Positions 1-64,000 of a stretch of 64,000 bases of DNA are shown here, piece after piece (the stretch's first letter is position 1; each line of letters begins with the position of its first letter). The stretch comes from Ruminococcus sp. (lineage in GTDB: Bacteria > Bacillota > Clostridia > Oscillospirales > Ruminococcaceae). Under the pieces are notes generated by a model, which worked only from the letters and a program-made list of their open reading frames with translations, did not search any database and was not told the origin of the DNA. Location of the stretch: the NCBI GenBank assembly GCA_017525915.1, contig JAFXSC010000016.1, forward strand, positions 1 to 64,000, written 5' to 3'. A program made the translations under genes and the position numbers.

Positions 1-94
1 GACATACGATGCGGTAGTCCGGATATTTGTCAAGCATATGGAATACGAAGTTGGAGCCGATAAATCCGGCACCGCCTGTTACAAAAATTGTCAT
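1..94 (-). CDS. rfbB: dTDP-glucose 4,6-dehydratase, N-terminal fragment
   Basis: Only the first 31 codons are in the window; the gene runs off the left edge on the minus strand. The start is MTIFVTGGAGFIGSNF, a Rossmann NAD-binding motif (GGxGxxG) in the form typical of RfbB, followed by the usual HMLDKYPDYRIVC stretch. The family converts dTDP-glucose to dTDP-4-keto-6-deoxyglucose in dTDP-rhamnose synthesis in the cytoplasm. A TTGACA / TATAAT promoter (244-273) lies about 150 bp upstream, so this gene probably opens a transcript and has a long leader. Another short-chain NDP-sugar epimerase is possible because so little is visible. Confidence 0.75.
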   Translation of the reverse strand, partial: MTIFVTGGAGFIGSNFVFHMLDKYPDYRIVC

Positions 95-243
95 ATCCTT
101 AGTCCTTAATACTTTATTTTTCCCTCGGCGACCTTCTTGAGATGTACGCCGCAGAACGGGAATTCTCACAAAAACAAACTGGTTCAGCGTGCGGCACAGC
201 AAACAGGAACAGACAAAAAGCCGCGCATAACACACACATATTT

Positions 244-273
244 ATTATAATACGTCCGCAATACTTTTGTCAA
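244..273 (-). promoter_or_regulatory. Sigma-A promoter for rfbB
   Basis: On the minus strand TTGACA (268-273) and TATAAT (244-249) are separated by 18 bp. The predicted 5' leader to the rfbB ATG is about 140 nt; it is GC-richer than the promoter and shows only weak pairing. Confidence 0.7.
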
Positions 274-360
274 GTATAAATAAAAAAACATGATGGATTT
301 TGTATATATATACAATTTCAAAAATACGCATCTTTGATTATTAAACCAAGTGCATACTAT

Positions 361-389
361 GCCTGATAATTGCTATCAGGCTATTTTTC
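361..389 (+). terminator. Hairpin plus T-run between rfbB and the nucleotidyltransferase gene
   Basis: GCCTGATA (361-368) pairs perfectly with TATCAGGC (374-381) over a 5-nt loop and is followed by TATTTTTC, the form of an intrinsic terminator read on the plus strand. No plus-strand gene lies upstream, so it may stop antisense reads or end an unrecognised short transcript. The rest of 95-433 is AT-rich and holds no gene I can see. Confidence 0.45.
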
Positions 390-399
390 GTTCACTGTA

Positions 400-428
400 A
401 AATCCCGTGGACCATTTCAGCCCACGGG
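400..428 (-). terminator. Terminator of the nucleotidyltransferase-fold gene
   Basis: On the minus strand CCCGTGG (422-428 complement) pairs with CCACGGG (404-410 complement) over an 11-nt loop, followed by ATTTTAC. It lies just after the stop codon at 434. The T-run is short, so termination may be partial. Confidence 0.5.
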
Positions 429-433
429 AAATA

Positions 434-1558
434 TCATTTTTTACCCAGAAGGAATTTTAACTCGTTACGGACTTTGCCGCGGCTGACACTGAGAGCCTTG
501 GCTGCCCTTTGTACCGGAAGCAGCGGCAGAAGGTACTTGTGCTTGTAATAGAACGGATAGTACGTCCTGATAATGCTCATCGGCGGGAATATTCTCCGCC
601 ATACATATGCTCCTGTTGTCTGGCTTTCACTTGTGAGACGCTCCATCATATGCGTAAGTGTTCCGAAAGTTCCCGAAGTCACAAAGTAGTCAAGGAGCTT
701 CTTCTCATCGGTGCTGAGCTTTTCAAATCCGAACAGCTTCATCGCAAGATTTCTGCTTTGCTTCTCAAAATCATATATGCCGAGCTTCTGTAACTCATTG
801 CCGATGTACTCCCAGTCAAGCGTATCGCTGAACCTGTTCATGTAGACAAATATATCAAGAAGCGACCGCACGCCTATTCCGCTGAGTATGAAATGCTTGT
901 ACTCATGGGCTATGAGATAGATATAGTAGTCCTCATCGGTAAAATGATAGCCGTACTCGTTATCCTCATCCCTGACAAGCCTTTCCCTGACATTTTTATA
1001 GTATTCGACAGCAGGGGCATTGTCGATGCCGGAAATGAAGAGCTCAAAGTGCATCTCAAAATTGCTGACCGGCTCCCTGTAATAGTTATCGTCCTTGCCC
1101 AGACCGTAATGCCTGCATGAAAAGCCCAGCTCAGTCATTATATCCCGGACCCGCTCGCGCTTTTCCGGGTCAAAGAGTATATCATTGTCAGTCATCTGAC
1201 GCATACCGAGCCTCGGATACCATTCCTTCATGAGAACGCCCTTGAGCGGCAGATACCAGATCTTTTCTTCTTCAAACCTCTGAAAAACAGCCTGTCTGTC
1301 TGCATCAAGAATGATATTCTTTCGGACAGCCTTTTCCTTTGCCTGAACAAAATCATTGTTCCTGATTCCGGCAGCTTCAAGTGCATATGCGGCGGCAGCG
1401 GTGAGACTGTGCTCCTCGCAGAGAGCGTATACCGCAGCAAGTTCCATGCCGTTGATACGGCTCACAGACGGAGTTCTTCCGTTTATCGCACAGGCAACAA
1501 GATACAGCATATCTCCGGCAACTTTTCTGTATTTCTGTTTATCCATAATAATCATCAC
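434..1558 (-). CDS. Nucleotidyltransferase-fold family protein (NTP_transf_5-like)
   Basis: 374 aa, cytoplasmic by sequence. The centre (about residues 90-165) carries WYLPLKGVLMKEWYP, then R-MTDNDILFD, which matches the family of uncharacterised nucleotidyltransferases (PF14907) in which the D-x-D pair binds metal. Members are commonly found beside polysaccharide-assembly genes, and the neighbour here is an NDP-sugar gene. The actual donor and acceptor are unknown. A promoter TTGCAT-17 bp-TATACT lies at 1644-1672. The protein begins MMIIMDKQKY, so the true start may be the fifth codon. The family call is firm; the biological role is not. Confidence 0.7.
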   Translation of the reverse strand: MMIIMDKQKYRKVAGDMLYLVACAINGRTPSVSRINGMELAAVYALCEEHSLTAAAAYALEAAGIRNNDFVQAKEKAVRKNIILDADRQAVFQRFEEEKIWYLPLKGVLMKEWYPRLGMRQMTDNDILFDPEKRERVRDIMTELGFSCRHYGLGKDDNYYREPVSNFEMHFELFISGIDNAPAVEYYKNVRERLVRDEDNEYGYHFTDEDYYIYLIAHEYKHFILSGIGVRSLLDIFVYMNRFSDTLDWEYIGNELQKLGIYDFEKQSRNLAMKLFGFEKLSTDEKKLLDYFVTSGTFGTLTHMMERLTSESQTTGAYVWRRIFPPMSIIRTYYPFYYKHKYLLPLLPVQRAAKALSVSRGKVRNELKFLLGKK

Positions 1559-1643
1559 TCCGTTACAGTTCGGTTTAATTGCGTGTTGTCATACCGGCAT
1601 TCCGACAAGTCACAAAAGCGTATGCCATTTTCATAACAGTATC

Positions 1644-1672
1644 AGTATACCACAAATCTCCGGCAAATGCAA
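1644..1672 (-). promoter_or_regulatory. Promoter of the nucleotidyltransferase-fold gene
   Basis: Minus-strand TTGCAT (1667-1672) and TATACT (1644-1649) with a 17-bp spacer, about 85 bp before the start codon. Confidence 0.55.
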
Positions 1673-1720
1673 GCTTTTGCCGGATAAATCCGGAAAATCT
1701 CAGTATTTTCAGTGCAGGGA

Positions 1721-1754
1721 CAAAAAATAGACCGCCCGATCTCTCAGGCGGTCT
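1721..1754 (-). terminator. Intrinsic terminator of the GH5 gene
   Basis: Minus strand AGACCGCC (1747-1754) pairs with GGCGGTCT (1729-1736), followed by ATTTTTTG. It lies about 20 bp past the stop of the GH5 gene and marks the downstream end of the glycoside-hydrolase island. Confidence 0.85.
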
Positions 1755-1773
1755 GCAAATATCATGTATTATG

Positions 1774-4566
1774 CTATTTCAGCTCATGAACAAGTCCAAG
1801 CTTGAACTGCTGTATGCGGAGGGCATCCTTATTGGTGATATCGCCGCTTCCGTCAACGTCAGCGTTCTTTTCGCCCTGAGGTGAGAGCTTGTACTTGTCG
1901 GGATTTGTGATGCACTGCATGATGAATACAGCATCAGCCATATTGATCTGCTCATCGCAGTTGGCGTCACCGGGAGTTCTTTCGCCGTCCGTGGGAGGAA
2001 CGGTAGTCGAAGTGGTAACAGTGGTAGTGGTAGTGGTTGTGGTGGTAGTGGTAGTTGTGGAGGTCGTTACGGAAGAAGCCGCAACGTAATTGTCGATTAT
2101 GCCAGCCCAGAACTTGCCTATCTTCTCATAGCCTGCATCTGTCGGGTGGAGCTTATCATTGTCCATGTCGTTCATGCCATCGAGACAGCCGTGAACGTCC
2201 GCAAATACAACGTTCTTGCCGGAGCTTCTGTAAGCATCTGCGACCTTCTTTACAGTCGCATTGTAGTTTGCAACTCTTGTAGAATTTCCGCCGTATGCGG
2301 TGAACTCAGGGATAGATGCAAGGTAAACTATACCGCCGGAAGGAAGGTCTGCGAGGATATAGTCGAGGAGGGAGTGGAGGTCTGTCTCACACTCACTGAG
2401 GTCACGGTTTGCAGTCATATCGTTGGTGCCGATCATGAGGAGAACAATGTCCGGCTGAGCGCTCTTTATAGCGTTCTTAGCCTTGAGCTTTTCAAGGAGA
2501 CCATTCTCGCCCCAGCTCGGTATCGGGTACTTCTGCACGATAGTGTAGCCGCTGTAACCTGCGTGGTTGTCGTCATAGCTGACGTTCTGACCGTTAAAGC
2601 TGAAGCTTGCGCTTGCAGAGCCCTCAGGGCCGACCATATCGACCTTTGTGAAGCCCTTCTGCTTGAGGTAGTAATCGAGGAACTTTCTGTAACCGCCGGT
2701 ATGACCGTAGCCGAATGTAATGGAGTCGCCGATAGGCATTACCTTGATAACGCCGTCCTTGGTGAGGTTTCCGCTCGGTCCGGGAGTAACTGATGAAGAA
2801 TCGACCGTACCCTGTCCTGTAACAACAGACGAAGGAATACCTGCCTTAGACACCTGAACTGCGTCGATATAGAAGTCGCAAAGACTGCCTGTGCCGTCGG
2901 GAGTTTCAAAATAGAGCACAAGATCAGTACCGCCCTCGGGTATCCTGAACTCAGTATTCTCTATCTTTGTCCAGACACCGCTCTTGGCATCACATTCAGC
3001 TATGTGCGAGTAGACCGTATCGCTTCCGCCGCTCTGCTGGAGGGACATCTGTATCGTTGCGTTCACGCCGCTCTTCTGGAGAACAGCAGCGCTGAAGCTG
3101 TAAGTCTCGCCGGGTCTGAGCAGACTGCTGTCAAGCGTGAACGAGCAGCCGTTCCATGTTTTTTCTCTGCCTGTAACAGCGAGAGATGCTGTGCCGTCAT
3201 AGTAATTCTTAGTGTCGTTGGAAACAGAAGCGCCGCCTCTGCCGACCCATTCGTCAGTACCGCTGTCGAAGCTGTGCTTGTAGTAGTCATCGTAGGGATA
3301 AGGCTCCGGAGAAGTCGTTGTGGTCGAGGTCGTGCTGGAGGTAACGGGAGTATCCTTGCCTCCCCAGAGTATTGACTTGTCGTTGATGACCGACATCATG
3401 GTATCAAGTACCGGCTCTGAAGCTGAATACCAGCTGTTGTTGTTTCTGTCGAGGTAGCCGTGAGATTCACCGCCGTTGCCGCCCGCGATGTTGTTGTCCC
3501 AGAGAATACAGGGGATTCCTGCCTTCTTGGCAGCGGTTATATAATCCTTCGCCCACGCCTGACGGGAACTGAGATTGTCGAAATTTGACGCGCTGAACTC
3601 ACCGATAACGACCGGTATATTTGTCCTGTCCTCAAGCTGCTTGAGGTTCGAGAAGAAGGTGGTTATCGACTCGGTATAGTCCTCGCCCCAGCCGCTCTTA
3701 CCGGGATAGCTGTGGTTAGCATAGTTGTCCTCAGCCATTGTGAAATAGTAGGGCAGATAGGCGTGTACCGAATAAGCCACGTTTCCGCAGCCTGACGGGA
3801 AGGTAACAGCATTGATAGCTTCCATGTCCGAAGAAGCACAGTAGCCGGGAAGCATCAGCAGACGCTCCTTGTTTGCGGCTGAGCCCTGTCCGCGGACAGT
3901 CGAAACGAACTTGGCATTGAGCTTGTTGATGTAATTCCATGTGTAGCCGCCGTCGCCGCTGCCGTTGCCCCACTGGCTGACTGCTGAGTTGGAGGTCTGA
4001 CGCGGCTCGTTCATGCCCTCGAAAACGAGATGCTGGTCGTAGTCCTTGAATGTCTCGGCGACCTGTGTCCAGATAGCGGTGAGCTTTGTCTCAGCCGTCT
4101 GATAGGTCTGGTCATTGAACTGCGGAACGTTTACCCAGTCCTCGTGATGAACGTTCAGAATAACGTACATATCGTCGTCGATGCAGTAGTCAACGACCTC
4201 CTTTACACGGCTCATCCACGCACTGTCGATCTTGTTGCTGCCATCGAGATGCGGATACCATGTAGTCGGTATGCGGACGGTATTGAAGCCCTTCGCCTTT
4301 ACCGTGTCGATCATTGCCTTTGTGGTTCTTGGATTGCCCCAGCTCTGCTCCATGTCAGCGCCGTAGAATCCGTTGCCGCCGGTTGCGTCAAGGGTGTTGC
4401 CTAAATTCCAGCCGATCTTCATCTCGCGGGTAATATCAAAGGCACTCATACCGCTCGCTGCATTGACATTTTTTACGTCAGAAACATACGTCATACGAAA
4501 GCTCGTAAGCATACAGGCAGCCGCAGAAACTACGCTGACTGTTCTTTTGATGAATAACTTCATCAT
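1774..4566 (-). CDS. Cellulosomal GH5 endoglucanase - CBM22 - CE3-type esterase - dockerin
   Basis: About 930 aa, secreted. Signal peptide at residues 1-38; GH5 barrel about 40-395 with the acid/base in GMNEPR (about 187) and the nucleophile in GEFSAS (about 322). A CBM22-like module spans about 425-570 (YYKHSF...DEWVGRGG...GREKTWNG). An SGNH/CE3-like esterase spans about 605-830 with GDSITFGYG, GTND and the DKLHPTDAGY block holding the catalytic Asp-His. A Thr-rich linker and a dockerin (about 866-932, GDANCDEQINMADAVFIMQ) follow. The family roles are beta-1,4-glucan cleavage and removal of acetyl groups from xylan, so one chain could attack acetylated hemicellulose together with cellulose. 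Three in-frame ATGs are clustered. The GGGGG ribosome site abuts the first, so the second or third (4566 or 4563) is more likely. It lies 59 bp after the GH97 gene and may be co-transcribed with it. Confidence 0.9.
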   Translation of the reverse strand: MMKLFIKRTVSVVSAAACMLTSFRMTYVSDVKNVNAASGMSAFDITREMKIGWNLGNTLDATGGNGFYGADMEQSWGNPRTTKAMIDTVKAKGFNTVRIPTTWYPHLDGSNKIDSAWMSRVKEVVDYCIDDDMYVILNVHHEDWVNVPQFNDQTYQTAETKLTAIWTQVAETFKDYDQHLVFEGMNEPRQTSNSAVSQWGNGSGDGGYTWNYINKLNAKFVSTVRGQGSAANKERLLMLPGYCASSDMEAINAVTFPSGCGNVAYSVHAYLPYYFTMAEDNYANHSYPGKSGWGEDYTESITTFFSNLKQLEDRTNIPVVIGEFSASNFDNLSSRQAWAKDYITAAKKAGIPCILWDNNIAGGNGGESHGYLDRNNNSWYSASEPVLDTMMSVINDKSILWGGKDTPVTSSTTSTTTTSPEPYPYDDYYKHSFDSGTDEWVGRGGASVSNDTKNYYDGTASLAVTGREKTWNGCSFTLDSSLLRPGETYSFSAAVLQKSGVNATIQMSLQQSGGSDTVYSHIAECDAKSGVWTKIENTEFRIPEGGTDLVLYFETPDGTGSLCDFYIDAVQVSKAGIPSSVVTGQGTVDSSSVTPGPSGNLTKDGVIKVMPIGDSITFGYGHTGGYRKFLDYYLKQKGFTKVDMVGPEGSASASFSFNGQNVSYDDNHAGYSGYTIVQKYPIPSWGENGLLEKLKAKNAIKSAQPDIVLLMIGTNDMTANRDLSECETDLHSLLDYILADLPSGGIVYLASIPEFTAYGGNSTRVANYNATVKKVADAYRSSGKNVVFADVHGCLDGMNDMDNDKLHPTDAGYEKIGKFWAGIIDNYVAASSVTTSTTTTTTTTTTTTTVTTSTTVPPTDGERTPGDANCDEQINMADAVFIMQCITNPDKYKLSPQGEKNADVDGSGDITNKDALRIQQFKLGLVHELK

Positions 4567-4591
4567 TATCATCCCCCTTTACAGATTGATT

Positions 4592-4620
4592 ATTATAGTG
4601 CAGATGCACACTATTACGGT
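4592..4620 (-). promoter_or_regulatory. Possible internal promoter with a quasi-palindrome before the GH5 gene
   Basis: Minus-strand TATAAT at 4592-4597 with a poor -35. TAGTG (4596-4600) and CACTA (4609-4613) form an imperfect inverted repeat overlapping the -10, as an operator might. Weak evidence only. Confidence 0.3.
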
Positions 4621-4631
4621 TTGTGAATGTC

Positions 4632-7600
4632 TTACTTTTCAAAGTACAGGCGGCGCATGAGTATCATGTCGAAGATGCCGAGTTTGTCGTCATCGTCAAG
4701 GTCGCCTGCCTTCCAGTCACGGAGGTCTCCGTTATTGGTAAGGTATCTCTGCATTGCAACGATATCCGCAACATTGAACATCCCGTCGCAGTTAACGTCG
4801 CCCTTTATCCTCTCATACTTCGCAGCTATCGCTATACGGTCGATAGAAGGACCATAGCCGCTGTTGTTGTAGAGCTTTATGGTATTGCTGCCCTCTTTCA
4901 GCTTAACAGTCGTATCAACGGCAGCAACGCCCGACCAGTCGTTCCTGTTGGCGTAAAGTCCTGTGAGGTCGGCAGCCTTTGAACCGTTGACGTCAACGCT
5001 GAGGTTTCTCCTCTCGCCCGAAACATAGTAGATACGGAGGGTATACTCCCCTGCCTTATCAACATTGATCTTTTCAAAGGTAACTGCATTGTCCGCACCG
5101 CCGCCGACATAGCCGACATAGGAGCTGCCGGAGCTGTATTTGCCGTCCTTGCCGGAGGTAACTGATGCCTTTCCGGAGAGCTTTGCGTTCTCAGCCTCAT
5201 AGAAACTGAAATTTGTGTACGGTGTGGCAAGGTCCATGCCGTGCCTTGTAATCTTCATCGCAAGACCGCCGTTTGCAAGGAGGGACTGCTCGATAACGCT
5301 TTCCTTTGTAAGGTCCTCGAGCACAGTTACCTTTATCTCGCTGCCGTCAGCATTATCGCCGAAGATATAGGCGGTATAGGTCATATCGTCCGAGATGAGC
5401 TCGGAGAGGTCAATGCTTATCTTCCTTGCACTGATGGTCGAAGCGCCGATGTACCAGTCATCGCGGCTCTTTCTTGCGGTAACGTTGAACTGCATAGGAT
5501 AGCCGTCCAGCACCTTCATATCTTCCCAGGCAACGGGTACGTCATTGAGGAAGGGCAGAGCCTTGTTCCCCTGATATGTGTATACAGAATGAGCAAAATG
5601 CTGGATACCGGATTCGATAGTTACTACGTCCGCGAGAGCAAAGCCTGCGGTCGCCTCTATTCCGTAGATCGGTATGCCGGTGGGAGTGAAGTCCGCAGAG
5701 CCGGCAACGCATCTCGTGAAGGTATAGGACACGCGGTTTTCGAGCTTGGGGCTCGTGAACCATTTGTAGTATTCACTGCCGTTCACAGCCTCATAGGAGA
5801 CTATGTTCGGATAAGTCCTGCTCTCGCCGCGCGGGATCGTGCAGCCGTGGAAAAGCACCATGAGCTTGTTTTCTGCAGCTATCTGAGCGCAGAGGTTCAT
5901 CTGCTTCATGGTCTCCTGAGTGTCGCTCTCGTAGTAGTCAACCTTGACACCGCTGACGCCGAGACCGCTTATACGCTCGAACTCGCGGCGGATAGTCTTC
6001 TCGTCAAGAAGCGAATAATACGGATATGCAGGGTTTCCGGCACTGTCCTTGTAGCCGGAGTGACCCTTGTTGTTGACGCCGTACCAGAGGTAGATACCTA
6101 TATTGCGCTCCTTTGCATAGTCGCAGAGCTCCTTGACCTTTGCCGCACTGTCGTCCCAGAGTGCCCAGCCGAAATCGAGACATACGAAATCCCAGCCATT
6201 GTCAGCCGCAAAGTCGATATAGTCCTTCTGTGTGTGGTACTCAACAGGCGAATCACCGCCGCTGCTCCACCATGACCATGCGGTCTTTCCGGGACGTATC
6301 CAGCTTGTATCCTCGAGCACTGAAGGCGGATTGAGGTTCAGTACAAGGTCGCTTGAAGCCATCTGATCGAGGGAATCCCCGATAACAACGGCTCTCCACG
6401 GCGTATGGAAGGCGTTCTTCATGGAAATGGACTCTACCTTCACGCCGCCCTTGAAGCGAAGGCTGTGATAATTGCCGACAAACTGCAAAGCGCCGGCACA
6501 GTACGGGTCTTCCTCGTTGAAAACGCTTGCCTCGGTGACAGTCACCCAGAAGCGGTCGTCGATAACGCCTGTATACGGGCAGGAATAGGTCGCGTTCGTC
6601 TCATTGCTCCTGTCCTTGGGGAGCTCGACCATGTCCCACTCATAAGTGGCATTCGGCCAGTTGCCCCAGAATTTGCTCTCGCCGGGGAACATGACCTGAC
6701 TGGTCTCCTCCTTTATCGTTGCACCGTGGTCAAGACTGTACCTGAAACCGACGCCGTCATCGTAGATGCGGAGGTAGACGGTCAGCGTGGAACTGCCCTT
6801 TTTCAGCGGAATTGCGATCTCCTTGTAGTTGTCGCGTATGCGTGTGTGCTTGCCGAAGGGCATCTGATAAGTCTCATCGTGCTCGGTTATCTGAGCCTCG
6901 GGAGGAGTCTGTGAGAAGCCTGATGAAAGATCCTCGGTCGTGGTAACAAGCCCGAACTTCGAGGGCAGTACGACCGTGGTGTATGCACCATGGCTGAACT
7001 TTTCAACGGAGTAGTAATAGCTGCCGCGGGCATCCTTCCAGAACTCCGCGGTAAGCGTACCGTCCGGGGAATCGAGCTGATACTCGGGAATGCTCGTAAC
7101 GGGAGTGCCGTCATGTGCGACACCTGCCGTCTCCTCAGGACCGGGGTCGCCCTCAGTGAGAGTGTCCGGCTCAAAAGTGTAACGGTAGAGCGCATCACCC
7201 GGAAGCTCGGCAGCCTGTGCGGCTGTAAGGGTATAGCCGTACATAGCCACATCGTCAACGCAGGCGCGTATATCGTTGTCGCCGTAGACCGAGTGCCCGA
7301 TAGAATTGTATACATACGAAGGCAGCGCCCCCTCGCTGAACAGGCTGTTCATAGTTGCGGAAAGAGTGTCCGCATCGCCTGTTGAAACGAGCTTGCCGTC
7401 AACGTAGAATTTAGCATCAGATGTTGAATATACCGCGGTCAGCTCATGCCATTTCCCGCTGTCGGGAACAGCATTCACATCAAAAATAGCGCGGTGCTTT
7501 TCGTCATTCTCAGTGGTCGTACCCTTTCCGACGAATATGCTCGTGCGGAAGGACTTCTTATCCTTGAGGTCGATAGAGATATCCGGCGAAGAATAGCTCG

Positions 7601-7994
7601 GTGCCGAACCTCCTCCGAAGGGTACCGGTGAGAACTGATAGAGCCTTGTGTAGTTGCCGGCTGAGCTGTCGAGCTTGTATTTCAATGAAAAGCTGAACCC
7701 CTTATCACAGCCATTTTTGAACATTTCCGGCAATTGCAGCCAGCCTCCGCCGAAGCTGCTGCCGTGCAGGTCGAGCACGTTCGATTTGAGCGTGGCGTCG
7801 TAGACAACTGTCGCGTTCGCGCCTCTGATAACAGCGTCACCATCAGCACTTCCCTGATTTGCGACCGAAGCATTGCGGTAAACGAACACCGTGTCAGCAG
7901 CAGTAACGCATCGGACGGTGCTGCCGAATGGCTGCGAAACTACACAAAGTGCAGCCGCCGCACCAACAGCCCTTCTGTAAAATCTTATCCCCAT
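4632..7994 (-). CDS. Dockerin-bearing GH97 alpha-glycosidase with LamG-like and CBM35-like modules
   Basis: 1,120 aa, secreted. Signal peptide about 1-35; LamG/concanavalin-like domain about 40-255; GH97 N-terminal, barrel and C-terminal domains about 300-915; CBM6/35-like module about 925-1058 (FSFYEAEN start, GYGPSIDRIAI end); dockerin 1064-1120 (GDVNCDGMFNVADIV). The barrel motif VSGVKVDYYESD (about 680) places an Asp where retaining GH97 enzymes have their nucleophile, favouring an alpha-galactosidase-like retaining enzyme over the inverting SusB type; this is inference. I chose the ATG at 7994 because a perfect AGGAGGA site lies 6 bp upstream; a longer reading to 8015 would include that site. 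It carries a different dockerin class from the neighbouring cellulases. Confidence 0.88.
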   Translation of the reverse strand: MGIRFYRRAVGAAAALCVVSQPFGSTVRCVTAADTVFVYRNASVANQGSADGDAVIRGANATVVYDATLKSNVLDLHGSSFGGGWLQLPEMFKNGCDKGFSFSLKYKLDSSAGNYTRLYQFSPVPFGGGSAPSYSSPDISIDLKDKKSFRTSIFVGKGTTTENDEKHRAIFDVNAVPDSGKWHELTAVYSTSDAKFYVDGKLVSTGDADTLSATMNSLFSEGALPSYVYNSIGHSVYGDNDIRACVDDVAMYGYTLTAAQAAELPGDALYRYTFEPDTLTEGDPGPEETAGVAHDGTPVTSIPEYQLDSPDGTLTAEFWKDARGSYYYSVEKFSHGAYTTVVLPSKFGLVTTTEDLSSGFSQTPPEAQITEHDETYQMPFGKHTRIRDNYKEIAIPLKKGSSTLTVYLRIYDDGVGFRYSLDHGATIKEETSQVMFPGESKFWGNWPNATYEWDMVELPKDRSNETNATYSCPYTGVIDDRFWVTVTEASVFNEEDPYCAGALQFVGNYHSLRFKGGVKVESISMKNAFHTPWRAVVIGDSLDQMASSDLVLNLNPPSVLEDTSWIRPGKTAWSWWSSGGDSPVEYHTQKDYIDFAADNGWDFVCLDFGWALWDDSAAKVKELCDYAKERNIGIYLWYGVNNKGHSGYKDSAGNPAYPYYSLLDEKTIRREFERISGLGVSGVKVDYYESDTQETMKQMNLCAQIAAENKLMVLFHGCTIPRGESRTYPNIVSYEAVNGSEYYKWFTSPKLENRVSYTFTRCVAGSADFTPTGIPIYGIEATAGFALADVVTIESGIQHFAHSVYTYQGNKALPFLNDVPVAWEDMKVLDGYPMQFNVTARKSRDDWYIGASTISARKISIDLSELISDDMTYTAYIFGDNADGSEIKVTVLEDLTKESVIEQSLLANGGLAMKITRHGMDLATPYTNFSFYEAENAKLSGKASVTSGKDGKYSSGSSYVGYVGGGADNAVTFEKINVDKAGEYTLRIYYVSGERRNLSVDVNGSKAADLTGLYANRNDWSGVAAVDTTVKLKEGSNTIKLYNNSGYGPSIDRIAIAAKYERIKGDVNCDGMFNVADIVAMQRYLTNNGDLRDWKAGDLDDDDKLGIFDMILMRRLYFEK

Positions 7995-8077
7995 GAAAAT
8001 TCCTCCTGTCAGCAACTCTTTCGTTTATAAGGCACATTTTTTCTTCAACGCACCATTGATTTTTGTTGCTTGCGTAC

Positions 8078-8106
8078 ATTATACCCTATAAATCGGGGAA
8101 TGTCAA
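8078..8106 (-). promoter_or_regulatory. Consensus promoter of the GH97 (-GH5) transcript
   Basis: Minus-strand TTGACA (8101-8106), 17-bp spacer, TATAAT (8078-8083): a perfect sigma-A promoter. The predicted leader is about 75 nt. Confidence 0.85.
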
Positions 8107-8217
8107 TCCCGGAGAGACAAACGTGTTAAGGATTTTACTATAAATGTCTGAATTTTACCATTTTACAGCACACTTCCTGCAATACCGCAGAAAATGTTCA
8201 AATACAGCCGTAAGCGT

Positions 8218-10800
8218 TCAGGCGAACAGCTTCCTCCTGAGCTGGCAGAGGTCAAGGACACTGAGCCTGCCGTCACCGTTCATATCGCCGGCAGTCCAGT
8301 CTGCAAGTGCAGCCCCCGGCTTAGCGGTCAGCCATTTCTGCAATGCCACAACATCAGCGATGCCGAACTCACCGTCGCCGTTCACATCGCCTTCAACTGC
8401 ACTGATAGCAGTTCCGTAAATGTGTATTTCCGCGATATTGCAGCAGTAAACGCTGTCGGTATTGTAGGTATTTGCAGGCGCACCCTCGGGGACGCTGTAA
8501 CGAACATAACGTGCCGTGATGCCGTCAAATGCCGGTGTATAGTGAATGCCGAAGGATGGCTTCCCTTCGATAGTGTAGACCTTAGTCCAGTTTGTGCCGT
8601 CCGCGGAGACCTCAAAGAAGCTGTCAGCGGCACGGTACTCGTAGCCCTTTCTCGGGCAGTAGCCGATAGCGTCAATCTTGTAATTACCGCCGAGGTCAGC
8701 CTGTACCCAGCCCTCGCCTATGCCGTCGAAGAATGTGTTGTTATCGCCGTCGAAGACCTTCTTGCAGTCATTTGTAGACTGCTTCCACGGCTCAGAGCCG
8801 GTCACCTTCACGGGAGTTATCTCCGTGAGGTCGGAAAGTCCCTCCGCAGCGCCGTATATCTCGATCTCAGCGATATTGCAGCAGTAGGTGCTGTCGGTAT
8901 TCACACCGTTGTTCGGAGCGCCCTCGGGAACGCAATAGCGGACGTATCTGCCCTTGGCGGTGCCGCCCTCGGGCTTGACATAGTGCATACCGTAGCTCGG
9001 CTTGCCGTTTATGGTGTAGACCTTCGTCCAGTTAGTACCGTCATCGGAAACCATGAACATCGCGTCAGCACAGCGGTACTCGTAGCCGGAACGCGGACAG
9101 TAGCCCAGACCGGATATCTCATAGCTTGCGCCGAGGTCAGCCTGTACCCAGCCGCCGCCGAGGCCGTCAAAATAAGTGGAGGTATTGCCGTCAAAAGCCT
9201 TAGCGAAGCCTGTTGAGCTGTCGCTCTTCCATGAATCCGTACCGTCTGTGGAGACCGGAACGAGCTTCTCGCCGAGGGTAGTGCTGCCCTTGACGCCGTC
9301 GATGATATATGTGGTAACAGAATTAGGTGCAAGGGAAACATTGAGCCTGCCGCCGTTTATAGCCGGAGTGCCTGCGTCAGCCCAGTTTTCGGTGAGGCTC
9401 GTGCGGACAGCCTTTGCGCTTGTTCCGACTGAATCGAACTGCGTGAGGTCAAAGGTAGTCTCGGCTGCGCTTCCTGAGGTATTGTAAGCCACGATAACGA
9501 GCTGACCGTTTTTCTTGTCGAAGGCTGCCATCGTGTTGGAAGCGGAATTGAGCATCGTCATTCCGGGACGGATATAGCGTGAATACTGACCGAAGCAGTA
9601 ATATTTCTTGGTGAGGATAATGGTATCGTTGTCGTGGTCTGCAACTGCTGTACCCCAGAAACCAGTGGAAATATCGGGCATTCCGGAATCCTTTCTGCCC
9701 TTGTAGCCGGCAGCACAGATGTGCTTGTCGATGACCTGCCAGAGTATCCAGGCGGTCGGGTTCATACCGTTGCAGTCGTCAGTGATACGTCCTGCGAGCC
9801 AGAGACCGGCAGCCATTTCACCTGCATTAGTACCGGCAGTACCGTTGCCGTCCACCTCGCTCATCCAGAGGTTCTTTCCGGCGGCGAGGGCAGTATTTTT
9901 CAGGTCACCGCGTTTGCTGCCGCTGTAAGTATGGGTGTCGATACGCGATATAGCGTTCTTTGCGTCGGTCGAAAGCGCATTGTAGGCGGTTATCTGGAGG
10001 TCGATGCTCGTCTCGTCAGTACCGCAGAGGATAACATCACTCATACCGCGCTTGTCCATAGACTTTTTGAGCTCGGTGATTATCCTGCTCTCTGCTTCGC
10101 CTGTGTCGAAGTGGCAGCCCTCCTGCTTGGGACTTCCTGCATACCAGAAGTTGGTGGCAGGCTCATTGAGGGGCTCAACGGACTGCACCTTAATTCCCCA
10201 TTCGTCCTGATAGTGCTTGCATACCTCCGCGAGATATTCAGCGAAATCGTCGTAGCAGTCGTCCTTGAGGTTATTCTTGTTGGCATCGGTATTTCCCGAA
10301 GAACAGCCGGAATTCGTCATATAGTAAGGCGGAGAGTTCGAGAACATCTCGACGATAGCATCGTCCCCGGCTGCCTCAACGCAGCGCATGAGAACGTTTC
10401 TCTGCTCGGCATCAGCGGTCCAGTCATAGGTGACCGTGCCGTTCTGGTATTTTGTATAGCCGGGCATATCCGAGTCGGTACGGGTGATATGGGTATGGCT
10501 CGGGTCGTCACCGCCGCCGATGTTGAATCTGGCAATATTCAGGCGCAGACCGTTCTCGCCGTAGAAAGCGTCCGCCGCCTGCTGAGCAAGGGAATCCGAG
10601 TAGCCGATACGGTTTGCCCACCAGCAGAGGGAAGTTCCCCAGCCCTCAAAAACTCCGTTATTTATGGCATATGTGTCCATAGGCGAGATAGTGATGACCG
10701 CCGCCGCTCTTGCGTCAGTCACATCAGCGGGAAATCTTATACCGCTGCACATACAAGCCAGTGAAATTCCAAAAGCTGCAATTCTCTTAAAGATCCGCAT
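8218..10800 (-). CDS. Dockerin-bearing GH30 enzyme (endo-beta-1,6-galactanase-like) with two discoidin modules
   Basis: 860 aa, secreted. Signal peptide about 1-30; GH30 about 35-505 with FEGWGTSLCWWANRIG, the acid/base in PLNEPA (about 210) and the nucleophile in WMSEVDG (about 314). The GWGTSLCWWA signature resembles the GH30_5 beta-1,6-galactanases, so arabinogalactan side chains are a plausible substrate; this subfamily call is from memory. Two tandem F5/8-type (CBM32-like) modules (about 508-645 and 657-798) are very similar to each other, each with YCPR-GYEYR and CCNIAEIxIYG, indicating internal duplication. The dockerin (about 805-860, GDVNGDGEFGIADVVALQ) is of the same class as GH97's. 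The ATG at 10800 has GGAGG 7 bp upstream. Confidence 0.88.
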   Translation of the reverse strand: MRIFKRIAAFGISLACMCSGIRFPADVTDARAAAVITISPMDTYAINNGVFEGWGTSLCWWANRIGYSDSLAQQAADAFYGENGLRLNIARFNIGGGDDPSHTHITRTDSDMPGYTKYQNGTVTYDWTADAEQRNVLMRCVEAAGDDAIVEMFSNSPPYYMTNSGCSSGNTDANKNNLKDDCYDDFAEYLAEVCKHYQDEWGIKVQSVEPLNEPATNFWYAGSPKQEGCHFDTGEAESRIITELKKSMDKRGMSDVILCGTDETSIDLQITAYNALSTDAKNAISRIDTHTYSGSKRGDLKNTALAAGKNLWMSEVDGNGTAGTNAGEMAAGLWLAGRITDDCNGMNPTAWILWQVIDKHICAAGYKGRKDSGMPDISTGFWGTAVADHDNDTIILTKKYYCFGQYSRYIRPGMTMLNSASNTMAAFDKKNGQLVIVAYNTSGSAAETTFDLTQFDSVGTSAKAVRTSLTENWADAGTPAINGGRLNVSLAPNSVTTYIIDGVKGSTTLGEKLVPVSTDGTDSWKSDSSTGFAKAFDGNTSTYFDGLGGGWVQADLGASYEISGLGYCPRSGYEYRCADAMFMVSDDGTNWTKVYTINGKPSYGMHYVKPEGGTAKGRYVRYCVPEGAPNNGVNTDSTYCCNIAEIEIYGAAEGLSDLTEITPVKVTGSEPWKQSTNDCKKVFDGDNNTFFDGIGEGWVQADLGGNYKIDAIGYCPRKGYEYRAADSFFEVSADGTNWTKVYTIEGKPSFGIHYTPAFDGITARYVRYSVPEGAPANTYNTDSVYCCNIAEIHIYGTAISAVEGDVNGDGEFGIADVVALQKWLTAKPGAALADWTAGDMNGDGRLSVLDLCQLRRKLFA

Positions 10801-10849
10801 GAGATTACCTCCATCCAAAATCATCTGCAAGATATTATATCTACTTATT

Positions 10850-10878
10850 ATAATACATTTTCCGCAAAGTATTGTCAA
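10850..10878 (-). promoter_or_regulatory. Promoter of the GH30 gene
   Basis: Minus-strand TTGACA (10873-10878), 17-bp spacer, TATTAT (10850-10855). A TATAAT is also present 3 bp further on. Confidence 0.75.
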
Positions 10879-10942
10879 CCGCAAATCTTAACATTAGGTG
10901 TACAAAATGCACATAATTATACAGTTAGTTCAGACGGCAGGA

Positions 10943-10971
10943 CAAAAAAAGGGACGCCGAAGCGCCCCTTA
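10943..10971 (-). terminator. Intrinsic terminator of the CBM4-GH9 gene
   Basis: Minus-strand AAGGGGCGC - TTCG - GCGTCCCTT followed by TTTTTTG, a UUCG-loop terminator 12 bp past the stop codon. Confidence 0.9.
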
Positions 10972-10982
10972 GATTTTTATGA

Positions 10983-13900
10983 TTACTTTGCCTTGAACTC
11001 AGCCTCTGTGATAAGATTGAGCTTGAACTTCTGGATCTTAAGAGCATCCTTGTTTGTGATACCGTCGCCGTTGTTCTCAACGTCGCCGTTCTTCTCACCC
11101 TTGTCAGTGATACCGTCAGCAGCTCCCTTGCCGTACTTGTCAGGGTTGCCGATAGACTGCATGATGAGTACAGCGTCAGCCATGTTAACCTGACCGTCGC
11201 AGTTAGCGTCGCCCCAGAGTCCGTCCTCGTCATTGCCTGTAGAATCATTTGTAGGATCCTGCTTCTTAGCGCCGGCAGCCATATCATCCATGAAGGAAGA
11301 CATCCAAACGAGAGGAGCGTTCCAGTTGATGGTGATCTCGTTAACAGACCAAGCCTCAGCAGAGTCAACGTAGCACTTCTGGTTAGCAAGTGTACCTCTT
11401 GTGTAGCCGAGACCGCCGATGTACGGATCCTGCATACCAGCACCAGGACCACCGGAGAGTACGCCCTTAGGTGCGAGCGGGAACTCAGGATCGATGCCGC
11501 CAGCCCAGAATCTGTGGTGAGGATATGTGAGGGTTGTCTCGCCCCAGCCGGAAACGTAAGAGAAGTCAAGTCCGTTACGTCCGAAGATGTAGTCGAGAGC
11601 CTCAGAAGCACCGTTGAGGTACTTTGTATTGTCAGATGCGAGGTAAGCATAAGACATAACGATAGCGTTGTTGATTACGAAGGAGTTTGAACCCCACTCA
11701 TAACCGGTAACGATGATAGACTTGCCGTTCTTATCCTTACCGATATTGATATCATCAGTAAATGTTGAGCCACGATACGGGATACCCATACCCTGCTTGC
11801 CCTGCTCTGCAATGTAAGTATCAGCAGCAGTGAGGATAGACTTTTCAACTGTCTCAGCATTTGCAGCTGTGAGCTTATCCTTATTGAGCCAGAGTGAGAG
11901 CGTACCAAGACCTGATGTACAGCCCCAGTTGAAGGAGCTGAGAGAGCCCTTGTTTTCGCCGCCGCCGAGGTTGGATGTAAGGCTGTAAGCCTTGTCAGCG
12001 CCGGTGGAATCGTTAGGATTCTTGTAAGCTTCGAGGTCTGTGAGGTATTCATCCTTGCCGGTTGTGATGTAGAGCTCACAAGCAGCCCAGTACATATCGT
12101 CCATTACGTATGTATCGCCGTAAGGACCACCGCCGATAGCCTGATCGAGAGGTGCGAACTGAGGATCCTTCTCCCAGTTACCCTCTGCTACAGTGTAGCC
12201 GGTACCGGACTTCTTAACAGCAGCGTAAGCCTTTTCAGCAGCTGCGAGAGCCTTTGTAGCGAATGTATCGTCGATACCCTTCCAGAGACGTGCAGCCTGA
12301 GCGCCGCAAGCAGCGAGGTTGAAGGAAGCAGCATACGTCGGGGGCTTAGCGATACGAACGCAGCCCTTGAAGCCTTCATACAGCCATGCGTGGATAGCAA
12401 GACCTGTCCACTTCTGGTCGTGGAGCTTGTGGTAAACCATGCCTTCGCACTTTGATCCCCAGATAGTATCGGAAGCAGGAACCTGCATATCCATCATCCA
12501 CTGGAGCTCAATTCTTGCCTCATCGAGAGCGTCAGGATTGCTGTCGCCGTTCTCAGGGATACGAACTGTCTTGCCGTCTGTCCACTTGGAGTCTGTGCCG
12601 AGCTTCTTGGACATTTCGTAGATATTCTGGAGTGTCCATACGGAAACACCGCCGTTAACAGCGTACTTACCGTGGTCACCGGCATCGTACCAACCGCCTG
12701 TACCGTCAACAGTTACGCCTGTCTGTGTCTGCTCCTCGGAGGAGTAGGACTTTATCCAAGCCTTCTGAACCTGAGCGATATCCTCGGGGTGACCCTTTTC
12801 AGTATGTGTAAGGGGAGCCTTGGAAGCGGGGTTCTCGAAGCCGGAAACATACTTTTCCTCACAAGAGGAATTTGAACGGTTCTGGTAGTAATAGCTCATA
12901 GCCTGTGTTACGAGACCGTCATAGAGCTTCTTGCTTACCTTGAACTTGCAGGACTCGTTCATAACGTACTCTTTGTCAGTCTTCCAGTTCTTCCACATTA
13001 CCTTGTCGCCGCTGATAGTTGTATCATAAGCGCCGTCTGTGAGACCGGACTTTGTGCCCTTAACGCCGACTGAATCCTTTACGAATATAGTATACTCGCC
13101 CTCGTCTGAAAGTTCGGAGAAGTCGATGATATGTACATTAGCACCGGAATCCTTAACCTTTGTGAGCTCATAGCCGTTAGGATCGGTGTATTTCTCTGTC
13201 TTGCCGTTACCTGAATCAGGGTCAGCACCGAATACTGTGGTCTTGCCTGTGAGAACAGCAGTACCGGAGGAATTGCGAACTTCCCAGTCAAGAGGTGTAT
13301 CAGCATCAGTTACATAAGAAGCCTTCTTGGCGAGGTTAGGATAGTAACCAACCTGATTGAGACGAACGTTGCTCTTAGGTCTGATAACGCCGAATTCGTT
13401 GGTCTTGTCCCAGTCGAACTCATTGCTTGTGAGGTCCTCGAGAGAGAGCTCATCGAAGCTGATAGTTGCATCTACCGGGAAACCTGTATCTGTACCGCCG
13501 TGCTTTTCGCCGCCGGCTGTACCAACGTGGTTAGCATAGTGGAAAGCCCACTCTGCAACGTCGAGAGTTTCCTTAGCAGTGAAAGTATCACTACCGGAAA
13601 CTTCCTGACCACCGGTAACCTTAAGAGGCTGCCACTCCTGACCTGAAAGGTTGTGCCAGAGTTCGAGCTCACCGGAGTAGTTACCGATCTTGGAGTAGAT
13701 GTAACCGTCTGCATCAGCAGTGAACTTCCATGTAAGCTTATACTCATGACCGGACTCGATATGGAGGCTTCTGTGACGGAGCTGGAGATCCCAACGGCCG
13801 TCAGTACCCTTCTGGTTTACGATGTGAACGTTGTAGGTACCGCCAGAGATATCGAATGTCTGCTTAGCGGGGTTGGTCTCGCAGGTGTGCCACGGAAGAC

Positions 13901-14039
13901 CTACGCCCTCTTCAAAGTCGGTCTGACCGAGCTGCTGACCGGCGGAAGCGCTCATCGGAATGAATGCAACTGCGCTGGTAGCGAGCATTGCAGCAGCGGT
14001 AAGGCTGCTTGTAATAGCCTTTGCTATTTTGTTGTGCAT
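10983..14039 (-). CDS. Cellulosomal CBM4 - Ig-like - GH9 cellulase - dockerin
   Basis: 1,018 aa, secreted. Signal peptide about 1-28; CBM4-like module about 30-205 (TDFEEGVGLPW start); Ig-like CelD-N domain about 225-330 (NVRLNQVGYYPN); GH9 barrel about 345-915 with GGWYDAGDHGKY (about 450, catalytic base Asp pair) and the acid Glu in AWSVNEITINWNAP (about 900); dockerin 942-1018 (GDANCDGQVNMADAV, GNPDKYGKG insert). This order is that of the CbhA/CelK group of GH9 cellulases, which includes cellobiohydrolases. The ATG at 14039 has GGGAGGG upstream; the longer reading to 14138 lacks a signal-peptide-like start. The transcript begins at a promoter at 14180-14208 and has a structured leader of about 135 nt. 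Confidence 0.92.
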   Translation of the reverse strand: MHNKIAKAITSSLTAAAMLATSAVAFIPMSASAGQQLGQTDFEEGVGLPWHTCETNPAKQTFDISGGTYNVHIVNQKGTDGRWDLQLRHRSLHIESGHEYKLTWKFTADADGYIYSKIGNYSGELELWHNLSGQEWQPLKVTGGQEVSGSDTFTAKETLDVAEWAFHYANHVGTAGGEKHGGTDTGFPVDATISFDELSLEDLTSNEFDWDKTNEFGVIRPKSNVRLNQVGYYPNLAKKASYVTDADTPLDWEVRNSSGTAVLTGKTTVFGADPDSGNGKTEKYTDPNGYELTKVKDSGANVHIIDFSELSDEGEYTIFVKDSVGVKGTKSGLTDGAYDTTISGDKVMWKNWKTDKEYVMNESCKFKVSKKLYDGLVTQAMSYYYQNRSNSSCEEKYVSGFENPASKAPLTHTEKGHPEDIAQVQKAWIKSYSSEEQTQTGVTVDGTGGWYDAGDHGKYAVNGGVSVWTLQNIYEMSKKLGTDSKWTDGKTVRIPENGDSNPDALDEARIELQWMMDMQVPASDTIWGSKCEGMVYHKLHDQKWTGLAIHAWLYEGFKGCVRIAKPPTYAASFNLAACGAQAARLWKGIDDTFATKALAAAEKAYAAVKKSGTGYTVAEGNWEKDPQFAPLDQAIGGGPYGDTYVMDDMYWAACELYITTGKDEYLTDLEAYKNPNDSTGADKAYSLTSNLGGGENKGSLSSFNWGCTSGLGTLSLWLNKDKLTAANAETVEKSILTAADTYIAEQGKQGMGIPYRGSTFTDDINIGKDKNGKSIIVTGYEWGSNSFVINNAIVMSYAYLASDNTKYLNGASEALDYIFGRNGLDFSYVSGWGETTLTYPHHRFWAGGIDPEFPLAPKGVLSGGPGAGMQDPYIGGLGYTRGTLANQKCYVDSAEAWSVNEITINWNAPLVWMSSFMDDMAAGAKKQDPTNDSTGNDEDGLWGDANCDGQVNMADAVLIMQSIGNPDKYGKGAADGITDKGEKNGDVENNGDGITNKDALKIQKFKLNLITEAEFKAK

Positions 14040-14084
14040 TGTAATACCCTCCCTGATTAAAAAAAGATTGATTAACGATAACGC

Positions 14085-14160
14085 GGCGTCAGTGCAAGCA
14101 CCGCGGTTATACCATGAATGAATTACGACAGGGGGCAAAGCTCAGACTGAGCCTGCACAG
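14085..14160 (-). other. Structured 5' leader of the CBM4-GH9 mRNA
   Basis: Between the promoter and the start codon the minus strand holds GCTCA-GTC-TGAGC and a GCGG...CCGC pairing. No known riboswitch consensus is evident. Together with the coding and promoter calls this accounts for the 14040-14338 stretch. Confidence 0.35.
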
Positions 14161-14179
14161 AGCCCTCTTATCACATTTT

Positions 14180-14208
14180 ATTATATTATATTGCTCAAAA
14201 AAAGTAAA
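14180..14208 (-). promoter_or_regulatory. Promoter of the CBM4-GH9 gene
   Basis: Minus-strand TTTACT (14203-14208), 17-bp spacer, TATAAT (14180-14185), inside an A/T-rich upstream tract. Confidence 0.65.
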
Positions 14209-14277
14209 TAGCTTTTTGGAATTTCGTTCATTTTCCTAATGTAAGACCTTCCAATTTGTGCAAAATAACAAAAAGCA

Positions 14278-14309
14278 TAAAAAAACAAAGGGAAGCGAAC
14301 TCCCCTTTG
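14278..14309 (-). terminator. Intrinsic terminator of the GH9-CBM3 gene
   Basis: Minus-strand CAAAGGGGAG - TTCG - CTTCCCTTTG followed by TTTTTTT, 30 bp past the stop codon. Confidence 0.92.
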
Positions 14310-14338
14310 TAGACAAACTATGAATTGATTGAATGATA

Positions 14339-16753
14339 TTAAAGTTCAGGTATAAGACCTAACTTAAACTTCTGGATACGGAGCGCATCCTTGTTTGTGA
14401 GACCGTCTCCTGTGTTCTCAACGTCACCGTTCTTCTCGCCCTGTGAGGTGATGCCGTCGGTCTCACCCTTACCGTACTTGTCGGGGTTGCCGATGGACTG
14501 CATGATGATAACAGCGTCAGCCATATTTACCTCACCGTCACAGTTTGCGTCGCCCTTGAGATAGTCGTCAGGGTTGGTGGGAGGAGCTGTTGTGGTGGTA
14601 GTAGTTGTAGTAGAAGTGGTAGTTGTACCGGAGCTGCTGCCGCCCTTTACGCCTGATCTTGTGGGTACATAATCAGAAACGGTGGGAACTGTTCCGTCGG
14701 GCTCAGTACCCCATACAAGAACGCCGTTTACATACATAGTGATATGGTCATTAAGTGACTCAGGGCTCTTAAGATTGTCTGTCTTGCCAAGTCCGAGATA
14801 TGACCAGTCGTTGGAAGTATCCCATGCGCCCTCGGTGGACTTGCCGTCGATAGCATCGGGAATGGAAACTCTGAACTGTACCTCGTCGCGGTGCTCGGAC
14901 TGACCTGTCGGCTGGATAGCTCTGCCGTCCTCGAACTTAACGCTTGCGTAGTAGACATTTCCGTCGTACTTGTAGGGACCGGAAACAGTTGCGTAGCCCT
15001 GCTGACCTTCCTGATACTGCTGTGACTTGCCCTCTACCTTGATATCATCTACTGAAAGACCTGCGTCAATGGTCTCTGTGATATCGAAGTAGTATCTGAA
15101 CTCGATGTCCTTAGCAACTCTTGCAGGCCATGCGGTGTGGTTCATAGTCCATGTCTTGAGCTCTGTATAGCTCTTGCCGGGAGTACCGTTGATAACTGCG
15201 CCTACTTCCCACTCAGCCCATTTAGGAGTTTCCGTGGGAGGGAAGGACGGGTCTGTTGTTCCGCCGTAGTCGTCTACCATAGCGCAGAGACAAGCCGTAT
15301 ATCCGGCATTGTAGTCGATAGCGACCTCGGAGTATTCATACTTGCCGACATCGTTGGTGTACTTGCCGTCCTTGTCAGGACCGCCTACGAGAGCACCGTA
15401 GAGGGTATGTGCATATTCGGTCTGCCAGCCCTCATCGCCGCCGGAAGCAAGTCCGAGGTGGTTCCAGTGGTCATCGTGAACACCGGAAGCTGTTCTGTGG
15501 TGGAAAGCGCTCGGCTGATTGTCGCCCATGCCGAGAACGTAGCTCATCTTCAGACCGTTGTCGCCGAAGATGTAGTCCATCTGACCCTTAGCCCAGTTGT
15601 TGTACTTGTCCTGAAGTGTTGCATTGTCCTTGAAAATAGTGTCGGAAGCAAGCTTAGCGAGCCAGCAGGTAGCACTTGCGTGACGTGCAGAACCCCAGCT
15701 GAACAGCCATGCGAGACCGTCGGGAGTATAAGCGACCTGCTTTCCGCCGTAACCGTCTATCCAGTAGTCAAGGTGGTGGGAGATGTGGTCGATCCATGTC
15801 TGATCGTTGGTTATCTGAGCATAGAGCAGAGCCGCACCCTGTGTGGTATCGTCCCAGCAGAATCCCCATGTGTACTTGGGGTCCTTGGACTGGTCCTCGG
15901 TCGGGAAATTCGGGATATAGTCGCTCTTGATCTTGGCGAGATAGCTTTCATCGCCGGTAGCCTTGTAGAGCCAGCAGGCAGCGTACATACAGTCGTCCAC
16001 CCATGAGGAGGGTTTGTACATCGAGCCCATAGCGCCGTTCTCGTTGGTCCTGATAGTGTCGGCGGTCTTGAAATACTTCTTGGCCTGTGTGAGATAAGCG
16101 TCAGCCTTGTCGGGCTGAGTGTCCTTGAACATGAGGTAGCCTTCTGCAAGAGAAGCAGCAGAGAGTGCCATAGTGGTGGAGTCAGCTATCTCGTCGTAGG
16201 GACGCTCCCAGTCGCCGCCGTTGACGTAGTGCTTGCGGAGGTATACCTCTGCGCTGCACCAGATGTTGTGGTCGGTGGAACCGCCGGTAAAGTCGCCGAC
16301 AGTACCGATTATCTTGTCACCCCTGTCGCACTGCATAAGGTAGTCGAGAGCCCACTGAACGTTGTTGCGGTAGACCTCACCGAGACCCTGCTTGTCAACA
16401 GTGTCCTTGTATTCAAGGTAGCCCCAGGCGAGCACGGAAGCGGAATAAGCGTTTGTAAGCGTGAACTTGAAGTGGTCGCCGGCATCGAACCAGCCGCCCT
16501 TGATGACATCGGTCTCCTCGCCGTCCTCATTGACCATTGAATCGTTTCTCCACTGGACGTAGTTCCAGTCCGGGAGCTTTCCTGCCTGCTGCACTTCGTA
16601 GAAGAACATTGACTTCTGGAGAGCCTCAGCGTAGTTGTACTTCGAGTCAGCGGCGAGAACATCATTGCCGCCGGAAATTGCCGGGAAAGCAGACAGCACG
16701 CCGCACGAGAGCGCGAGCGCAGAAACTGCCGCAGTTACCTTCTTTAGCTTCAT
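14339..16753 (-). CDS. Cellulosomal GH9-CBM3c processive endoglucanase with dockerin
   Basis: 804 aa, secreted. Signal peptide about 1-33; GH9 catalytic domain about 35-485 starting YNYAEALQKSMFFYEVQQ, with GGWFDAGDHFKF (about 90) and the acid Glu in YSEVAIDYNAG (about 475); CBM3c-like module about 505-690 directly after the catalytic domain; Thr-rich linker about 705-722; dockerin about 730-804 (GDANCDGEVNMADAVIIMQ). GH9 with a fused CBM3c is the architecture of processive endoglucanases (theme B, Cel9G/CelI type). The ATG at 16753 is preceded by GAGAGGGG; upstream codons to 16792 have no ribosome site. It is transcribed from its own perfect promoter and ends in a strong terminator, so it is monocistronic. 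Confidence 0.93.
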   Translation of the reverse strand: MKLKKVTAAVSALALSCGVLSAFPAISGGNDVLAADSKYNYAEALQKSMFFYEVQQAGKLPDWNYVQWRNDSMVNEDGEETDVIKGGWFDAGDHFKFTLTNAYSASVLAWGYLEYKDTVDKQGLGEVYRNNVQWALDYLMQCDRGDKIIGTVGDFTGGSTDHNIWCSAEVYLRKHYVNGGDWERPYDEIADSTTMALSAASLAEGYLMFKDTQPDKADAYLTQAKKYFKTADTIRTNENGAMGSMYKPSSWVDDCMYAACWLYKATGDESYLAKIKSDYIPNFPTEDQSKDPKYTWGFCWDDTTQGAALLYAQITNDQTWIDHISHHLDYWIDGYGGKQVAYTPDGLAWLFSWGSARHASATCWLAKLASDTIFKDNATLQDKYNNWAKGQMDYIFGDNGLKMSYVLGMGDNQPSAFHHRTASGVHDDHWNHLGLASGGDEGWQTEYAHTLYGALVGGPDKDGKYTNDVGKYEYSEVAIDYNAGYTACLCAMVDDYGGTTDPSFPPTETPKWAEWEVGAVINGTPGKSYTELKTWTMNHTAWPARVAKDIEFRYYFDITETIDAGLSVDDIKVEGKSQQYQEGQQGYATVSGPYKYDGNVYYASVKFEDGRAIQPTGQSEHRDEVQFRVSIPDAIDGKSTEGAWDTSNDWSYLGLGKTDNLKSPESLNDHITMYVNGVLVWGTEPDGTVPTVSDYVPTRSGVKGGSSSGTTTTSTTTTTTTTAPPTNPDDYLKGDANCDGEVNMADAVIIMQSIGNPDKYGKGETDGITSQGEKNGDVENTGDGLTNKDALRIQKFKLGLIPEL

Positions 16754-16777
16754 TTTAAATACCCCTCTCAATTTTTT

Positions 16778-16793
16778 GGTGCATACGCGCACC
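16778..16793 (-). other. 5'-terminal mRNA hairpin of the GH9-CBM3 transcript
   Basis: Minus-strand GGTGC-GCGTAT-GCACC, beginning about 5 nt from the predicted transcription start. Such 5' hairpins can protect mRNA from decay; the function here is inferred. Confidence 0.4.
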
Positions 16794-16804
16794 TATACAC
16801 TTCT

Positions 16805-16833
16805 ACTATACAACAGTTTTCCGGATTTGTCAA
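16805..16833 (-). promoter_or_regulatory. Consensus promoter of the GH9-CBM3 gene
   Basis: Minus-strand TTGACA (16828-16833), 17-bp spacer, TATAGT (16805-16810). It lies 8 bp from the small inverted-repeat element at 16841. Confidence 0.85.
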
Positions 16834-16840
16834 GTAGTTA

Positions 16841-16919
16841 TCAGTGCATAGTTAGTATTGCAGGGGGCGATGCCTGCACCCCCCACAGCCGTCAGCTATA
16901 ACCAGGCACTATACACTGA
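16841..16919. repeat. 79-bp MITE-like element with 12-bp terminal inverted repeats
   Basis: TCAGTGCATAGT (16841-16852) and ACTATACACTGA (16908-16919) are inverted copies with one mismatch; the inside is a GC-rich hairpin (GCAGGGGGC...GCCTGC, then a C-run). The same 12-mer recurs at 18411 and 21921. No transposase is present, so any mobility would depend on another element. Confidence 0.5.
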
Positions 16920-16984
16920 AAACATGAAAACATGAAAACATGAAAAGATGAAAACATGAAATCTTCCACCTCTGGTGCATTATT
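16906..16984 (+). repeat. Left arm of the inverted repeat flanking folC
   Basis: Reads GCACTATACACT, then five GAAAACAT-type octamers (the fourth is GAAAAGAT), then GAAATCTTCC and CCTCTGGTGCATTATT. The same string in opposite orientation lies at 18322-18424 on the other side of folC. Confidence 0.85.
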
Positions 16985-16991
16985 CAATTCT

Positions 16992-18272
16992 TTATTCTTT
17001 CAGCACAGCGCCAAGCGCTTCCGTGAACTCCTGATACATATATAGAGAGCCCAGCGCGATGAGGGGCACTCCCGTTTCACGCGCGTACTTATAAGCCGCA
17101 CACACGCCCTCCGGCAGTTCGTCAAAAGCCTCCGCTTCAACACCGCGCGAGGCAAATACCTCCGCAAGAGCCGAACTGTCCAGTGAACGCTTATTGGCAG
17201 GCTTCACCGTGAACGCCTTTGAGATAAGTCCGTCCAGTATCTCCGGATAGCAGCGATAGTCCTTGTCAGCCATTACACCGATGAGCAGCGCGACCTTGTC
17301 TTCCCCGAAATACAGCCTTATACTCTCCGCTGCACGGGTAATGCCGTCCGGGTTGTGTGCGCCGTCAGAAATGACAACAGGGTCACGGCTCAGAAGCTCG
17401 AACCTGCCGTGCCACCTCACCTCGGCAAGTCCCCTGCGGACTGCCTCCTCCGGTATGGAAATCCCCATATTACGCAGTATTTCCACACATTCAAGCACAT
17501 TGCGGACGTTCTGGGTCTGGCAGCTGCCAAGCAGCGCGAGCCGGTATTCCCTGCCCTTATAGACGATATCAGTACCGTCAAGACTGCTCCCGCGGACGCT
17601 CACCCCATCCCCCGAAGGCAGATACAGCGTACTTTCAAGCCTTCCGGCACACTCACGGATAACGTCAAGAGCCTCGCCTTCCTCACCGCCGTAGTAAACG
17701 GGTCTGCCGGGCTTGATGATGCCGGACTTGTGGGCGGCTATCTCCGCGAGGGTGTTCCCGAGAATGCCGCAGTGGTCGAAGCGGACGTTCGTAATGACCG
17801 AAAGCACCGGGTGAGCAATGACGTTGGTGCTGTCCTCATCACCGCCGAGACCGCACTCGATTATCGCAATATCGCAGTTTTCGCGTGCGAAGATATCATA
17901 GGCGGCAGCGGTCAGCATCTCGAACTCGGTAGGCTTGTCGTCCATTTTCCGGCAGATATCAGCGGTACGCAGAACAGCGTCCGCGAACAGTTCATCGCTT
18001 ATCTCCGCGCAGTTTATGCGGAAACCGTCTGTAACACCGGTCAGCGCCGGCGAGGAAAAATTACCCGTCCTGTACCCTGCAAAGGTCAGAACAGAGCCAA
18101 GCATAGCGCCGAACGAGCCCTTGCCGTTCGTGCCGGAAACGTGTATGACGTGGGTCTTTTCCTGTGGGTCGCCGAGCCTGTGAAGAAGCCCGGCAATGCG
18201 TGACAGACCGGGAACTATGCCCCTCTGCGAAGCCTTTTTAAGTGCCGCAAGGGCTTTGTCGAAATCATTCAT
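16992..18272 (-). CDS. folC: Bifunctional folylpolyglutamate synthase / dihydrofolate synthase
   Basis: 426 aa, cytoplasmic, Mur-ligase fold. It adds glutamate to dihydropteroate and to folates. The ATP loop VSGTNGKGSFG is at about residues 45-55; ECGLGG with a following DSTN (about 140) and SDGAHNPDG (about 325) are family motifs. The usual GLGGRLDATN reads GLGGDEDSTN here, a mild deviation. The start has GAGGT 6 bp upstream. It is the only housekeeping gene inside the glycoside-hydrolase island and is flanked on both sides by inverted copies of one satellite repeat. I see no strong promoter outside the repeat; a TATTAT at its inner edge could serve. Confidence 0.92.
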   Translation of the reverse strand: MNDFDKALAALKKASQRGIVPGLSRIAGLLHRLGDPQEKTHVIHVSGTNGKGSFGAMLGSVLTFAGYRTGNFSSPALTGVTDGFRINCAEISDELFADAVLRTADICRKMDDKPTEFEMLTAAAYDIFARENCDIAIIECGLGGDEDSTNVIAHPVLSVITNVRFDHCGILGNTLAEIAAHKSGIIKPGRPVYYGGEEGEALDVIRECAGRLESTLYLPSGDGVSVRGSSLDGTDIVYKGREYRLALLGSCQTQNVRNVLECVEILRNMGISIPEEAVRRGLAEVRWHGRFELLSRDPVVISDGAHNPDGITRAAESIRLYFGEDKVALLIGVMADKDYRCYPEILDGLISKAFTVKPANKRSLDSSALAEVFASRGVEAEAFDELPEGVCAAYKYARETGVPLIALGSLYMYQEFTEALGAVLKE

Positions 18273-18321
18273 GTTACCTCACCCTTTTTAATTCATAATA
18301 AATAATCAAGCTGTCAGCCGC

Positions 18322-18424
18322 AATAATACACCAGAGGCGGAAGATTTCATGTTTTCATGTTTTCATGTTTTCATCTTTTCATGTTTTCATGTTTTCATGT
18401 TTTCATGTTTTCAGTGTATAGTGC
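18322..18424 (-). repeat. Right arm of the inverted repeat flanking folC
   Basis: Inverted counterpart of 16906-16984. Read on the minus strand it is GCACTATACACT, eight octamers (four GAAAACAT, one GAAAAGAT, three GAAAACAT), then GAAATCTTCC and CCTCTGGTGTATTATT. The shared variant unit proves common origin, while the copy number has changed from five to eight. Confidence 0.85.
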
Positions 18425-18442
18425 TTAGTGAGCAGAAACAAG

Positions 18443-18466
18443 CAGGGACGCCTTCCGGCGTCCCCT
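18443..18466 (-). terminator. Terminator hairpin of the GH26 gene
   Basis: Minus-strand GGGACGCC-GGAA-GGCGTCCC, eight perfect GC-rich pairs just past the stop codon. The following T-run is interrupted (TGCTTGTTTC). Confidence 0.75.
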
Positions 18467-18473
18467 TATTATA

Positions 18474-20552
18474 TCATTTTTCGGGAAGAGTTGCAAGCAG
18501 TCCGAGCTTGTATTTCTGGATAGCGAGAGCGTCCTTGTTGGTAAGACCGTTGCCTGTCTGGTTTACGTCGCCGTTCTTCTCGCCCTGCTCTGTGATGCCC
18601 TCAGCAGTACCCTTGCCGTACTTGTCAGGGTTGCCGATAGACTGCATGATGAACACAGCGTCAGCCATATTCACCTCACCGTCGCAGTTTGCATCGCCCC
18701 AGACTATCTCCGCCTCACCGGTGGAACTGTCGTCCTTTGAAGCCGGCTGTGAAGTCTTCGAGAAAAGGTCAGCCGGAAGCTCATCGAGAGTTATGCAGTA
18801 GTCGCTGTTGTAGAGCTTCTTGAACTCCTCGCGGTCCTGATAGCTCTCACCGCTGACGTAATAAGCCTGCTGTGAGTCGTACCACGGGCAGAAATACAGC
18901 CAGTTCGCGTGCTCTACCTGCATATTCTCCAGACTCGGAACCGAGTCATTCTCAGCCATAGCTACCATTTTATTGCCCTTGACGTAGCCGAGTATCTTGT
19001 AGAAGATGCCGCCCTCAGCATCGAGGTTGGGCTCACCGAATGACTTTCCGTCATGGCGGTTGTACTGGGTATTGTACTTGTCGAAGGCAACTATGTCAAC
19101 GCGGTCGTCACCGGAGTACCATGCTGCGGAATAGTCCGACCACGCATAGAGGTTCTGCTCCCAGATGAGGTTATGGAGACCGTATTCATTTATAAGCGTA
19201 TCCTGAAGGAGGTTCCAGAGCTGCTTGTATACGTCAGCGCCCTCCTTTGACCACCAGAACCATGCGCCCGAACCGTCTGTCGGGTCATCGGTATTGCTCG
19301 GGTTGCCCTCAGCCTCGTGGAAGGGACGGAAGATAACCGGTACGCCTGCGTCCTGGAGCTTTTTGAGCTCAGCCGCAAGGTTCTTCATGCAGAGCTGGAA
19401 ATACTCATACTCAACAGTGCCCTCGACCATGCAGTTTGCAGTCTTGAAGTCGGATACGGAATGACCGCCCTCATTTCCCTTATAGGTAGTCTTGGAGAAG
19501 TCAAGTGGCTCACCGAGCGTATAGTCAGCCATTACGGTAGGGACATTGACGTGCCACGAAGCAGTGCAGATACCGCCCTTCTCGTTCGTCCACTCTATCA
19601 TTCTGCCGGCAACTCCGTCGTCCCACGCATAGCAGGGACAGTAGCTTCCGAAGTCGAAGCCCTGTATAGCCGGGTACTTGCCTGTGAGCTCATGTACGAG
19701 GTTCACGTCGAGGTCGTAGTTGTTGTAGGTGTAGTTGCGGTTCTGGGTGCTGTAAGTGTAGACCTGGCCGTCCGGACCGGTGCAGTGCCACGGGAACTTG
19801 TTCCCCTGATCGTCCTTGTCGTAGCTCTCCGGGTCAATGGTGTACTCGTTTCCGTCACTGTCAACGCACTTGTCGGCGTTCGCGTCGTAGCGGATAGTGG
19901 TCTCGACCGTATTTCCGCCGCCGTATATCTGCTGCTGACCTGAGAGGATATTGGTTCCGTAGACGCTCTTGAGGTACTTCATGAGCGCCTTTGTATTCTC
20001 GGTAGCATCGGGGTCGATAAGCTCGTCAGTAGCCTTGCTGAGGTCAGGAAAAACAGCCTCCGAGACGGTAACGGTGTCAACGCCCATATAGCCGTACTCG
20101 TTGATGAACTTAATGGTATTCTCGCCCTTTTTGAGCCTTATCATACCGAAGTCGTAGTCCCTCCACTCGCGCGAGTAGGGTGCTTCTATGGAATACTTCT
20201 GTCCGTTGACCTCAACGGTCTGCTTTCTTGTCTCGTTCTCCTTGCTGAGTATCTGTACTCCGCGCACCGTGAGCTGATACATCGCGTCCTCGGGAACGGT
20301 AACGGTCAGTGAAGCCGGTGAAGCTGTGAGATACCAGAAGCCCTCGCCCGAATAGCCGGGGACCTCGTTCGCATATATCTTCGTCCAGAGGTCAGCCCCT
20401 TCGAGGTCCTCGCCTTCGACCGTATAGGGGAAAACCGTGCCGGCAGCAAAAACTTCCTCGTAAGTCAGTGACGATGCCGGTACACCAAGCTGCATTGCTG
20501 CCATTGCCGCGGCAGAGATAGCCGCAGTTAATCTTTTAATTGACCTGTGCAT
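18474..20552 (-). CDS. Cellulosomal CBM35 - GH26 beta-mannanase - dockerin
   Basis: 692 aa, secreted. Signal peptide about 1-36; CBM35-like module about 40-165; GH26 barrel about 180-595 with the acid/base in FRPFHEAEG (about 411) and the nucleophile in MAENDS (about 533); dockerin about 617-692 (GDANCDGEVNMADAVFIMQ with GNPDKYGKG). GH26 enzymes cut beta-1,4-mannans and CBM35 modules often bind decorated mannan or xylan side groups. AGGAGG lies 7 bp before the ATG. It has its own perfect promoter. The dockerin is nearly identical to those of the two GH9 enzymes, so the same cohesin is expected. Confidence 0.92.
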   Translation of the reverse strand: MHRSIKRLTAAISAAAMAAMQLGVPASSLTYEEVFAAGTVFPYTVEGEDLEGADLWTKIYANEVPGYSGEGFWYLTASPASLTVTVPEDAMYQLTVRGVQILSKENETRKQTVEVNGQKYSIEAPYSREWRDYDFGMIRLKKGENTIKFINEYGYMGVDTVTVSEAVFPDLSKATDELIDPDATENTKALMKYLKSVYGTNILSGQQQIYGGGNTVETTIRYDANADKCVDSDGNEYTIDPESYDKDDQGNKFPWHCTGPDGQVYTYSTQNRNYTYNNYDLDVNLVHELTGKYPAIQGFDFGSYCPCYAWDDGVAGRMIEWTNEKGGICTASWHVNVPTVMADYTLGEPLDFSKTTYKGNEGGHSVSDFKTANCMVEGTVEYEYFQLCMKNLAAELKKLQDAGVPVIFRPFHEAEGNPSNTDDPTDGSGAWFWWSKEGADVYKQLWNLLQDTLINEYGLHNLIWEQNLYAWSDYSAAWYSGDDRVDIVAFDKYNTQYNRHDGKSFGEPNLDAEGGIFYKILGYVKGNKMVAMAENDSVPSLENMQVEHANWLYFCPWYDSQQAYYVSGESYQDREEFKKLYNSDYCITLDELPADLFSKTSQPASKDDSSTGEAEIVWGDANCDGEVNMADAVFIMQSIGNPDKYGKGTAEGITEQGEKNGDVNQTGNGLTNKDALAIQKYKLGLLATLPEK

Positions 20553-20637
20553 TTTAATATCCTCCTTAAATGAATTGAATAATTAACAGTTGCTTAATTA
20601 ATGCCTAAATAATCAAGCTCTCATTCTTACATATTTC

Positions 20638-20666
20638 ATTATAAAGCAGGTTTTTCCGTTTGTCAA
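20638..20666 (-). promoter_or_regulatory. Consensus promoter of the GH26 gene
   Basis: Minus-strand TTGACA (20661-20666), 17-bp spacer, TATAAT (20638-20643). Confidence 0.88.
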
Positions 20667-20693
20667 GAGGCTTTTGCGAATTTATAATAATTT

Positions 20694-20728
20694 AAGCTGC
20701 CGGCTTAAATAATAAACCGGCAGCTTTG
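20694..20728. terminator. Terminator hairpin after rodA
   Basis: AAGCTGCCGGCTTAA and TAAACCGGCAGCTT form a long stem between rodA and the GH26 promoter. The flanking T-tracts are short on both sides. Confidence 0.6.
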
Positions 20729-20729
20729 T

Positions 20730-21890
20730 TCAGTCCTCGTCCTCATCGTAGAAGACGTTATAGTTCACGGCACGGTGGCTGTAAGTGCTCAGCACCAGTC
20801 CGATTACCGCATACATACTTATCATAGCAGTACCGCCCGCGCTCATGAACGGCAGCGGTACGCCGATAACAGGCGCAACTTTAAGCACCATTCCGATGTT
20901 CATGATACAGTGCGAGAGCATCATGCCGAACGCGCCCATGCAGATGAAAAGTCCGAGCCTGTCGCGCGTTACGCGGCTGTCTGCGAATATCTTCAGGCAG
21001 ACATAGGCGAGGATTATGATTATGCCCATAGTTCCGAGAAATCCGAACGCCTGTCCCATATAGGTGAAGATGAAGTCGTTGTGTATCTCGGGAACGTAGA
21101 TATAGGTATCGGCGTCCTTGAACAGTCCCTTTCCGAACACTCCGCCGTGCTTCATCGCGGCAAGTCCGAGGTCCTGCTGATACTCCATGTAGTCCGGGTC
21201 GCTTCCCGGGTGGAAGAGTATAGTGACACGCTTCTTGTGGAATTCACTCAGTGCAAAGAACCACACCGCGGCAACTGAACCGGCTATGACGAACGGTGCA
21301 GTCGCAAGGTATTTCCACGAGATGTGCGCGGAGCATATCATGCACATGAATATCGCCGCAAAGATTATCGCCGTACCGTAGTCGCCCTGCTTTCCGACTA
21401 TCGCTATGGGAACGGCGGCGTGCAGCAGAAGGAGCAGCATATGCAGGGGCTTGTTCATGTCCTCCTCCTCGCGTGAGAGGTGGTAGCTGAACGTGAGTAT
21501 GAACGCAAGTTTGAGTATCTCCGAGGGCTGTAAGTTCACGGGACCTATCCTCAGCCATGCCTGGTCGTCCGCACCGGCTCTCTGGTAGCCGAGCGAGGTA
21601 AATGTCAGTGCCACGAGCAGAAGCGCTGCCGGGGCGAATATGAACCAGAGCTTCACGAGCTTGCGGTAGTCGATATACGAAATGATAACGGCACCGGTGA
21701 TACCGGCGAGCATTGAGACGAGCTGGGTCTTCCAGTAGCTCGAATCCACGCCCTCTATCTCGCTCATGCCGCTCTCGGCGATGGAGAATATCAGAAGCGT
21801 TCCGATAACAGCGCACACGGTAACTGCAAATAGCAGACCGGTGTCGATGTTGTGCTTGTTGTTTGAGATTGTTTTAAAAGCGGATCGCAT
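20730..21890 (-). CDS. rodA: SEDS-family peptidoglycan glycosyltransferase RodA
   Basis: 386 aa, about ten membrane segments. SEDS proteins polymerise lipid II into peptidoglycan; RodA does so in lateral wall growth together with a class B PBP. Family marks are NLQPSEILKLAF (about 130), the extracellular loop with KHGGVFGKG, and PVIGVPLPFMSAGGT near the C-terminus (about 340). FtsW or SpoVE are alternatives, but the PLPFMSAGGT form and absence of division genes nearby favour RodA. It lies downstream of comM on the same strand, separated by a palindromic repeat. Confidence 0.88.
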   Translation of the reverse strand: MRSAFKTISNNKHNIDTGLLFAVTVCAVIGTLLIFSIAESGMSEIEGVDSSYWKTQLVSMLAGITGAVIISYIDYRKLVKLWFIFAPAALLLVALTFTSLGYQRAGADDQAWLRIGPVNLQPSEILKLAFILTFSYHLSREEEDMNKPLHMLLLLLHAAVPIAIVGKQGDYGTAIIFAAIFMCMICSAHISWKYLATAPFVIAGSVAAVWFFALSEFHKKRVTILFHPGSDPDYMEYQQDLGLAAMKHGGVFGKGLFKDADTYIYVPEIHNDFIFTYMGQAFGFLGTMGIIIILAYVCLKIFADSRVTRDRLGLFICMGAFGMMLSHCIMNIGMVLKVAPVIGVPLPFMSAGGTAMISMYAVIGLVLSTYSHRAVNYNVFYDEDED

Positions 21891-21920
21891 TGTTTTCCTT
21901 TCCTTTGTCTTTATAAGTTT

Positions 21921-22051
21921 TCAGTGCATAGTGCAGGGGCTGTTCTCCCCTGTCGGTTCGGTCGGTGCTTCTGCTTCGCAGAGGTGTCCACCGGACACCC
22001 GCACCGTCCCCGACAGCCCATAGCCGTCAGGCGGCCGGTCAATAATATCCG
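21921..22051. repeat. Palindromic repeat element between comM and rodA
   Basis: Begins with TCAGTGCATAGT, identical to the terminal 12-mer of the element at 16841, then GCAGGGG as there, and ends with CATAGCCGTCAG, also shared. The centre is a long imperfect hairpin (GGGGCTGT...GACAGCCC, with GGTGC/GCACC inside). It is probably a longer member of the same family. No coding sequence is seen. Confidence 0.55.
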
Positions 22052-22063
22052 TCCATACACTAT

Positions 22064-23590
22064 TTAAGCCGACCAGTATTTCCGGTCAAGGCTGCGGTAC
22101 TGTGCAGCGGCTGCAACGTGGGATTTGCGGATCGTCTCTGAACCGTCAATGTCGGCTATGGTACGCGCAACCTTCAGTATCCTGTCGTAGGCTCTTGCGC
22201 TCAGTCCGAGGCGGTCGAAAACGTTCCTCATGAGCTGCTCTGCGCCGTCGTCCATAGGGCAGAATTCCTGCAATTTATCGGGAGTTATCAGTGCATTGCA
22301 GGTTATCGGCGTACCGCGGAAGCGTTCCGCCTGAACTTCCCTCGCGGCAGCAACGCGCTTCCTTATCTCCGCGGAGGACTCCTCCTTAGACTTCGATGAA
22401 AGGTCACCGTATTCAACAGGAGCGACCTCTATATGAAGGTCGAAGCGGTCGAGCAGCGGTCCCGATATCTTCGAGAGATAGCCTGCGACCTTCTTTGCTC
22501 CGCAGATGCACTGTCTTTTCGGGTGGCCGTAATATCCGCACGGACAGGGGTTCATCGCACCTATCAGCATAATGGTGCAAGGGTAGGAAACAGTTCCCGA
22601 AGCCCTTGCGATAGTTACCTTCCTGTCCTCGAGCGGCTGGCGGAGTATCTCCAGCGTGCGGCGGTCGAATTCGGCAAGCTCGTCCAGGAACAGCACACCG
22701 TTGTGTGCGAGAGAGACCTCCCCCGGGTGGGGAACAGTTCCTCCGCCGGCAAGTCCTGCCGAGGATATAGTGTGGTGCGGCGAACGGAAGGGACGCTTCG
22801 TGATTATGGGCGTATCCGGCGTCAGAAGTCCGGATATCGAATGTATCTTGGTAGTTTCGAGGGCTTCCTCGAAGGTCAGGGGCGGAAGTATCGAGGGCAT
22901 ACGCTTTGCGAGCATACTCTTTCCGCTTCCGGGAGCGCCTATGAGAAGGGCGTTGTGACCTCCGGCGGCAGCTATTTCAAGTGCCTTTTTCGCGGACTGC
23001 TGTCCCCTTACATCGGCAAAATCAACAGTCTCGTTGTATGCAGTCTCCGGCGGCGCGTAGTGCTCACACGGTGAGAGCTTCTTCATTCCGCGGAAATGCC
23101 CGATAAGCTCCTCCGCATTCTTCACGGCATAGATGTCGATGCCGCTGATGACCGAAGCCTCCATAGCGTTCTCAGCCGGCACGAAGACCGACTTTATACC
23201 CAGCTCGCGGGCAAGCATGACCATCGGCAGAACGCCGTTGATACGCCTGATATCGCCGTTGAGGGATATCTCTCCGATGAACGAGCAGCCGTCGAGGGGC
23301 TCGTCTATCATACGCATAGCCTTCAGTACAGCCATGAATATCGCCATATCGTGAACCGAGCCGCTCTTTTTCGTATCAGCCGGAGCGAGGTTCACCATGA
23401 CTGCGGCGACCGGAAAGTTTATGTTGCAGGCTCTCAGTGCGGCGCGGATACGCTCGCGGCTCTCACGGACAACAGTGTCCGGAAGTCCGACAATGTCGAA
23501 CTGCGGCTGACCGCGGCTGATATCTATCTCAACGTCAACGTGGAAGGCATTGAGCCCGAAAAGTCCGAGGCTCGATATCTTAGCAAACAT
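22064..23590 (-). CDS. comM: YifB/ComM-family Mg-chelatase-like AAA+ ATPase
   Basis: 508 aa. N-terminal Lon-protease-like domain (about 1-170, with DIVGLPDTVVRESRERI), then AAA+ core with Walker A GAPGSGKSML (about 215) and the Mg-chelatase C-terminal region. A four-Cys cluster (CPCGYYGHPKRQCICG, about 355) is typical. ComM is a branch-migration helicase that extends recombination during natural transformation in Haemophilus and Vibrio. Its role in Firmicutes is less clear. It is the last gene of a tight run coaX-coaBC-orf-comM (gaps 9-12 bp). Confidence 0.9.
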   Translation of the reverse strand: MFAKISSLGLFGLNAFHVDVEIDISRGQPQFDIVGLPDTVVRESRERIRAALRACNINFPVAAVMVNLAPADTKKSGSVHDMAIFMAVLKAMRMIDEPLDGCSFIGEISLNGDIRRINGVLPMVMLARELGIKSVFVPAENAMEASVISGIDIYAVKNAEELIGHFRGMKKLSPCEHYAPPETAYNETVDFADVRGQQSAKKALEIAAAGGHNALLIGAPGSGKSMLAKRMPSILPPLTFEEALETTKIHSISGLLTPDTPIITKRPFRSPHHTISSAGLAGGGTVPHPGEVSLAHNGVLFLDELAEFDRRTLEILRQPLEDRKVTIARASGTVSYPCTIMLIGAMNPCPCGYYGHPKRQCICGAKKVAGYLSKISGPLLDRFDLHIEVAPVEYGDLSSKSKEESSAEIRKRVAAAREVQAERFRGTPITCNALITPDKLQEFCPMDDGAEQLMRNVFDRLGLSARAYDRILKVARTIADIDGSETIRKSHVAAAAQYRSLDRKYWSA

Positions 23591-23602
23591 TCTATCACCT
23601 GC

Positions 23603-24331
23603 TCATGAAATTTTCATCGGACTTGCCGACATAGCACAGTATTTTCCGCTGTCCGGGATATAGATATCCCCGATACCGGCAGAGCCGAAGTCCTTTGCGG
23701 TGCCGATAGCCGGCATTTCCGGCATATTGTCGAGACCTGTGAACTGCTTCATGCCAACGAGTTCCGGTGAGCTCATCTTGTCCGAAGCCCCCTCACCTGT
23801 GTGCAGAGGACGGTAATCAGGGTTGTCGTTCTGGTAGGCAAAGCGCTCGTTGAACTGCGGAAAGCCCTCGGTCTCCGAAAGCTGGTTCCAGTCGAGGTAG
23901 TCGTTCACTGTCCAGATAGATGAGCCGACACCGCCTGCTCCGAGGATAACGGTAAAGACATCGGCTCCGTTGTCGTTGACCATGCCGATATTTCCGAAGA
24001 TGACCATGCTGAGGTAAAGTCCCGTCAGTATCACTCCGCATATCTTCCACCTGCCGCAGTTCAGCGCTGCAACTCCGCATATAAGGGCTATTTCGAGGAG
24101 CTGAATCAGCAGCGGAGCGACTTCAGTAGTGTCGCCGAAGAGTGAAGGTATCCACGATATTACTGCAAATCTGGCTGTAAAAGCCGAGAATGCCGCAAGC
24201 ACGCCGCAGGCGAGAAGGGTGTATTTCAGCAGCCGCAGCGAATTCCTGTCTATTTCCATTTTTCTGTCGAGACATACCGGATAGTGCGAATGGTCCGGCT
24301 TCTCGGCAAGTTTCTGGTTAAAACGGGTCAT
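23603..24331 (-). CDS. Membrane protein with GFPQF tail motif, function unknown
   Basis: 242 aa. About three to four hydrophobic segments lie at residues 33-140. They are followed by a soluble C-terminal half that begins SETEGFPQFNERF (about 155) and is rich in Pro, Gly and Met. The GFPQFxExF motif recurs in the same place, just after the last membrane segment, in the unrelated-looking 196-aa protein at 47812-48402. I do not recognise a named family. It sits 11 bp after coaBC and 12 bp before comM, so it is certainly co-transcribed. The ATG at 24331 has AGGGGG upstream; MEIDRN at codon 25 is an alternative. Confidence 0.75.
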   Translation of the reverse strand: MTRFNQKLAEKPDHSHYPVCLDRKMEIDRNSLRLLKYTLLACGVLAAFSAFTARFAVISWIPSLFGDTTEVAPLLIQLLEIALICGVAALNCGRWKICGVILTGLYLSMVIFGNIGMVNDNGADVFTVILGAGGVGSSIWTVNDYLDWNQLSETEGFPQFNERFAYQNDNPDYRPLHTGEGASDKMSSPELVGMKQFTGLDNMPEMPAIGTAKDFGSAGIGDIYIPDSGKYCAMSASPMKIS

Positions 24332-24342
24332 CTTATGCCCCC

Positions 24343-25530
24343 TTACATATTTTTAAGCCTGTCGAGGATAATATTCGCGGCATCGAACTTGCTCATGAGC
24401 TCAAGCTCTTCGTTGCCATTCTTAGTGATGAGGGTGATGATATTCGTGTCCGTACCGAAGCCCGCGCCGGCTTTACGCAGGGAATTTGCACATATCATGT
24501 CACAGTTCTTCGAGACGAGCTTCCTGCCCGAATTCTCGATGACATTGTCGGTCTCCATTGAGAAGCCGCATATCACCTGTCCCGGACGGCGGTGCTCGCC
24601 GAGGTATTTCAGTATATCGGTAGTCCGCTTCAGGGGAATGTTCATATCCCCGTCAGACTTCTTCAGCTTGCTGTCAGCCACGGTGACAGGGGTATAGTCC
24701 GCAACGGCAGCAGCCTTGATGATGATATCGCTGCTGTCCATATGTTCCTTCACTGCATTGAACATATCCTCAGCCGACTTAACAGGCACAACGTTCACGA
24801 ACATCGGCGGTTCAACGTCGGTATGCGCCGCAACGACTGTAACGTCCGCACCGCGCAGCATTGCGGCTCTCGCAATGGCAAAGCCCATTTTCCCGCTCGA
24901 ATGGTTCGTTATGAAGCGTACCGGGTCGATGCTCTCACGGGTAGCGCCTGCCGTTATGAGTATTCTCTTTCCGGCAAGGTCCTTCTCAAAGGCGGTCTCA
25001 CGGACAATATGCTCAACTATAACTTCCTCGGAGGGAAGCTTTCCGTCACCGATATCGCGGTTCGCAAGCATTCCGCGCACAGGCTCGATGATGCCCCAGC
25101 CGTATCTGCGGAGCTTTTCAAGATTGTCCTGTACGGCAGGATTGTGGTACATATTGTGGTTCATAGCCGGTGCCGCAAGCTTTTTGCAGGTACACGCCAT
25201 GAAAGTAGTCGTGAGCATATCGTCAGCGATGCCGTTTGCGAGCTTGCCTATAACGTTTGCGGAGGCAGGTGCAACTACGGCGATATCCGCCTTCTTCGCA
25301 ATGGAAACGTGCTCGACACTGTACTCGAAATTGCGGTCGAACGTGTCGATAAGGCACTTGTGCTGGGTGAGCGTTTCAAAGGTCAGGGGGTGTACAAAGT
25401 TGAGGGAATTCGGCGTCATGGCAACGTGAACGTCAGCGCCGAGCTTGGTGAGCATACGGGCAACGTTGCAGGCCTTGTAAACAGCTATCGAGCTCGAAAC
25501 TCCGAGCAGAACGGTCTTTCCTGTCAGCAT
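24343..25530 (-). CDS. coaBC: Bifunctional phosphopantothenoylcysteine decarboxylase / phosphopantothenate-cysteine ligase
   Basis: 395 aa, normal length for CoaBC. The N-terminal flavin decarboxylase (about 1-180) shows GVSSSIAVYKA, PASANVIGKLANGIADDM and AMNHNMYHNP; the C-terminal ligase (about 185-395) shows ITAGATRESIDPVRFITNHSSGKMG. Together they make 4'-phosphopantetheine from phosphopantothenate and cysteine. coaX lies 9 bp upstream, so two successive coenzyme A steps share one transcript. Confidence 0.96.
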   Translation of the reverse strand: MLTGKTVLLGVSSSIAVYKACNVARMLTKLGADVHVAMTPNSLNFVHPLTFETLTQHKCLIDTFDRNFEYSVEHVSIAKKADIAVVAPASANVIGKLANGIADDMLTTTFMACTCKKLAAPAMNHNMYHNPAVQDNLEKLRRYGWGIIEPVRGMLANRDIGDGKLPSEEVIVEHIVRETAFEKDLAGKRILITAGATRESIDPVRFITNHSSGKMGFAIARAAMLRGADVTVVAAHTDVEPPMFVNVVPVKSAEDMFNAVKEHMDSSDIIIKAAAVADYTPVTVADSKLKKSDGDMNIPLKRTTDILKYLGEHRRPGQVICGFSMETDNVIENSGRKLVSKNCDMICANSLRKAGAGFGTDTNIITLITKNGNEELELMSKFDAANIILDRLKNM

Positions 25531-25539
25531 GGCTCCACC

Positions 25540-26313
25540 TCAGACCCTGCGGTTCTTCCTGTAAATAATAGCGAGACCCTTTATGAGAAGGTCGCTGTCG
25601 TGGATTATCTTTTTCCTGCAGAGCGGCACTACGAGCTCGGAAAGTCCTCCGGTCGCAACGGCTGTGCACTCATAGCCGAGCTCCTCCTCGATGCGCTCGA
25701 TGATACCGTCAAGGGCACTCGCGTTGGAATAGAGCATACCGCTTTTAAGGCAGTCAACAGTGTTCGTGCCGATGATGCTCGCAGGAGCTTCAAAGTTTAT
25801 CTTCGGGAGCTGTGCCGTCCTTGCGACAAGAGCCTCAGCCGCAACAGCCATACCGGTCATGATGAGACCGCCGCGGTAGCTCTTGTTCTTGTCAACAACG
25901 GATACAGTTGTAGCAGTTCCCATGTCGATGATTATGAGCGGTGCGGAATACTGGTTTATAGCTGCAACGGCGTCCACCGCCTGATCGCTGCCGAGCTGTG
26001 CGGGATTGTCGATAAGTATGTTCAGACCCGTCTTGACTCCGGGGCCTACTACCATGACATCAGTTCTGAAAAGCTTCCTTACAGCCTGCCTTACGGTATT
26101 GGTAACGGAAGGCACTACCGAGGACATTATCGCGGCATCAATATCCCCCGGCTCGAAGTCGTTCATGGCGAGCACGCTGCGAATCAGCGCGGCATATTCA
26201 GCAGCGGTAGCGCTGTGGTTCGTGGAGATGCGCTCAAAGAGCACGACCTCGTCGCTGTCGTTGACACAGCCGAAAACTATGTTTGTATTACCTATATCTA
26301 TTGCCAAAAGCAT
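25540..26313 (-). CDS. coaX: Type III pantothenate kinase
   Basis: 257 aa. Motifs of the ASKHA-fold type III kinases are visible: AIDIGNTNIVFG at the N-terminus, GSDQAVDAVAA (about 110), IIDMGTATTVSVVD (about 128) and GGLIMTGM. It phosphorylates pantothenate, the first step of coenzyme A synthesis, and needs a monovalent cation. It opens the coaX-coaBC-orf-comM operon. A TATAAT (26370-26375 complement) with a weak -35 lies about 55 bp upstream. Confidence 0.95.
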   Translation of the reverse strand: MLLAIDIGNTNIVFGCVNDSDEVVLFERISTNHSATAAEYAALIRSVLAMNDFEPGDIDAAIMSSVVPSVTNTVRQAVRKLFRTDVMVVGPGVKTGLNILIDNPAQLGSDQAVDAVAAINQYSAPLIIIDMGTATTVSVVDKNKSYRGGLIMTGMAVAAEALVARTAQLPKINFEAPASIIGTNTVDCLKSGMLYSNASALDGIIERIEEELGYECTAVATGGLSELVVPLCRKKIIHDSDLLIKGLAIIYRKNRRV

Positions 26314-26526
26314 GATGATACCTCCGATCAGTTGTACTGCCGGCAGTCCTTACCGGCGTGCATATTTCTATTATAACACATAATTCCGGAAAAATCTACT
26401 ATTATTACAAAAAGATTTCGCGGAATCAGAACTAAGAGCTAACAGCCAAGCGTGGAGCGCCCCTGCTGCTCACTGTTCTCTACTTGCTGCTAACCGAACT
26501 TGCCGTGAAAAAATACAAAAAAGCTC

Positions 26527-26555
26527 TTGACAAGAAGAAAAAAATAGTATATAAT
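26527..26555 (+). promoter_or_regulatory. Consensus promoter of the YegP-like gene
   Basis: TTGACA (26527-26532), 17-bp spacer, TATAAT (26550-26555). Confidence 0.88.
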
Positions 26556-26579
26556 TGTCTTGTCAAATGCTTTACTTTT

Positions 26580-26603
26580 AGGAGCAGTCCGCGTGCGGCT
26601 CCT
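26580..26603 (+). other. Leader hairpin before the YegP-like gene
   Basis: AGGAG / CTCCT with inner CCGC / GCGG and a 4-nt bulge, about 20 nt into the predicted transcript. Confidence 0.4.
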
Positions 26604-26631
26604 CCGAATAATACGAAAGGTGTGAATGATA

Positions 26632-27012
26632 ATGGGAAAATTCGTAATCAAAACTACCAAAACAGGTTTTACCTTCAGCCTTAAAGCAGGCAACGGCGAG
26701 GTCATCGCTGTCGGCGGTGAAGTCTACAACTCGCTCGCAAGCATCAAGAACGGCATCGCAAGTGTAGCTAAGAATGCTCCGATCGCCAATATCGAAGATC
26801 AGACCGTTGAGGGCTTCGAGACACAGACCAACCCGAAGTTCGAGATATATAAGGACAAGGCAGGCGAGTTCCGCTTCCGTCTCAAGGCAAGAAACGGCGA
26901 GATAATCGCTGCAAGCGAGGGATATGTCAAGAAGGACAGCTGCAAGAACGGTATCGAAAGCGTAAGGAAGAACGCTCCGGATGCTCCTGTTATCGAGCCC
27001 GAAGCTGAATAA
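26632..27012 (+). CDS. YegP family (DUF1508) protein with two repeats
   Basis: 126 aa, cytoplasmic. Two copies of the DUF1508 module are visible: GKFVIKTTKTGFTFSLKAGNG...SIKNGIASVAKNAP (about 1-50) and KFEIYKDKAGEFRFRLKARNG...CKNGIESVRKNAP (about 62-115). The fold is known but the function of the family is not. I prefer the ATG at 26632 (MGKF) as it matches family starts; an in-frame ATG at 26626 is possible. It is followed by a hairpin and a rubredoxin gene on the same strand. Confidence 0.85.
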   Translation: MGKFVIKTTKTGFTFSLKAGNGEVIAVGGEVYNSLASIKNGIASVAKNAPIANIEDQTVEGFETQTNPKFEIYKDKAGEFRFRLKARNGEIIAASEGYVKKDSCKNGIESVRKNAPDAPVIEPEAE

Positions 27013-27019
27013 GTTCAGC

Positions 27020-27055
27020 ACGGCTGCTGCTGTTTTGCGGCAGCCGTTAGTTTAT
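27020..27055 (+). terminator. Partial terminator between the YegP-like and rubredoxin genes
   Basis: ACGGCTGC...GCAGCCGT stem followed by TTAGTTT. The weak T-run suggests read-through to rubredoxin. Confidence 0.45.
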
Positions 27056-27074
27056 CCCGGCAGGAGGTGAACGT

Positions 27075-27233
27075 ATGGCTAAATATGTATGCGATGTCTG
27101 CGGCTATGTGTACGACGAAGAACTCGGCGACCCCGATAACGGCATAGCTCCCGGCACTAAATTCGAGGACCTTCCCGACGGTTTTGAATGTCCGCTCTGC
27201 GGCGTCGGCAAGGATTCCTTCTCAGAAGCATGA
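27075..27233 (+). CDS. Rubredoxin
   Basis: 52 aa, below the size cut-off of most ORF scans. It reads [19 protein letters not shown], ending [19 protein letters not shown]. The two CxxCG loops (Cys 6/9 and about 39/42) bind one iron in the classical rubredoxin fold, and the length is standard. It is a small electron carrier used by anaerobes for oxygen and superoxide detoxification and other redox steps. AGGAGGTGA lies 4-5 bp before the ATG. A strong terminator follows directly. Confidence 0.96.
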
Positions 27234-27238
27234 TACTG

Positions 27239-27272
27239 ACCGGAGCTTAACGCTCCGGTTATTTTGTTATTT
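27239..27272 (+). terminator. Terminator of rubredoxin
   Basis: ACCGGAGC-TTAAC-GCTCCGGT followed by TATTTTGTTATTTTG. Confidence 0.88.
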
Positions 27273-27303
27273 TGCCATAATTTGCGAATTTGCCTGAAAA
27301 TTA

Positions 27304-27332
27304 TTGACAAATGCCCCAATAAATGCTATACT
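27304..27332 (+). promoter_or_regulatory. Consensus promoter of the CotH-dockerin gene
   Basis: TTGACA (27304-27309), 17-bp spacer, TATACT (27327-27332). Confidence 0.85.
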
Positions 27333-27344
27333 TGACCTAATAGC

Positions 27345-27365
27345 GCACATAAATCCGTTATGTGC
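27345..27365 (+). other. 5'-terminal hairpin of the CotH-dockerin mRNA
   Basis: Perfect 8-bp stem GCACATAA-ATCCG-TTATGTGC, starting about 6 nt after the predicted transcription start and ending 9 nt before the ribosome site. Confidence 0.5.
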
Positions 27366-27387
27366 TCATTTTCGGGAGGACAATGCT

Positions 27388-30084
27388 ATGAATCTTTTAA
27401 ACCTTAAAAAGGCTGCCGCCGGGATAATGAGTCTCGCGCTCATCATCGGCACTTCCGGCTATATGCCTTCGCCTGCAAGGGCAAACGCTGCTTCCGGCAG
27501 CGTCACCATCAACGAGGTCTGCGCCAAGAACACCTCGTACAACATCAAGGGCGGTCTCTATGACTGGGTCGAGCTCTACAACAGCTCATCCTCCGCTGTG
27601 GACATCAGCGGCTGGGGTCTCTCAGACAAGGCTTCAAAGCCCTACAAGTACACCTTCCCGGACGGTACTTCCATTCCTGCCGGCGGAAGGCTCATGATAG
27701 CCTGCGACAGCGATGCCGCTGCAAGCGACCCTTCTATCGCCCCGTTCGGGCTTTCAACATCGGGCGAGACGCTTACCCTTACCGACAAGAACGGCAATGC
27801 AGCTGATACCATCACTTTTGAGTCGCTCGCGGCTGACGCTTCATACGGTCAGTACCCTGACGGAAGCGGCGAATACTTCACGCTCGCGGTTACTCCTTCC
27901 TCGCCTAACTCTGCACCGCAGGGAGCAAATGCCGTAAGACTTCCCGGCTTCTCAAAAGAGAGCGGCTTCTATTCAAGCGAGTTTTCACTCACGCTCACAG
28001 CTCCCGAGGGCTGCACGGTGTACTACACCACTGACGGAAGCGACCCGACCACATCTTCCGAGAAGTACGCCGCACCTATCAGAATAGCCGACTGCTCGTC
28101 CAATCCAAACGTTTACAGTGCAAGAACGGACATCAGTGCAAGCCAGGTCACTGCCCCGAAGGACCTCGTTGACAAGGCTGCCATAATCCGTGCCGTAGCC
28201 GTTGACGCACAGGGCAGAGTTAGTGATATCGTGACAAAGACTTATTTCGTTGGCTCGACTGATACTTCCTACTACAAGAATATGAAGGTCGTTTCGCTCG
28301 TTACCGACCCGGATAACCTTTTCGACTACGAGAAAGGCATCTACGTCAAGGGCAAGATCTACGACGACAAGTACGGTCAGTCCCAGAACCCGCAAGATCC
28401 CGATGATCCCGGTCAGCCCGGTTTTCCCGGATTTCCCGGCTTCCCCGGCGGTGGCGGCGGCGGCTGGGGCATGGTCAACACATGGGAAATGGAAGCCAAC
28501 TACACCCAGCACGGCAAGGACTGGGAGCGTCCGGCAAGCTTTGAGCTTTTCGAGAACGGTCAGAGTGTCCTCACACAGGACGTAGGCATCCGCATAAAGG
28601 GCGCTGCTTCGCGTTCATACGCACAGAAGAGCTTCAACGTATACACCCGCGCAGACTACGGCAAGCCTGAATTCGAGTACGATTTCTTTGACGGCAAAGC
28701 CACCAAGCAGAAGAACGGCAAGTCAATAAAGAAATTTGACGGCATCACCCTCCGCAACGGCGGAAACGACAACAGCTACACCTTCTTCCGCGATTCGATA
28801 AACCAGTCCCTCGTTTCGGACAGGGCAATGGCTACCCAGACCACAAGTGAGTGCCTCGTCTTCCTTGACGGCGAATTCTGGGGTATCTACCAGATAATTG
28901 AGAAGGTCAGCGATGACTACCTCAGCAGCCACTACGGCATAAACAAGAGCGATGCCGTTATCATCAAAAACGGCGAGGTCGAGGAGGGCGACGCTTCCGA
29001 CCTTGAAAACTGGCAGCAGCTCGCAAAATACTGTGCCTCGACCGACCTCACGAACTCCGAGGCTTACGGCAGAGTGTGCCAGCAGCTCGATATACAGAGC
29101 TATATCGACTATTTCGCTGCTCAGATATACTGGAACAATACAGACTGGCCGCAGAATAATTTCGCAGCATGGAAGACTGCCGTGACCGACAGCGAAAATC
29201 CCTTCGCAGACGGAAAGTGGAGAATGTTCCTGTTCGATACCGAGCTTTCATCAGGTATGTACGGCAACGATGCCGCTGTTGACAGGAACTCCTTCGACCG
29301 TATTTCACGGAATACAGACGATGAGAGCCGTATGTTCATAAGCCTCATGAAGAATGAGGAGTTCCGCGAGCAGTTCAACCTTACGCTCATGGACCTCGCT
29401 AACGAGAACTTCAGCGATAAGCACGTCACTGAAAAGATAAATTTCTACGACAGTACCTACCACCAGCAAATAGTTGACACTCTCGAACGCTTCCACAGCG
29501 GCTCCGGCTCGTTCTTCGGCGGCGGCGGAAATACCGAGAGCACATACAATAACGAGCTCAACACCCTCACAAGCTTCTATTCGCAGAGATTCAGCAGATT
29601 GATGCAGCATATGCAGCGCTCAACCGGAATTACCGGTCAGGCAAACACCCTGACTGTCAAGAACGATATCTCGTCCGGCGAAATCAGCCTCAACACCCTC
29701 AAACTCGCTGACAAGTACAGCACCTGGTCGGGCAAATACTTCTCCGACCAGACCGTTCACATCACCGCTCAGCCCAAGGAGGGCAAGACCTTCGACCACT
29801 GGGAGGTTTCCGGAGTAACGCTCAGCTCTGCACAGCTCAGCAGCCCGTCCATCGAGTTCAAGCCCGAAAGTGATGTTACTGTTACTGCCGTTTACAAGGG
29901 CGGAAGCTCCGTTCTTCTCGGCGACTACAACGGCGACGGTACTGTTGACACTGCCGATATCGTTACGCTTTCAAATTACCTCAAGGGCAAGGTCAGGACC
30001 CATGCCGACACCGATATGAACGGCGACGGCAGAACTACCGTTTACGACCTTATCCTTCTTAAAAGAAAACTTTTCCAAAAATGA
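27388..30084 (+). CDS. Dockerin-bearing CotH-family secreted kinase with lamin-tail domain
   Basis: 898 aa, secreted. Signal peptide about 1-33; lamin-tail domain about 40-165 (TINEVCAKN...YDWVELYN...DISGWGLSD); chitobiase C-terminal-like repeat about 190-290 (CTVYYTTDGSDPTTSS); a Gly/Pro-rich, collagen-like spacer about 336-360; CotH domain about 361-735 with GIRIKGAASRSY, TDWPQNN (about 585) and FLFDTELSSG (about 615); a bacterial repeat domain about 755-840; dockerin about 845-898 (GDYNGDGTVDTADIV). CotH proteins are atypical kinases; Bacillus CotH phosphorylates spore-coat proteins. The dockerin means this one is built into a cellulosome or cell-surface complex; its substrate is unknown. 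The ATG at 27388 has GGGAGGA upstream; the longer reading to 27304 starts inside the promoter. Confidence 0.88.
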   Translation: MNLLNLKKAAAGIMSLALIIGTSGYMPSPARANAASGSVTINEVCAKNTSYNIKGGLYDWVELYNSSSSAVDISGWGLSDKASKPYKYTFPDGTSIPAGGRLMIACDSDAAASDPSIAPFGLSTSGETLTLTDKNGNAADTITFESLAADASYGQYPDGSGEYFTLAVTPSSPNSAPQGANAVRLPGFSKESGFYSSEFSLTLTAPEGCTVYYTTDGSDPTTSSEKYAAPIRIADCSSNPNVYSARTDISASQVTAPKDLVDKAAIIRAVAVDAQGRVSDIVTKTYFVGSTDTSYYKNMKVVSLVTDPDNLFDYEKGIYVKGKIYDDKYGQSQNPQDPDDPGQPGFPGFPGFPGGGGGGWGMVNTWEMEANYTQHGKDWERPASFELFENGQSVLTQDVGIRIKGAASRSYAQKSFNVYTRADYGKPEFEYDFFDGKATKQKNGKSIKKFDGITLRNGGNDNSYTFFRDSINQSLVSDRAMATQTTSECLVFLDGEFWGIYQIIEKVSDDYLSSHYGINKSDAVIIKNGEVEEGDASDLENWQQLAKYCASTDLTNSEAYGRVCQQLDIQSYIDYFAAQIYWNNTDWPQNNFAAWKTAVTDSENPFADGKWRMFLFDTELSSGMYGNDAAVDRNSFDRISRNTDDESRMFISLMKNEEFREQFNLTLMDLANENFSDKHVTEKINFYDSTYHQQIVDTLERFHSGSGSFFGGGGNTESTYNNELNTLTSFYSQRFSRLMQHMQRSTGITGQANTLTVKNDISSGEISLNTLKLADKYSTWSGKYFSDQTVHITAQPKEGKTFDHWEVSGVTLSSAQLSSPSIEFKPESDVTVTAVYKGGSSVLLGDYNGDGTVDTADIVTLSNYLKGKVRTHADTDMNGDGRTTVYDLILLKRKLFQK

Positions 30085-30102
30085 TCTCACAGGAGTGATA
30101 AA

Positions 30103-30768
30103 ATGAACTGTAAATACTGCGGGCTTCCTGTCGAAGACGGCAAGAAATTCTGCACCAACTGCGGTGCGAGCGTCGAAGACCCGATACCCCAAGCGGCTTA
30201 CTCCGCCAGCAGCTCTATCCCCTCAGCCCCTGCTACTCTGCCTTCCGCTCTCGGAAAAAACGGAATGGCTAAGCAGAAAACGCTCTATTTCTGGATATCA
30301 AAGGGACTGATAGTCCTCGCTATGGCGATGTTCTTCCTTCCGTTCATGAATATCATCGCAAACGAAAAGATACCATATCTCGGCACCGACGGGGAGCTCA
30401 TCGAAATGAGCGGAGAGGAGCTTGTATTCGGCACTGACAGCAAATTCGCATCAGGCAGCATGAAAAGCGGCAACGTCCAGCTCGCAGGGATCTTCCTCCT
30501 GATCGCACTTCTCCTTCCGAAGGGCTCACAGTATTTTTCATGCGGAGCAGCTTTCTTTCTCATCTACTACGCACGCAACGCCGCAAAGAGCTATACCTTC
30601 AACAAAAAAGCCATTGCCGACTGGAAGGGCGCTCTTGAGCTGAATATCAAGCCTGCCGTCTACGCTGCTATAATTCTCGCGATAGCTGCCGCCATACTGA
30701 CCTTGATAGACGAGTCTAAACGAAAAAAAGAATACAAGGATATCCTCCTCGGCGGCGGAGCCCTATGA
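30103..30768 (+). CDS. Zinc-ribbon membrane protein, function unknown
   Basis: 221 aa. An N-terminal zinc ribbon (CKYCGLPVEDGKKFCTNCG, residues 3-21) is followed by a Ser/Pro/Ala-rich linker and about three membrane segments (about 65-85, 125-150, 185-205). Such proteins are common in Clostridia without assigned function. It begins 18 bp after the CotH gene with its own AGGAG site, so it is probably co-transcribed with it. Confidence 0.75.
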   Translation: MNCKYCGLPVEDGKKFCTNCGASVEDPIPQAAYSASSSIPSAPATLPSALGKNGMAKQKTLYFWISKGLIVLAMAMFFLPFMNIIANEKIPYLGTDGELIEMSGEELVFGTDSKFASGSMKSGNVQLAGIFLLIALLLPKGSQYFSCGAAFFLIYYARNAAKSYTFNKKAIADWKGALELNIKPAVYAAIILAIAAAILTLIDESKRKKEYKDILLGGGAL

Positions 30769-30800
30769 CAGTTTCAACATAAAAGCTGTATTAATAGAAT

Positions 30801-30834
30801 AGCCGGAAGTCCGAACGACTTCCGGCTGTTTTTA
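30801..30834 (+). terminator. Terminator after the zinc-ribbon gene
   Basis: AGCCGGAAGT...ACTTCCGGCT stem followed by GTTTTTAT; it also separates the convergent ispF. Confidence 0.88.
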
Positions 30835-30857
30835 TACTATTGCGGAAATAACTATTA

Positions 30858-31334
30858 TCAAAGTCTTTTCATCAGGGCGACGGCGTGGGCGGCGATGCCG
30901 AGTTTTTCGCCGGTGAAGCCGAGTTTTTCCTCAGTCGTGGCCTTGACGCTTATCTGCGAGATATCGCAGCCGCAGACCTTGGCGATATTTCCGCGCATTT
31001 TCACGATATACGGAGCGAGCTTCGGTGCCTGAGCGATGACGGTCGCATCAATATTGCCGACTTCGTATCCGTTCTCGCGGCACACTCTGACCACCTCAGC
31101 CATGAGCTTCATACTGTCAGCGCCTTCAAATTCATCGGCTGTATCCGGGAAAAGATGTCCGATATCCCCGAGGGCAAGAGCTCCGAGCATAGCATCCATG
31201 ACCGCATGGGCGAGAACATCTGCATCAGAATGTCCGAGAAGCCCTGTGGTATGCGGTATATCCTCACCTCCGAGAATGAGCTTTCTGCCTTCAACGAGCC
31301 TGTGTACATCATAACCATGACCAATCCTGAACAT
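30858..31334 (-). CDS. ispF: 2-C-methyl-D-erythritol 2,4-cyclodiphosphate synthase
   Basis: 158 aa, standard length for this trimeric Zn enzyme of the non-mevalonate isoprenoid pathway. Motifs: [11 protein letters not shown] (Asp-His metal ligands), [30 protein letters not shown] and [14 protein letters not shown] take the ATG at 31334, with GGAGG 6 bp upstream, rather than the start at 31436, whose extra residues are not family-like. Promoter at 31384-31412. ispH of the same pathway lies at 59-61 kb. Confidence 0.96.
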
Positions 31335-31383
31335 AATAACCTCCGGTAACAGTGATTTTTGCAGTAAGTTCTGCGTTAAGACA

Positions 31384-31412
31384 ATTATAGCACACACGGC
31401 GGTCAAGGTCAA
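31384..31412 (-). promoter_or_regulatory. Promoter of ispF
   Basis: Minus-strand TTGACC (31407-31412), 17-bp spacer, TATAAT (31384-31389). Confidence 0.75.
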
Positions 31413-31457
31413 TACGCGCATTATTAACCAATTCACAAAAAATTAACAATATTTCTG

Positions 31458-31486
31458 GTGACATAAGCCCTCAGTTATATTATAAT
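31458..31486 (+). promoter_or_regulatory. Promoter of the AI-2E family permease gene
   Basis: GTGACA (31458-31463), 17-bp spacer, TATAAT (31481-31486), divergent from the ispF promoter. Confidence 0.65.
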
Positions 31487-31534
31487 ATAAGTATGGAATA
31501 ATATATTTGGCTCCGCCTTTAAAGGATGGTACAG

Positions 31535-32728
31535 ATGAAAAAGAAGGAAAAGAGAAAATACCTGTTTATCGCAGCTCTTGCCGCTGGAGTGTTCCTGCTG
31601 GTACAGAATTTCGCGCTGCTCATCACCCTCATCGGACTCACGCTCTCTGCACTCACTCCCCTGCTCATCGGCTGCATAATTGCCTATATCTTCAATATTG
31701 TCATAACCTTCTTCGAGAAGCATTATTTCCCGAAGAGGCATTCAAAACTCATTGACTCGACCCGACGACCTATCTGCATGATAATTTCCTTTGCCATCGT
31801 GGTTGCAGTAATCATACTTGTCATAAAGGTAGTGGTACCCGAGGTCGTCACGGCGGTCAAGCTCATTTATGATGAGATACCCAATTACTACAACAAGGCA
31901 AAGGACTATGCCGACAGGAAGCTCAAGCAGTACCCTGCCATAAACAAGCAGATCAACAGCATTGAAATCAACAAGTCCGACGTCACCGCAAGACTCACCG
32001 ACAGTGCCTTCGGTCTGTTCGGCTCGGTCATTTCCTTCATAAGCTCAGTCACTTCGGCTATAATCAATGCTATCATCGGCATTATTTTCGCAATATACCT
32101 TCTCCTCCGCAAGGACAAGCTCCGCGAGGACGCAATCAGGGTGCAGAAGGCTTACCTCAGCGAAAAGGTCGTAAAGAAGATGAACTTCTTCCTTGAAACT
32201 GCTCATGAGACCTTCACGGCTTTCTTCATCGGACAGTTCATCGAGGCGATAATGATAGGTACACTTACCTGCATCGGATCGCTGATACTCCGCATACCCT
32301 ACCCTGCAATGACCGGCACTATCGTCGGCATGACGGCGCTTATCCCGATAGCAGGTCCCGTTGTCGGAACAGTGCTCAGTGCTCTGATAATCTGTTCTGT
32401 AAGTGTCACAAAGGCACTCCTCTTCGTCGTCTTCCTCATAATATTGCAGCAGATAGACGACAATATCCTCTATCCGAAAGTTGTCGGTACTTCAATAGGT
32501 CTCCCTGGTATCTGGGTGATCGCCGCTATCACTATCGGCGGCAGCCTTTTCGGTATCATGGGAATGCTCCTCGGAGTACCGCTCGCAGCTACGTTGTACA
32601 AAATAGGCTTCTATAACCTCGAAAAGAAAGAGGCACTCATAGCAGCATCAAAGGCAGAGGGCGAAATCTCCGCCGATGACAAGCCGCCAGAAACTGACAA
32701 AATGGAAGAAGCAGAAAAACTAACCTGA
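31535..32728 (+). CDS. AI-2E transporter / PerM family membrane protein
   Basis: 397 aa with about seven to eight membrane segments, arranged as in the PF01594 family: two N-terminal helices, a soluble stretch (about 95-145), then a C-terminal helical bundle with IGTLTCIGSLILRIPYP, ALIPIAGPVVGT and DNILYPKVVGTSIGLPG. The family includes an autoinducer-2 exporter and sodium/proton antiporters, so the substrate cannot be read from the sequence. AAAGGA sits 8 bp before the ATG at 31535 and overlaps the earlier in-frame ATG at 31526, so the later start is better. Confidence 0.88.
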   Translation: MKKKEKRKYLFIAALAAGVFLLVQNFALLITLIGLTLSALTPLLIGCIIAYIFNIVITFFEKHYFPKRHSKLIDSTRRPICMIISFAIVVAVIILVIKVVVPEVVTAVKLIYDEIPNYYNKAKDYADRKLKQYPAINKQINSIEINKSDVTARLTDSAFGLFGSVISFISSVTSAIINAIIGIIFAIYLLLRKDKLREDAIRVQKAYLSEKVVKKMNFFLETAHETFTAFFIGQFIEAIMIGTLTCIGSLILRIPYPAMTGTIVGMTALIPIAGPVVGTVLSALIICSVSVTKALLFVVFLIILQQIDDNILYPKVVGTSIGLPGIWVIAAITIGGSLFGIMGMLLGVPLAATLYKIGFYNLEKKEALIAASKAEGEISADDKPPETDKMEEAEKLT

Positions 32729-32730
32729 TT

Positions 32731-32752
32731 TTTGTTATCTCATGGTAACAAA
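32731..32752. promoter_or_regulatory. Palindromic operator candidate upstream of pflB
   Basis: TTTGTTA (32731-32737) and TAACAAA (32746-32752) are a perfect 7-bp inverted repeat ending 3 bp before the pflB -35 box. The half-sites resemble Rex (NADH-sensing) operators, but the spacing is 2 bp longer than the usual Rex site. Confidence 0.45.
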
Positions 32753-32755
32753 AGA

Positions 32756-32784
32756 TTGACATTTTTATATCAATGTGATATTAT
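32756..32784 (+). promoter_or_regulatory. Promoter of the pflB operon
   Basis: TTGACA (32756-32761), 17-bp spacer, TATTAT (32779-32784). The leader is about 30 nt. Confidence 0.8.
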
Positions 32785-32821
32785 TATATCATCGGAATAA
32801 TTCTGTAAAGGGGTCTTAACT

Positions 32822-34933
32822 ATGATCAACACATGGGCAAAGGAATGGGACGGCTTCAATGAAGGCCGTTGGAGCAGCACTGCGACCTCAGTCAACGTGC
32901 GCGATTTCATCAAGAAAAACTATACTCCCTACGACGGCGATGAGAGCTTCCTCGCACCGCCTACCGAAGCCACAAAGAAGCTCTGGGACCAGGTAATGGA
33001 CCTCTCCCGTCAGGAACGTGAGGCGGGCGGCGTGCTTGATATGGACACCGAGATAATCTCCACTATCACTTCCCACGGCGCAGGCTACCTCAACAAGGAT
33101 CTTGAGCAGATAGTAGGTCTCCAGACGGACAAGCCCTTCAAACGCGCTCTCCAGCCGTTCGGCGGTATCCGTATGGCTCAGCAGGCCTGCAAGGAGTACG
33201 GCTATGAAGTCGATCCGAAGGTCGTTGAGATCTTCACCAAGTACAGAAAGACTCACAATCAGGGCGTTTTTGACGCCTATACCCCTGAGATGCGCCTTGC
33301 GCGCCACTCGGCAATACTCACAGGTCTCCCGGATGCTTACGGCAGAGGACGTATCATCGGCGATTACCGCCGTATCGCGCTCTACGGTACTGACCGTCTC
33401 ATTGCTGACAAGAAGCACCAGATAGATACCTCCCTCGTAAGGATGACATCAAAGAATATCCGTCTCCGCGAGGAGCTTGCCGAACAGGTCCGCGCTTTGC
33501 AGGACCTCAAGCAGCTCGGCGATATCTACGGCTTCGATATCTCAAAGCCTGCAGCTACCGCAAAGGAAGCAGTTCAGTGGCTCTATTTCGGTTATCTTGC
33601 CGCAGTCAAGGAGCAGAACGGTGCAGCTATGTCACTCGGACGCACCTCGACCTTCCTCGATATCTATATCCAGCGTGACCTCGACCGCGGTATCCTCACT
33701 GAGGAACAGGCTCAGGAGCTCATCGACCACTTCATCATGAAGCTCCGTATCGTTAAATTTGCCCGTACACCTGAGTACAATTCACTGTTCTCCGGCGACC
33801 CGACATGGGTCACTGAATCTATCGGCGGCGTTGACGTTGACGGTAATCATATGGTAACGAAGAACAGCTTCCGCTACCTCCATACTCTTGAAAATCTCGG
33901 AACTGCTCCCGAGCCGAACATGACTATTCTCTGGTCTACGAAGCTCCCGAGAAAGTTCAAGGAATACTGCGCCAAAATGTCCATAAAGACCTCATCCATA
34001 CAGTACGAGAATGACGATATGATGCGCGTTATCCACGGTGATGACTACGCTATCGCCTGCTGTGTATCCTCTATGGTGGTCGGCAAGGAGATGCAGTTCT
34101 TCGGAGCAAGAGCCAATCTCGCGAAGTGTCTGCTCTACGCTATCAACGGCGGTGTGGACGAACGCCTCGGCATTCAGGTTGGTCCGAAGTACCGTCCCGT
34201 TGACACTGAATACCTTGACTTCGATGATGTATGGGAAAAGTACATGGATATGATGGAATGGCTCGCAGGGCTCTATGTCAATACCCTCAACGTTATCCAC
34301 TATATGCACGACAAGTACAGCTATGAGAGGGTACAGATGGCTCTCCACGACCGCGACGTAAAGCGCTATTTCGCAACCGGTATCGCAGGTCTGTCAGTCG
34401 TTGCCGATTCGCTCTCGGCTATAAAATATGCAAAGGTCAAGCCCATCCGCAAGGATATCGAGATAAAGGACAAGGCAGGCAATGTCATTGACGTTGCAAA
34501 GAACGTTGTTGTTGATTATGAGGTTGAGGGTGACTTCCCCAAATACGGAAACAATGATGACCGCGTTGACCAGCTTGCAGTTGCCGTTGTGCGCAAATTC
34601 ATGGAGAACGTCAAGAAGCACCACACCTACCGCGACAGCGTTCCCACAATGTCGATACTCACTATCACTTCAAACGTTGTTTACGGCAAGAAGACCGGCA
34701 ATACCCCCGACGGCAGAAAGCAGGGCGTACCGCTCGCTCCCGGAGCTAACCCGATGCACGGCAGGGATACCCACGGTGCTGTTGCTTCGCTCTCATCTGT
34801 TGCAAAGCTGCCCTTCCGCCACGCACAGGACGGTATCTCCAATACCTTCTCCATTATCCCGAATGCCCTCGGCAAGGATATGGACGTATTCGTCGGCGAC
34901 CTCGACCTCGACAAGCTCAGGGGTGAGGACTGA
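32822..34933 (+). CDS. pflB: Pyruvate formate-lyase catalytic subunit lacking the glycyl-radical domain
   Basis: 703 aa against about 740-760 for ordinary PFL. The barrel is complete: the active-site Cys pair is in [10 protein letters not shown] (Cys 413/414; the usual CCVSPM reads CCVSSM), and [18 protein letters not shown] is near the end. The protein then stops at DLDKLRGED, exactly where other PFLs continue into LDGYF...GGHHLNVNV...RVSGYAV. That missing piece is encoded separately at 35208-35447. PFL converts pyruvate and CoA to acetyl-CoA and formate in mixed-acid fermentation. The stop overlaps the next start (TGATG), indicating translational coupling. No pflA activase is in the window. 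Both junctions have good ribosome sites, which argues against a frameshift or assembly error. Confidence 0.95.
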
Positions 34934-35145
34934 TGACTGACACCACAAATGTCACTCCTGCCGGTTCACCGGAGGAGCTTGCAGACCTCATCGACCAGCT
35001 CATGTCAGGCGGCACAGGTCATATCAACATTCTCCCCTCCGGCAGCGGAGAGGGGCTTACAGTCGAAACTGTCAACAGCACTGACTGCGGCATCAAGGGT
35101 GCCTGCTGTCAGCCTACCGAAAACGCCATTGACGAAGAAGAATGA
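34933..35145 (+). CDS. Small acidic Cys-containing protein inside the split PFL operon
   Basis: 70 aa, no recognised family. The start overlaps the pflB stop (TGATG) and GGGGTGAGG serves as ribosome site. The first half (ELADLIDQLMSGGTGHINI) resembles the beginning of the glycyl-radical domain of the next gene ([21 protein letters not shown]), but the RVSGYA loop is absent. In its place is a short tail with CGIKGACC. It could be a decayed or specialised duplicate of the radical domain, a linker between the two PFL parts, or a redox or metal-dependent regulator. Coupling to pflB suggests equal amounts of both proteins. Confidence 0.8.
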   Translation: MTDTTNVTPAGSPEELADLIDQLMSGGTGHINILPSGSGEGLTVETVNSTDCGIKGACCQPTENAIDEEE

Positions 35146-35150
35146 TTGCA

Positions 35151-35177
35151 GTGGACGCCGACTTCAGGCGACACCAC
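35151..35177 (+). other. Intercistronic hairpin before grcA
   Basis: GTGG / CCAC and CGCC / GGCG pair with a small internal loop in the 62-bp gap, without a T-run. It may be a processing or stabilising element that raises grcA output over the upstream cistrons. Confidence 0.35.
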
Positions 35178-35207
35178 AATTACGAATAATAATAAGGAGG
35201 AATCACT

Positions 35208-35447
35208 ATGGATAACCAGAAACAAGTTGACAACCTCATCGAACTTCTCGACGGATATGTTGAAAAGGGCGGTCATCACCTCAACGTGAACGTCTTCACA
35301 AGAGAAACACTCCTCGACGCTCAGGCTCACCCTGAGAAGTACCCCCAGCTCACGGTAAGAGTGTCCGGTTACGCAGTCAACTTCGTCAAGCTCACCAAGG
35401 AACAGCAGGACGACGTTATCTCCCGTACATTCCATTCAAGTCTGTAA
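35208..35447 (+). CDS. grcA: Stand-alone glycyl-radical domain of pyruvate formate-lyase
   Basis: 79 aa. It reads as the C-terminal domain of PFL from [18 protein letters not shown] to the end, with the radical loop RVSGYAVNF (Gly 54) and the tail [12 protein letters not shown]. Escherichia GrcA (YfiD) is a similar stand-alone domain that rescues an oxygen-cleaved PFL. Here the partner PFL has no such domain of its own, so this protein must supply the radical in every catalytic cycle. A strong AAGGAGG lies 7-8 bp upstream. A terminator follows at 35455. Confidence 0.94.
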
Positions 35448-35454
35448 CATAAGC

Positions 35455-35481
35455 AGCCGCCGGTCATTCCGGCGGCTCTTT
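35455..35481 (+). terminator. Terminator of the split PFL operon
   Basis: AGCCGCCGG-TCATT-CCGGCGGCT followed by CTTTC. Confidence 0.8.
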
Positions 35482-35539
35482 CAGCATTATGACCTAATCT
35501 GAAGCAGTAAAAATGTGCACAATGACGTTGAATACGCTC

Positions 35540-35568
35540 TTGAAAACATAGTAAACCTATGGTATAAT
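35540..35568 (+). promoter_or_regulatory. Promoter of the Rrf2 gene with an inverted repeat in the spacer
   Basis: TTGAAA (35540-35545), 17-bp spacer, TATAAT (35563-35568). The spacer holds CATAG-TAAAC-CTATG, a perfect inverted repeat well placed for autorepression by the encoded regulator. Confidence 0.7.
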
Positions 35569-35601
35569 AGATTTATCTACTACATCATAAAGGAGATCAT
35601 C

Positions 35602-36036
35602 ATGAAGGTTTCAACAAAAGGCAGATACGCTCTCCGTATGCTATATGACCTTGCTGTTCATCAGGAGGACGGCTACATCTCGCTGAAGGACATTGCCGAC
35701 AGGCAGAATATCTCAAAAAAATACCTCGAACAGATCGTTCCCCTGCTCAACCGCAGCGGTATCCTAAAAACCAACCGCGGCAACCGCGGCGGCTATATGC
35801 TCGCACAGAAGCCTGAGAACTACTCGGTCGGGGACATTCTCCGCGCGACCGAAGGCAGCATCGCGCCTGTCTCCTGCCTTGAATTCGAGCCGAATGAGTG
35901 TCCGCGTGCCGGCGAATGCGCCACGCTTTTCATCTGGGAAGGTATGTACAAGGTGGTCTCCGATTACCTTGACAGCATCACTCTCCAGGATATAATCGAC
36001 CGTTCGTCCTCTGCCGGCAGCGATTACTGCATATAA
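35602..36036 (+). CDS. Rrf2-family transcriptional regulator (CymR/IscR-like)
   Basis: 144 aa. The N-terminal winged helix starts MKVSTKGRYALRMLYDLA with ISKKYLEQIVPLLNRSGILKTNRGNRGGY as recognition region. Three Cys lie at the position of the cluster-binding loop (CLEFEPNEC-PRAGEC, about 92-107), though many CymR-type members have similar residues without a cluster. Location convergent with cysK favours a CymR-like cysteine regulator, but IscR-like iron-sulfur sensing cannot be excluded. AAGGAGAT precedes the ATG at 35602; the longer reading from 35515 spans the promoter. Confidence 0.88.
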   Translation: MKVSTKGRYALRMLYDLAVHQEDGYISLKDIADRQNISKKYLEQIVPLLNRSGILKTNRGNRGGYMLAQKPENYSVGDILRATEGSIAPVSCLEFEPNECPRAGECATLFIWEGMYKVVSDYLDSITLQDIIDRSSSAGSDYCI

Positions 36037-36039
36037 ACC

Positions 36040-36070
36040 AAAAGCACCGCTTAACCGCGGTGCTTTTTCA
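36040..36070. terminator. Bidirectional terminator between the Rrf2 gene and cysK
   Basis: AAAAGCACCGC-TTAACC-GCGGTGCTTTTT: T-run on one side and A-run on the other, serving both convergent genes. Confidence 0.92.
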
Positions 36071-36082
36071 TTTCATGATTTC

Positions 36083-37009
36083 TCATTCAAACATAGGTGT
36101 GGAAAGATAACGTTCGCCGGTATCGGGAAGGAGTGCAACGATTGTCTTACCCTTATTCTCGGGACGCTTTGCAAGCTGGATAGCAGCCCATACTGCTGCA
36201 CCGGAGGAAATACCAACGAGTACGCCCTCAGTTCTTGCGATCTTTCTGCCGATGTCAAAGGCTTCCTCATTGCCTACGGGTACGACCTCGTCATAGATGC
36301 CGGTATTCAGCGTCTCAGGAACAAAGCCAGCGCCGATTCCCTGTATCTTGTGCGGACCAGCCTTACCCTCGGAGAGAACGGGCGAGCCCTTCGGCTCAAC
36401 AGCTACGACCTTTACTGCCGGATTCTTGGATTTAAGGTATGCACCTGTACCGCTTACAGTACCGCCTGTACCTACGCCGGCAACGAATATATCGACCTTC
36501 CCGTCAGTGTCGTTCCAGATCTCGACACCTGTGGTCTTTTCGTGGATAGCAGGGTTAGCAGGGTTTGTGAACTGTGAAGGAATGAAGCTTCCCGGTATCT
36601 CGGAAGCAAGCTCCTCAGCCTTTGCGATAGCACCCTTCATGCCCTTTGTACCGTCTGTAAGGACAAGCTCTGCACCGTAAGCCTTCATGAGGTTGCGGCG
36701 CTCCACGCTCATGGTCTCAGGCATCGCAATGATAAGGCGGTATCCTCTTGAAGCTGCGACGGAAGCAAGACCGATTCCTGTGTTACCGCTGGTGGGCTCG
36801 ATGATAACGCTGCCGGGCTTGAGAATTCCCTTTTCCTCAGCATCGTCGATCATAGCCTTTGCGATCCTGTCCTTAACGCTTCCGGCAGGGTTGAAGTATT
36901 CAAGCTTTGCAACGATCTTTGCTTCAAGACCGTATTCCTTCTCGATGTGGGTAAGTTCGAGGAGAGGGGTTCCTCCGATGAGGTCTGTGATATTCTTATA
37001 AATGCTCAT
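36083..37009 (-). CDS. cysK: Cysteine synthase A (O-acetylserine sulfhydrylase)
   Basis: 308 aa, PLP enzyme making cysteine from O-acetylserine and sulfide. Motifs: [14 protein letters not shown] with the PLP lysine (about 45), [26 protein letters not shown] phosphate loop and [17 protein letters not shown] lies 7-8 bp before the ATG. The mRNA has a leader of about 130 nt from a perfect promoter and contains an 11-codon reading frame ending in Arg-Cys-Cys-Arg. In Bacillus, CysK binds CymR as a co-repressor, and here an Rrf2 gene is the convergent neighbour. Confidence 0.96.
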
Positions 37010-37061
37010 AGTAATTTCTCCTTATATAATAATTTTGATTTTTCAAGTCATATCGTTGTTT

Positions 37062-37097
37062 TCAGCGGCAACATCGTCCGTAATAGTATATGCTCAT
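37062..37097 (-). CDS. Cysteine-codon leader peptide (uORF) of cysK
   Basis: 11 codons, MSIYYYGRCCR, in the cysK leader, with GAGAGG 7 bp upstream of its ATG. Two adjacent Cys codons two codons before the end, directly upstream of a cysteine-synthesis gene, fit an amino-acid-sensing attenuator in which ribosomes stall when Cys-tRNA is scarce. I do not see a clear terminator/antiterminator pair after it, so control may act on translation or mRNA stability. Confidence 0.55.
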   Translation of the reverse strand: MSIYYYGRCCR

Positions 37098-37148
37098 ACC
37101 GTCACCTCTCATTATTCACTATATATCCTATCTGTTTGGTATGATTAT

Positions 37149-37177
37149 ATTATACCAGCTATAACATCATTTGTCAA
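37149..37177 (-). promoter_or_regulatory. Consensus promoter of cysK
   Basis: Minus-strand TTGACA (37172-37177), 17-bp spacer, TATAAT (37149-37154). CATACCAAACAGATAGG follows just downstream and could be a regulator site. Confidence 0.85.
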
Positions 37178-37251
37178 GTCCTTTTTTCAATTTCCCTTTG
37201 CTTTTCGTTTGTTATTGTTTATCGCCTGCTATAAGCCGGAACTATAACCGA

Positions 37252-37286
37252 TAAAAAGCCACAGAGGCATTTCTCCCCTGTGGCTT
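37252..37286 (-). terminator. Terminator of the lipoprotein gene
   Basis: Minus-strand AAGCCACAGGGG...CCTCTGTGGCTT followed by TTTATC. Confidence 0.85.
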
Positions 37287-37294
37287 ATCAACTC

Positions 37295-38194
37295 TTATTC
37301 CTGCGTATTTGCAGGATTTGTGCCTGTCTCGGGCTTGCGCTTTTCAGCGATGGGCTCGAACTCTCCGCAAGGCTTTGTGCCGAGCCATTCAAGTGCGTTC
37401 GCATCGTAGCTTATCCACATCATGATAGCTGCAACGCCGGGGTTCTTGTCAAAGTAAACGTAGTAGTCAAATGTATCACCCTTGTTTACAGTCTTCTTCT
37501 CAGCATAAACAACAGGACCGGTTACATTTGAAACGTCCTGAGTGCCGGCATCCTTGCCAACACCGATCGCACCGTTGAATACCTTTATATCTCTGTTGAG
37601 GCTCTTTCCTCCGACTGTTGAGATATCAGGGTCGATAGCGATAGGATATACTCTCTCAGCAGCATCGTCCTTTACTCTGAACGAAAGCTTTACGAACTGA
37701 CCATTGAAGGTATAGTCAACGTCGTCCTCGATATCGAGCCAGAAGATATATCTCATTATAGTATCATCAACATAGTTATCTTCAACAGGTGCAAGGGTAA
37801 CAGCTTCAGTAACGGGTACAGCAGTTGTTACGACATTTCCGCCTGATTCGGTAACAGACTGTCCGCCTGCTTCAGTAACCGGAATGAACTCAGTTACACC
37901 CTCGCCGCTTGCGTCTGTAACGGGAACGTACTCGGTAGCAGGCTCAGTTGCAACAGGGTCGGGAGCGTTGATATTCTTGCCGCCAAACTGGATATTGCCG
38001 CCGACAGGAGTACCGTCCTGGAACGGAGCAGCGATCATGTTGCCTTCAGCATTGGTAACAACCTCGATAACATCATCGCCTGCTACATCAGCCTTGTCAG
38101 TGCTGCTCTTACTGCCTGCACAGCTTGTGAATGAAGCCATAGCTACGCACATAAACGCAGCAACAGCTATGATCCTTCTTTTTAAAGTCTTCAT
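37295..38194 (-). CDS. Surface lipoprotein with cohesin-like C-terminal strands
   Basis: 299 aa. Signal peptide with lipobox SFTSC (Cys about 25) predicts membrane anchoring by lipid. A low-complexity Val/Thr/Pro/Glu stretch with repeats of the form TE(Y/F)xPVT(D/E)A lies at about 85-140. The C-terminal part (about 150-285) ends with GDTFDYYVYFDKNPGVAAIMMWISYDANALEWLG, which has the pattern of the first strands of cohesin and related Ig-like modules, but the protein stops soon after. A full cohesin would need about 100 more residues. No enzyme motif is seen. It has its own consensus promoter and a leader hairpin. Confidence 0.75.
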   Translation of the reverse strand: MKTLKRRIIAVAAFMCVAMASFTSCAGSKSSTDKADVAGDDVIEVVTNAEGNMIAAPFQDGTPVGGNIQFGGKNINAPDPVATEPATEYVPVTDASGEGVTEFIPVTEAGGQSVTESGGNVVTTAVPVTEAVTLAPVEDNYVDDTIMRYIFWLDIEDDVDYTFNGQFVKLSFRVKDDAAERVYPIAIDPDISTVGGKSLNRDIKVFNGAIGVGKDAGTQDVSNVTGPVVYAEKKTVNKGDTFDYYVYFDKNPGVAAIMMWISYDANALEWLGTKPCGEFEPIAEKRKPETGTNPANTQE

Positions 38195-38222
38195 TTTCAG
38201 TAATTCCTTTCATGTATGAGAT

Positions 38223-38250
38223 GCACGGTCGGGAGCGCCAACCGCCGTGC
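38223..38250 (-). other. Leader hairpin of the lipoprotein mRNA
   Basis: GCACGG / CCGTGC stem enclosing 16 nt that pair further, between promoter and start codon. Confidence 0.4.
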
Positions 38251-38282
38251 TTAACGCTGCGATACATAATCCCGCAACTATT

Positions 38283-38311
38283 ATTATACTCAAAACTTCA
38301 AGCTTTGTCAA
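38283..38311 (-). promoter_or_regulatory. Consensus promoter of the lipoprotein gene
   Basis: Minus-strand TTGACA (38306-38311), 17-bp spacer, TATAAT (38283-38288). Confidence 0.85.
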
Positions 38312-38384
38312 GCGCAATACACAAATGTAATAAAATATTTGGAAAAGGTCACAGGTCATTCATCATACCGTCACCAAAGTGTCA

Positions 38385-38891
38385 TTATCCCCTGACTGCC
38401 TCAACAGCCCTTCTCAGCTTAGGCACGCAGAATTCCAGCACGGCACAGTATTTGTCAACGACCGTTATTACATAGGTTTCCTTATGGCGCGGCAGCGGCC
38501 GTGTCACCGGCCACATATGCTTCTCGATCATATCCCGTTCAAGCGGCGATATTTCTGTAACTCCGGCAGCATTTTCAGCGGCGAGCTTTGCGTGCATCGC
38601 GCTGTGTGAGAGCTGTCCCTTTCCGCGTGAGGCGTTGTACTCCTTGCGGTCATAGTAGAAAAGGTCGTGGAGAAGACCGGCTCTTGCGGCTGAACGCGCA
38701 TTGAGGTGAAGTTTCCGGCAGATGACATAGCTGTGATACGAAACATTCAGGCAATGCTGAAAGCGTGTCGTTGAGATATGGTGTGTTATCTTCTTGAGCT
38801 CGGCGAGCTCCTCGCAGCCGATAATATCCGAAACTAGCGGATAATAGGCTGTATCTTCAAGCTCCTTGCGTGAGCATATGGCTCTGAGCAT
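38385..38891 (-). CDS. HD-domain phosphohydrolase
   Basis: 168 aa. The HD metal-binding set is visible: RFQHCLNVSYHS (first His), GLLHDLFYYD (HD pair), a later His in LSHSAMHA and an Asp in VVDKYCAV. HD proteins hydrolyse phosphate esters, often nucleotides; the substrate is unknown. The ATG at 38891 has AAGGAG 8 bp upstream; the alternative GTG start at 38900 overlaps that site. Confidence 0.82.
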   Translation of the reverse strand: MLRAICSRKELEDTAYYPLVSDIIGCEELAELKKITHHISTTRFQHCLNVSYHSYVICRKLHLNARSAARAGLLHDLFYYDRKEYNASRGKGQLSHSAMHAKLAAENAAGVTEISPLERDMIEKHMWPVTRPLPRHKETYVITVVDKYCAVLEFCVPKLRRAVEAVRG

Positions 38892-39052
38892 AGCTGTCAC
38901 TCCTTATCATAAGAGAAGGCCGAAGTTTTTACACATTGTATTATATCACATACGCTCGTCAAATACAAGTAGCTGCGTGAGTTTTCACAGTATTTTCAGT
39001 TTTCCGGTATATCCATGCACATTTTGCAGATAATACTGCCGGAGGTGATAAA

Positions 39053-39217
39053 ATGAAAAAGCACAAGGATATACCTGTTCCCGAGCCGAAGCCTGCTGAA
39101 AGCTACGAATGCCCTTCAGCTCCATGGGTCGAGATGACAGGAATGATACCTACACCGACCGAGGACGAGCACCAGCGCAGCTCATACGGCAATATACCGC
39201 CATATTCTGCCGAATAA
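39053..39217 (+). CDS. Small proline-rich protein, function unknown
   Basis: 54 aa, too short for usual ORF cut-offs. It starts MKKHKDIPVPEPKPAESYE and ends SSYGNIPPYSAE; Pro, Glu and Tyr are frequent and no membrane segment is seen. Support for being real: a textbook GGAGGTGAT ribosome site 4 bp upstream and a strong terminator right after the stop. I recognise no family. Confidence 0.7.
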   Translation: MKKHKDIPVPEPKPAESYECPSAPWVEMTGMIPTPTEDEHQRSSYGNIPPYSAE

Positions 39218-39221
39218 ACAG

Positions 39222-39260
39222 AAACAGCCATAAAGGTAAAACCTTTATGGCTGTTTTATA
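39222..39260 (+). terminator. Terminator of the small proline-rich gene
   Basis: AAACAGCCATAAAGGT-AAA-ACCTTTATGGCTGTTTT, a perfect 15-bp stem; it probably also serves the convergent gene at 39290. Confidence 0.9.
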
Positions 39261-39289
39261 TGCAGGGACGGACAGCATCCGTATGCAGT

Positions 39290-39544
39290 TCATTCACTTT
39301 TTCCGGCATAGACTTCCTCGAGCCATTTTATCATCTGGTCGAAGCCGTTCTGGTCGCGGTCGAACTCAGATTCGTGCTCTATCTGAGCCTTAGCGGAACA
39401 AAGTCTGCCGTGCCATGTCATAGCGCGGAGCTTCTCGCCGTTGACGATCTTATAGGAAAAATCGCCCTTGCTGCCGGAAAAATCGTTCCCGCTTTCAAAA
39501 TAGTAAAACTTTGGTATCTCAAAAACCTCGGACACGCTCGGCAT
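39290..39544 (-). CDS. Conserved-looking small protein, function unknown
   Basis: 84 aa, MPSVSEVFEIPKFYYF...HGRLCSAKAQIEHESEF...MIKWLEEVYAGKSE. It is soluble, with a predicted beta-rich centre and C-terminal helix. The GGAGATGAG site and ATG (39544) follow the HAD gene stop by 4 bp, so translation is coupled to that gene. I recognise no family. Confidence 0.7.
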   Translation of the reverse strand: MPSVSEVFEIPKFYYFESGNDFSGSKGDFSYKIVNGEKLRAMTWHGRLCSAKAQIEHESEFDRDQNGFDQMIKWLEEVYAGKSE

Positions 39545-39548
39545 GAGC

Positions 39549-40205
39549 TCATCTCCCTTCAAAAAACGCTATTGCCTCACCGAGATCACGGTATACCGCA
39601 TCATAGTAAGGTCTGTCCTCCGTCTGCGGAGGAGTCATATCCGGTATCATCACGACCTTGCATCCTGCGGCGCGTGCGGCTTTCAGCCCATTCGGAGAGT
39701 CCTCAAACGCGGCACAAAGTTCCGGAGGGAGACCAAGCTCCCTTGCAGCCGTAAGGTATATCTCCGGGTCAGGCTTGCCGCTTGTTACCATATCTCCGCA
39801 AACCACAGCATCGAAACGTTCCGCCGCGCCGATTTTTCCGAGATAGAGCATAGTCCTCTCGCGTGGCGTAGCGGTAGCAACAGCAGCTGCAATGCCGTTA
39901 TCCCTCAGGTAGCCAAGCAATTCAAAAACGCCTTTTTTCAGCTCTATACCGTACTTTTCGATATGAGCATTTATAAGCTCGGTGCGCCTTGCACGAACAT
40001 CCTCTGTCGGGAAATCCTCGCCAAAAAAGCCTTTGAGCTTAGGAATTGAATACTTCCTCGCAAGGCTGCGTATAGCGAAAACGTGCTCGTCCCGCATATC
40101 GTAGCCGAAATCTGCTGCTGCCTGCTTCCAGTAGCGCAGATAGAGCTTTTCGGTGTCTATCAGAAGACCGTCCATGTCAAAAATAGCGCCTTTAAGTTCA
40201 ACCAT
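39549..40205 (-). CDS. HAD-superfamily (subfamily IA) phosphatase / beta-phosphoglucomutase-like
   Basis: 218 aa. HAD motif I FDMDGLLIDTE (about 9-19), motif II VATATPRE (about 111), motif III Lys in SGKPDPEIY and motif IV FEDSPNGLKAA are all present; the cap is helical (C1). Such enzymes act on sugar phosphates or related esters. Placement 155 bp after glgA hints at sugar metabolism, but the substrate is not readable. Confidence 0.87.
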   Translation of the reverse strand: MVELKGAIFDMDGLLIDTEKLYLRYWKQAAADFGYDMRDEHVFAIRSLARKYSIPKLKGFFGEDFPTEDVRARRTELINAHIEKYGIELKKGVFELLGYLRDNGIAAAVATATPRERTMLYLGKIGAAERFDAVVCGDMVTSGKPDPEIYLTAARELGLPPELCAAFEDSPNGLKAARAAGCKVVMIPDMTPPQTEDRPYYDAVYRDLGEAIAFFEGR

Positions 40206-40250
40206 AGTAAAGCCTCAGTATACTGATAATCAGAAAATGCCATGTGCGTA

Positions 40251-40272
40251 CCGCTTTTATTCCTAAGCGGTA
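40251..40272. other. Hairpin in the glgA - HAD gap
   Basis: ACCGCTT / AAGCGGT stem without a clear T-run; with a CCAGTGTGACGCTGG hairpin closer to glgA it makes the 154-bp gap unusually structured. It may be a weak terminator or a processing site. Confidence 0.35.
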
Positions 40273-40359
40273 TACCACTCGGGCAAAAGCAGACTTCCGC
40301 CCTGATGAGAGGGGCGAGCCTGCGAGCATCATCGCGGAAGGTTCCAGCGTCACACTGGA

Positions 40360-41814
40360 TTACCAGTTAATCATCCAGTCGTACATACCTTCGTACTGAC
40401 GGGCAGAGCTGTTCCACGAGAAATCAGCCTCCATGCCGCGCACTACCATCTTGTCCCACTGGTCGCGGTGGTTGTAGTAAACGTGTTTGGAATAGTTGAT
40501 AGCTCCAAGCATCTCATCGCCGTTATAATTAGCGAATGAGAAGCCTGTGCCCGTACCGTCAAACTCGTTGTAAGGCTGTACAGTGTCCTTCAGACCGCCG
40601 GTCTCGCGGACGATCGGAACAGTACCGTACCTGAGCGCGATGAGCTGTGTAAGTCCGCAGGGCTCGAACAGCGACGGCATGAGCATAGTGTCAGCCGCAG
40701 CGTAGAGCTTGTGTGCAAGGTCGTCCGAATAGAGGATATTAGCGGAGACTCTCTCCGGATACTTCCACTGATAGTGCTTGAACATATTCTCATAGCGCGG
40801 ATCACCGGTGCCGATGATGACGAACTGCGTGAATTCATCACAGATACGCTCGATAGCGTAGTTCACGAGGTCAAGTCCCTTCTGGTCGGTAAGACGCGAG
40901 ATTATCGCGATCATATACTTGTCCCTGTCAACAGGAAGACCAAGCTGCTCCTGAAGCTTCTCCTTGTTGATTGCCTTCTGCTCCTTGACGTTTTTCTTGT
41001 TGTACTCGGCGAATATCTTAGCATCGTTAGACGGGTCGAATACCTTATAGTCGATGCCGTTAACTATTCCGCGAAGCGAAGCCGCACGCGCCCTGAGAAG
41101 TCCGTCAAGCTGTTCACCGAAGAAGGGGTACTTTATCTCCTCGGCATATGTCTCTGAAACGGTAGTGATATAGTCAGCGTAAACAAGTCCGCCCTTGAGC
41201 ATATTGGCGTCCTTGTGGAATTCGAGCTTGTCGGAAGTGAACATATAATCCGGCAGAGCGGTATTGTATTTGAAGGTGTCAATGTTCCATACGCCCTGGA
41301 ATTTAAGGTTGTGAATGGTCATGACAGTCTTGGTCGCACTGTAAAAAGGATTGGTCGCAAAAGCAGTGTGAAGGAATACAGGTATCAGTGAAGCCTGCCA
41401 GTCGTGACAGTGTATGATATCCGGGCGGAAGCCGATAACGGGAAGTATGGCGAGAACTGCCTTACAGAAGAAGGTGAAGCGCTCAATGTCCCACTTCATA
41501 TCCGATGAGTACGGAGTGTCACACTTGAAATAATACTCATTATCAACGAAATAGAACGTAACACCGCAGTATTCGTACTCCATGATGCCAACGTGGAGAC
41601 TTTCTGTCCTCATGCCGTAATCCATGTAGAAATGGGTAACGTACTTGAACTCGTTTCTGTATTTGTCCGGAATGCAGGTATAGTAGGGCATTATCACCCT
41701 TACGTCAAATTCTTTTTTGTTCAGATACTGAGGAAGTGCTCCGACTACATCGGCAAGTCCGCCGGTCTTGATAAAAGGAACGCTTTCTGATGCTGCGAAT
41801 AGTATATTTTTCAT
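40360..41814 (-). CDS. glgA: Glycogen synthase (ADP-glucose, GT5)
   Basis: 484 aa, normal for bacterial GlgA. KTGGLADVVGALP (ADP-glucose-binding Lys, about 15-27), IIHCHDWQASL, and PSLFEPCGLTQLIALRYGTVPIVRETGGL near the C-terminus are family signatures. It extends alpha-1,4-glucan from ADP-glucose in the cytoplasm, consistent with glycogen storage of sugar released by the cellulosome. I take the ATG at 41814; the longer reading begins with TTG. It has its own promoter and no other glg gene beside it. Confidence 0.95.
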   Translation of the reverse strand: MKNILFAASESVPFIKTGGLADVVGALPQYLNKKEFDVRVIMPYYTCIPDKYRNEFKYVTHFYMDYGMRTESLHVGIMEYEYCGVTFYFVDNEYYFKCDTPYSSDMKWDIERFTFFCKAVLAILPVIGFRPDIIHCHDWQASLIPVFLHTAFATNPFYSATKTVMTIHNLKFQGVWNIDTFKYNTALPDYMFTSDKLEFHKDANMLKGGLVYADYITTVSETYAEEIKYPFFGEQLDGLLRARAASLRGIVNGIDYKVFDPSNDAKIFAEYNKKNVKEQKAINKEKLQEQLGLPVDRDKYMIAIISRLTDQKGLDLVNYAIERICDEFTQFVIIGTGDPRYENMFKHYQWKYPERVSANILYSDDLAHKLYAAADTMLMPSLFEPCGLTQLIALRYGTVPIVRETGGLKDTVQPYNEFDGTGTGFSFANYNGDEMLGAINYSKHVYYNHRDQWDKMVVRGMEADFSWNSSARQYEGMYDWMINW

Positions 41815-41883
41815 ACAGTCCAACTCCGTTCATATTAAAGTAGCGATACCCTGCAAATAGCATGATACAGCTTTACACATAAC

Positions 41884-41912
41884 ATTATACACCAAACTTT
41901 ACTGATAGTCAA
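41884..41912 (-). promoter_or_regulatory. Promoter of glgA
   Basis: Minus-strand TTGACT (41907-41912), 17-bp spacer, TATAAT (41884-41889). Confidence 0.8.
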
Positions 41913-42040
41913 GCCAGATTTATCATATTTGCATAATAATTCCCCGAATTTTGCCGCACCAATATGTAAATTTTTTGTGAACATTTTATTTAAAGCAAGC
42001 CTGCGTCATTGTTTCGGGACGTCGGGGACGCCGTTCCCTG

Positions 42041-42074
42041 CAAAAATGAAGGGCAGACCCAAAGGTCTGCCCTT
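42041..42074 (-). terminator. Terminator of purL
   Basis: Minus-strand AAGGGCAGACC-TTTG-GGTCTGCCCTT followed by CATTTTTG, directly after the stop codon. Confidence 0.9.
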
Positions 42075-42078
42075 GCTG

Positions 42079-45000
42079 TTACTTGAAGTAGTCCACGCCG
42101 GACTGGAATATCTTCTGGTCCTTAGCACCGGGTACGTTCTTGGCGATGAAGCTGCCGATACGCTCGGAGTGTCCCATTTTTCCGAGAACACGTCCGTCCG
42201 GAGAAGTGATACCCTCGATAGCCTCAACGGAGGTATTCGGGTTGTAGCGGATATCCATAGTCGGTGCACCGGTAAGGTCAACGTACTGAGTAGCGATCTG
42301 ACCGTTCTTTGCCATCTGCTGTATCAGGCTTGCCGGAGCTACAAAGCGTCCCTCGCCGTGTGATATCGGGATAGTGTGGATATCGCCGACCTCGCAGCCG
42401 TAGAGCCACGGACTCTTGTTGGAAGCGATGCGGGTATTTACCATCATGGACTGGTGGCGTGCGATAGTATTGAATGTAAGCGTCGGGGAATCGTCCCTCA
42501 TGTCGATTATCTCACCGAACGGCACAAGCCCGAGCTTGATGAGCGCCTGGAAGCCGTTGCAGATACCGAGCATAAGACCGTCACGGTTCTTGAGAAGGTC
42601 GTGAACAGCCTCCTTGATCTTGGGGTTGCGGAAGAATGCAGTGATGAACTTACCGCTTCCCTCAGGCTCGTCACCGCCGGAGAAGCCGCCGGGGATCATG
42701 ATTATCTGTGAGTGGCGGATCGCTCTCTCGAAGTAGCTTACAGAGTCCTCGATATCGCCTGCAGAGAGGTTGCGGATAACGACAGTCTCGGTCTTTGCGC
42801 CTGCTCTCTCGAATGCGCGTGCGGTGTCGTACTCGCAGTTTGTACCCGGGAATACAGGGATAAGAACTCTCGGCTGTGCAGCCTTGATAGAAGCTGTGAG
42901 GTGGAGCCTGTCAGCGTTGGAATAGGTCTCGGGAGTAACCTCTGTGGTCTTTATGCGGCACGGGAATACCGGCTCGAGCTTGCCCTCCCATACACGCTGG
43001 AGGTTATCGAGGCTTACGGTATAGTCCATGGTAACTATCTTGTAGTCCGGGAGAGTGCGGCCGATAACATTCTCGCCTTCCTGTGCATTGCCGATGAGCT
43101 CGATGATGAAGCTGCCGTAGCAGGGCTTGAAGAGCTGGCTGCCGGAAAGTCTTGATGTGAACTCAAAGCCGAACTTGTTGCCGAAGCACATCTTGGCGAT
43201 ACCCTCAGCCACGCCGCCGTATCCGAGCGTCCATGCAGCATTTGCTCTGCCGTCAGCGATGAGCTTCTCGACCTTGTCAAAGCAGGCTCTGATGCTCTCA
43301 AATACAGGGAGACCGTTCTCGTCGTACTCGGGAGTGATGAGGATAACCTCGGAATTGCCGGTCTTGAACTCGGTCGAAACTATCTTGTCAGCCATAGCTG
43401 TTGAAACTGCGAAGGAAACGAGCGTAGGCGGTACGTCGATATTCTCGAAGGTACCGGACATCGAGTCCTTTCCGCCGATAGAGCCGCAGCCCATTTCAAG
43501 CTGAGCCTTGAATGCACCGAGAAGAGCAGCCATAGGCTTGCCCCAGCGTCTTGCATCGTTCTGGGTGCGCTCGAAATACTCCTGGAATGTGAGCCAGCAC
43601 TTCTTATATGTACCGCCGGCAGCAACAATCTTTGCGATAGACTCGATAACTGCGAGCATTGCGCCGTGGTAGGGGGATTTTTCGGATATATCTGGATTAT
43701 AGCCCCAGCCCATGAGCGAGCAGGTATTGGTCTCGCCTTTGAGCACCGGTATCTTTGCAGCCATAGCCTGCGAAGGTGTCATCTGGTAAGCACCGCCGTA
43801 GGGCATGAGGACTGTGCCTGCACCGATGGTGGAGTCGAACTTCTCAACAAGTCCCTTCTGCGAGCATACGTTGAGGTTAGCCATGAGCTCAGTCCACGAC
43901 TCAGCGCTGTCAGAGGGCTCGTCTTCAGTTCCCTCAGCAGGAGCCTCGACCTCGATATCGGTATACTTGGGAGCGCCGTTGGAGTTGAGGAACTCGCGTG
44001 AAAGGTCAACGATAGTATTGCCGTTCCAGTTCATCTTCAGGCGCGGCTCTTCAACAACGTCAGCAACGAGGGTAGCCTCGAGGTTCTCTCTTGCAGCCTC
44101 CTCCATGAACTTATCAACGTCCTCGGGAGCAACAACAACAGCCATTCTCTCCTGAGACTCGGAAATAGCTATCTCAGTGCCGTCCAGACCATCGTACTTC
44201 TTGGGAACAGCGTTGAGGTTGATGATAAGGCCGTCAGTAAGCTCGCCGATAGCAACGGAAACACCGCCTGCACCGAAGTCGTTGCAGCGCTTGATGAGCT
44301 TTGTTACCTCGGGATTGCGGAAAAGCCTCTGGAGCTTTCTCTCCTCGGGCGGATTGCCCTTCTGTACCTCTGCTCCGCAGCTTTCGAGGGATTCGAGGGT
44401 ATGTGACTTGGAGGAGCCTGTTGCACCGCCGCAGCCGTCGCGTCCGGTCTTGCCGCCGAGAAGTATTACAACGTCGCCCGGAACAGGTCTCTCGCGTCTG
44501 ATATTCTCAGCAGGAGCAGCTCCGAGAACTGCGCCTATCTCCATTCTCTTTGCAACATAGCCGGGGTGATATACCTCGGAAACATGGCCTGTTGCAAGGC
44601 CTATCTGGTTGCCGTAGGAGCTGTAACCGTTTGCAGCGCCGACGGTTATCTTTCTCTGGGGAAGCTTGCCCTTTATAGTGTCCTCAACGGGAACGAGCGG
44701 ATTAGCTGCACCGGTGACACGCATAGCCTGATAAACGTAGGAACGTCCGGAAAGCGGGTCACGGATAGCACCGCCAAGACAGGTCGCAGCACCGCCGAAA
44801 GGCTCGATCTCGGTCGGGTGGTTATGAGTCTCGTTCTTGAACATGAGGATCCAGTCCTCAAGCTGACCGTCGATGTCCACCTTTATCTTTACCGAGCAGG
44901 CATTGATCTCCTCGGACTCGTCGAGGTCGGGGAGAAGTCCGTCAGCCTTGAGCTTTTTAGCTGCAAGGGTACCGATATCCATGAGGGTGACGGGACGGTC

Positions 45001-45783
45001 GCTCCTGCCGAGCTCCTCGCGGACATTGAGGTACATATCGTATGTATCCTTGATGTAGGGAGTCTTTATATCGACCTTCTCAACGTTTGTGAGGAAGGTG
45101 GTGTGGCGGCAGTGGTCAGACCAGTATGTGTCTATCATTCTTATCTCGGTGATAGTAGGGTCACGGTGCTCCTCGTTGCGGAAATAATCCTGACAGAACT
45201 TGATATCGTCGTAATCCATAGCGAGACCGAACTTGTCCACAAAAGCGTGAAGTCCGATAGCATTGAGCTTTGTGAAGCCCTCAAGTGTCTCAACGGTAGT
45301 GGGTATCTCGTAGTTTGTATCGAGCGACTTTACGGGTTCGAGGGAAGCCTCGCGGCTCTCAACAGGGTTGATGATATAGTGTCTGAGCTTGTCGAACTCC
45401 TCATCTGTAAGATGTCCGGAAACTATGTATACTCTCGCGTTTCTGACGCGGCAGCGCTCGCCCTGACGGAGTATCTGTATGCACTGCTCACAGCTGTCGG
45501 CTCTCTGGTCGAACTGTCCGGGCAGGTACTCAACGGCGAAAACGCGGTCGGTCTCGCCTACTCTGGGCATCTCCTCATAAACGAGGTCAACAGCAGGCTC
45601 GGAGAAGACTGTGCTTATCGCAGCCTTGAAATCCTCCTCGCTGAGCTTGTCAGCATCGTAACGGTTGAGTATCCTCAGACCGGTGAGGTTGAGTCTCAGG
45701 GCAGTTCTGACATCGCTGAGCACGGACTGGGCTTCAACAGCGAACTCAGGTTTCTTTTCAACGTAAATTCTGAATACGGGCAT
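42079..45783 (-). CDS. purL: Phosphoribosylformylglycinamidine synthase, single-chain (PurS-like/PurL/PurQ fusion)
   Basis: 1,234 aa. The N-terminal part resembles PurS. The central PurL halves carry ETHNHPTEIEPFGGAATCLGGAIRDPLSGR (about 310-345) and ELTDGLIINL. The C-terminal glutaminase (about 960-1234) carries PGTNCEYDTARAFERAGA, the nucleophile region GICNGFQALIKLGL and ISHGEGRF. The enzyme converts FGAR to FGAM in purine synthesis. This Clostridial one-piece form has the same overall design as the proteobacterial enzyme but a distinct sequence. AAGGAGAG lies 7 bp before the ATG. mtaB lies upstream on the same strand, separated by an inverted-repeat element. Confidence 0.95.
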   Translation of the reverse strand: MPVFRIYVEKKPEFAVEAQSVLSDVRTALRLNLTGLRILNRYDADKLSEEDFKAAISTVFSEPAVDLVYEEMPRVGETDRVFAVEYLPGQFDQRADSCEQCIQILRQGERCRVRNARVYIVSGHLTDEEFDKLRHYIINPVESREASLEPVKSLDTNYEIPTTVETLEGFTKLNAIGLHAFVDKFGLAMDYDDIKFCQDYFRNEEHRDPTITEIRMIDTYWSDHCRHTTFLTNVEKVDIKTPYIKDTYDMYLNVREELGRSDRPVTLMDIGTLAAKKLKADGLLPDLDESEEINACSVKIKVDIDGQLEDWILMFKNETHNHPTEIEPFGGAATCLGGAIRDPLSGRSYVYQAMRVTGAANPLVPVEDTIKGKLPQRKITVGAANGYSSYGNQIGLATGHVSEVYHPGYVAKRMEIGAVLGAAPAENIRRERPVPGDVVILLGGKTGRDGCGGATGSSKSHTLESLESCGAEVQKGNPPEERKLQRLFRNPEVTKLIKRCNDFGAGGVSVAIGELTDGLIINLNAVPKKYDGLDGTEIAISESQERMAVVVAPEDVDKFMEEAARENLEATLVADVVEEPRLKMNWNGNTIVDLSREFLNSNGAPKYTDIEVEAPAEGTEDEPSDSAESWTELMANLNVCSQKGLVEKFDSTIGAGTVLMPYGGAYQMTPSQAMAAKIPVLKGETNTCSLMGWGYNPDISEKSPYHGAMLAVIESIAKIVAAGGTYKKCWLTFQEYFERTQNDARRWGKPMAALLGAFKAQLEMGCGSIGGKDSMSGTFENIDVPPTLVSFAVSTAMADKIVSTEFKTGNSEVILITPEYDENGLPVFESIRACFDKVEKLIADGRANAAWTLGYGGVAEGIAKMCFGNKFGFEFTSRLSGSQLFKPCYGSFIIELIGNAQEGENVIGRTLPDYKIVTMDYTVSLDNLQRVWEGKLEPVFPCRIKTTEVTPETYSNADRLHLTASIKAAQPRVLIPVFPGTNCEYDTARAFERAGAKTETVVIRNLSAGDIEDSVSYFERAIRHSQIIMIPGGFSGGDEPEGSGKFITAFFRNPKIKEAVHDLLKNRDGLMLGICNGFQALIKLGLVPFGEIIDMRDDSPTLTFNTIARHQSMMVNTRIASNKSPWLYGCEVGDIHTIPISHGEGRFVAPASLIQQMAKNGQIATQYVDLTGAPTMDIRYNPNTSVEAIEGITSPDGRVLGKMGHSERIGSFIAKNVPGAKDQKIFQSGVDYFK

Positions 45784-45792
45784 AATTCAGCT

Positions 45793-45926
45793 CTCCTTTT
45801 TGTAAATTCGGAATTCGGAGTTCGGAATTCAGAATTATCAGCGTCCGCCATTATCGTGCATTTTTTGATATGTGAGCGAAGCGAACACATTAATTCCGCA
45901 TTCCGAATTCCGCATTCCGCATTAAA
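45793..45926. repeat. Inverted-repeat element with heptamer arms between mtaB and purL
   Basis: One arm is about 33 bp of AATTCGG-type units (about 45803-45838). The other arm is the inverse, ATTCCGCATTCCGAATTCCG-type units (about 45891-45924). They enclose about 55 bp that include GTGAGCGAAGCGAACAC. The DNA could form a cruciform and the RNA a long hairpin. It overlaps the likely purL promoter/leader region. The design, short tandem units in inverted orientation, parallels the folC-flanking repeat but with a different unit. Confidence 0.65.
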
Positions 45927-45933
45927 AACTTTA

Positions 45934-47244
45934 TCAATATGGCAGGCACTCAGGAATCCCCGAGCAGCAGTCCTGACCGTACTCTTCTATTATAACACGA
46001 ATTATGCGATTACGCAAACTTTTTTCGGGATTTTTTCGAGAAATTTTTACGGTCGTCATATCCGGAGCGTGTCCCTGGTGAAATTCCGCGGAATTCTCGC
46101 GCTCGAAAAGCACCGGAACAGTGCGTCCCACGAGGGTTTTCAGGTAATTCTCCCTCATCTCGTCAGCGGCGGCGGTCATTTTCTTCCAGCGCTCGGTCTT
46201 GACGGATTCGGGTATCTGACCGTCCATGCGGTCGGCTCTTGTACCGGGACGCCGTGAGTAGCGGAAAACGTGCATCTTCGAGAAGCCGACCTTCCTCACG
46301 AACTCAACAGACTCTCGGAAGTCCTCGTCCGTCTCCTGCGGAAATCCTACCATAATGTCCGTGGTGAACGCACAGTCCGGGAAGTACCGGCGTATCCTCT
46401 GCGTCAGCTCATAATACTCGTCAGCGGTATAATGGCGGTTCATGGCTTTCAGCGTGCGCGTACAGCCGCTCTGCAAAGAGAGGTGGAACTGCGGACAGAA
46501 TTCCGGGAGCACAGCAAGTCTTTCAAGCTGTTCATCAGTCATCATCTCCGGTTCAAGCGAGCTCAGGCGTACACGTTCGATGCCAGGTATTCCGGCAGCC
46601 GTCTCGGCTGCGTCAGCGAGTGACATTCCCCACTCCGCGCCGTAGAATGCAAGGTTGATGCCGGAGAGGACTATCTCCTTTACGCCGTTAGCGGCTATCC
46701 CCTCAGCCTCTTCACGGAGCATTTCAAGCGGTTTCGAGCGGCAGCGTCCGCGTGCAAAGGGTATTATACAGTAGGAGCAGAAGCGGTCGCAGCCGTCCTG
46801 TATCTTCACAAATGCACGGGTGTTGTCCTCATACCGCGTACACTTCATCGGCTCGAACAGCTCTCCCCTTTCATGCTCCGGCAGCCAGACCTTCCGCTGA
46901 CGTTCACGGATAAATCCCTCGACCATGTCGGGGATAAGAGCCCTATCCTTCGTACCACATACGATATCCGCCGCCGCAAGCTTCGCTGCGCCTTCCGGGT
47001 CGGACTGCGGATAGCAGCCGGTCAGTACTGTCACCGCGGAGCTGTAAGTCTCCCTTGCCCTTCTCAGCGCAACGAGAGCCCTGCTGTCGCCGGAAGCTGT
47101 GACGGTGCAAGAATTGATGACAACTGCATCACAATCACCGTCCGGCACTACCTCCCAGCCGCGTCCGCGGAAAAGTTCCTTCAGGCACTCGCTCTCGTAG
47201 TGGTTGACCTTGCAGCCAAAAGTCATAAATAATACCTTATACAT
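45934..47244 (-). CDS. mtaB: tRNA (N6-threonylcarbamoyladenosine(37)-C2)-methylthiotransferase MtaB
   Basis: 436 aa. An N-terminal UPF0004 domain (TFGCKVNHYESE, with Cys ligands also in NSCTVT and LTGCYPQ) is followed by a radical-SAM domain with CDRFCSYCIIPFARG (about 150) and a C-terminal TRAM-like end. The KVNxxES form marks MtaB rather than MiaB or RimO. It adds methylthio to t6A37 of tRNAs reading ANN codons. The last residues, about 20, run into the border of the inverted-repeat element and look atypical. Confidence 0.92.
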   Translation of the reverse strand: MYKVLFMTFGCKVNHYESECLKELFRGRGWEVVPDGDCDAVVINSCTVTASGDSRALVALRRARETYSSAVTVLTGCYPQSDPEGAAKLAAADIVCGTKDRALIPDMVEGFIRERQRKVWLPEHERGELFEPMKCTRYEDNTRAFVKIQDGCDRFCSYCIIPFARGRCRSKPLEMLREEAEGIAANGVKEIVLSGINLAFYGAEWGMSLADAAETAAGIPGIERVRLSSLEPEMMTDEQLERLAVLPEFCPQFHLSLQSGCTRTLKAMNRHYTADEYYELTQRIRRYFPDCAFTTDIMVGFPQETDEDFRESVEFVRKVGFSKMHVFRYSRRPGTRADRMDGQIPESVKTERWKKMTAAADEMRENYLKTLVGRTVPVLFERENSAEFHQGHAPDMTTVKISRKNPEKSLRNRIIRVIIEEYGQDCCSGIPECLPY

Positions 47245-47408
47245 AATTTCACCTAATTATCACATAATCCACTTAATTTTACCATGTGCAACCTGTACAA
47301 AATTAACACCGGAATTTTATGCAGTCTAAATAGTTATCTGCAATGAATAAATTTTACCTTTTGCAGCCGATTCATTTATACCAATTTGACGAATTTGCTG
47401 TAAACGGC

Positions 47409-47437
47409 TTGACAATGGGATTTATTAATGCTATTAT
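47409..47437 (+). promoter_or_regulatory. Consensus promoter of the HPr-like gene
   Basis: TTGACA (47409-47414), 17-bp spacer, TATTAT (47432-47437). The rest of 47245-47408 is AT-rich with no gene seen. Confidence 0.82.
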
Positions 47438-47442
47438 ATAGT

Positions 47443-47462
47443 TGCGGTAAGGCCATACCGCA
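47443..47462 (+). other. 5'-terminal hairpin of the HPr-like mRNA
   Basis: Perfect 7-bp stem TGCGGTA-AGGCCA-TACCGCA, starting at or next to the predicted transcription start. Confidence 0.5.
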
Positions 47463-47519
47463 TAAGAGAAGGAAATAAACAAGAAAAAACAAACACCACA
47501 TTTCACAGGAGGTAAGACT

Positions 47520-47750
47520 ATGACAAAGACAACTGTATTTTTACAGGCAATCAACGATGTCAAGGACTTCGTTACCATCGTTATGCACTATGACTTCGAT
47601 ATCGACCTCGTTTCCGGAAGATATGCAGTAGATGCAAAGTCGATCATGGGTATTTTCAGCCTCGACCTTTCAAAGCCTATCCAGCTCAATGCTCACACCG
47701 ACGACGCTGAGAAGTTCCTCAAGGACATCGAAAAGTTCATCGTTAAGTGA
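47520..47750 (+). CDS. HPr-family protein lacking the phosphocarrier histidine
   Basis: 76 aa, HPr fold by sequence: the second half, DAKSIMGIFSLDLSKPIQL, matches the regulatory Ser-46 region of HPr. In the first half the usual GLHARPA active-site segment reads INDVKDFVTIVMH, so there is no His-15 equivalent and phosphotransfer from Enzyme I is not expected. Such His-less homologues are common in Clostridia; a regulatory (Crh-like) role is plausible but not shown. GGAGGT precedes the ATG. Confidence 0.85.
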   Translation: MTKTTVFLQAINDVKDFVTIVMHYDFDIDLVSGRYAVDAKSIMGIFSLDLSKPIQLNAHTDDAEKFLKDIEKFIVK

Positions 47751-47765
47751 TCCGATAACAAAAAC

Positions 47766-47800
47766 AAAAGGACTGCTGCACAACGCGGCAGTCCTTTTTT
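47766..47800 (+). terminator. Terminator of the HPr-like gene
   Basis: AAGGACTGCTGC...GCGGCAGTCCTTTTTT. Confidence 0.9.
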
Positions 47801-47811
47801 GTGCCATAAGA

Positions 47812-48402
47812 TCATATCATATCCATATATCCACTGTTATCCCGATGCGCTCTGTTTTCCATCTTTTCATCAGTATTGACCGCTATTACCGGCATTTCAC
47901 CGTGATCGTTCATATGCAAAGAGGCAGCACGTTTCTGCGTCTCCCAGACAGCGGACCGTGAACGGTCCGCTTCCGCAGATCTGCGCTTCTGTTCCTCAAA
48001 GAGTTCATCAAACTGCGGAAATCCCGGTTCATGGCTGAGTTCTTCATACACAGTATTCGCTCTTATGGTAAACAGGAACAGCGTCACCGACATTGCAAGC
48101 ATCAATGCGTATACCACATTCCTCATAATAAGAAGTGCTGCCAATGATGTCACCGCCGCGCAGATAGCAAATGTGTTGTTATGACAGTAGCAGCCAAGGT
48201 ATCCGAATACAAGAACGGCAAGCGCAAAAGCCGTATGGACCAGGCCTATAAGACCTCCCGACATATATGTGAGAACTAAGTCCGCAGCAGCGATCATTCC
48301 GCAGACAGCAACGTATATCTCGCATACCTTGTTTATAATAACCTGATTTTTCCGCATTCTCTCATGATTCACACGCAGAGCATTATCATTTTCGCTGGCC
48401 AT
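47812..48402 (-). CDS. Membrane protein with GFPQF tail motif (second member)
   Basis: 196 aa. About four membrane segments (about 25-120) are followed by a soluble tail that begins SHEPGFPQFDELFEEQKRR (about 125) and is charged and low in complexity. The GFPQF-D/N-E-x-F motif is shared with the 242-aa protein at 23603-24331, in the same place after the membrane part. No family recognised. It is co-directional with, and 28 bp downstream of, the NERD gene. AGGAG precedes the ATG. Confidence 0.72.
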   Translation of the reverse strand: MASENDNALRVNHERMRKNQVIINKVCEIYVAVCGMIAAADLVLTYMSGGLIGLVHTAFALAVLVFGYLGCYCHNNTFAICAAVTSLAALLIMRNVVYALMLAMSVTLFLFTIRANTVYEELSHEPGFPQFDELFEEQKRRSAEADRSRSAVWETQKRAASLHMNDHGEMPVIAVNTDEKMENRAHRDNSGYMDMI

Positions 48403-48430
48403 ACCGTCGCTCCTTATTCTCCGGTTTATA

Positions 48431-49060
48431 TCAGTCCCAGTCCTTCTTGTTGAACCTGTGGAAGAACTTTCTTATGGGATTTCTGACCCTCAGCTTGTCA
48501 AAATACTCATATAGAATATCCTGATTGCAGCCGGCGTCCGGAAGGTTATTGGAATTAAAATAATCCTTGAACTGATCGAGCTTCATGCCGACATTTGCTT
48601 CAAGTCTGAGGTCATTGTCAGCGAAAACAACAACGCCGTTGACCGGCACGTTCTCATATCCGCCCTTTTTGAGGTGGTGAGTAACGTTGTCAATATGTGT
48701 CTTGTTCTGGAGCTCTGGGTTGTAGAGCTTGTGAGTTTTCTCGCCTATCGAGTGCTTGAGGTATTTAGAGCCGGACTTGCCGCTGAGAGTTCCGGAGATG
48801 CCCTTGGTCTCAACAACAAGCACGCCGAATCTTCCGAATACAAGGTGGTCTATCTCGCAGGTCTTACGGTAAAGCGGCAGGAAAGCATTGTTCAGTACCT
48901 TCACCTTGTCATTCTTTCCGAGCTTCTTGATAACTCCTGCGACCTTGCGCTCGGCGGATCTGCCCTTGCGCTTTCCCTTGCTGAAATAGGTCAGAAAGCT
49001 TACGACGAACAGCAGCACGATGAGCGCCGCGATTATTATGAGTATCGTTTTAGTTTCCAT
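48431..49060 (-). CDS. NERD-domain membrane-anchored protein
   Basis: 209 aa. One N-terminal membrane helix (about 5-27), then a NERD (nuclease-related) domain about 35-150: GRSAERKVAGVIKKL, CEIDHLVFGRFGVLVVETKGISG, where the D...ExK pattern matches the nuclease-fold catalytic core. The family is thought to act on nucleic acids, but no activity is established for this group. AGGAG lies before the ATG. It is followed on the same strand by the GFPQF membrane protein. Confidence 0.85.
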   Translation of the reverse strand: METKTILIIIAALIVLLFVVSFLTYFSKGKRKGRSAERKVAGVIKKLGKNDKVKVLNNAFLPLYRKTCEIDHLVFGRFGVLVVETKGISGTLSGKSGSKYLKHSIGEKTHKLYNPELQNKTHIDNVTHHLKKGGYENVPVNGVVVFADNDLRLEANVGMKLDQFKDYFNSNNLPDAGCNQDILYEYFDKLRVRNPIRKFFHRFNKKDWD

Positions 49061-49157
49061 ATTTTTCTCCTGATTTACTGAATATTTCAGAATTATCCTG
49101 CAATAATACTACCAGACGCAGAAGCGTCACAAATCCCTTGCAAAGAGGTGTTCTCAT

Positions 49158-49379
49158 ATGTGGGACAAATTAGCTCTTATTCTTCTGATAATCGGAGGAA
49201 TAAACTGGGGTCTGGTAGGAGTATTTGAGCTTGATATCATAGCATGGCTCTTTGGCGGTTCAGCATCCGTGATAAGCAGAGCGCTTTACATTGTCGTAGC
49301 GCTTTCTGCCATCTGGTGCATTTCGCTTCTTTTCAGAAGCGAAGAAGAGCTTGCATACGACACAAGTTCAAACCGGTAA
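49158..49379 (+). CDS. DUF378 family small membrane protein
   Basis: 73 aa with two membrane helices. The signature LILLIIGGINWGLVGVFELDIIAWLFGG followed by RALYIVVALSAIW is diagnostic of DUF378. Function unknown. AAAGAGGTG precedes the ATG. Confidence 0.9.
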   Translation: MWDKLALILLIIGGINWGLVGVFELDIIAWLFGGSASVISRALYIVVALSAIWCISLLFRSEEELAYDTSSNR

Positions 49380-49387
49380 GACCTCTG

Positions 49388-49421
49388 ACCGCCGCTCCGC
49401 AGATGCCGTGGGAGCGGTCTC
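49388..49421 (+). terminator. Terminator hairpin of the DUF378 gene
   Basis: ACCGCCGCTCC...GGGAGCGGT with a one-base bulge, just after the stop; the T-run is weak. Confidence 0.5.
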
Positions 49422-49455
49422 TACATAGCAGCCGCAGGTAACGGCTCGATATTAA

Positions 49456-49487
49456 ACAAAAAGGGAGGCACATTTGCCTCCCTTTAA
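49456..49487 (-). terminator. Terminator of the rpsF-ssb-rpsR operon
   Basis: Minus-strand AAAGGGAGGC-AAATGT-GCCTCCCTTT followed by TTGTTTAAT; A/T-flanked on both sides so possibly bidirectional. Confidence 0.9.
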
Positions 49488-49494
49488 TTCACGA

Positions 49495-49737
49495 TCAATC
49501 GCTAACGTAAGGAAGCAGAGCGATGTGTCTTGCTCTCTTGATAGCAACTGTAAGCTCGCGCTGATGATAAGCGCAGGTACCTGTTACCCTTCTGGGAAGG
49601 ATCTTAGCTCTTTCGGTCATGCACTTTCTGAGCTTAGCAAGGTCCTTATAGTCGATCCTGTCTATCCTGTCAGCGCAGAACATACAAACCTTCTTGCGCG
49701 GCTTCTTGGCAGGACGGGCATTTCTTTCCTTTTCCAT
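49495..49737 (-). CDS. rpsR: 30S ribosomal protein S18
   Basis: 80 aa. [48 protein letters not shown] is the S18 core, a small-subunit platform protein that pairs with S6. The N-terminus keeps the CMFC zinc-type pair found in the C+ form of S18. It is the last gene of the rpsF-ssb-rpsR operon. Confidence 0.97.
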
Positions 49738-49802
49738 AATTCAACTCGCACATCTGAAAAGATGTGTCCACTCCTTTCGTAAAAAATCGTATCAGTTTTC
49801 CG

Positions 49803-50303
49803 TTAGAACGGAACGTCGCCGTCTGAGAGTATTTCCTCGAAATCGCTCAGGGCGCCATAGGACATACTGTCGTTGTTCGGAGCAGCCGCCGCAGGAGCAG
49901 CCTGCTGGGGAGGAGCCTGAAAGTTATTGCGGGGGCTTCCGCCGTTGTTCTGATAACTGCCCTGACTGCCGCCTTCGCCCTTATTTCCGACGAATTCAGC
50001 ATTATCAACCATAACGTCCATAGTGTAATGTGTAACGTCAGGGTGATTTTTGTCCTGGTAGTTATTGTTCCTGAGACTGCCTTCAACACAGATCCACTTA
50101 CCCTTGCTGAAATACTTCGAGATAAACTCAGCGGACTGTCTCCATGCGATGCACTGGATGAAATCTGCCTGTCTCTCGCCGGTATTCTTATCGGCAAATT
50201 TTCTGTCGATAGCAATTGTAAATCTGCATGATGCCACACCGCTCTGGGTCTGTCTGAGCTCAGGGTCAGCGGTGAGTCTTCCGACCAAAATAACCTTATT
50301 CAT
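49803..50303 (-). CDS. ssb: Single-stranded DNA-binding protein
   Basis: 166 aa. OB fold about 1-110 (MNKVILVGRLTADPELRQTQSGV, FIQCIAWRQSAEFISKYFSKG), Gly/Asn/Gln/Ala-rich linker, and the acidic tip DFEEILSDGDVPF that recruits partner proteins. It lies between rpsF and rpsR as in most Firmicutes. Confidence 0.97.
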   Translation of the reverse strand: MNKVILVGRLTADPELRQTQSGVASCRFTIAIDRKFADKNTGERQADFIQCIAWRQSAEFISKYFSKGKWICVEGSLRNNNYQDKNHPDVTHYTMDVMVDNAEFVGNKGEGGSQGSYQNNGGSPRNNFQAPPQQAAPAAAAPNNDSMSYGALSDFEEILSDGDVPF

Positions 50304-50341
50304 CTGATGTTTCCTCCTTTAGAACCGAACTAACCTTTCAA

Positions 50342-50641
50342 TTATTCCTCGACAACAGTTACGAGTGAACGAAGAACACCGTCTGAAAGGTTGAGACGTC
50401 TTGAAAGATCAGCGGGGTAATCGGGAGCCGACTGGAACGTATAGATAACGTAGTAACCCTCTGTTTCGTCATTGATAGGATAAGCGAGCTTGCGCTTGCC
50501 CCAATCCTCATTGACTTCAACAGCTTCGGCGTGACGCTTGATCCTCTCCTCGAACTTCTGGACAAGAGCCTTCATAGTCTCTTCTCCGTCCTTAAGGCTG
50601 AAAACGACCATTACTTCATACTTAGCGGATACCTTTGCCAT
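50342..50641 (-). CDS. rpsF: 30S ribosomal protein S6
   Basis: 99 aa. KYEVMVVFSL, ERIKRHAEAVEVNEDWGKRKLAYPINDETEGYYVIYTF and the C-terminal LSDGVLRSLV region identify S6. First gene of rpsF-ssb-rpsR. GGAGGTG lies upstream of the ATG. Confidence 0.97.
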   Translation of the reverse strand: MAKVSAKYEVMVVFSLKDGEETMKALVQKFEERIKRHAEAVEVNEDWGKRKLAYPINDETEGYYVIYTFQSAPDYPADLSRRLNLSDGVLRSLVTVVEE

Positions 50642-50666
50642 TAATGTACACCTCCTTCTGGATCAT

Positions 50667-50714
50667 GCCCGCAACCAACTACGGGCAAGGATAATAATAT
50701 CGTTTCGCACGATA
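50667..50714 (-). promoter_or_regulatory. Structured leader of rpsF
   Basis: Two hairpins occupy the leader. TATCGT-GCGAA-ACGATA (50698-50714) starts at the predicted transcription start. GCCCG-10 nt-CGGGC (50667-50686) lies just before the ribosome site. The S6:S18 complex is known to bind rpsF leaders for autoregulation in several phyla; whether the second hairpin matches that motif I cannot confirm by eye. Confidence 0.45.
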
Positions 50715-50721
50715 CTTTTAC

Positions 50722-50750
50722 ATTATACCACTATAATCAAGGCTTGTCAA
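50722..50750 (-). promoter_or_regulatory. Consensus promoter of rpsF-ssb-rpsR
   Basis: Minus-strand TTGACA (50745-50750), 17-bp spacer, TATAAT (50722-50727). Confidence 0.9.
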
Positions 50751-50816
50751 GCAGTTTTTGCGGATTTTCTCAAAAAAATCCAGCCGGGGCTGCCGGCTGG
50801 AAATATGCACTATATA

Positions 50817-52097
50817 TCAATCCATATCTGCGAGAAGTTTTTCTGCGCTTGCAAGCTTTACGCATATCGTAAAGAGCTCAACTGCCTTCTTCAGGTCCTC
50901 AACTGGCGGGAAGGTCGGTGCAAGGCGGATATTCTTATCCTCGGGGTCAACACCGTAGGGGAAAGTTGCACCTGCACCCGTGAGTGTAACACCGGCGTCC
51001 GCACAGAGCTTGACTATCCTCTTGGCACAGCCGGGAAGTGCATTGAAGGAGATGAAGTAGCCGCCCTTCGGCTCGGTCCATGAACCGATGCCAAGAGGAG
51101 CGATCTCCTTATCAAGTGCGCGGCATACGATCTCGAACTTCGGAGCTATGATCGCCATATGCTTTTTCATATGATCGCACATATTTTTGAATGTACCAAA
51201 GAATTTAACGTGGCGGAACTGGTTCATCTTGTCGTAGCTGATTATGCTGATGCCGAGGAACTTTTTGAGCTCGTCGATGTTTTCCCTGCTCGCCCCCATT
51301 ACAGCAACGCCTGCTCCGGGGAAGGTTATCTTTGAAGTTGAACCGAATATATAAACAATGTTCTCATTGCCGAGCTTCTTAGCCTCATCGAGAATGTTGA
51401 GGATAAGCTTCGGCTGGTCGGTGAGGTGGTGGATGCAGTATGCGTTATCCCAGAATATGCGGAAATCCTTTGCAGCAGGCTTGAGTCCGGCAAAGCGTCT
51501 GACGGTCTCGTCACTGTAACATATGCCGTCCGGATTTGAATACTGCGGAACGCACCAGATGCCCTTTATGCTGTCGTCCTCGGCAACGAGCTTCTCGATC
51601 ATGTCCATATCAGGACCGTCAGCAGTCATGGGGATATTTATCATCTCAACGCCGAAGAATTCAGTTACCTTGAAGTGCCTGTCATAGCCGGGAACAGGAC
51701 AGAGGAACTTGATCTTTCCACACTGTGACCACGGCTTTCCGCCGAGAACGCCCTTGTTGTAGGCGCACTGGACAGCCCAGAACATCGCATTGAGGCTGGA
51801 ATTTCCGAAGATTATGATCTCGTCCTCGTTAACGCCGATCATATCGGAAAAGAGCTCCTTAGCCTCAGGGATACCGTCGAGCAGTCCGTAATTGCGGACG
51901 TCCATGCCGTTCTCGCTCGTGAAATTGCCGTCATCGAAGACATTGAGCATATCCACGCTGAGTTCAAGCTGTTCCTTACAAGGATTGCCGCGCGACATAT
52001 TGAGACAGAGCCCCTGCGCCTTGAAGTCGTTGTAGAGAGCCTCAGTCTCGTTCCTGAAGCTGACTAGCTGTTCCTTGTTCATCTGAGATAAATTCAT
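50817..52097 (-). CDS. Aspartate-type aminotransferase, class I/II PLP enzyme
   Basis: 426 aa, resembling the PF12897 aminotransferase group. LNMSRGNPCKEQL at the N-terminus, DVRNYGLLDGIPEAKELF, FGNSSLNAMFW and the PLP lysine in FGSTSKITFPGAG (about 260) are visible; NIRLAPTFPP near the end is the substrate-carboxylate Arg. These enzymes move amino groups between aspartate or other amino acids and 2-oxo acids. It is a single gene reading toward the rpsF promoter. Confidence 0.88.
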   Translation of the reverse strand: MNLSQMNKEQLVSFRNETEALYNDFKAQGLCLNMSRGNPCKEQLELSVDMLNVFDDGNFTSENGMDVRNYGLLDGIPEAKELFSDMIGVNEDEIIIFGNSSLNAMFWAVQCAYNKGVLGGKPWSQCGKIKFLCPVPGYDRHFKVTEFFGVEMINIPMTADGPDMDMIEKLVAEDDSIKGIWCVPQYSNPDGICYSDETVRRFAGLKPAAKDFRIFWDNAYCIHHLTDQPKLILNILDEAKKLGNENIVYIFGSTSKITFPGAGVAVMGASRENIDELKKFLGISIISYDKMNQFRHVKFFGTFKNMCDHMKKHMAIIAPKFEIVCRALDKEIAPLGIGSWTEPKGGYFISFNALPGCAKRIVKLCADAGVTLTGAGATFPYGVDPEDKNIRLAPTFPPVEDLKKAVELFTICVKLASAEKLLADMD

Positions 52098-52317
52098 ATC
52101 GGTACCTCACCTTTCAGAAATTGATAGTCTACCTGTTAAAAGTATATCATAGCGCCGTGTTTTTTGCAAGTGACAATATAACAAATATTAGGTAGTGAAA
52201 AGCGGATTTTTTGGCGTTTTCAGCATTATCAGCCTAATTACTGGGATAAACGCGGTCAAAACCCACTGAAAAGGCTTCCGTTCATTGTTGGTGTTTCACA
52301 AAAACATTCCGTATATC

Positions 52318-52346
52318 TTGACAATTCACGGATAATTTGTTATAAT
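52318..52346 (+). promoter_or_regulatory. Consensus promoter of the transglutaminase-dockerin gene
   Basis: TTGACA (52318-52323), 17-bp spacer, TATAAT (52341-52346). The rest of the 52098-52423 gap is AT-rich and holds no gene I can see. Confidence 0.88.
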
Positions 52347-52423
52347 GCAATTAGGTATACGAATACCGAATAGAAATATATATGGGAATTAGGGAATATT
52401 ATTTCTGAAACGGAGGCTTCGTT

Positions 52424-54097
52424 ATGAAAAAAGTATTCTCGTTAGTTTTATCAGGAGCTTTGATGCTCGCATTTTCTGCCCAGCCATTTGCTGCGGCAGC
52501 TGTCCCCATGTTTTCAGCTGAGGAAAGCACCGATGCGTTTTCCGGTGAAGACCAGGTGATCTTTTCCGGCTTTACCCTCTCACAGGGTCCCTCAGCCCAG
52601 TTCAACAGAAACAAGGACGCTTATAATTACGGCTTTTACGAGTACCTTGAAGACGACACCTATGACTCAAAGCTTGATGCAAACAACGCTGCAGTCTATG
52701 CCGCTTTCACGGAACTCATCACACCTTCAACAGACCCGATAACGATAGCTCTTCCCAATCCGATCACATTCTACACTTCCTCACCAACTCAGTCCGGTTT
52801 CTCCGAAACCGATAAGGAAACATACAAGAATGCAGTCGCATCAGCCTGTCAGTCAGGCGCAGACGCTGCCCTATTCGATATTCCCGAGCTTTTCTGGCTT
52901 GAAGAAAGCAGGATAGGAATAAATACATACCAGAACGGTCCTACTTACTCTTATTCAAAGAAAAAGTACAAATTCACGATAACTGCTCTGGTCCTCTATC
53001 CGAATTATTATCAGGTCTACAATTCGCTTGAAGAAGTTGAAGAATACCGCAGAGCTCTCGGAGATGCCGCAAACAACTATATCCTCGATGATACTTCTGC
53101 TTCACGCTATGACAAGCTCAGATATATCCACGACCAGATATGCTACAACACTTCCTACCTTCTTGACGCTCCGTTTTCTTCGTCATGTATCGGTTCGCTG
53201 GTAGAGCATGAGGTAGTCTGCGAGGGCTATTCAGAGGGCTTCAAGTACATCTGTGACCTCCTCGATATCCCCTGCGTGTGCGTTTTCGGCAACCTCGACG
53301 TGGATACCAACATCGGTCATATGTGGAACTACGTCCAGATGGACGACGGCAAGTGGTACGCTGTCGATGTTACATGGGACGACTACGACGGCTACGCCGG
53401 CAAGGATATAGTATACACCTACTTCCTCAAAGGTTCCAGAAAGTTCAACACCGACCATTCCGAGAACGAATACTATGGCATCACCTATTTCGATTACCCG
53501 GATATCGCAGTCGATGATTACGACCCGAACAACGTTGTAACAACCACGACTACCACCACTACAACTACTACATCTTCGACCTCAACCACCACAACAACTG
53601 AGGACACCACGACCTCGACTACAACTACCACTGAGGACACCACGACCTCGACTACAACTACCACTGAGGACACCACGGCCTCGACTACAACTACCACTGA
53701 GGACACCACGGCCCCGACTACAACAACAACTGAGGACACCACGACCTCGACCACAACTACGGCGGAGGACACCACGACCTCGACCACTACCACGACCGAG
53801 GACACCACGACCTCGACCACAACTACGACGGAGGGCACCACAACCTCAACCACTACCACAACTGAGGACACGACCACTTCAACAACGACCGTCACTGAGC
53901 CGCCTGAGCCTGATTACAGCAGCGGTGATATAGATCAGGACGGCGAAACTACGATCGCTGACCTCGTCAGCCTTCTGAACGGTCTGCTCGGCAGAAAGGG
54001 CGGTACTGCTGCCGATGTTAATTCAAGCGGACGCGCAGATGTCTTCGATGCGATAATCCTCAGAAGGATCATATTCTTAAAACCGCGTATCTCATGA
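52424..54097 (+). CDS. Secreted transglutaminase-like protein with Thr-rich repeats and a dockerin
   Basis: 557 aa. Signal peptide about 1-25; transglutaminase-core region about 225-335 with the Cys in HEVVCEGYSEGFKYIC (about 266), the His in GHMWNYV (about 299) and the Asp in YAVDVTWDD (about 314), a complete Cys-His-Asp set. A linker of about 120 residues follows (about 371-494), made of repeats of TEDTTTSTTTT. The C-terminal module (about 501-557) is a divergent dockerin: first loop DIDQDGETTIADLV, second loop DVNSSGRADVFD. The fold family contains transglutaminases and cysteine proteases, so crosslinking, deamidation or proteolysis are all possible. The dockerin implies attachment to a scaffoldin. 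GGAGG precedes the ATG. Confidence 0.87.
   Translation: MKKVFSLVLSGALMLAFSAQPFAAAAVPMFSAEESTDAFSGEDQVIFSGFTLSQGPSAQFNRNKDAYNYGFYEYLEDDTYDSKLDANNAAVYAAFTELITPSTDPITIALPNPITFYTSSPTQSGFSETDKETYKNAVASACQSGADAALFDIPELFWLEESRIGINTYQNGPTYSYSKKKYKFTITALVLYPNYYQVYNSLEEVEEYRRALGDAANNYILDDTSASRYDKLRYIHDQICYNTSYLLDAPFSSSCIGSLVEHEVVCEGYSEGFKYICDLLDIPCVCVFGNLDVDTNIGHMWNYVQMDDGKWYAVDVTWDDYDGYAGKDIVYTYFLKGSRKFNTDHSENEYYGITYFDYPDIAVDDYDPNNVVTTTTTTTTTTTSSTSTTTTTEDTTTSTTTTTEDTTTSTTTTTEDTTASTTTTTEDTTAPTTTTTEDTTTSTTTTAEDTTTSTTTTTEDTTTSTTTTTEGTTTSTTTTTEDTTTSTTTVTEPPEPDYSSGDIDQDGETTIADLVSLLNGLLGRKGGTAADVNSSGRADVFDAIILRRIIFLKPRIS
53596..53895 (+). repeat. 33-bp minisatellite encoding the Thr-rich linker
   Basis: About nine tandem copies of a 33-bp unit encoding TEDTTTSTTTT, with a few substitutions (S to A or P, T to A, D to G). 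Codon differences between copies show they are not all recent. Confidence 0.85.
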
Positions 54098-54105
54098 TAC
54101 AGCAA

Positions 54106-54141
54106 AAAAGCTCCGGTGCAAAACCGGAGCTTTTGATTTTT
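54106..54141. terminator. Bidirectional terminator between the transglutaminase gene and the 162-aa gene
   Basis: AAAAGCTCCGGT-GCAAA-ACCGGAGCTTTT, followed by GATTTTTC on the plus strand. Confidence 0.9.
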
Positions 54142-54629
54142 CAGTTTTTCTTGAAGAGCTGTCTGATAACAAGTCCTGCGCCTGCTGCGGTGAGACCGAA
54201 CATTATCAGGAATGTATAAGCGCTCGTAGTTTTCCAGTAAAGATGAGTTGTGAGGAACACGCTGGCAAGGATTATAGCAATGCCTATCGCAAATACGATC
54301 CAGCCGAAGATCTTCCTTTCCATCATGAAAAGCATACCGATACCGATAACAGCCGGAAGCATTACCATTCCGTTTGATAAGTGGAACGAACCGATGTGAT
54401 AGCTGTACAAGCCCCAGTTGCTTGTAACATTGATGTTCTGGAGTATCATATAGATACCAACTGCGAGCATTACGAGTCCTACAAAGAACTGCATGAGATC
54501 GCCGTCCGTAGTGCTGCCGCTCCCGGAGCTTCTGCTTCCGGAGGAACGTTCGTGTCCGGTAGAGATATTGTGACTGCGAAGCTCGTTGTAGATCTTATTG
54601 AGCTCGTCATCGCCTGTGCTTTTAGCCAT
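54141..54629 (-). CDS. Four-helix membrane protein, function unknown
   Basis: 162 aa. A soluble N-terminal 45 residues with a Ser/Gly-rich stretch is followed by about four membrane helices (about 47-65, 85-105, 108-125, 138-155). No motif recognised. GGGGGTC precedes the ATG. It is convergent with the transglutaminase gene and shares its terminator. Confidence 0.7.
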   Translation of the reverse strand: MAKSTGDDELNKIYNELRSHNISTGHERSSGSRSSGSGSTTDGDLMQFFVGLVMLAVGIYMILQNINVTSNWGLYSYHIGSFHLSNGMVMLPAVIGIGMLFMMERKIFGWIVFAIGIAIILASVFLTTHLYWKTTSAYTFLIMFGLTAAGAGLVIRQLFKKN

Positions 54630-54702
54630 AGGATGACCCCCTTATCTTATATTTGCGAGCCGCGGCTCACAGCTAACATTATATAATAAAACGCGGATTT
54701 TG

Positions 54703-56235
54703 TCAATAGCTCACCACTATGTCGATTATTCCTTTGTAAAACATTGCCGAATCACTGGCAAAGCTGAATCCGTGCTCTTGTGGATTCTGTATCTGCATGA
54801 CGATAATATATGAGCCGTTGTTCTTGTAATCGGAATAGTCAGAAAACTCCGGCTCTGAGTCAGAATTGTCGTTATCGTTTTTCAGGCAGCCGGTAATGTA
54901 GAGGAAGTCCCCTGCCCCGGTCTCGGCAGTACCGGTCTTTGCGTAGAGGGTATAGCCTGCGGGAGAGGCAAATCCGAATTTATCGGCGACGCCCTTCATG
55001 CCCTCGAGGAGGGGGGAGCGGTACTCCCGGGGAATGGACGCAATCTTATCATACGGCTTGCTGCCGTCTTTCTCATTACTGGTGATATCGTTGGTATCGC
55101 CATAGCTTTTGACCGCAAAGGGTTTTACCATATCGCCGAAAACAGCTTCCCTGCCGAGTGCGGCAAGGTACAGCGGACAGGTCCTGACGTACGCCTGACC
55201 GAAGGCGCTGCGCCTGAGATCGTCATTGCAGTATATCTCGATATAGTTTTCGAGCGGACCAAAGTCGCATTCCACGGGACAGTCATTGCCGAAGCTGAAA
55301 ATGCTTTTGAGGTCGCTGAGAACGGTCTCCGTGCCTATCTGCTGGAAAGACTTGGCAAAGAAAACGTTACTCGAATCAATGATAGCCGAAACAAGGCTTC
55401 TCTCCATAGGATAAAGGTAGCTTTCGGTGTCCCAGTTCCAGTTGTGGACAGTCGAACCGTCATCGGTCCAGCTGCCTTCGTCGTAAAGTGAGGTAATGCC
55501 GTTCTTTTCGGAAATCACGGCAGACATGATCTTGAAACACGAGCCGGGTGCGGCATTCTGGAAAGCCTTGTTGCAGAAAGCACCGGAATGGATACTGCTT
55601 GCGTAGTTCTCGTCATTGCGGTAAAGCTCCGGATCGTATGATGGATAGGATACCTCTGCCATGAGCGAACCGTCAGTACGCATCACAACGACCGAGCCGA
55701 CAAGGTTGTTGCTCTGCATATATTCAAAAACTGCGTTCTGGACGTCGCCTTCAAAGGTAAGGCGGACGGACCGTCCCACGTTATCGCGGCCCTGAACGGG
55801 AGTGGGATTGCTTACCCTGAGCTGCTCATCAAGAACAGCGTCAAGCCCTGCGGAAAGAGGATCAAGGATATTGGCAAAGCTGACCTTATAGCCTGAATTG
55901 TAGTGACGCGCTCCGGTATCTCCCTCGTAATTGCTGTACACGAGGATATTGCCCCTGACGTCGCAGATATCACCCTTGATATCCGCAGTCGGAGCGGTCG
56001 TATCAGCCGGGACGGACGTGGTTTCAGAAGCAGTCACAGCAGCTGCTGTCGTTGCGGCTGAAGGCATTGTTTCGTCATATATTTTATCATTACCCACTAC
56101 ACCGTTATTTCCGCCGGACATATCGAGACCGCCGAGGCTGTTGCTTCCGCTCATATCTGACGAACATGAGAACAAGGCGGTCAGTGCGGCAGCGGAAATG
56201 CAGGCGGCGATGAGCCTTTTAACGCAAAACTGCAT
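54703..56235 (-). CDS. Lipoprotein penicillin-binding transpeptidase
   Basis: 510 aa. Signal peptide with lipobox LFSC (Cys about 24), then a Ser/Gly/Thr-rich spacer, a short dimerisation-like region and a transpeptidase domain with SCFK (SxxK, about 231), SSN (SxN, about 288) and KTGTAE (KTG, about 431). Class B PBPs crosslink peptidoglycan; most are anchored by a membrane helix, so a lipid anchor is less usual. Close relatives are FtsI/PBP2-type and PbpA-like proteins. It has its own promoter (TTGACG-17-TATAAT). A candidate small RNA lies just upstream. Confidence 0.88.
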   Translation of the reverse strand: MQFCVKRLIAACISAAALTALFSCSSDMSGSNSLGGLDMSGGNNGVVGNDKIYDETMPSAATTAAAVTASETTSVPADTTAPTADIKGDICDVRGNILVYSNYEGDTGARHYNSGYKVSFANILDPLSAGLDAVLDEQLRVSNPTPVQGRDNVGRSVRLTFEGDVQNAVFEYMQSNNLVGSVVVMRTDGSLMAEVSYPSYDPELYRNDENYASSIHSGAFCNKAFQNAAPGSCFKIMSAVISEKNGITSLYDEGSWTDDGSTVHNWNWDTESYLYPMERSLVSAIIDSSNVFFAKSFQQIGTETVLSDLKSIFSFGNDCPVECDFGPLENYIEIYCNDDLRRSAFGQAYVRTCPLYLAALGREAVFGDMVKPFAVKSYGDTNDITSNEKDGSKPYDKIASIPREYRSPLLEGMKGVADKFGFASPAGYTLYAKTGTAETGAGDFLYITGCLKNDNDNSDSEPEFSDYSDYKNNGSYIIVMQIQNPQEHGFSFASDSAMFYKGIIDIVVSY

Positions 56236-56280
56236 TCATATACTTCCCTTCGTAGCATCAGGGCAATGCCCTGCAAGAAT

Positions 56281-56309
56281 ATTATACTATCAATTGCTGC
56301 CCTCGTCAA
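56281..56309 (-). promoter_or_regulatory. Promoter of the PBP gene
   Basis: Minus-strand TTGACG (56304-56309), 17-bp spacer, TATAAT (56281-56286). Confidence 0.78.
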
Positions 56310-56345
56310 TTACCAAACGGTAACAGTTTTCCGGGAAAGCGGACA

Positions 56346-56441
56346 TAAAAATATCACAGCCCCCGTAGGATAGCCGGGAGCTGTGATGGGTAATGAAGGA
56401 AATAGAGATACCTTGAATTCATTATTCATTATTCTTTCAGC
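56346..56441 (-). ncRNA. Candidate small RNA, about 95 nt
   Basis: A perfect promoter (56448-56476) is followed about 55 nt after the predicted start by a strong terminator: TCACAGCTCCCG...CGGGGGCTGTGA, then TATTTTTAT (56346-56387). The PBP gene downstream has its own promoter, so this is a separate short unit and not simply its leader. Only a 5-codon frame (MMLKE) lies inside. It matches no RNA family I recognise. Confidence 0.55.
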
Positions 56442-56447
56442 ATCATT

Positions 56448-56476
56448 ATTATAGCACATATTTTTTGTTTTGTCAA
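56448..56476 (-). promoter_or_regulatory. Consensus promoter of the candidate small RNA
   Basis: Minus-strand TTGACA (56471-56476), 17-bp spacer, TATAAT (56448-56453). Confidence 0.82.
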
Positions 56477-56602
56477 CACTTATGATTGTAAACTTTTTAC
56501 AAACAAATAATGAATAAATTTCGTCTTCGCGTCAATACTATTCTCAGTTCCTCCGGAACGATAATCCGTCCGCTTTCCGGACATATACAAGGAGCGTTGA
56601 AT

Positions 56603-56785
56603 ATGAACGACCACAGAAAGAACGATCATATCAAGTGCAGCGTTTCCCAGTGCCAGCACAATCTGGTCACAGAGAACTATTGCTGCCTCGACTGCATCTC
56701 AGTCGGCACCCACGAGGACAACCCTACGGTACCGGAATGTACCGACTGTAATTCCTTCGTAAAAAGATCAGGCTGCTGCAGCTGA
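56603..56785 (+). CDS. DUF1540 domain protein
   Basis: 60 aa, Cys-rich. IKCSVSQCQHNLVTENYCCLDCISVGTHEDN...ECTDCNSF matches the DUF1540 pattern of paired cysteines, probably metal binding; one module is present. Function unknown; homologues are common in spore-formers and other Clostridia. AAGGAG is 9 bp before the ATG at 56603, which is preferred over an in-frame start at 56510. Confidence 0.88.
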   Translation: MNDHRKNDHIKCSVSQCQHNLVTENYCCLDCISVGTHEDNPTVPECTDCNSFVKRSGCCS

Positions 56786-56790
56786 GACAA

Positions 56791-56815
56791 CGTCCGGGAC
56801 TTTCGCCCCGGACTT
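56791..56815 (+). terminator. Terminator hairpin of the DUF1540 gene
   Basis: GTCCGGG...CCCGGAC with a weak T-run (TTACATATT). Confidence 0.6.
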
Positions 56816-56884
56816 ACATATTGTGCAAATTCAATAAATTATACCTCAAATTACAGTCAAATCGGGAAAAATATCCGCATATAC

Positions 56885-56913
56885 TTGCAATAGATCCACT
56901 TTTGCGTTATAAT
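56885..56913 (+). promoter_or_regulatory. Promoter of ireB
   Basis: TTGCAA (56885-56890), 17-bp spacer, TATAAT (56908-56913). Confidence 0.7.
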
Positions 56914-57004
56914 ATACATATGGACCCGGTACATAATGCCGCCGGTTCCCCTTTCTGCCCATAACACAGGCAAGAAATATCCCAATGTCAGGAGGCTGAT
57001 CACA

Positions 57005-57250
57005 ATGTTCGATAAAACCATGACCTTCACAGTCAACGAGGATAAGGAAGCTGAGCTCCGCAGGAACCTCAACGTCATCTACGACGCTCTTATCCAGAAG
57101 GGCTACAACCCCATCAACCAGATCGTTGGCTATATCCTCTCCGAGGACCCGACATACATAACCACATACAACAACGCCAGAAGCCTCATCCGCCACATCG
57201 ACCGTGACGAGCTCCTTCAGGTGCTTGTAAGGTCTTACCTCCAGGGCTGA
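57005..57250 (+). CDS. ireB: IreB family regulatory phosphoprotein
   Basis: 81 aa, DUF965. MFDKTMTF (N-terminal threonines, the phosphorylation site in Enterococcus IreB), [36 protein letters not shown] and [13 protein letters not shown] are highly conserved. IreB is a substrate of the PASTA kinase IreK and affects cephalosporin tolerance in Enterococcus. AGGAGG precedes the ATG. No kinase gene is in the window. Confidence 0.95.
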
Positions 57251-57318
57251 TACTTTACGCTGCAAACTTCCGCACAAGGTCGGAGCAGCTTTCTCCCCTG
57301 AGATATAAACAGAAACAA

Positions 57319-57356
57319 TGTCCGGAAGCATAATTCCGGGCTTTTTGTTTTTCCCG
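57319..57356 (+). terminator. Terminator of ireB
   Basis: CCGGAA-GCATAA-TTCCGG followed by GCTTTTTGTTTTTC. Confidence 0.88.
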
Positions 57357-57446
57357 CTTTTTCCGTTCATATACTCTCCTTCCCGGGCTATAATTATAAT
57401 GCAGGGCTATGCTCTGCATAAAGCGCTGCGAAAGGAGCTTTTTACC

Positions 57447-58193
57447 ATGAAGTTATTCCCACCGTCAGCAGCCGCGCTGCTGCTTTCAGCAGCACTGCCC
57501 CTGACCGTACCGGCAGCATACGCGGCTGATACCACAAAAAAAGGGTACGGTCAGGGGACAGCAGTGGACGGTCAGAACCGTCCACTGAGCGCGGCTCAGT
57601 TCAGCCAGCAGTATGCGGACCTCGGAGCTTTTGCACTTTCCAGGGACGACAAGCGGATCATCATAACCTTCGATCAGGGCTACGAAAACGGGTATACCTC
57701 AAAGATCCTCGACACCCTGAAGGAGAAGAATGTGCAGGCGATATTCTTCCTCACAGGCGACTACGCAAAGAAAGAACCAGAGCTCGTCCGGCGGATGATA
57801 GCTGAGGGACACACCCTCGGAAACCACGGAATGACGCACGCAAGCCTTCCGGTACTCTCTGAGGAGGCTGCAAGGGACGAGATAATGTCCCTGCACAACT
57901 ACGTCATGAACAACTACGGTTACCAGATGCAGTTTTTCCGCTGTCCATGCGGAGAGTATTCCGATGCAGCACTCGAAACAGTGCAGAAATGCGGATACAA
58001 GACCGTTTTCTGGAGCTATGCCTATGTAGACTGGAAGACCGATGCCCAGCCGGACAAGTCCGAAGCAATGAAGAAACTCTGCAATTCCGCACACGGCGGC
58101 GAGATACTGCTGCTGCACTCGGTATCGTCCACAAACGCAGAGATACTCGGGGACGTCATTGACGCGCTGCGAGCGAAGGGATTTACTGTATGA
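57447..58193 (+). CDS. pdaA: PdaA-like polysaccharide (peptidoglycan) deacetylase
   Basis: 248 aa, secreted. Signal peptide about 1-27; NodB domain about 65-248: RIIITFDQGYENGYTSKILDTL, TLGNHGMTHASLP and FRCPCGEYSD. The FDxGYENG form, with the second metal-binding Asp replaced (Gln here, Asn in Bacillus PdaA), marks the PdaA group. That group deacetylates muramic acid on the way to the muramic delta-lactam of spore cortex. AAAGGAG precedes the ATG at 57447; the longer reading from 57318 covers the ireB terminator. Confidence 0.9.
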   Translation: MKLFPPSAAALLLSAALPLTVPAAYAADTTKKGYGQGTAVDGQNRPLSAAQFSQQYADLGAFALSRDDKRIIITFDQGYENGYTSKILDTLKEKNVQAIFFLTGDYAKKEPELVRRMIAEGHTLGNHGMTHASLPVLSEEAARDEIMSLHNYVMNNYGYQMQFFRCPCGEYSDAALETVQKCGYKTVFWSYAYVDWKTDAQPDKSEAMKKLCNSAHGGEILLLHSVSSTNAEILGDVIDALRAKGFTV

Positions 58194-58195
58194 CC

Positions 58196-58224
58196 GTGAA
58201 GGGCTGCTCCGGCAGCCTTTCATT
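58196..58224 (+). terminator. Terminator of pdaA
   Basis: AAGGGCTGC-TCCG-GCAGCCTTT followed by CATTG. Confidence 0.7.
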
Positions 58225-58244
58225 GTACCTGCCGGTCAGCGGGA

Positions 58245-58273
58245 TTGACTTATCCGGTAAGCTGTGATATAAT
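58245..58273 (+). promoter_or_regulatory. Promoter of the rhodanese-TtcA gene
   Basis: TTGACT (58245-58250), 17-bp spacer, TATAAT (58268-58273). Confidence 0.82.
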
Positions 58274-58302
58274 AGCATTAAATCCTACAAAAGAGGTATA
58301 TT

Positions 58303-59430
58303 ATGTATAAAGAGATATCACCGACCGAACTTGATTCGCTTCCTTCAGGCAGCTACTCACTCATAGACATCCGCGACCGCGTTTCGTTTGATTACGGTCA
58401 TATCCCCGGCTCTGTGAATATTCCGCAGAACGAACTTTCTGCCGGAAATATCCCGAAAGACAGGCTAGCTGTTATCTGCTGCAAAAGCGGCATCATCAGC
58501 CGTGACACTGCCGAGGCACTCTCCGACCAGGGAATTGACGCCGCCAATCTCTCCGGCGGTTACGTCGAATGGCTGCGTCTGAATATTGAAAACCGCAATA
58601 TCACCGCCGATGTCGAGCTCAGCATACGCAAGAAATTCAAAAAATCCATCTGGTGCAGGTTCACCAAAGCGATAAACGAGTACAAGCTCGTCACCCCCGG
58701 CGACCGCATCGCAGTCTGCATCTCCGGCGGCAAGGACTCAATGCTCATGGCAAAGCTCTTCCAGGAGCTGAAGCGCCACGACAAGTTCCCGTTCGAGGTG
58801 AAATTTCTCGTCATGGACCCCGGTTACAGTCCGGAAAACCGCCGGCTTATCGAGGAAAATGCCGCTTCAATGTCCATTCCGGTCGAGATTTTTGAGTCGG
58901 ATATATTTGAGTCTGTTTTCAACATCGAAAAGAACCCCTGCTACATCTGTGCCCGTATGCGGCGCGGTTATCTTTACAGCCGCGCAAAGGCTCTCGGCTG
59001 CAACAAAATAGCTCTCGGTCACCACTTCGATGACGTTATCGAGACCATACTCATGGGTATGCTCTACGGCGGACAGGTCCAGACCATGATGCCCAAGCTT
59101 CACAGCACCAATTTCGAGGGAATGGAGCTGATACGCCCCCTCTATCTCGTCCGCGAGGCGGATATCAAACACTGGCGTGACTATAACGGTCTGCATTTTC
59201 TGCAATGCGCCTGCAAATTCACCGAAAACTGCTCCTCCTGTGACCAGAACGGTCAGACCGACTCAAAGCGTCTCGAGGTAAAGCACCTCATAGCGGAGCT
59301 GAAAAAGGTCAATCCGCAGGTCGAGAAGAATATCTTCCGCAGCGTCGAAAACGTCAACCTCAGCACAGTTATCGCCTACAAGCAGCACGGCGAGACCCAC
59401 CACTTCCTCGATACATACGACGAACTGTAA
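58303..59430 (+). CDS. Rhodanese - TtcA-type tRNA thiolase fusion
   Basis: 375 aa. N-terminal rhodanese about 1-95 with the loop VICCKSGIISRD (active Cys about 64). C-terminal PP-loop ATPase about 115-375 with AVCISGGKDSMLMAK (about 140), the Cys pair in NPCYICARMRRGYLY (about 212), GHHFDDVIETI, and later CACKFTENCSSC. TtcA proteins use a 4Fe-4S cluster to thiolate cytidine 32 of tRNA; rhodanese domains carry persulfide sulfur, so the fusion joins a sulfur carrier to the modifying enzyme. The exact nucleoside is not certain. Confidence 0.87.
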   Translation: MYKEISPTELDSLPSGSYSLIDIRDRVSFDYGHIPGSVNIPQNELSAGNIPKDRLAVICCKSGIISRDTAEALSDQGIDAANLSGGYVEWLRLNIENRNITADVELSIRKKFKKSIWCRFTKAINEYKLVTPGDRIAVCISGGKDSMLMAKLFQELKRHDKFPFEVKFLVMDPGYSPENRRLIEENAASMSIPVEIFESDIFESVFNIEKNPCYICARMRRGYLYSRAKALGCNKIALGHHFDDVIETILMGMLYGGQVQTMMPKLHSTNFEGMELIRPLYLVREADIKHWRDYNGLHFLQCACKFTENCSSCDQNGQTDSKRLEVKHLIAELKKVNPQVEKNIFRSVENVNLSTVIAYKQHGETHHFLDTYDEL

Positions 59431-59437
59431 TACAAAA

Positions 59438-59465
59438 AAGCCGCACCAGAAGGTGCGGCTTGCTT
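59438..59465. terminator. Terminator between the rhodanese-TtcA gene and ispH-rpsA
   Basis: AAGCCGCACC-AGA-AGGTGCGGCTT followed by GCTTTATT; A-run on the other side, so it can serve both convergent genes. Confidence 0.88.
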
Positions 59466-59477
59466 TATTATCACTGA

Positions 59478-61457
59478 TTATTCAGCGTCTTCCTCAACAG
59501 GAGCTTCCTCAGCATCAGCCTCGTCAGCGCCCTCAATGAGAGCACGCATAGAAATGCTGATCCTCTTGGACTCAAAGTCGATATCAATGATCTTAACATC
59601 GACCTCATCGCCGACTGTAAGGATATCCTTAACGTTATCTACCTTCTTGTCAGCGATCTGGGAGATGTGGATAAGTCCGTCAACTCCGTCAATAATTCTT
59701 GCGAATGCGCCGAAGCTTGTGATAGAAACGATAGTTGCCTTAACAACGTCGCCTACCTGATAGTTAGCCTTGAATACTTCCCAGGGATTCTCTTCAGCCT
59801 TCTTGAAGCCGAGAGAAATGCGGTTCTCTTCGCGGTTGAGATCCTTGATGTAAACCTCAAGAGTATCGCCAACGCTTACTACCTCGCTCGGGTGCTTGAT
59901 GCGCTTCCATGAGAGCTCGGAGATATGCACCATACCGTCGATACCGCCGAGGTCAACAAATGCGCCGAAGCTTGTGAGTGACTTAACCTTGCCTGTGTAT
60001 GTAGCGCCAACCTCAGCAGTCTCCCAGAACTTAGCCTGAGCCTCTGCCTTCTTAGCGTTCTGGACAGCCTTGATAGAGCCGACAGCTCTCTTTCTGCCCT
60101 CTGTAACTTCGATGATAGTGAACTCTACCTTCTTCTTGAGGAGCTGCTCAAGCTCTGCGCCTCTGGGGAGACCTGTCTGTGAAGCAGGGATAAATACTCT
60201 TACGCCGAGAACGCTGAGAGTTACGCCCTTGTTAACAACGTGCTGAACAACGCCTTCAAGGACAGTGCCTTCCTCCTTAGCCTTGAGGATAGTCTCATAA
60301 CCAGCCTGCTCGTCGACCTTTCTCTTGGAAAGAGCACAGGTACCTTCAGCATCGTTGACCTTGATAACTACAAGCTCGATCTCGTCGCCGACGCTTACGA
60401 TATCAGCGGGCTTCTTTGAAGGGTCGTCTGTAAGATCATCGAGAGCAACATAGCCTGTGTGCTTTGTACCGAGGTCTACGATAGCTTCTGTATTATTTAC
60501 AGCAACAACTGTGCCTTTAACTTTCTCTCCTGTATGTATTTTTTTGAATGAATCCTCGACTGCCTGAGCGAAGTCGATCTCCTCATCCTGATTAGCTGCA
60601 AGAATTCCATTTTCTGCCATTTTGGTTTGTACCTCCTTGATTATGTACGCCGGAGTGGACGCCCCTGCGGTAATGCCGATATTCTCAGCATCGGGTAGCT
60701 TCAGGCTCCGGAGTTCGTCCGAATTTTCAATATGATACGTTTTGCAGTATCTGCTGCACACCTCAAACAGTTTTACCGTGTTGGAGCTGTGCTTTCCGCC
60801 GACAACGAGCATGATGTCCGAAGCCTTTGCGAGTTCAGCCGCATCGGACTGCCTTGTATCAGTGGCATTGCAGATGGTATCATAAATAACGATATTCGGA
60901 TCGTCTTTCGGGATCACGTTTAAACACTCGTCCCATACTACTATATTATACGTTGTTTGGGCGACAATTGCAAGCTTTTTTTTCAAATTTGTATACTTTT
61001 TTTCAAAAAAGTCCTTTAGCTCAAAATTGTCCTTGAAAACGAGGTGATTTTCGTCACAATGCCCAACTATACCCTGCACTTCCGGATGTGAAGCGTCACC
61101 GGCAATGAGTATGAAATAGCCCTCTGCCGATTTCTCCGCAACTATCTTGTGTATCTTGGCAACAAACGGGCAGGTCGCATCGAGCATACGGTTCCCCTTT
61201 GCAGCTATCTGCTCATAGACCGCTCTGCCGACACCGTGGGAGCGTATCACGACAGCCTCGCCGGGCATGAGTTCATCAACTGAATATATGACCCTCGCGC
61301 CTTTTTCCTTCATGTCGTTCACAACGTCCTGATTGTGGATTATCGGACCGAGCGTTGCAACTCTGGTATTGCTGTCAAGCTCGCTGTAAACCATTTTTAC
61401 GGCACGGTCAACTCCGAAGCAGAAGCCAGCCGACTTAGCAACTGTAACCTTACTCAT
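59478..61457 (-). CDS. ispH: IspH (HMBPP reductase) fused to ribosomal protein S1
   Basis: 659 aa. Residues about 1-285 are IspH, a 4Fe-4S enzyme for the last step of the non-mevalonate pathway: cluster Cys in AGFCFGV, ATCPF and ICNAT, plus IIHNQDVV and RSHGVG. Residues about 300-640 hold four S1 RNA-binding repeats (for example FGAFVDLGGIDGMVHISELSW, FGAFARIIDGVDGLIHISQI), followed by an acidic tail. The fusion is known from many Clostridia. The ATG at 61457, with GGAGGAGA upstream, overlaps the end of plsC by 8 bp; a longer start at 61481 is not family-like. Confidence 0.95.
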   Translation of the reverse strand: MSKVTVAKSAGFCFGVDRAVKMVYSELDSNTRVATLGPIIHNQDVVNDMKEKGARVIYSVDELMPGEAVVIRSHGVGRAVYEQIAAKGNRMLDATCPFVAKIHKIVAEKSAEGYFILIAGDASHPEVQGIVGHCDENHLVFKDNFELKDFFEKKYTNLKKKLAIVAQTTYNIVVWDECLNVIPKDDPNIVIYDTICNATDTRQSDAAELAKASDIMLVVGGKHSSNTVKLFEVCSRYCKTYHIENSDELRSLKLPDAENIGITAGASTPAYIIKEVQTKMAENGILAANQDEEIDFAQAVEDSFKKIHTGEKVKGTVVAVNNTEAIVDLGTKHTGYVALDDLTDDPSKKPADIVSVGDEIELVVIKVNDAEGTCALSKRKVDEQAGYETILKAKEEGTVLEGVVQHVVNKGVTLSVLGVRVFIPASQTGLPRGAELEQLLKKKVEFTIIEVTEGRKRAVGSIKAVQNAKKAEAQAKFWETAEVGATYTGKVKSLTSFGAFVDLGGIDGMVHISELSWKRIKHPSEVVSVGDTLEVYIKDLNREENRISLGFKKAEENPWEVFKANYQVGDVVKATIVSITSFGAFARIIDGVDGLIHISQIADKKVDNVKDILTVGDEVDVKIIDIDFESKRISISMRALIEGADEADAEEAPVEEDAE

Positions 61458-62076
61458 TCTTCTCCTCCACAGCCGGTGCATTCTCCGGTTCGCCCTCGAC
61501 GAGCTTCTTTATCTCAGCCATATAGCGGTTTTTGAGCCTTACAAGCTTTCGCGGATTAGGCTCGTCACATATCTCAACATACTCGGCAGGGTCAATTGGC
61601 TCGCCGTACTTAACTGTCACCCTGCGGCGGAATTTCAGCTCTCCCTCATATACAACACCGACCGGGACTATGAGCTTGCCGGAACGTGCAGCAATAAGTG
61701 CCGCACCGGTATGCCCCTTTCCGACCTTGCCGTCCTGTGAGCGTGTTCCCTCCGGGAATATCATCATGCTGCGCTTTTCAAGCTTTTCAACAGCCGTATC
61801 TATAACGCCGGAATCGCCCTTTCCTCTTGCGACCGGGAATGCACCGAGACGGCGTATCAGCCAGCCGAACATTTTCTTCTCGAAAAGCTCCTCCTTCGCC
61901 ATGAAGCAGAGCGGTCCCCTTGCTCCGCAGCCGACCAGCGGCGGGTCATAGTAACTGCGGTGATTGGAGGCGTAGATGACCTTCTGCTTTTTGGGGATAT
62001 TCTTCTTCCCCTCATATCTCAGGTGAAAATATACCCTGAGATAGCATCTTACAAGGAATTTTACGAACGCATACAT
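61450..62076 (-). CDS. plsC: 1-acyl-sn-glycerol-3-phosphate acyltransferase
   Basis: 208 aa. NHRSYYDPPL (HxxxxD catalytic motif, about 38), FPEGTRSQDG (about 115) and VPVGVVYEG are PlsC motifs. It makes phosphatidic acid from lysophosphatidic acid at the inner membrane face. The start overlaps the cmk stop by one base (TAATG) and the end overlaps ispH, so the run is translationally coupled. Confidence 0.94.
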   Translation of the reverse strand: MYAFVKFLVRCYLRVYFHLRYEGKKNIPKKQKVIYASNHRSYYDPPLVGCGARGPLCFMAKEELFEKKMFGWLIRRLGAFPVARGKGDSGVIDTAVEKLEKRSMMIFPEGTRSQDGKVGKGHTGAALIAARSGKLIVPVGVVYEGELKFRRRVTVKYGEPIDPAEYVEICDEPNPRKLVRLKNRYMAEIKKLVEGEPENAPAVEEKNE

Positions 62077-62747
62077 TATTCAGCACTTCCGATCTTGTCA
62101 GTGATTACGCGGATAATGGCGTCAGCAGAGCCTTCAAGGTCAAGGTGGGTAGTGTCCACGAGAACAGCGTCCTCAGCCTGTTTGAGCGGAGCAGTCTCGC
62201 GGTGCATATCCTGATAGTCACGCTTGATTATATCATCAAGTATCTCCTGATAGCTCGGGCAGTCCGGCTTCTCGGCAAGCTCCTTGTAGCGGCGGTTAGC
62301 ACGCTCCTCCGCGGAAGCAGTAAGGAATATCTTGACATCGGCATTCGGAAGAACGACCGTACCGATGTCCCTTCCGTCCATGATGACATTGTTCTCGGCA
62401 GCTATCTTCTGCTGAGTACCGAAAAGGTAAGCTCTTACCGCCGGGATTGCCGAAGTGTGAGATGCAGCCATTGAGATCTCGGGAGTTCGGATAAGTCCGG
62501 AAACGTCTCTGTCACCGAGGAATACTCTCTGTGTGCCGTCAATAAACCTGAGCGAAACGTCAGCACCGGGAAGTGCCTCCTCTATCTTGTCGTCCGGGAT
62601 ATTGTTCTCGGTGATATAAAGGGCGATAGTGCGGTAGAGCGCACCTGTATCCACATAGATGTAGCCCAGCTTTTTCGATACCATTTTAGCGATAGTGCTC
62701 TTGCCTGCACCGGCAGGTCCGTCAATAGCGATATTGATATTCTTCAT
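62076..62747 (-). CDS. cmk: Cytidylate kinase
   Basis: 223 aa. IAIDGPAGAGKSTIAK (P-loop, about 5-20), YVDTGALYR, DGRDIGTVVLPNADVKIFLTA and a C-terminal helix region identify CMP/dCMP kinase. GGAGA precedes the ATG, which overlaps the preceding stop (ATGA). Confidence 0.97.
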   Translation of the reverse strand: MKNINIAIDGPAGAGKSTIAKMVSKKLGYIYVDTGALYRTIALYITENNIPDDKIEEALPGADVSLRFIDGTQRVFLGDRDVSGLIRTPEISMAASHTSAIPAVRAYLFGTQQKIAAENNVIMDGRDIGTVVLPNADVKIFLTASAEERANRRYKELAEKPDCPSYQEILDDIIKRDYQDMHRETAPLKQAEDAVLVDTTHLDLEGSADAIIRVITDKIGSAE

Positions 62748-63067
62748 AATTCTTCTCCTTTATTTTCACCCTCATCAGGGGATTTTCTGACTTTTTCACG
62801 CAGTGAGCGAAACTTTATGACGCTCATAACGAGCATAAACGCTCCTATTGCAAGTATGATTATCCCTCCGGCGTACTTCCCGTCCCGTATCATGAGTGCT
62901 CCTGCAAGGAAAACTGCAAACATCACAAACGCAAACAGCAGGATCAGGACCATAAGTATAAGGAACCTGACAGGTCTTGGGATCTTACGGTTCCCGGCAG
63001 CCGAAACAGCGCCGTCCACGGTCGTATCGAAAAGCAGCTCCGCAATGAATTCAAATATAAGCTCCAT
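62744..63067 (-). CDS. Small two-helix membrane protein, function unknown
   Basis: 107 aa with two membrane helices (about 35-60 and 67-87) and charged ends. The ATG at 63067 has GAGGTG 5 bp upstream; a GTG two codons earlier is possible. Its stop overlaps the cmk start (ATGA), so it is part of the operon. No family recognised. Confidence 0.7.
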   Translation of the reverse strand: MELIFEFIAELLFDTTVDGAVSAAGNRKIPRPVRFLILMVLILLFAFVMFAVFLAGALMIRDGKYAGGIIILAIGAFMLVMSVIKFRSLREKVRKSPDEGENKGEEL

Positions 63068-63076
63068 ACTCACACC

Positions 63077-64000
63077 TCACATATTCACTGCCGCAGTATA
63101 TGCGGTCGAAAAGGCTATCTGGAGATTGAATCCGCCTGTGTAGGCGTCAACGTCTATGACCTCGCCGGCAAAGAAAAGTCCCGGCAGTAGCTTTGACTCC
63201 ATAGTGCGCGGGTCTATCTCCTTTACTGACACTCCGCCGCTCGTGATAATGGCTTCGTCTATCGGTCTGAAGCCAGATATCCGGACGGGAAAGGCTTTCA
63301 GCAGACTTCCGAATTTGAGTCTCTGCTCCCTTGTTATTCCGTTTACCTTCTGCTCCGGAGCGATGCCGGAAAGCCTTACCGCTACGGGAATGAGCTTTGC
63401 CGGAAGCAGCTTCCTTATGCCGTTAATGAAGTCACGGTTGAGGTTTTCTGCGAAATCACGCTGGATACGCGCGTCAAGCTGTTCGGGCGTGAGGGCTGGT
63501 TTAAGGTCAATGACAGCACGGTATCTGTCCGGCTGCATATCGCGTATATGTGAGCTCGCACTCAGCACAAGCGGTCCGGACAAGCCGAAATGCGTGAACA
63601 GCATCTCGCCCATTTCGCTGTATATAGGCTTTTCGCGGTCGCAGAGCGTCAGCGTTACGTTGCGGAGCGAAAGTCCCATGAGCTCGGCACAGAATTTGTC
63701 CGGCGATGTAAGCGGAACAAGGCTCGGTTTCAGTTCGGTGACTGTGTGACCGGCAGCCTCCGCAAAAGTGTATCCGTCGCCGTCCGAGCCTGTTTTCGGG
63801 TAGGACTTTCCTCCGCAGGCAACGAGCACAGAGCGGGAGCGGTATTCCTCGCCGCCTGCCCTGACTCCGCAGCACGCGCCGTCCTCGATGATAAGGCGGC
63901 TGACGCGCTTATGTATCACCTTCACACCGAGCTTCTTCATCTCAGCTGCAAGGGCGTCCGCGATATCGTCGGCACGGTCGCTGACCGGGAACACCCTGTT
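63077..64000 (-). CDS. HI0933-family FAD-dependent oxidoreductase, C-terminal part
   Basis: At least 305 aa visible; the N-terminus with the FAD-binding loop lies beyond the right edge. NRVFPVSDRADDIADAL at the edge, LVACGGKSYPKTGSDGDGY, MLFTHFGLSGPLVLSAS and ITSGGVSVKEIDPRTMESKLLPGLFFAGEVIDVDAYTGGFN are typical of the HI0933/YhiN flavoprotein family. Its reaction is not established. The frame stays open to position 64000, so the GTG at 63994 is internal. It heads the cmk-plsC-ispH cluster, an order seen in other Clostridia. Confidence 0.9.
   Translation of the reverse strand, partial: NRVFPVSDRADDIADALAAEMKKLGVKVIHKRVSRLIIEDGACCGVRAGGEEYRSRSVLVACGGKSYPKTGSDGDGYTFAEAAGHTVTELKPSLVPLTSPDKFCAELMGLSLRNVTLTLCDREKPIYSEMGEMLFTHFGLSGPLVLSASSHIRDMQPDRYRAVIDLKPALTPEQLDARIQRDFAENLNRDFINGIRKLLPAKLIPVAVRLSGIAPEQKVNGITREQRLKFGSLLKAFPVRISGFRPIDEAIITSGGVSVKEIDPRTMESKLLPGLFFAGEVIDVDAYTGGFNLQIAFSTAYTAAVNM

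Follow-up and report, generated by a model that had tools for sequence, protein, structure and literature searches.

A pyruvate formate-lyase with a separately encoded glycyl radical subunit and an associated cysteine module in Ruminococcus

Introduction

Pyruvate formate-lyase (PFL) holds a central place in anaerobic fermentation. Its glycyl radical domain, which oxygen can cleave, has so far been seen as an integral part of the enzyme, one that E. coli only patches. In E. coli, PflB retains its own radical domain, and GrcA (YfiD), which carries an additional 60-aa N-terminal part, serves as a spare. The locus described here shares with this system the type of activase and the principle that a stand-alone radical domain restores a PFL barrel lacking its glycine, as laid out in two reports (PMC8683613; PMC12338860). 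In the former study, YfiD did not detectably bind E. coli PFL truncated at residue 695, which carried 32-fold less radical than the form truncated at residue 733; residues 696–733 are needed for YfiD binding. Once activated, the shorter form had wild-type activity. No activation of YfiD alone was detected without cleaved PFL (PMC8683613).

Among ribonucleotide reductases (RNRs), the class II enzyme NrdJa/NrdJb is a radical enzyme split in two (PMC9669993), and in class I RNR a mobile C-terminal pair, Cys754/Cys759 in E. coli, re-reduces the active-site pair (PMC11143221). Here we analysed a stretch of 64,000 nucleotides from a Ruminococcus genome (hereafter the window), in which the PFL barrel and its glycyl radical domain are encoded by separate genes. 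This natural split PFL is the counterpart to the poorly working truncation of the E. coli enzyme.

Results

Organization of the locus

The features of the locus are collected in Table 1. The pflB product scored 1105.8 bits against TIGR01255, passing the equivalog cut-off of 994.2 despite its shortened chain, and covers the profile only up to position 669 of 744, the radical domain being encoded in a separate gene. The break falls inside the Pfam domain Gly_radical (PF01228), with positions 2–50 in the core and positions 50–106 in the small protein; in the alignment to E. coli PFL (1h16), the core reaches residue 680 and the small protein corresponds to residues 677–758. The small protein scored 167.1 bits against NF038360 (GrcA3; cut-off 158), and its Gly54 aligns with E. 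coli Gly734, by the numbering derived from the 1h16 alignment. Its alignment to 6owr begins at 6owr residue 67, and the N-terminal extension of ~60 aa found in GrcA/YfiD is missing.

Table 1. Features of the split PFL locus (positions are those of the window)
Feature	Position	Strand	Evidence
pflB core, PFL barrel without glycyl radical domain, 703 aa	32822..34933	+	TIGR01255
Active-site Cys413-Cys414 codons, TGC TGT	34058..34063	+	sequence
Third gene, 70 aa	34933..35145	+	ORF; Cys motif in C-terminal half
Third-protein Cys52 ... Cys58-Cys59 codons	35086..35109	+	sequence
Shine-Dalgarno sequence of grcA3, AAGGAGG	35194..35200	+	sequence
grcA3, stand-alone glycyl radical domain, 79 aa	35208..35447	+	NF038360, PF01228
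Gly54 codon, expected radical glycine (E. coli Gly734)	35367..35369	+	alignment to 1h16

An earlier note on this DNA had described a 703-aa PFL that keeps the Cys413/414 pair and ends before the radical domain, followed by a separate grcA3 with its own ribosome site and no in-frame link to pflB. The open reading frame, its coordinates and the end of the TIGR01255 match agree with the first part of this description, and the Shine–Dalgarno sequence of grcA3 and the offset of 1 between the reading frames of the two genes agree with the second. The spacing of 274 bp between pflB and grcA3 was also given correctly, but this gap is not empty: it contains a 70-aa ORF whose ATG overlaps the pflB stop codon (TGATG). 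Its product, the third protein, matched nothing in Pfam or NCBIfam at E values up to 1.

Distribution of split PFLs

Matches to NF038360 over its cut-off came from 18 of 119 genomes in the family; the order (295 genomes) gave 20, of which 17 were new, and the phylum (398 genomes) 2, of which 1 was new, which makes 36 genomes. Each of them has GrcA3 in a stand-alone frame of 81–152 aa, directly preceded by a PFL core without radical domain (36/36, one core being cut by a contig end), and no other NF038360 match of at least 86 bits was present in these genomes among the matches listed; fused PFLs score ~100–150 bits. Short radical-domain frames below the GrcA3 cut-off, such as those in G314 (79 aa) and G603 (110 aa), were left out, so that 36 is not the full count of split genomes among those searched.

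In a second genome set, the best 80 matches to the window GrcA3 all lie in split loci. Their record titles name Ruminococcus, R. flavefaciens, Lachnoclostridium, Beduini, Tyzzerella, Ornithomonoglobus and Gastranaerophilales, and the loci span Ruminococcus, Lachnospirales, Erysipelotrichales and Gastranaerophilales. Of the 60 in the order-level group to which one Gastranaerophilales genome belongs, 6 passed the GrcA3 cut-off, and one had a fused frame. The 36 profile-found loci and the best 80 together make up 116 loci, with possible overlap of species between the sets. The split is conserved in the orthologues of both sets, and split PFL is found again in many gut bacteria. The record that bears the name Alistipes senegalensis (L185) and holds a Ruminococcus-like split PFL operon is probably a misassigned MAG.

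The active-site cysteine pair is invariant in the aligned set, in 108/108 split and 48/48 fused PFLs, and the radical Gly54 in 36/36 GrcA3 sequences. Cys436 is invariant in the split cores (108/108) and occurs in 10/48 fused PFLs, and cysteine is absent from GrcA3 in 113 of the 116 loci.

A second grcA3 copy was found in 4 of 16 genomes searched for it (G802, G803, G804 and G806), a further short frame in G805 standing outside this count, and one core half per genome was listed among these 16. The surrounding stretches show no PFL core next to the second copies; that of G806 ends ~0.4 kb upstream at the contig end. The copies (L246, L247, L248 and L249) belong to three Gastranaerophilales genomes and one Erysipelotrichaceae genome, and a gene that was judged by eye to be Crp-like lies near the copy in the three Gastranaerophilales genomes.

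The third gene and the cysteine module

The third gene stands between pflB and grcA3 in 15 of the 36 profile-found loci, the window included. A profile of its product found 14 such genes in the 119 family genomes (the window's own included), each of them in a genome with split PFL; the search gave 15 further rows, weak matches (E 8e-6 to 5e-4) to the first part of GrcA3. By hhalign, the N-terminal half of the third protein matches GrcA3 residues 2–32 (15 rows; probability 95.3, E 2.2e-8). With another alignment the match had a probability of 71.7 and an E value of 4.4e-6, reached by 0 of 300 column shuffles, and with 72 rows it was weaker (probability 41, E 4.5e-5), the shuffle control covering the 15-row set. 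The C-terminal half carries a cysteine motif that ends in, for example, ACCQPTE or AC.SPTLFEGLD. C52 and C58 are invariant in 15/15 sequences, and C-x2-9-C is kept in 70/72 third proteins of the wider set, L213 and L240 having only CC. The third gene has only a moderate dN/dS ratio, with a median of 0.43 across 258 filtered pairs, and an hmmsearch for relatives in the PDB returned nothing useful (best E 0.01).

In 42 loci (20 profile-found, 22 from the best 80), the pflB core itself ends in a cysteine motif, e.g. DCSNGACSSPTLFEGLD, or LDCGCC in Gastranaerophilales, and grcA3 follows the core within 60 nt in 32 of these. The hhalign comparison of third proteins with PFL cysteine tails gave a probability of 22% and an E value of 2e-4, which 0 of 200 shuffles reached, and no relation between the tails and GrcA3 was detected by the same method. 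The third protein and the tails thus look related, if weakly. With an N-terminal half resembling the start of GrcA3 and a C-terminal half resembling the PFL tails, the third protein has the appearance of a cysteine tail transferred from PFL to half of a radical domain.

Counted over 115 loci (L223, which has masked bases, was left out), 72 have a third protein with 2–5 cysteines, and none of their 72 PFL tails contains a cysteine. Where a linked third protein is missing, 42 of 43 PFL tails have at least two cysteines; in the exception, L047 of genome G111, a relative of the third protein is encoded on a different contig, flanked by genes that by eye appear deaminase-like and TetR-like. The best-80 loci comprise 58 of the third-protein type and 22 of the tail type, the third protein having been sought in this set only between pflB and grcA3, and 8 profile matches with a gap below 90 nt were counted as PFL tails. 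CX4C, looked for because of the redox tail of class I RNR, occurs in 31 of the 43 tails and other spacings elsewhere. The linkers of fused PFLs contain no cysteine in any of 48 cases (46 by script, 2 by eye). In the open-licence literature searched, neither the third protein nor this cysteine rule was seen described.

Six places between pflB and grcA3 were folded. RNA hairpins were obtained for L034 (z −2.8), L047 (−4.6) and L048 (−6.1), weaker ones for the window (−2.2) and L124 (−1.8), and none for L040 (0.3); the strong hairpins perhaps set unequal amounts of the subunits.

We tentatively propose that the cysteine module, whether tail or third protein, occupies or polices the empty site of the barrel and keeps the active-site thiols reduced until a charged GrcA3 comes, a proposal to which we would give somewhat less than an even chance. 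The redox role is drawn by analogy with the class I RNR tail; to our knowledge, no disulfide is formed in the normal cycle of PFL. The main rival explanation is that the module is a docking element that recruits GrcA3 or PflA in place of E. coli residues 696–733, with cysteines that are structural or bind metal. The half domain of the third protein, which corresponds to GrcA3 2–32 and about E. coli 677–712, does overlap the YfiD-binding element 696–733 defined in the E. coli study (PMC8683613), but the 42 loci with a short cysteine tail lack any such half, so that the constant feature is the cysteines and not the mimic of the radical domain. Nor is a metal site readily assembled, because the modules mostly have 2–3 cysteines and four ligands would need partners, which GrcA3, cysteine-free in nearly all loci, does not offer. 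We consider docking possible, though less likely than not, and retain the guarding of the open site as our working proposal for the module.

Obligate nature of the split

The source genome (3.09 Mb, 99.9% complete) contains a single PFL-like match. A genome-wide search for a second full-length PFL returned only this truncated one, and no Gly_radical match was found in the genome beyond the two halves, core and GrcA3. A pflA gene is present, unlinked, on another contig (294.2 bits, cut-off 231.75). As the sole PFL-like match of an almost complete genome is truncated, the enzyme appears to be obligatorily split. The earlier note had called it an obligatorily two-part enzyme; the obligate split is borne out by the lack of another PFL and by its conservation, whereas the count of two parts fell short, since the third gene and the cysteine module had been missed. 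We assign a probability of roughly 0.85 to the reading that the PFL is obligately split and that the cysteine module is integral to it.

The name given to the family by NCBI, autonomous glycyl radical cofactor, would suit a GrcA3 that serves merely as a replacement part, like its E. coli counterpart, with activity provided by an intact PFL, but this is highly improbable, given that such a PFL is absent from the 99.9% complete genome and, by radical-domain score among the matches listed, from the other 35 profile-found genomes. We give just as little credence to a sequencing error, a pseudogene or a single gene recoded by frameshift or stop readthrough: the ORFs are at most 60 nt apart in 32 of the 42 loci without a third gene, one frame is shared in 12 of 17 profile-found loci with a gap below 90 nt, and a single frame of 803 aa is listed for G805, yet its locus L211 has a TAA at core codon 700, the relative frames of core and grcA3 are distributed 40/38/38 over the 116 loci, which argues against a readthrough fusion, most loci inspected show a separate start for grcA3 together with a ribosome-site-like sequence, and the split is repeated in all 116 loci, among whose orthologues a continuous PFL frame was not encountered.

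The activase gene pflA follows grcA3 within the surrounding stretch in 30 of 35 profile-found loci. Of the best-80 loci, 75 have at least 900 nt downstream of grcA3 (L223 being counted here as tail type), and pflA lies within 400 nt after grcA3 in 36, lies farther away in 4 and was not found in 35; family membership was confirmed for one downstream gene and for the source genome's own gene. In the window's own lineage, pflA is located away from grcA3.

Phylogeny

On a quick tree of 107 split cores, the position of the module (core tail or third protein) changes at least 9 times, 5 of these changes being forced by starred branches, and smaller trees give 4 changes. A careful tree of 48 rows places the split cores together with two fused PFLs, L076 (G373) and L077 (G348), in one group (99/97), and a single clade of split cores alone was not rejected on this tree (AU p 0.083). 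Neither of the two fused PFLs has a cysteine motif in its linker. Either the domain was rejoined in L076 and L077, or both stand just outside the split clade; their position inside it would mean that the split is not strictly one-way.

Class III RNR and gene neighbourhood

The source genome also encodes a stand-alone 87-aa protein with the radical domain of the class III RNR NrdD (G000:C42:227693-227953; L256:1495-1755, minus strand). It matches only the radical end of NrdD and is identical to the genome's own fused NrdD at 34 of 38 positions. A rubrerythrin-like gene follows it, and a Crp/Fnr-type regulator adjoins. The genome's NrdD being intact, the 87-aa protein is possibly a spare part for RNR. 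A more distant relative (33% identity) is encoded at G000:C42:12647-12904.

A search of the 119 family genomes with the 87-aa protein gave ~40 matches with the radical motif in a short frame of its own. In 30 of the 31 short-frame loci examined, an NrdD core without radical motif lies directly upstream, the remaining locus (L309) having no NrdD core within 3.5 kb upstream; these loci were picked for the short frame, and 30/31 is therefore not a frequency of splitting. The radical peptide of the split NrdDs (L279-L287, L291-L308 and L310-L312) has ~45–60 aa and its own ORF downstream of the core. At least two further cysteines are present in the core tails of 19 of the 30 and are not in 11, and CGC stands next to the last residue in 10 of the 19.

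Just downstream of grcA3 in the window, an Rrf2-family regulator is encoded at 35599-36036, followed by a convergent PLP-dependent (cysK-like) gene at 36083-37009. The Rrf2 regulator was considered as a part of the system and dropped, as it is not among the six neighbour clusters that are present in at least 8 of the best-80 loci. Two cellulosome-type parts also lie near the pfl locus, a CotH protein with a dockerin domain (27304-30084) and a protein whose match to a cohesin domain is weak (37295-38194).

Discussion

The data suggest an enzyme in which the pflB core would provide the barrel and the Cys413/414 pair and GrcA3 the sole glycyl radical domain. We propose that GrcA3 enters the open barrel as a docked subunit, receives its radical through PflA and hands it on to the core. 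As the radical resides on a separate 79-aa protein, a domain cleaved by oxygen could be swapped, and the whole enzyme would not have to be discarded; such an exchange gains plausibility from the second grcA3 in a quarter of the genomes searched for it. The idea of the earlier note that the activase acts on the free small protein appears doubtful, because E. coli YfiD was not detectably activated without cleaved PFL (PMC8683613). The natural cores resemble the poor 695 truncation of the E. coli enzyme, and something must compensate for this. Judging from homology, the cysteine module, which is the core tail in some loci and a third protein here, would sit at the vacated junction and could make up for the E. 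coli-like deficiency both as a placeholder and as a thiol guard.

It is conceivable, though to us doubtful, that split glycyl radical enzymes of this group of bacteria, PFL and at least often class III RNR, combine a disposable radical subunit with a cysteine-pair guard, on the core tail or on a protein resembling the radical domain, that holds the open site and re-reduces it. That the cysteine module recurs suggests an unstudied form of radical-enzyme protection, perhaps common to class III RNR in relatives, and a lineage that relies on a separate radical subunit makes the delivery, loss and replacement of the radical directly testable.

A split of this kind has some precedent. NCBI lists GrcA3 as family NF038360 (rad_fix_GrcA3), whose cut-off the window protein passes and whose model names the small protein alone. 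In the PDB, the core is matched best by the formate acetyltransferase chains 38la_A and 38lb_A, neither of which GrcA3 matched at E 0.001; both thus appear to lack the radical domain. 38lb_A, compared up to its last 39 residues, has CDMC in its tail, and 38la_A ends right at LGKED, which may be an engineered cut. The earlier note knew of no described obligate split PFL; our search of the open-licence literature, a scope with subscription journals and preprints outside it, likewise found no paper on a split PFL among the hits listed, but the GrcA3 family and the two PDB chains were already on record.

The nearest parallel to the cysteine module is the tail of class I RNR, which belongs to a different enzyme and shows a short resemblance that may be convergent. 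Compared with E. coli, where the stand-alone protein backs up a PFL that has a radical domain of its own, the Ruminococcus system differs in that GrcA3 is the only radical domain, is short, and is joined by a cysteine module.
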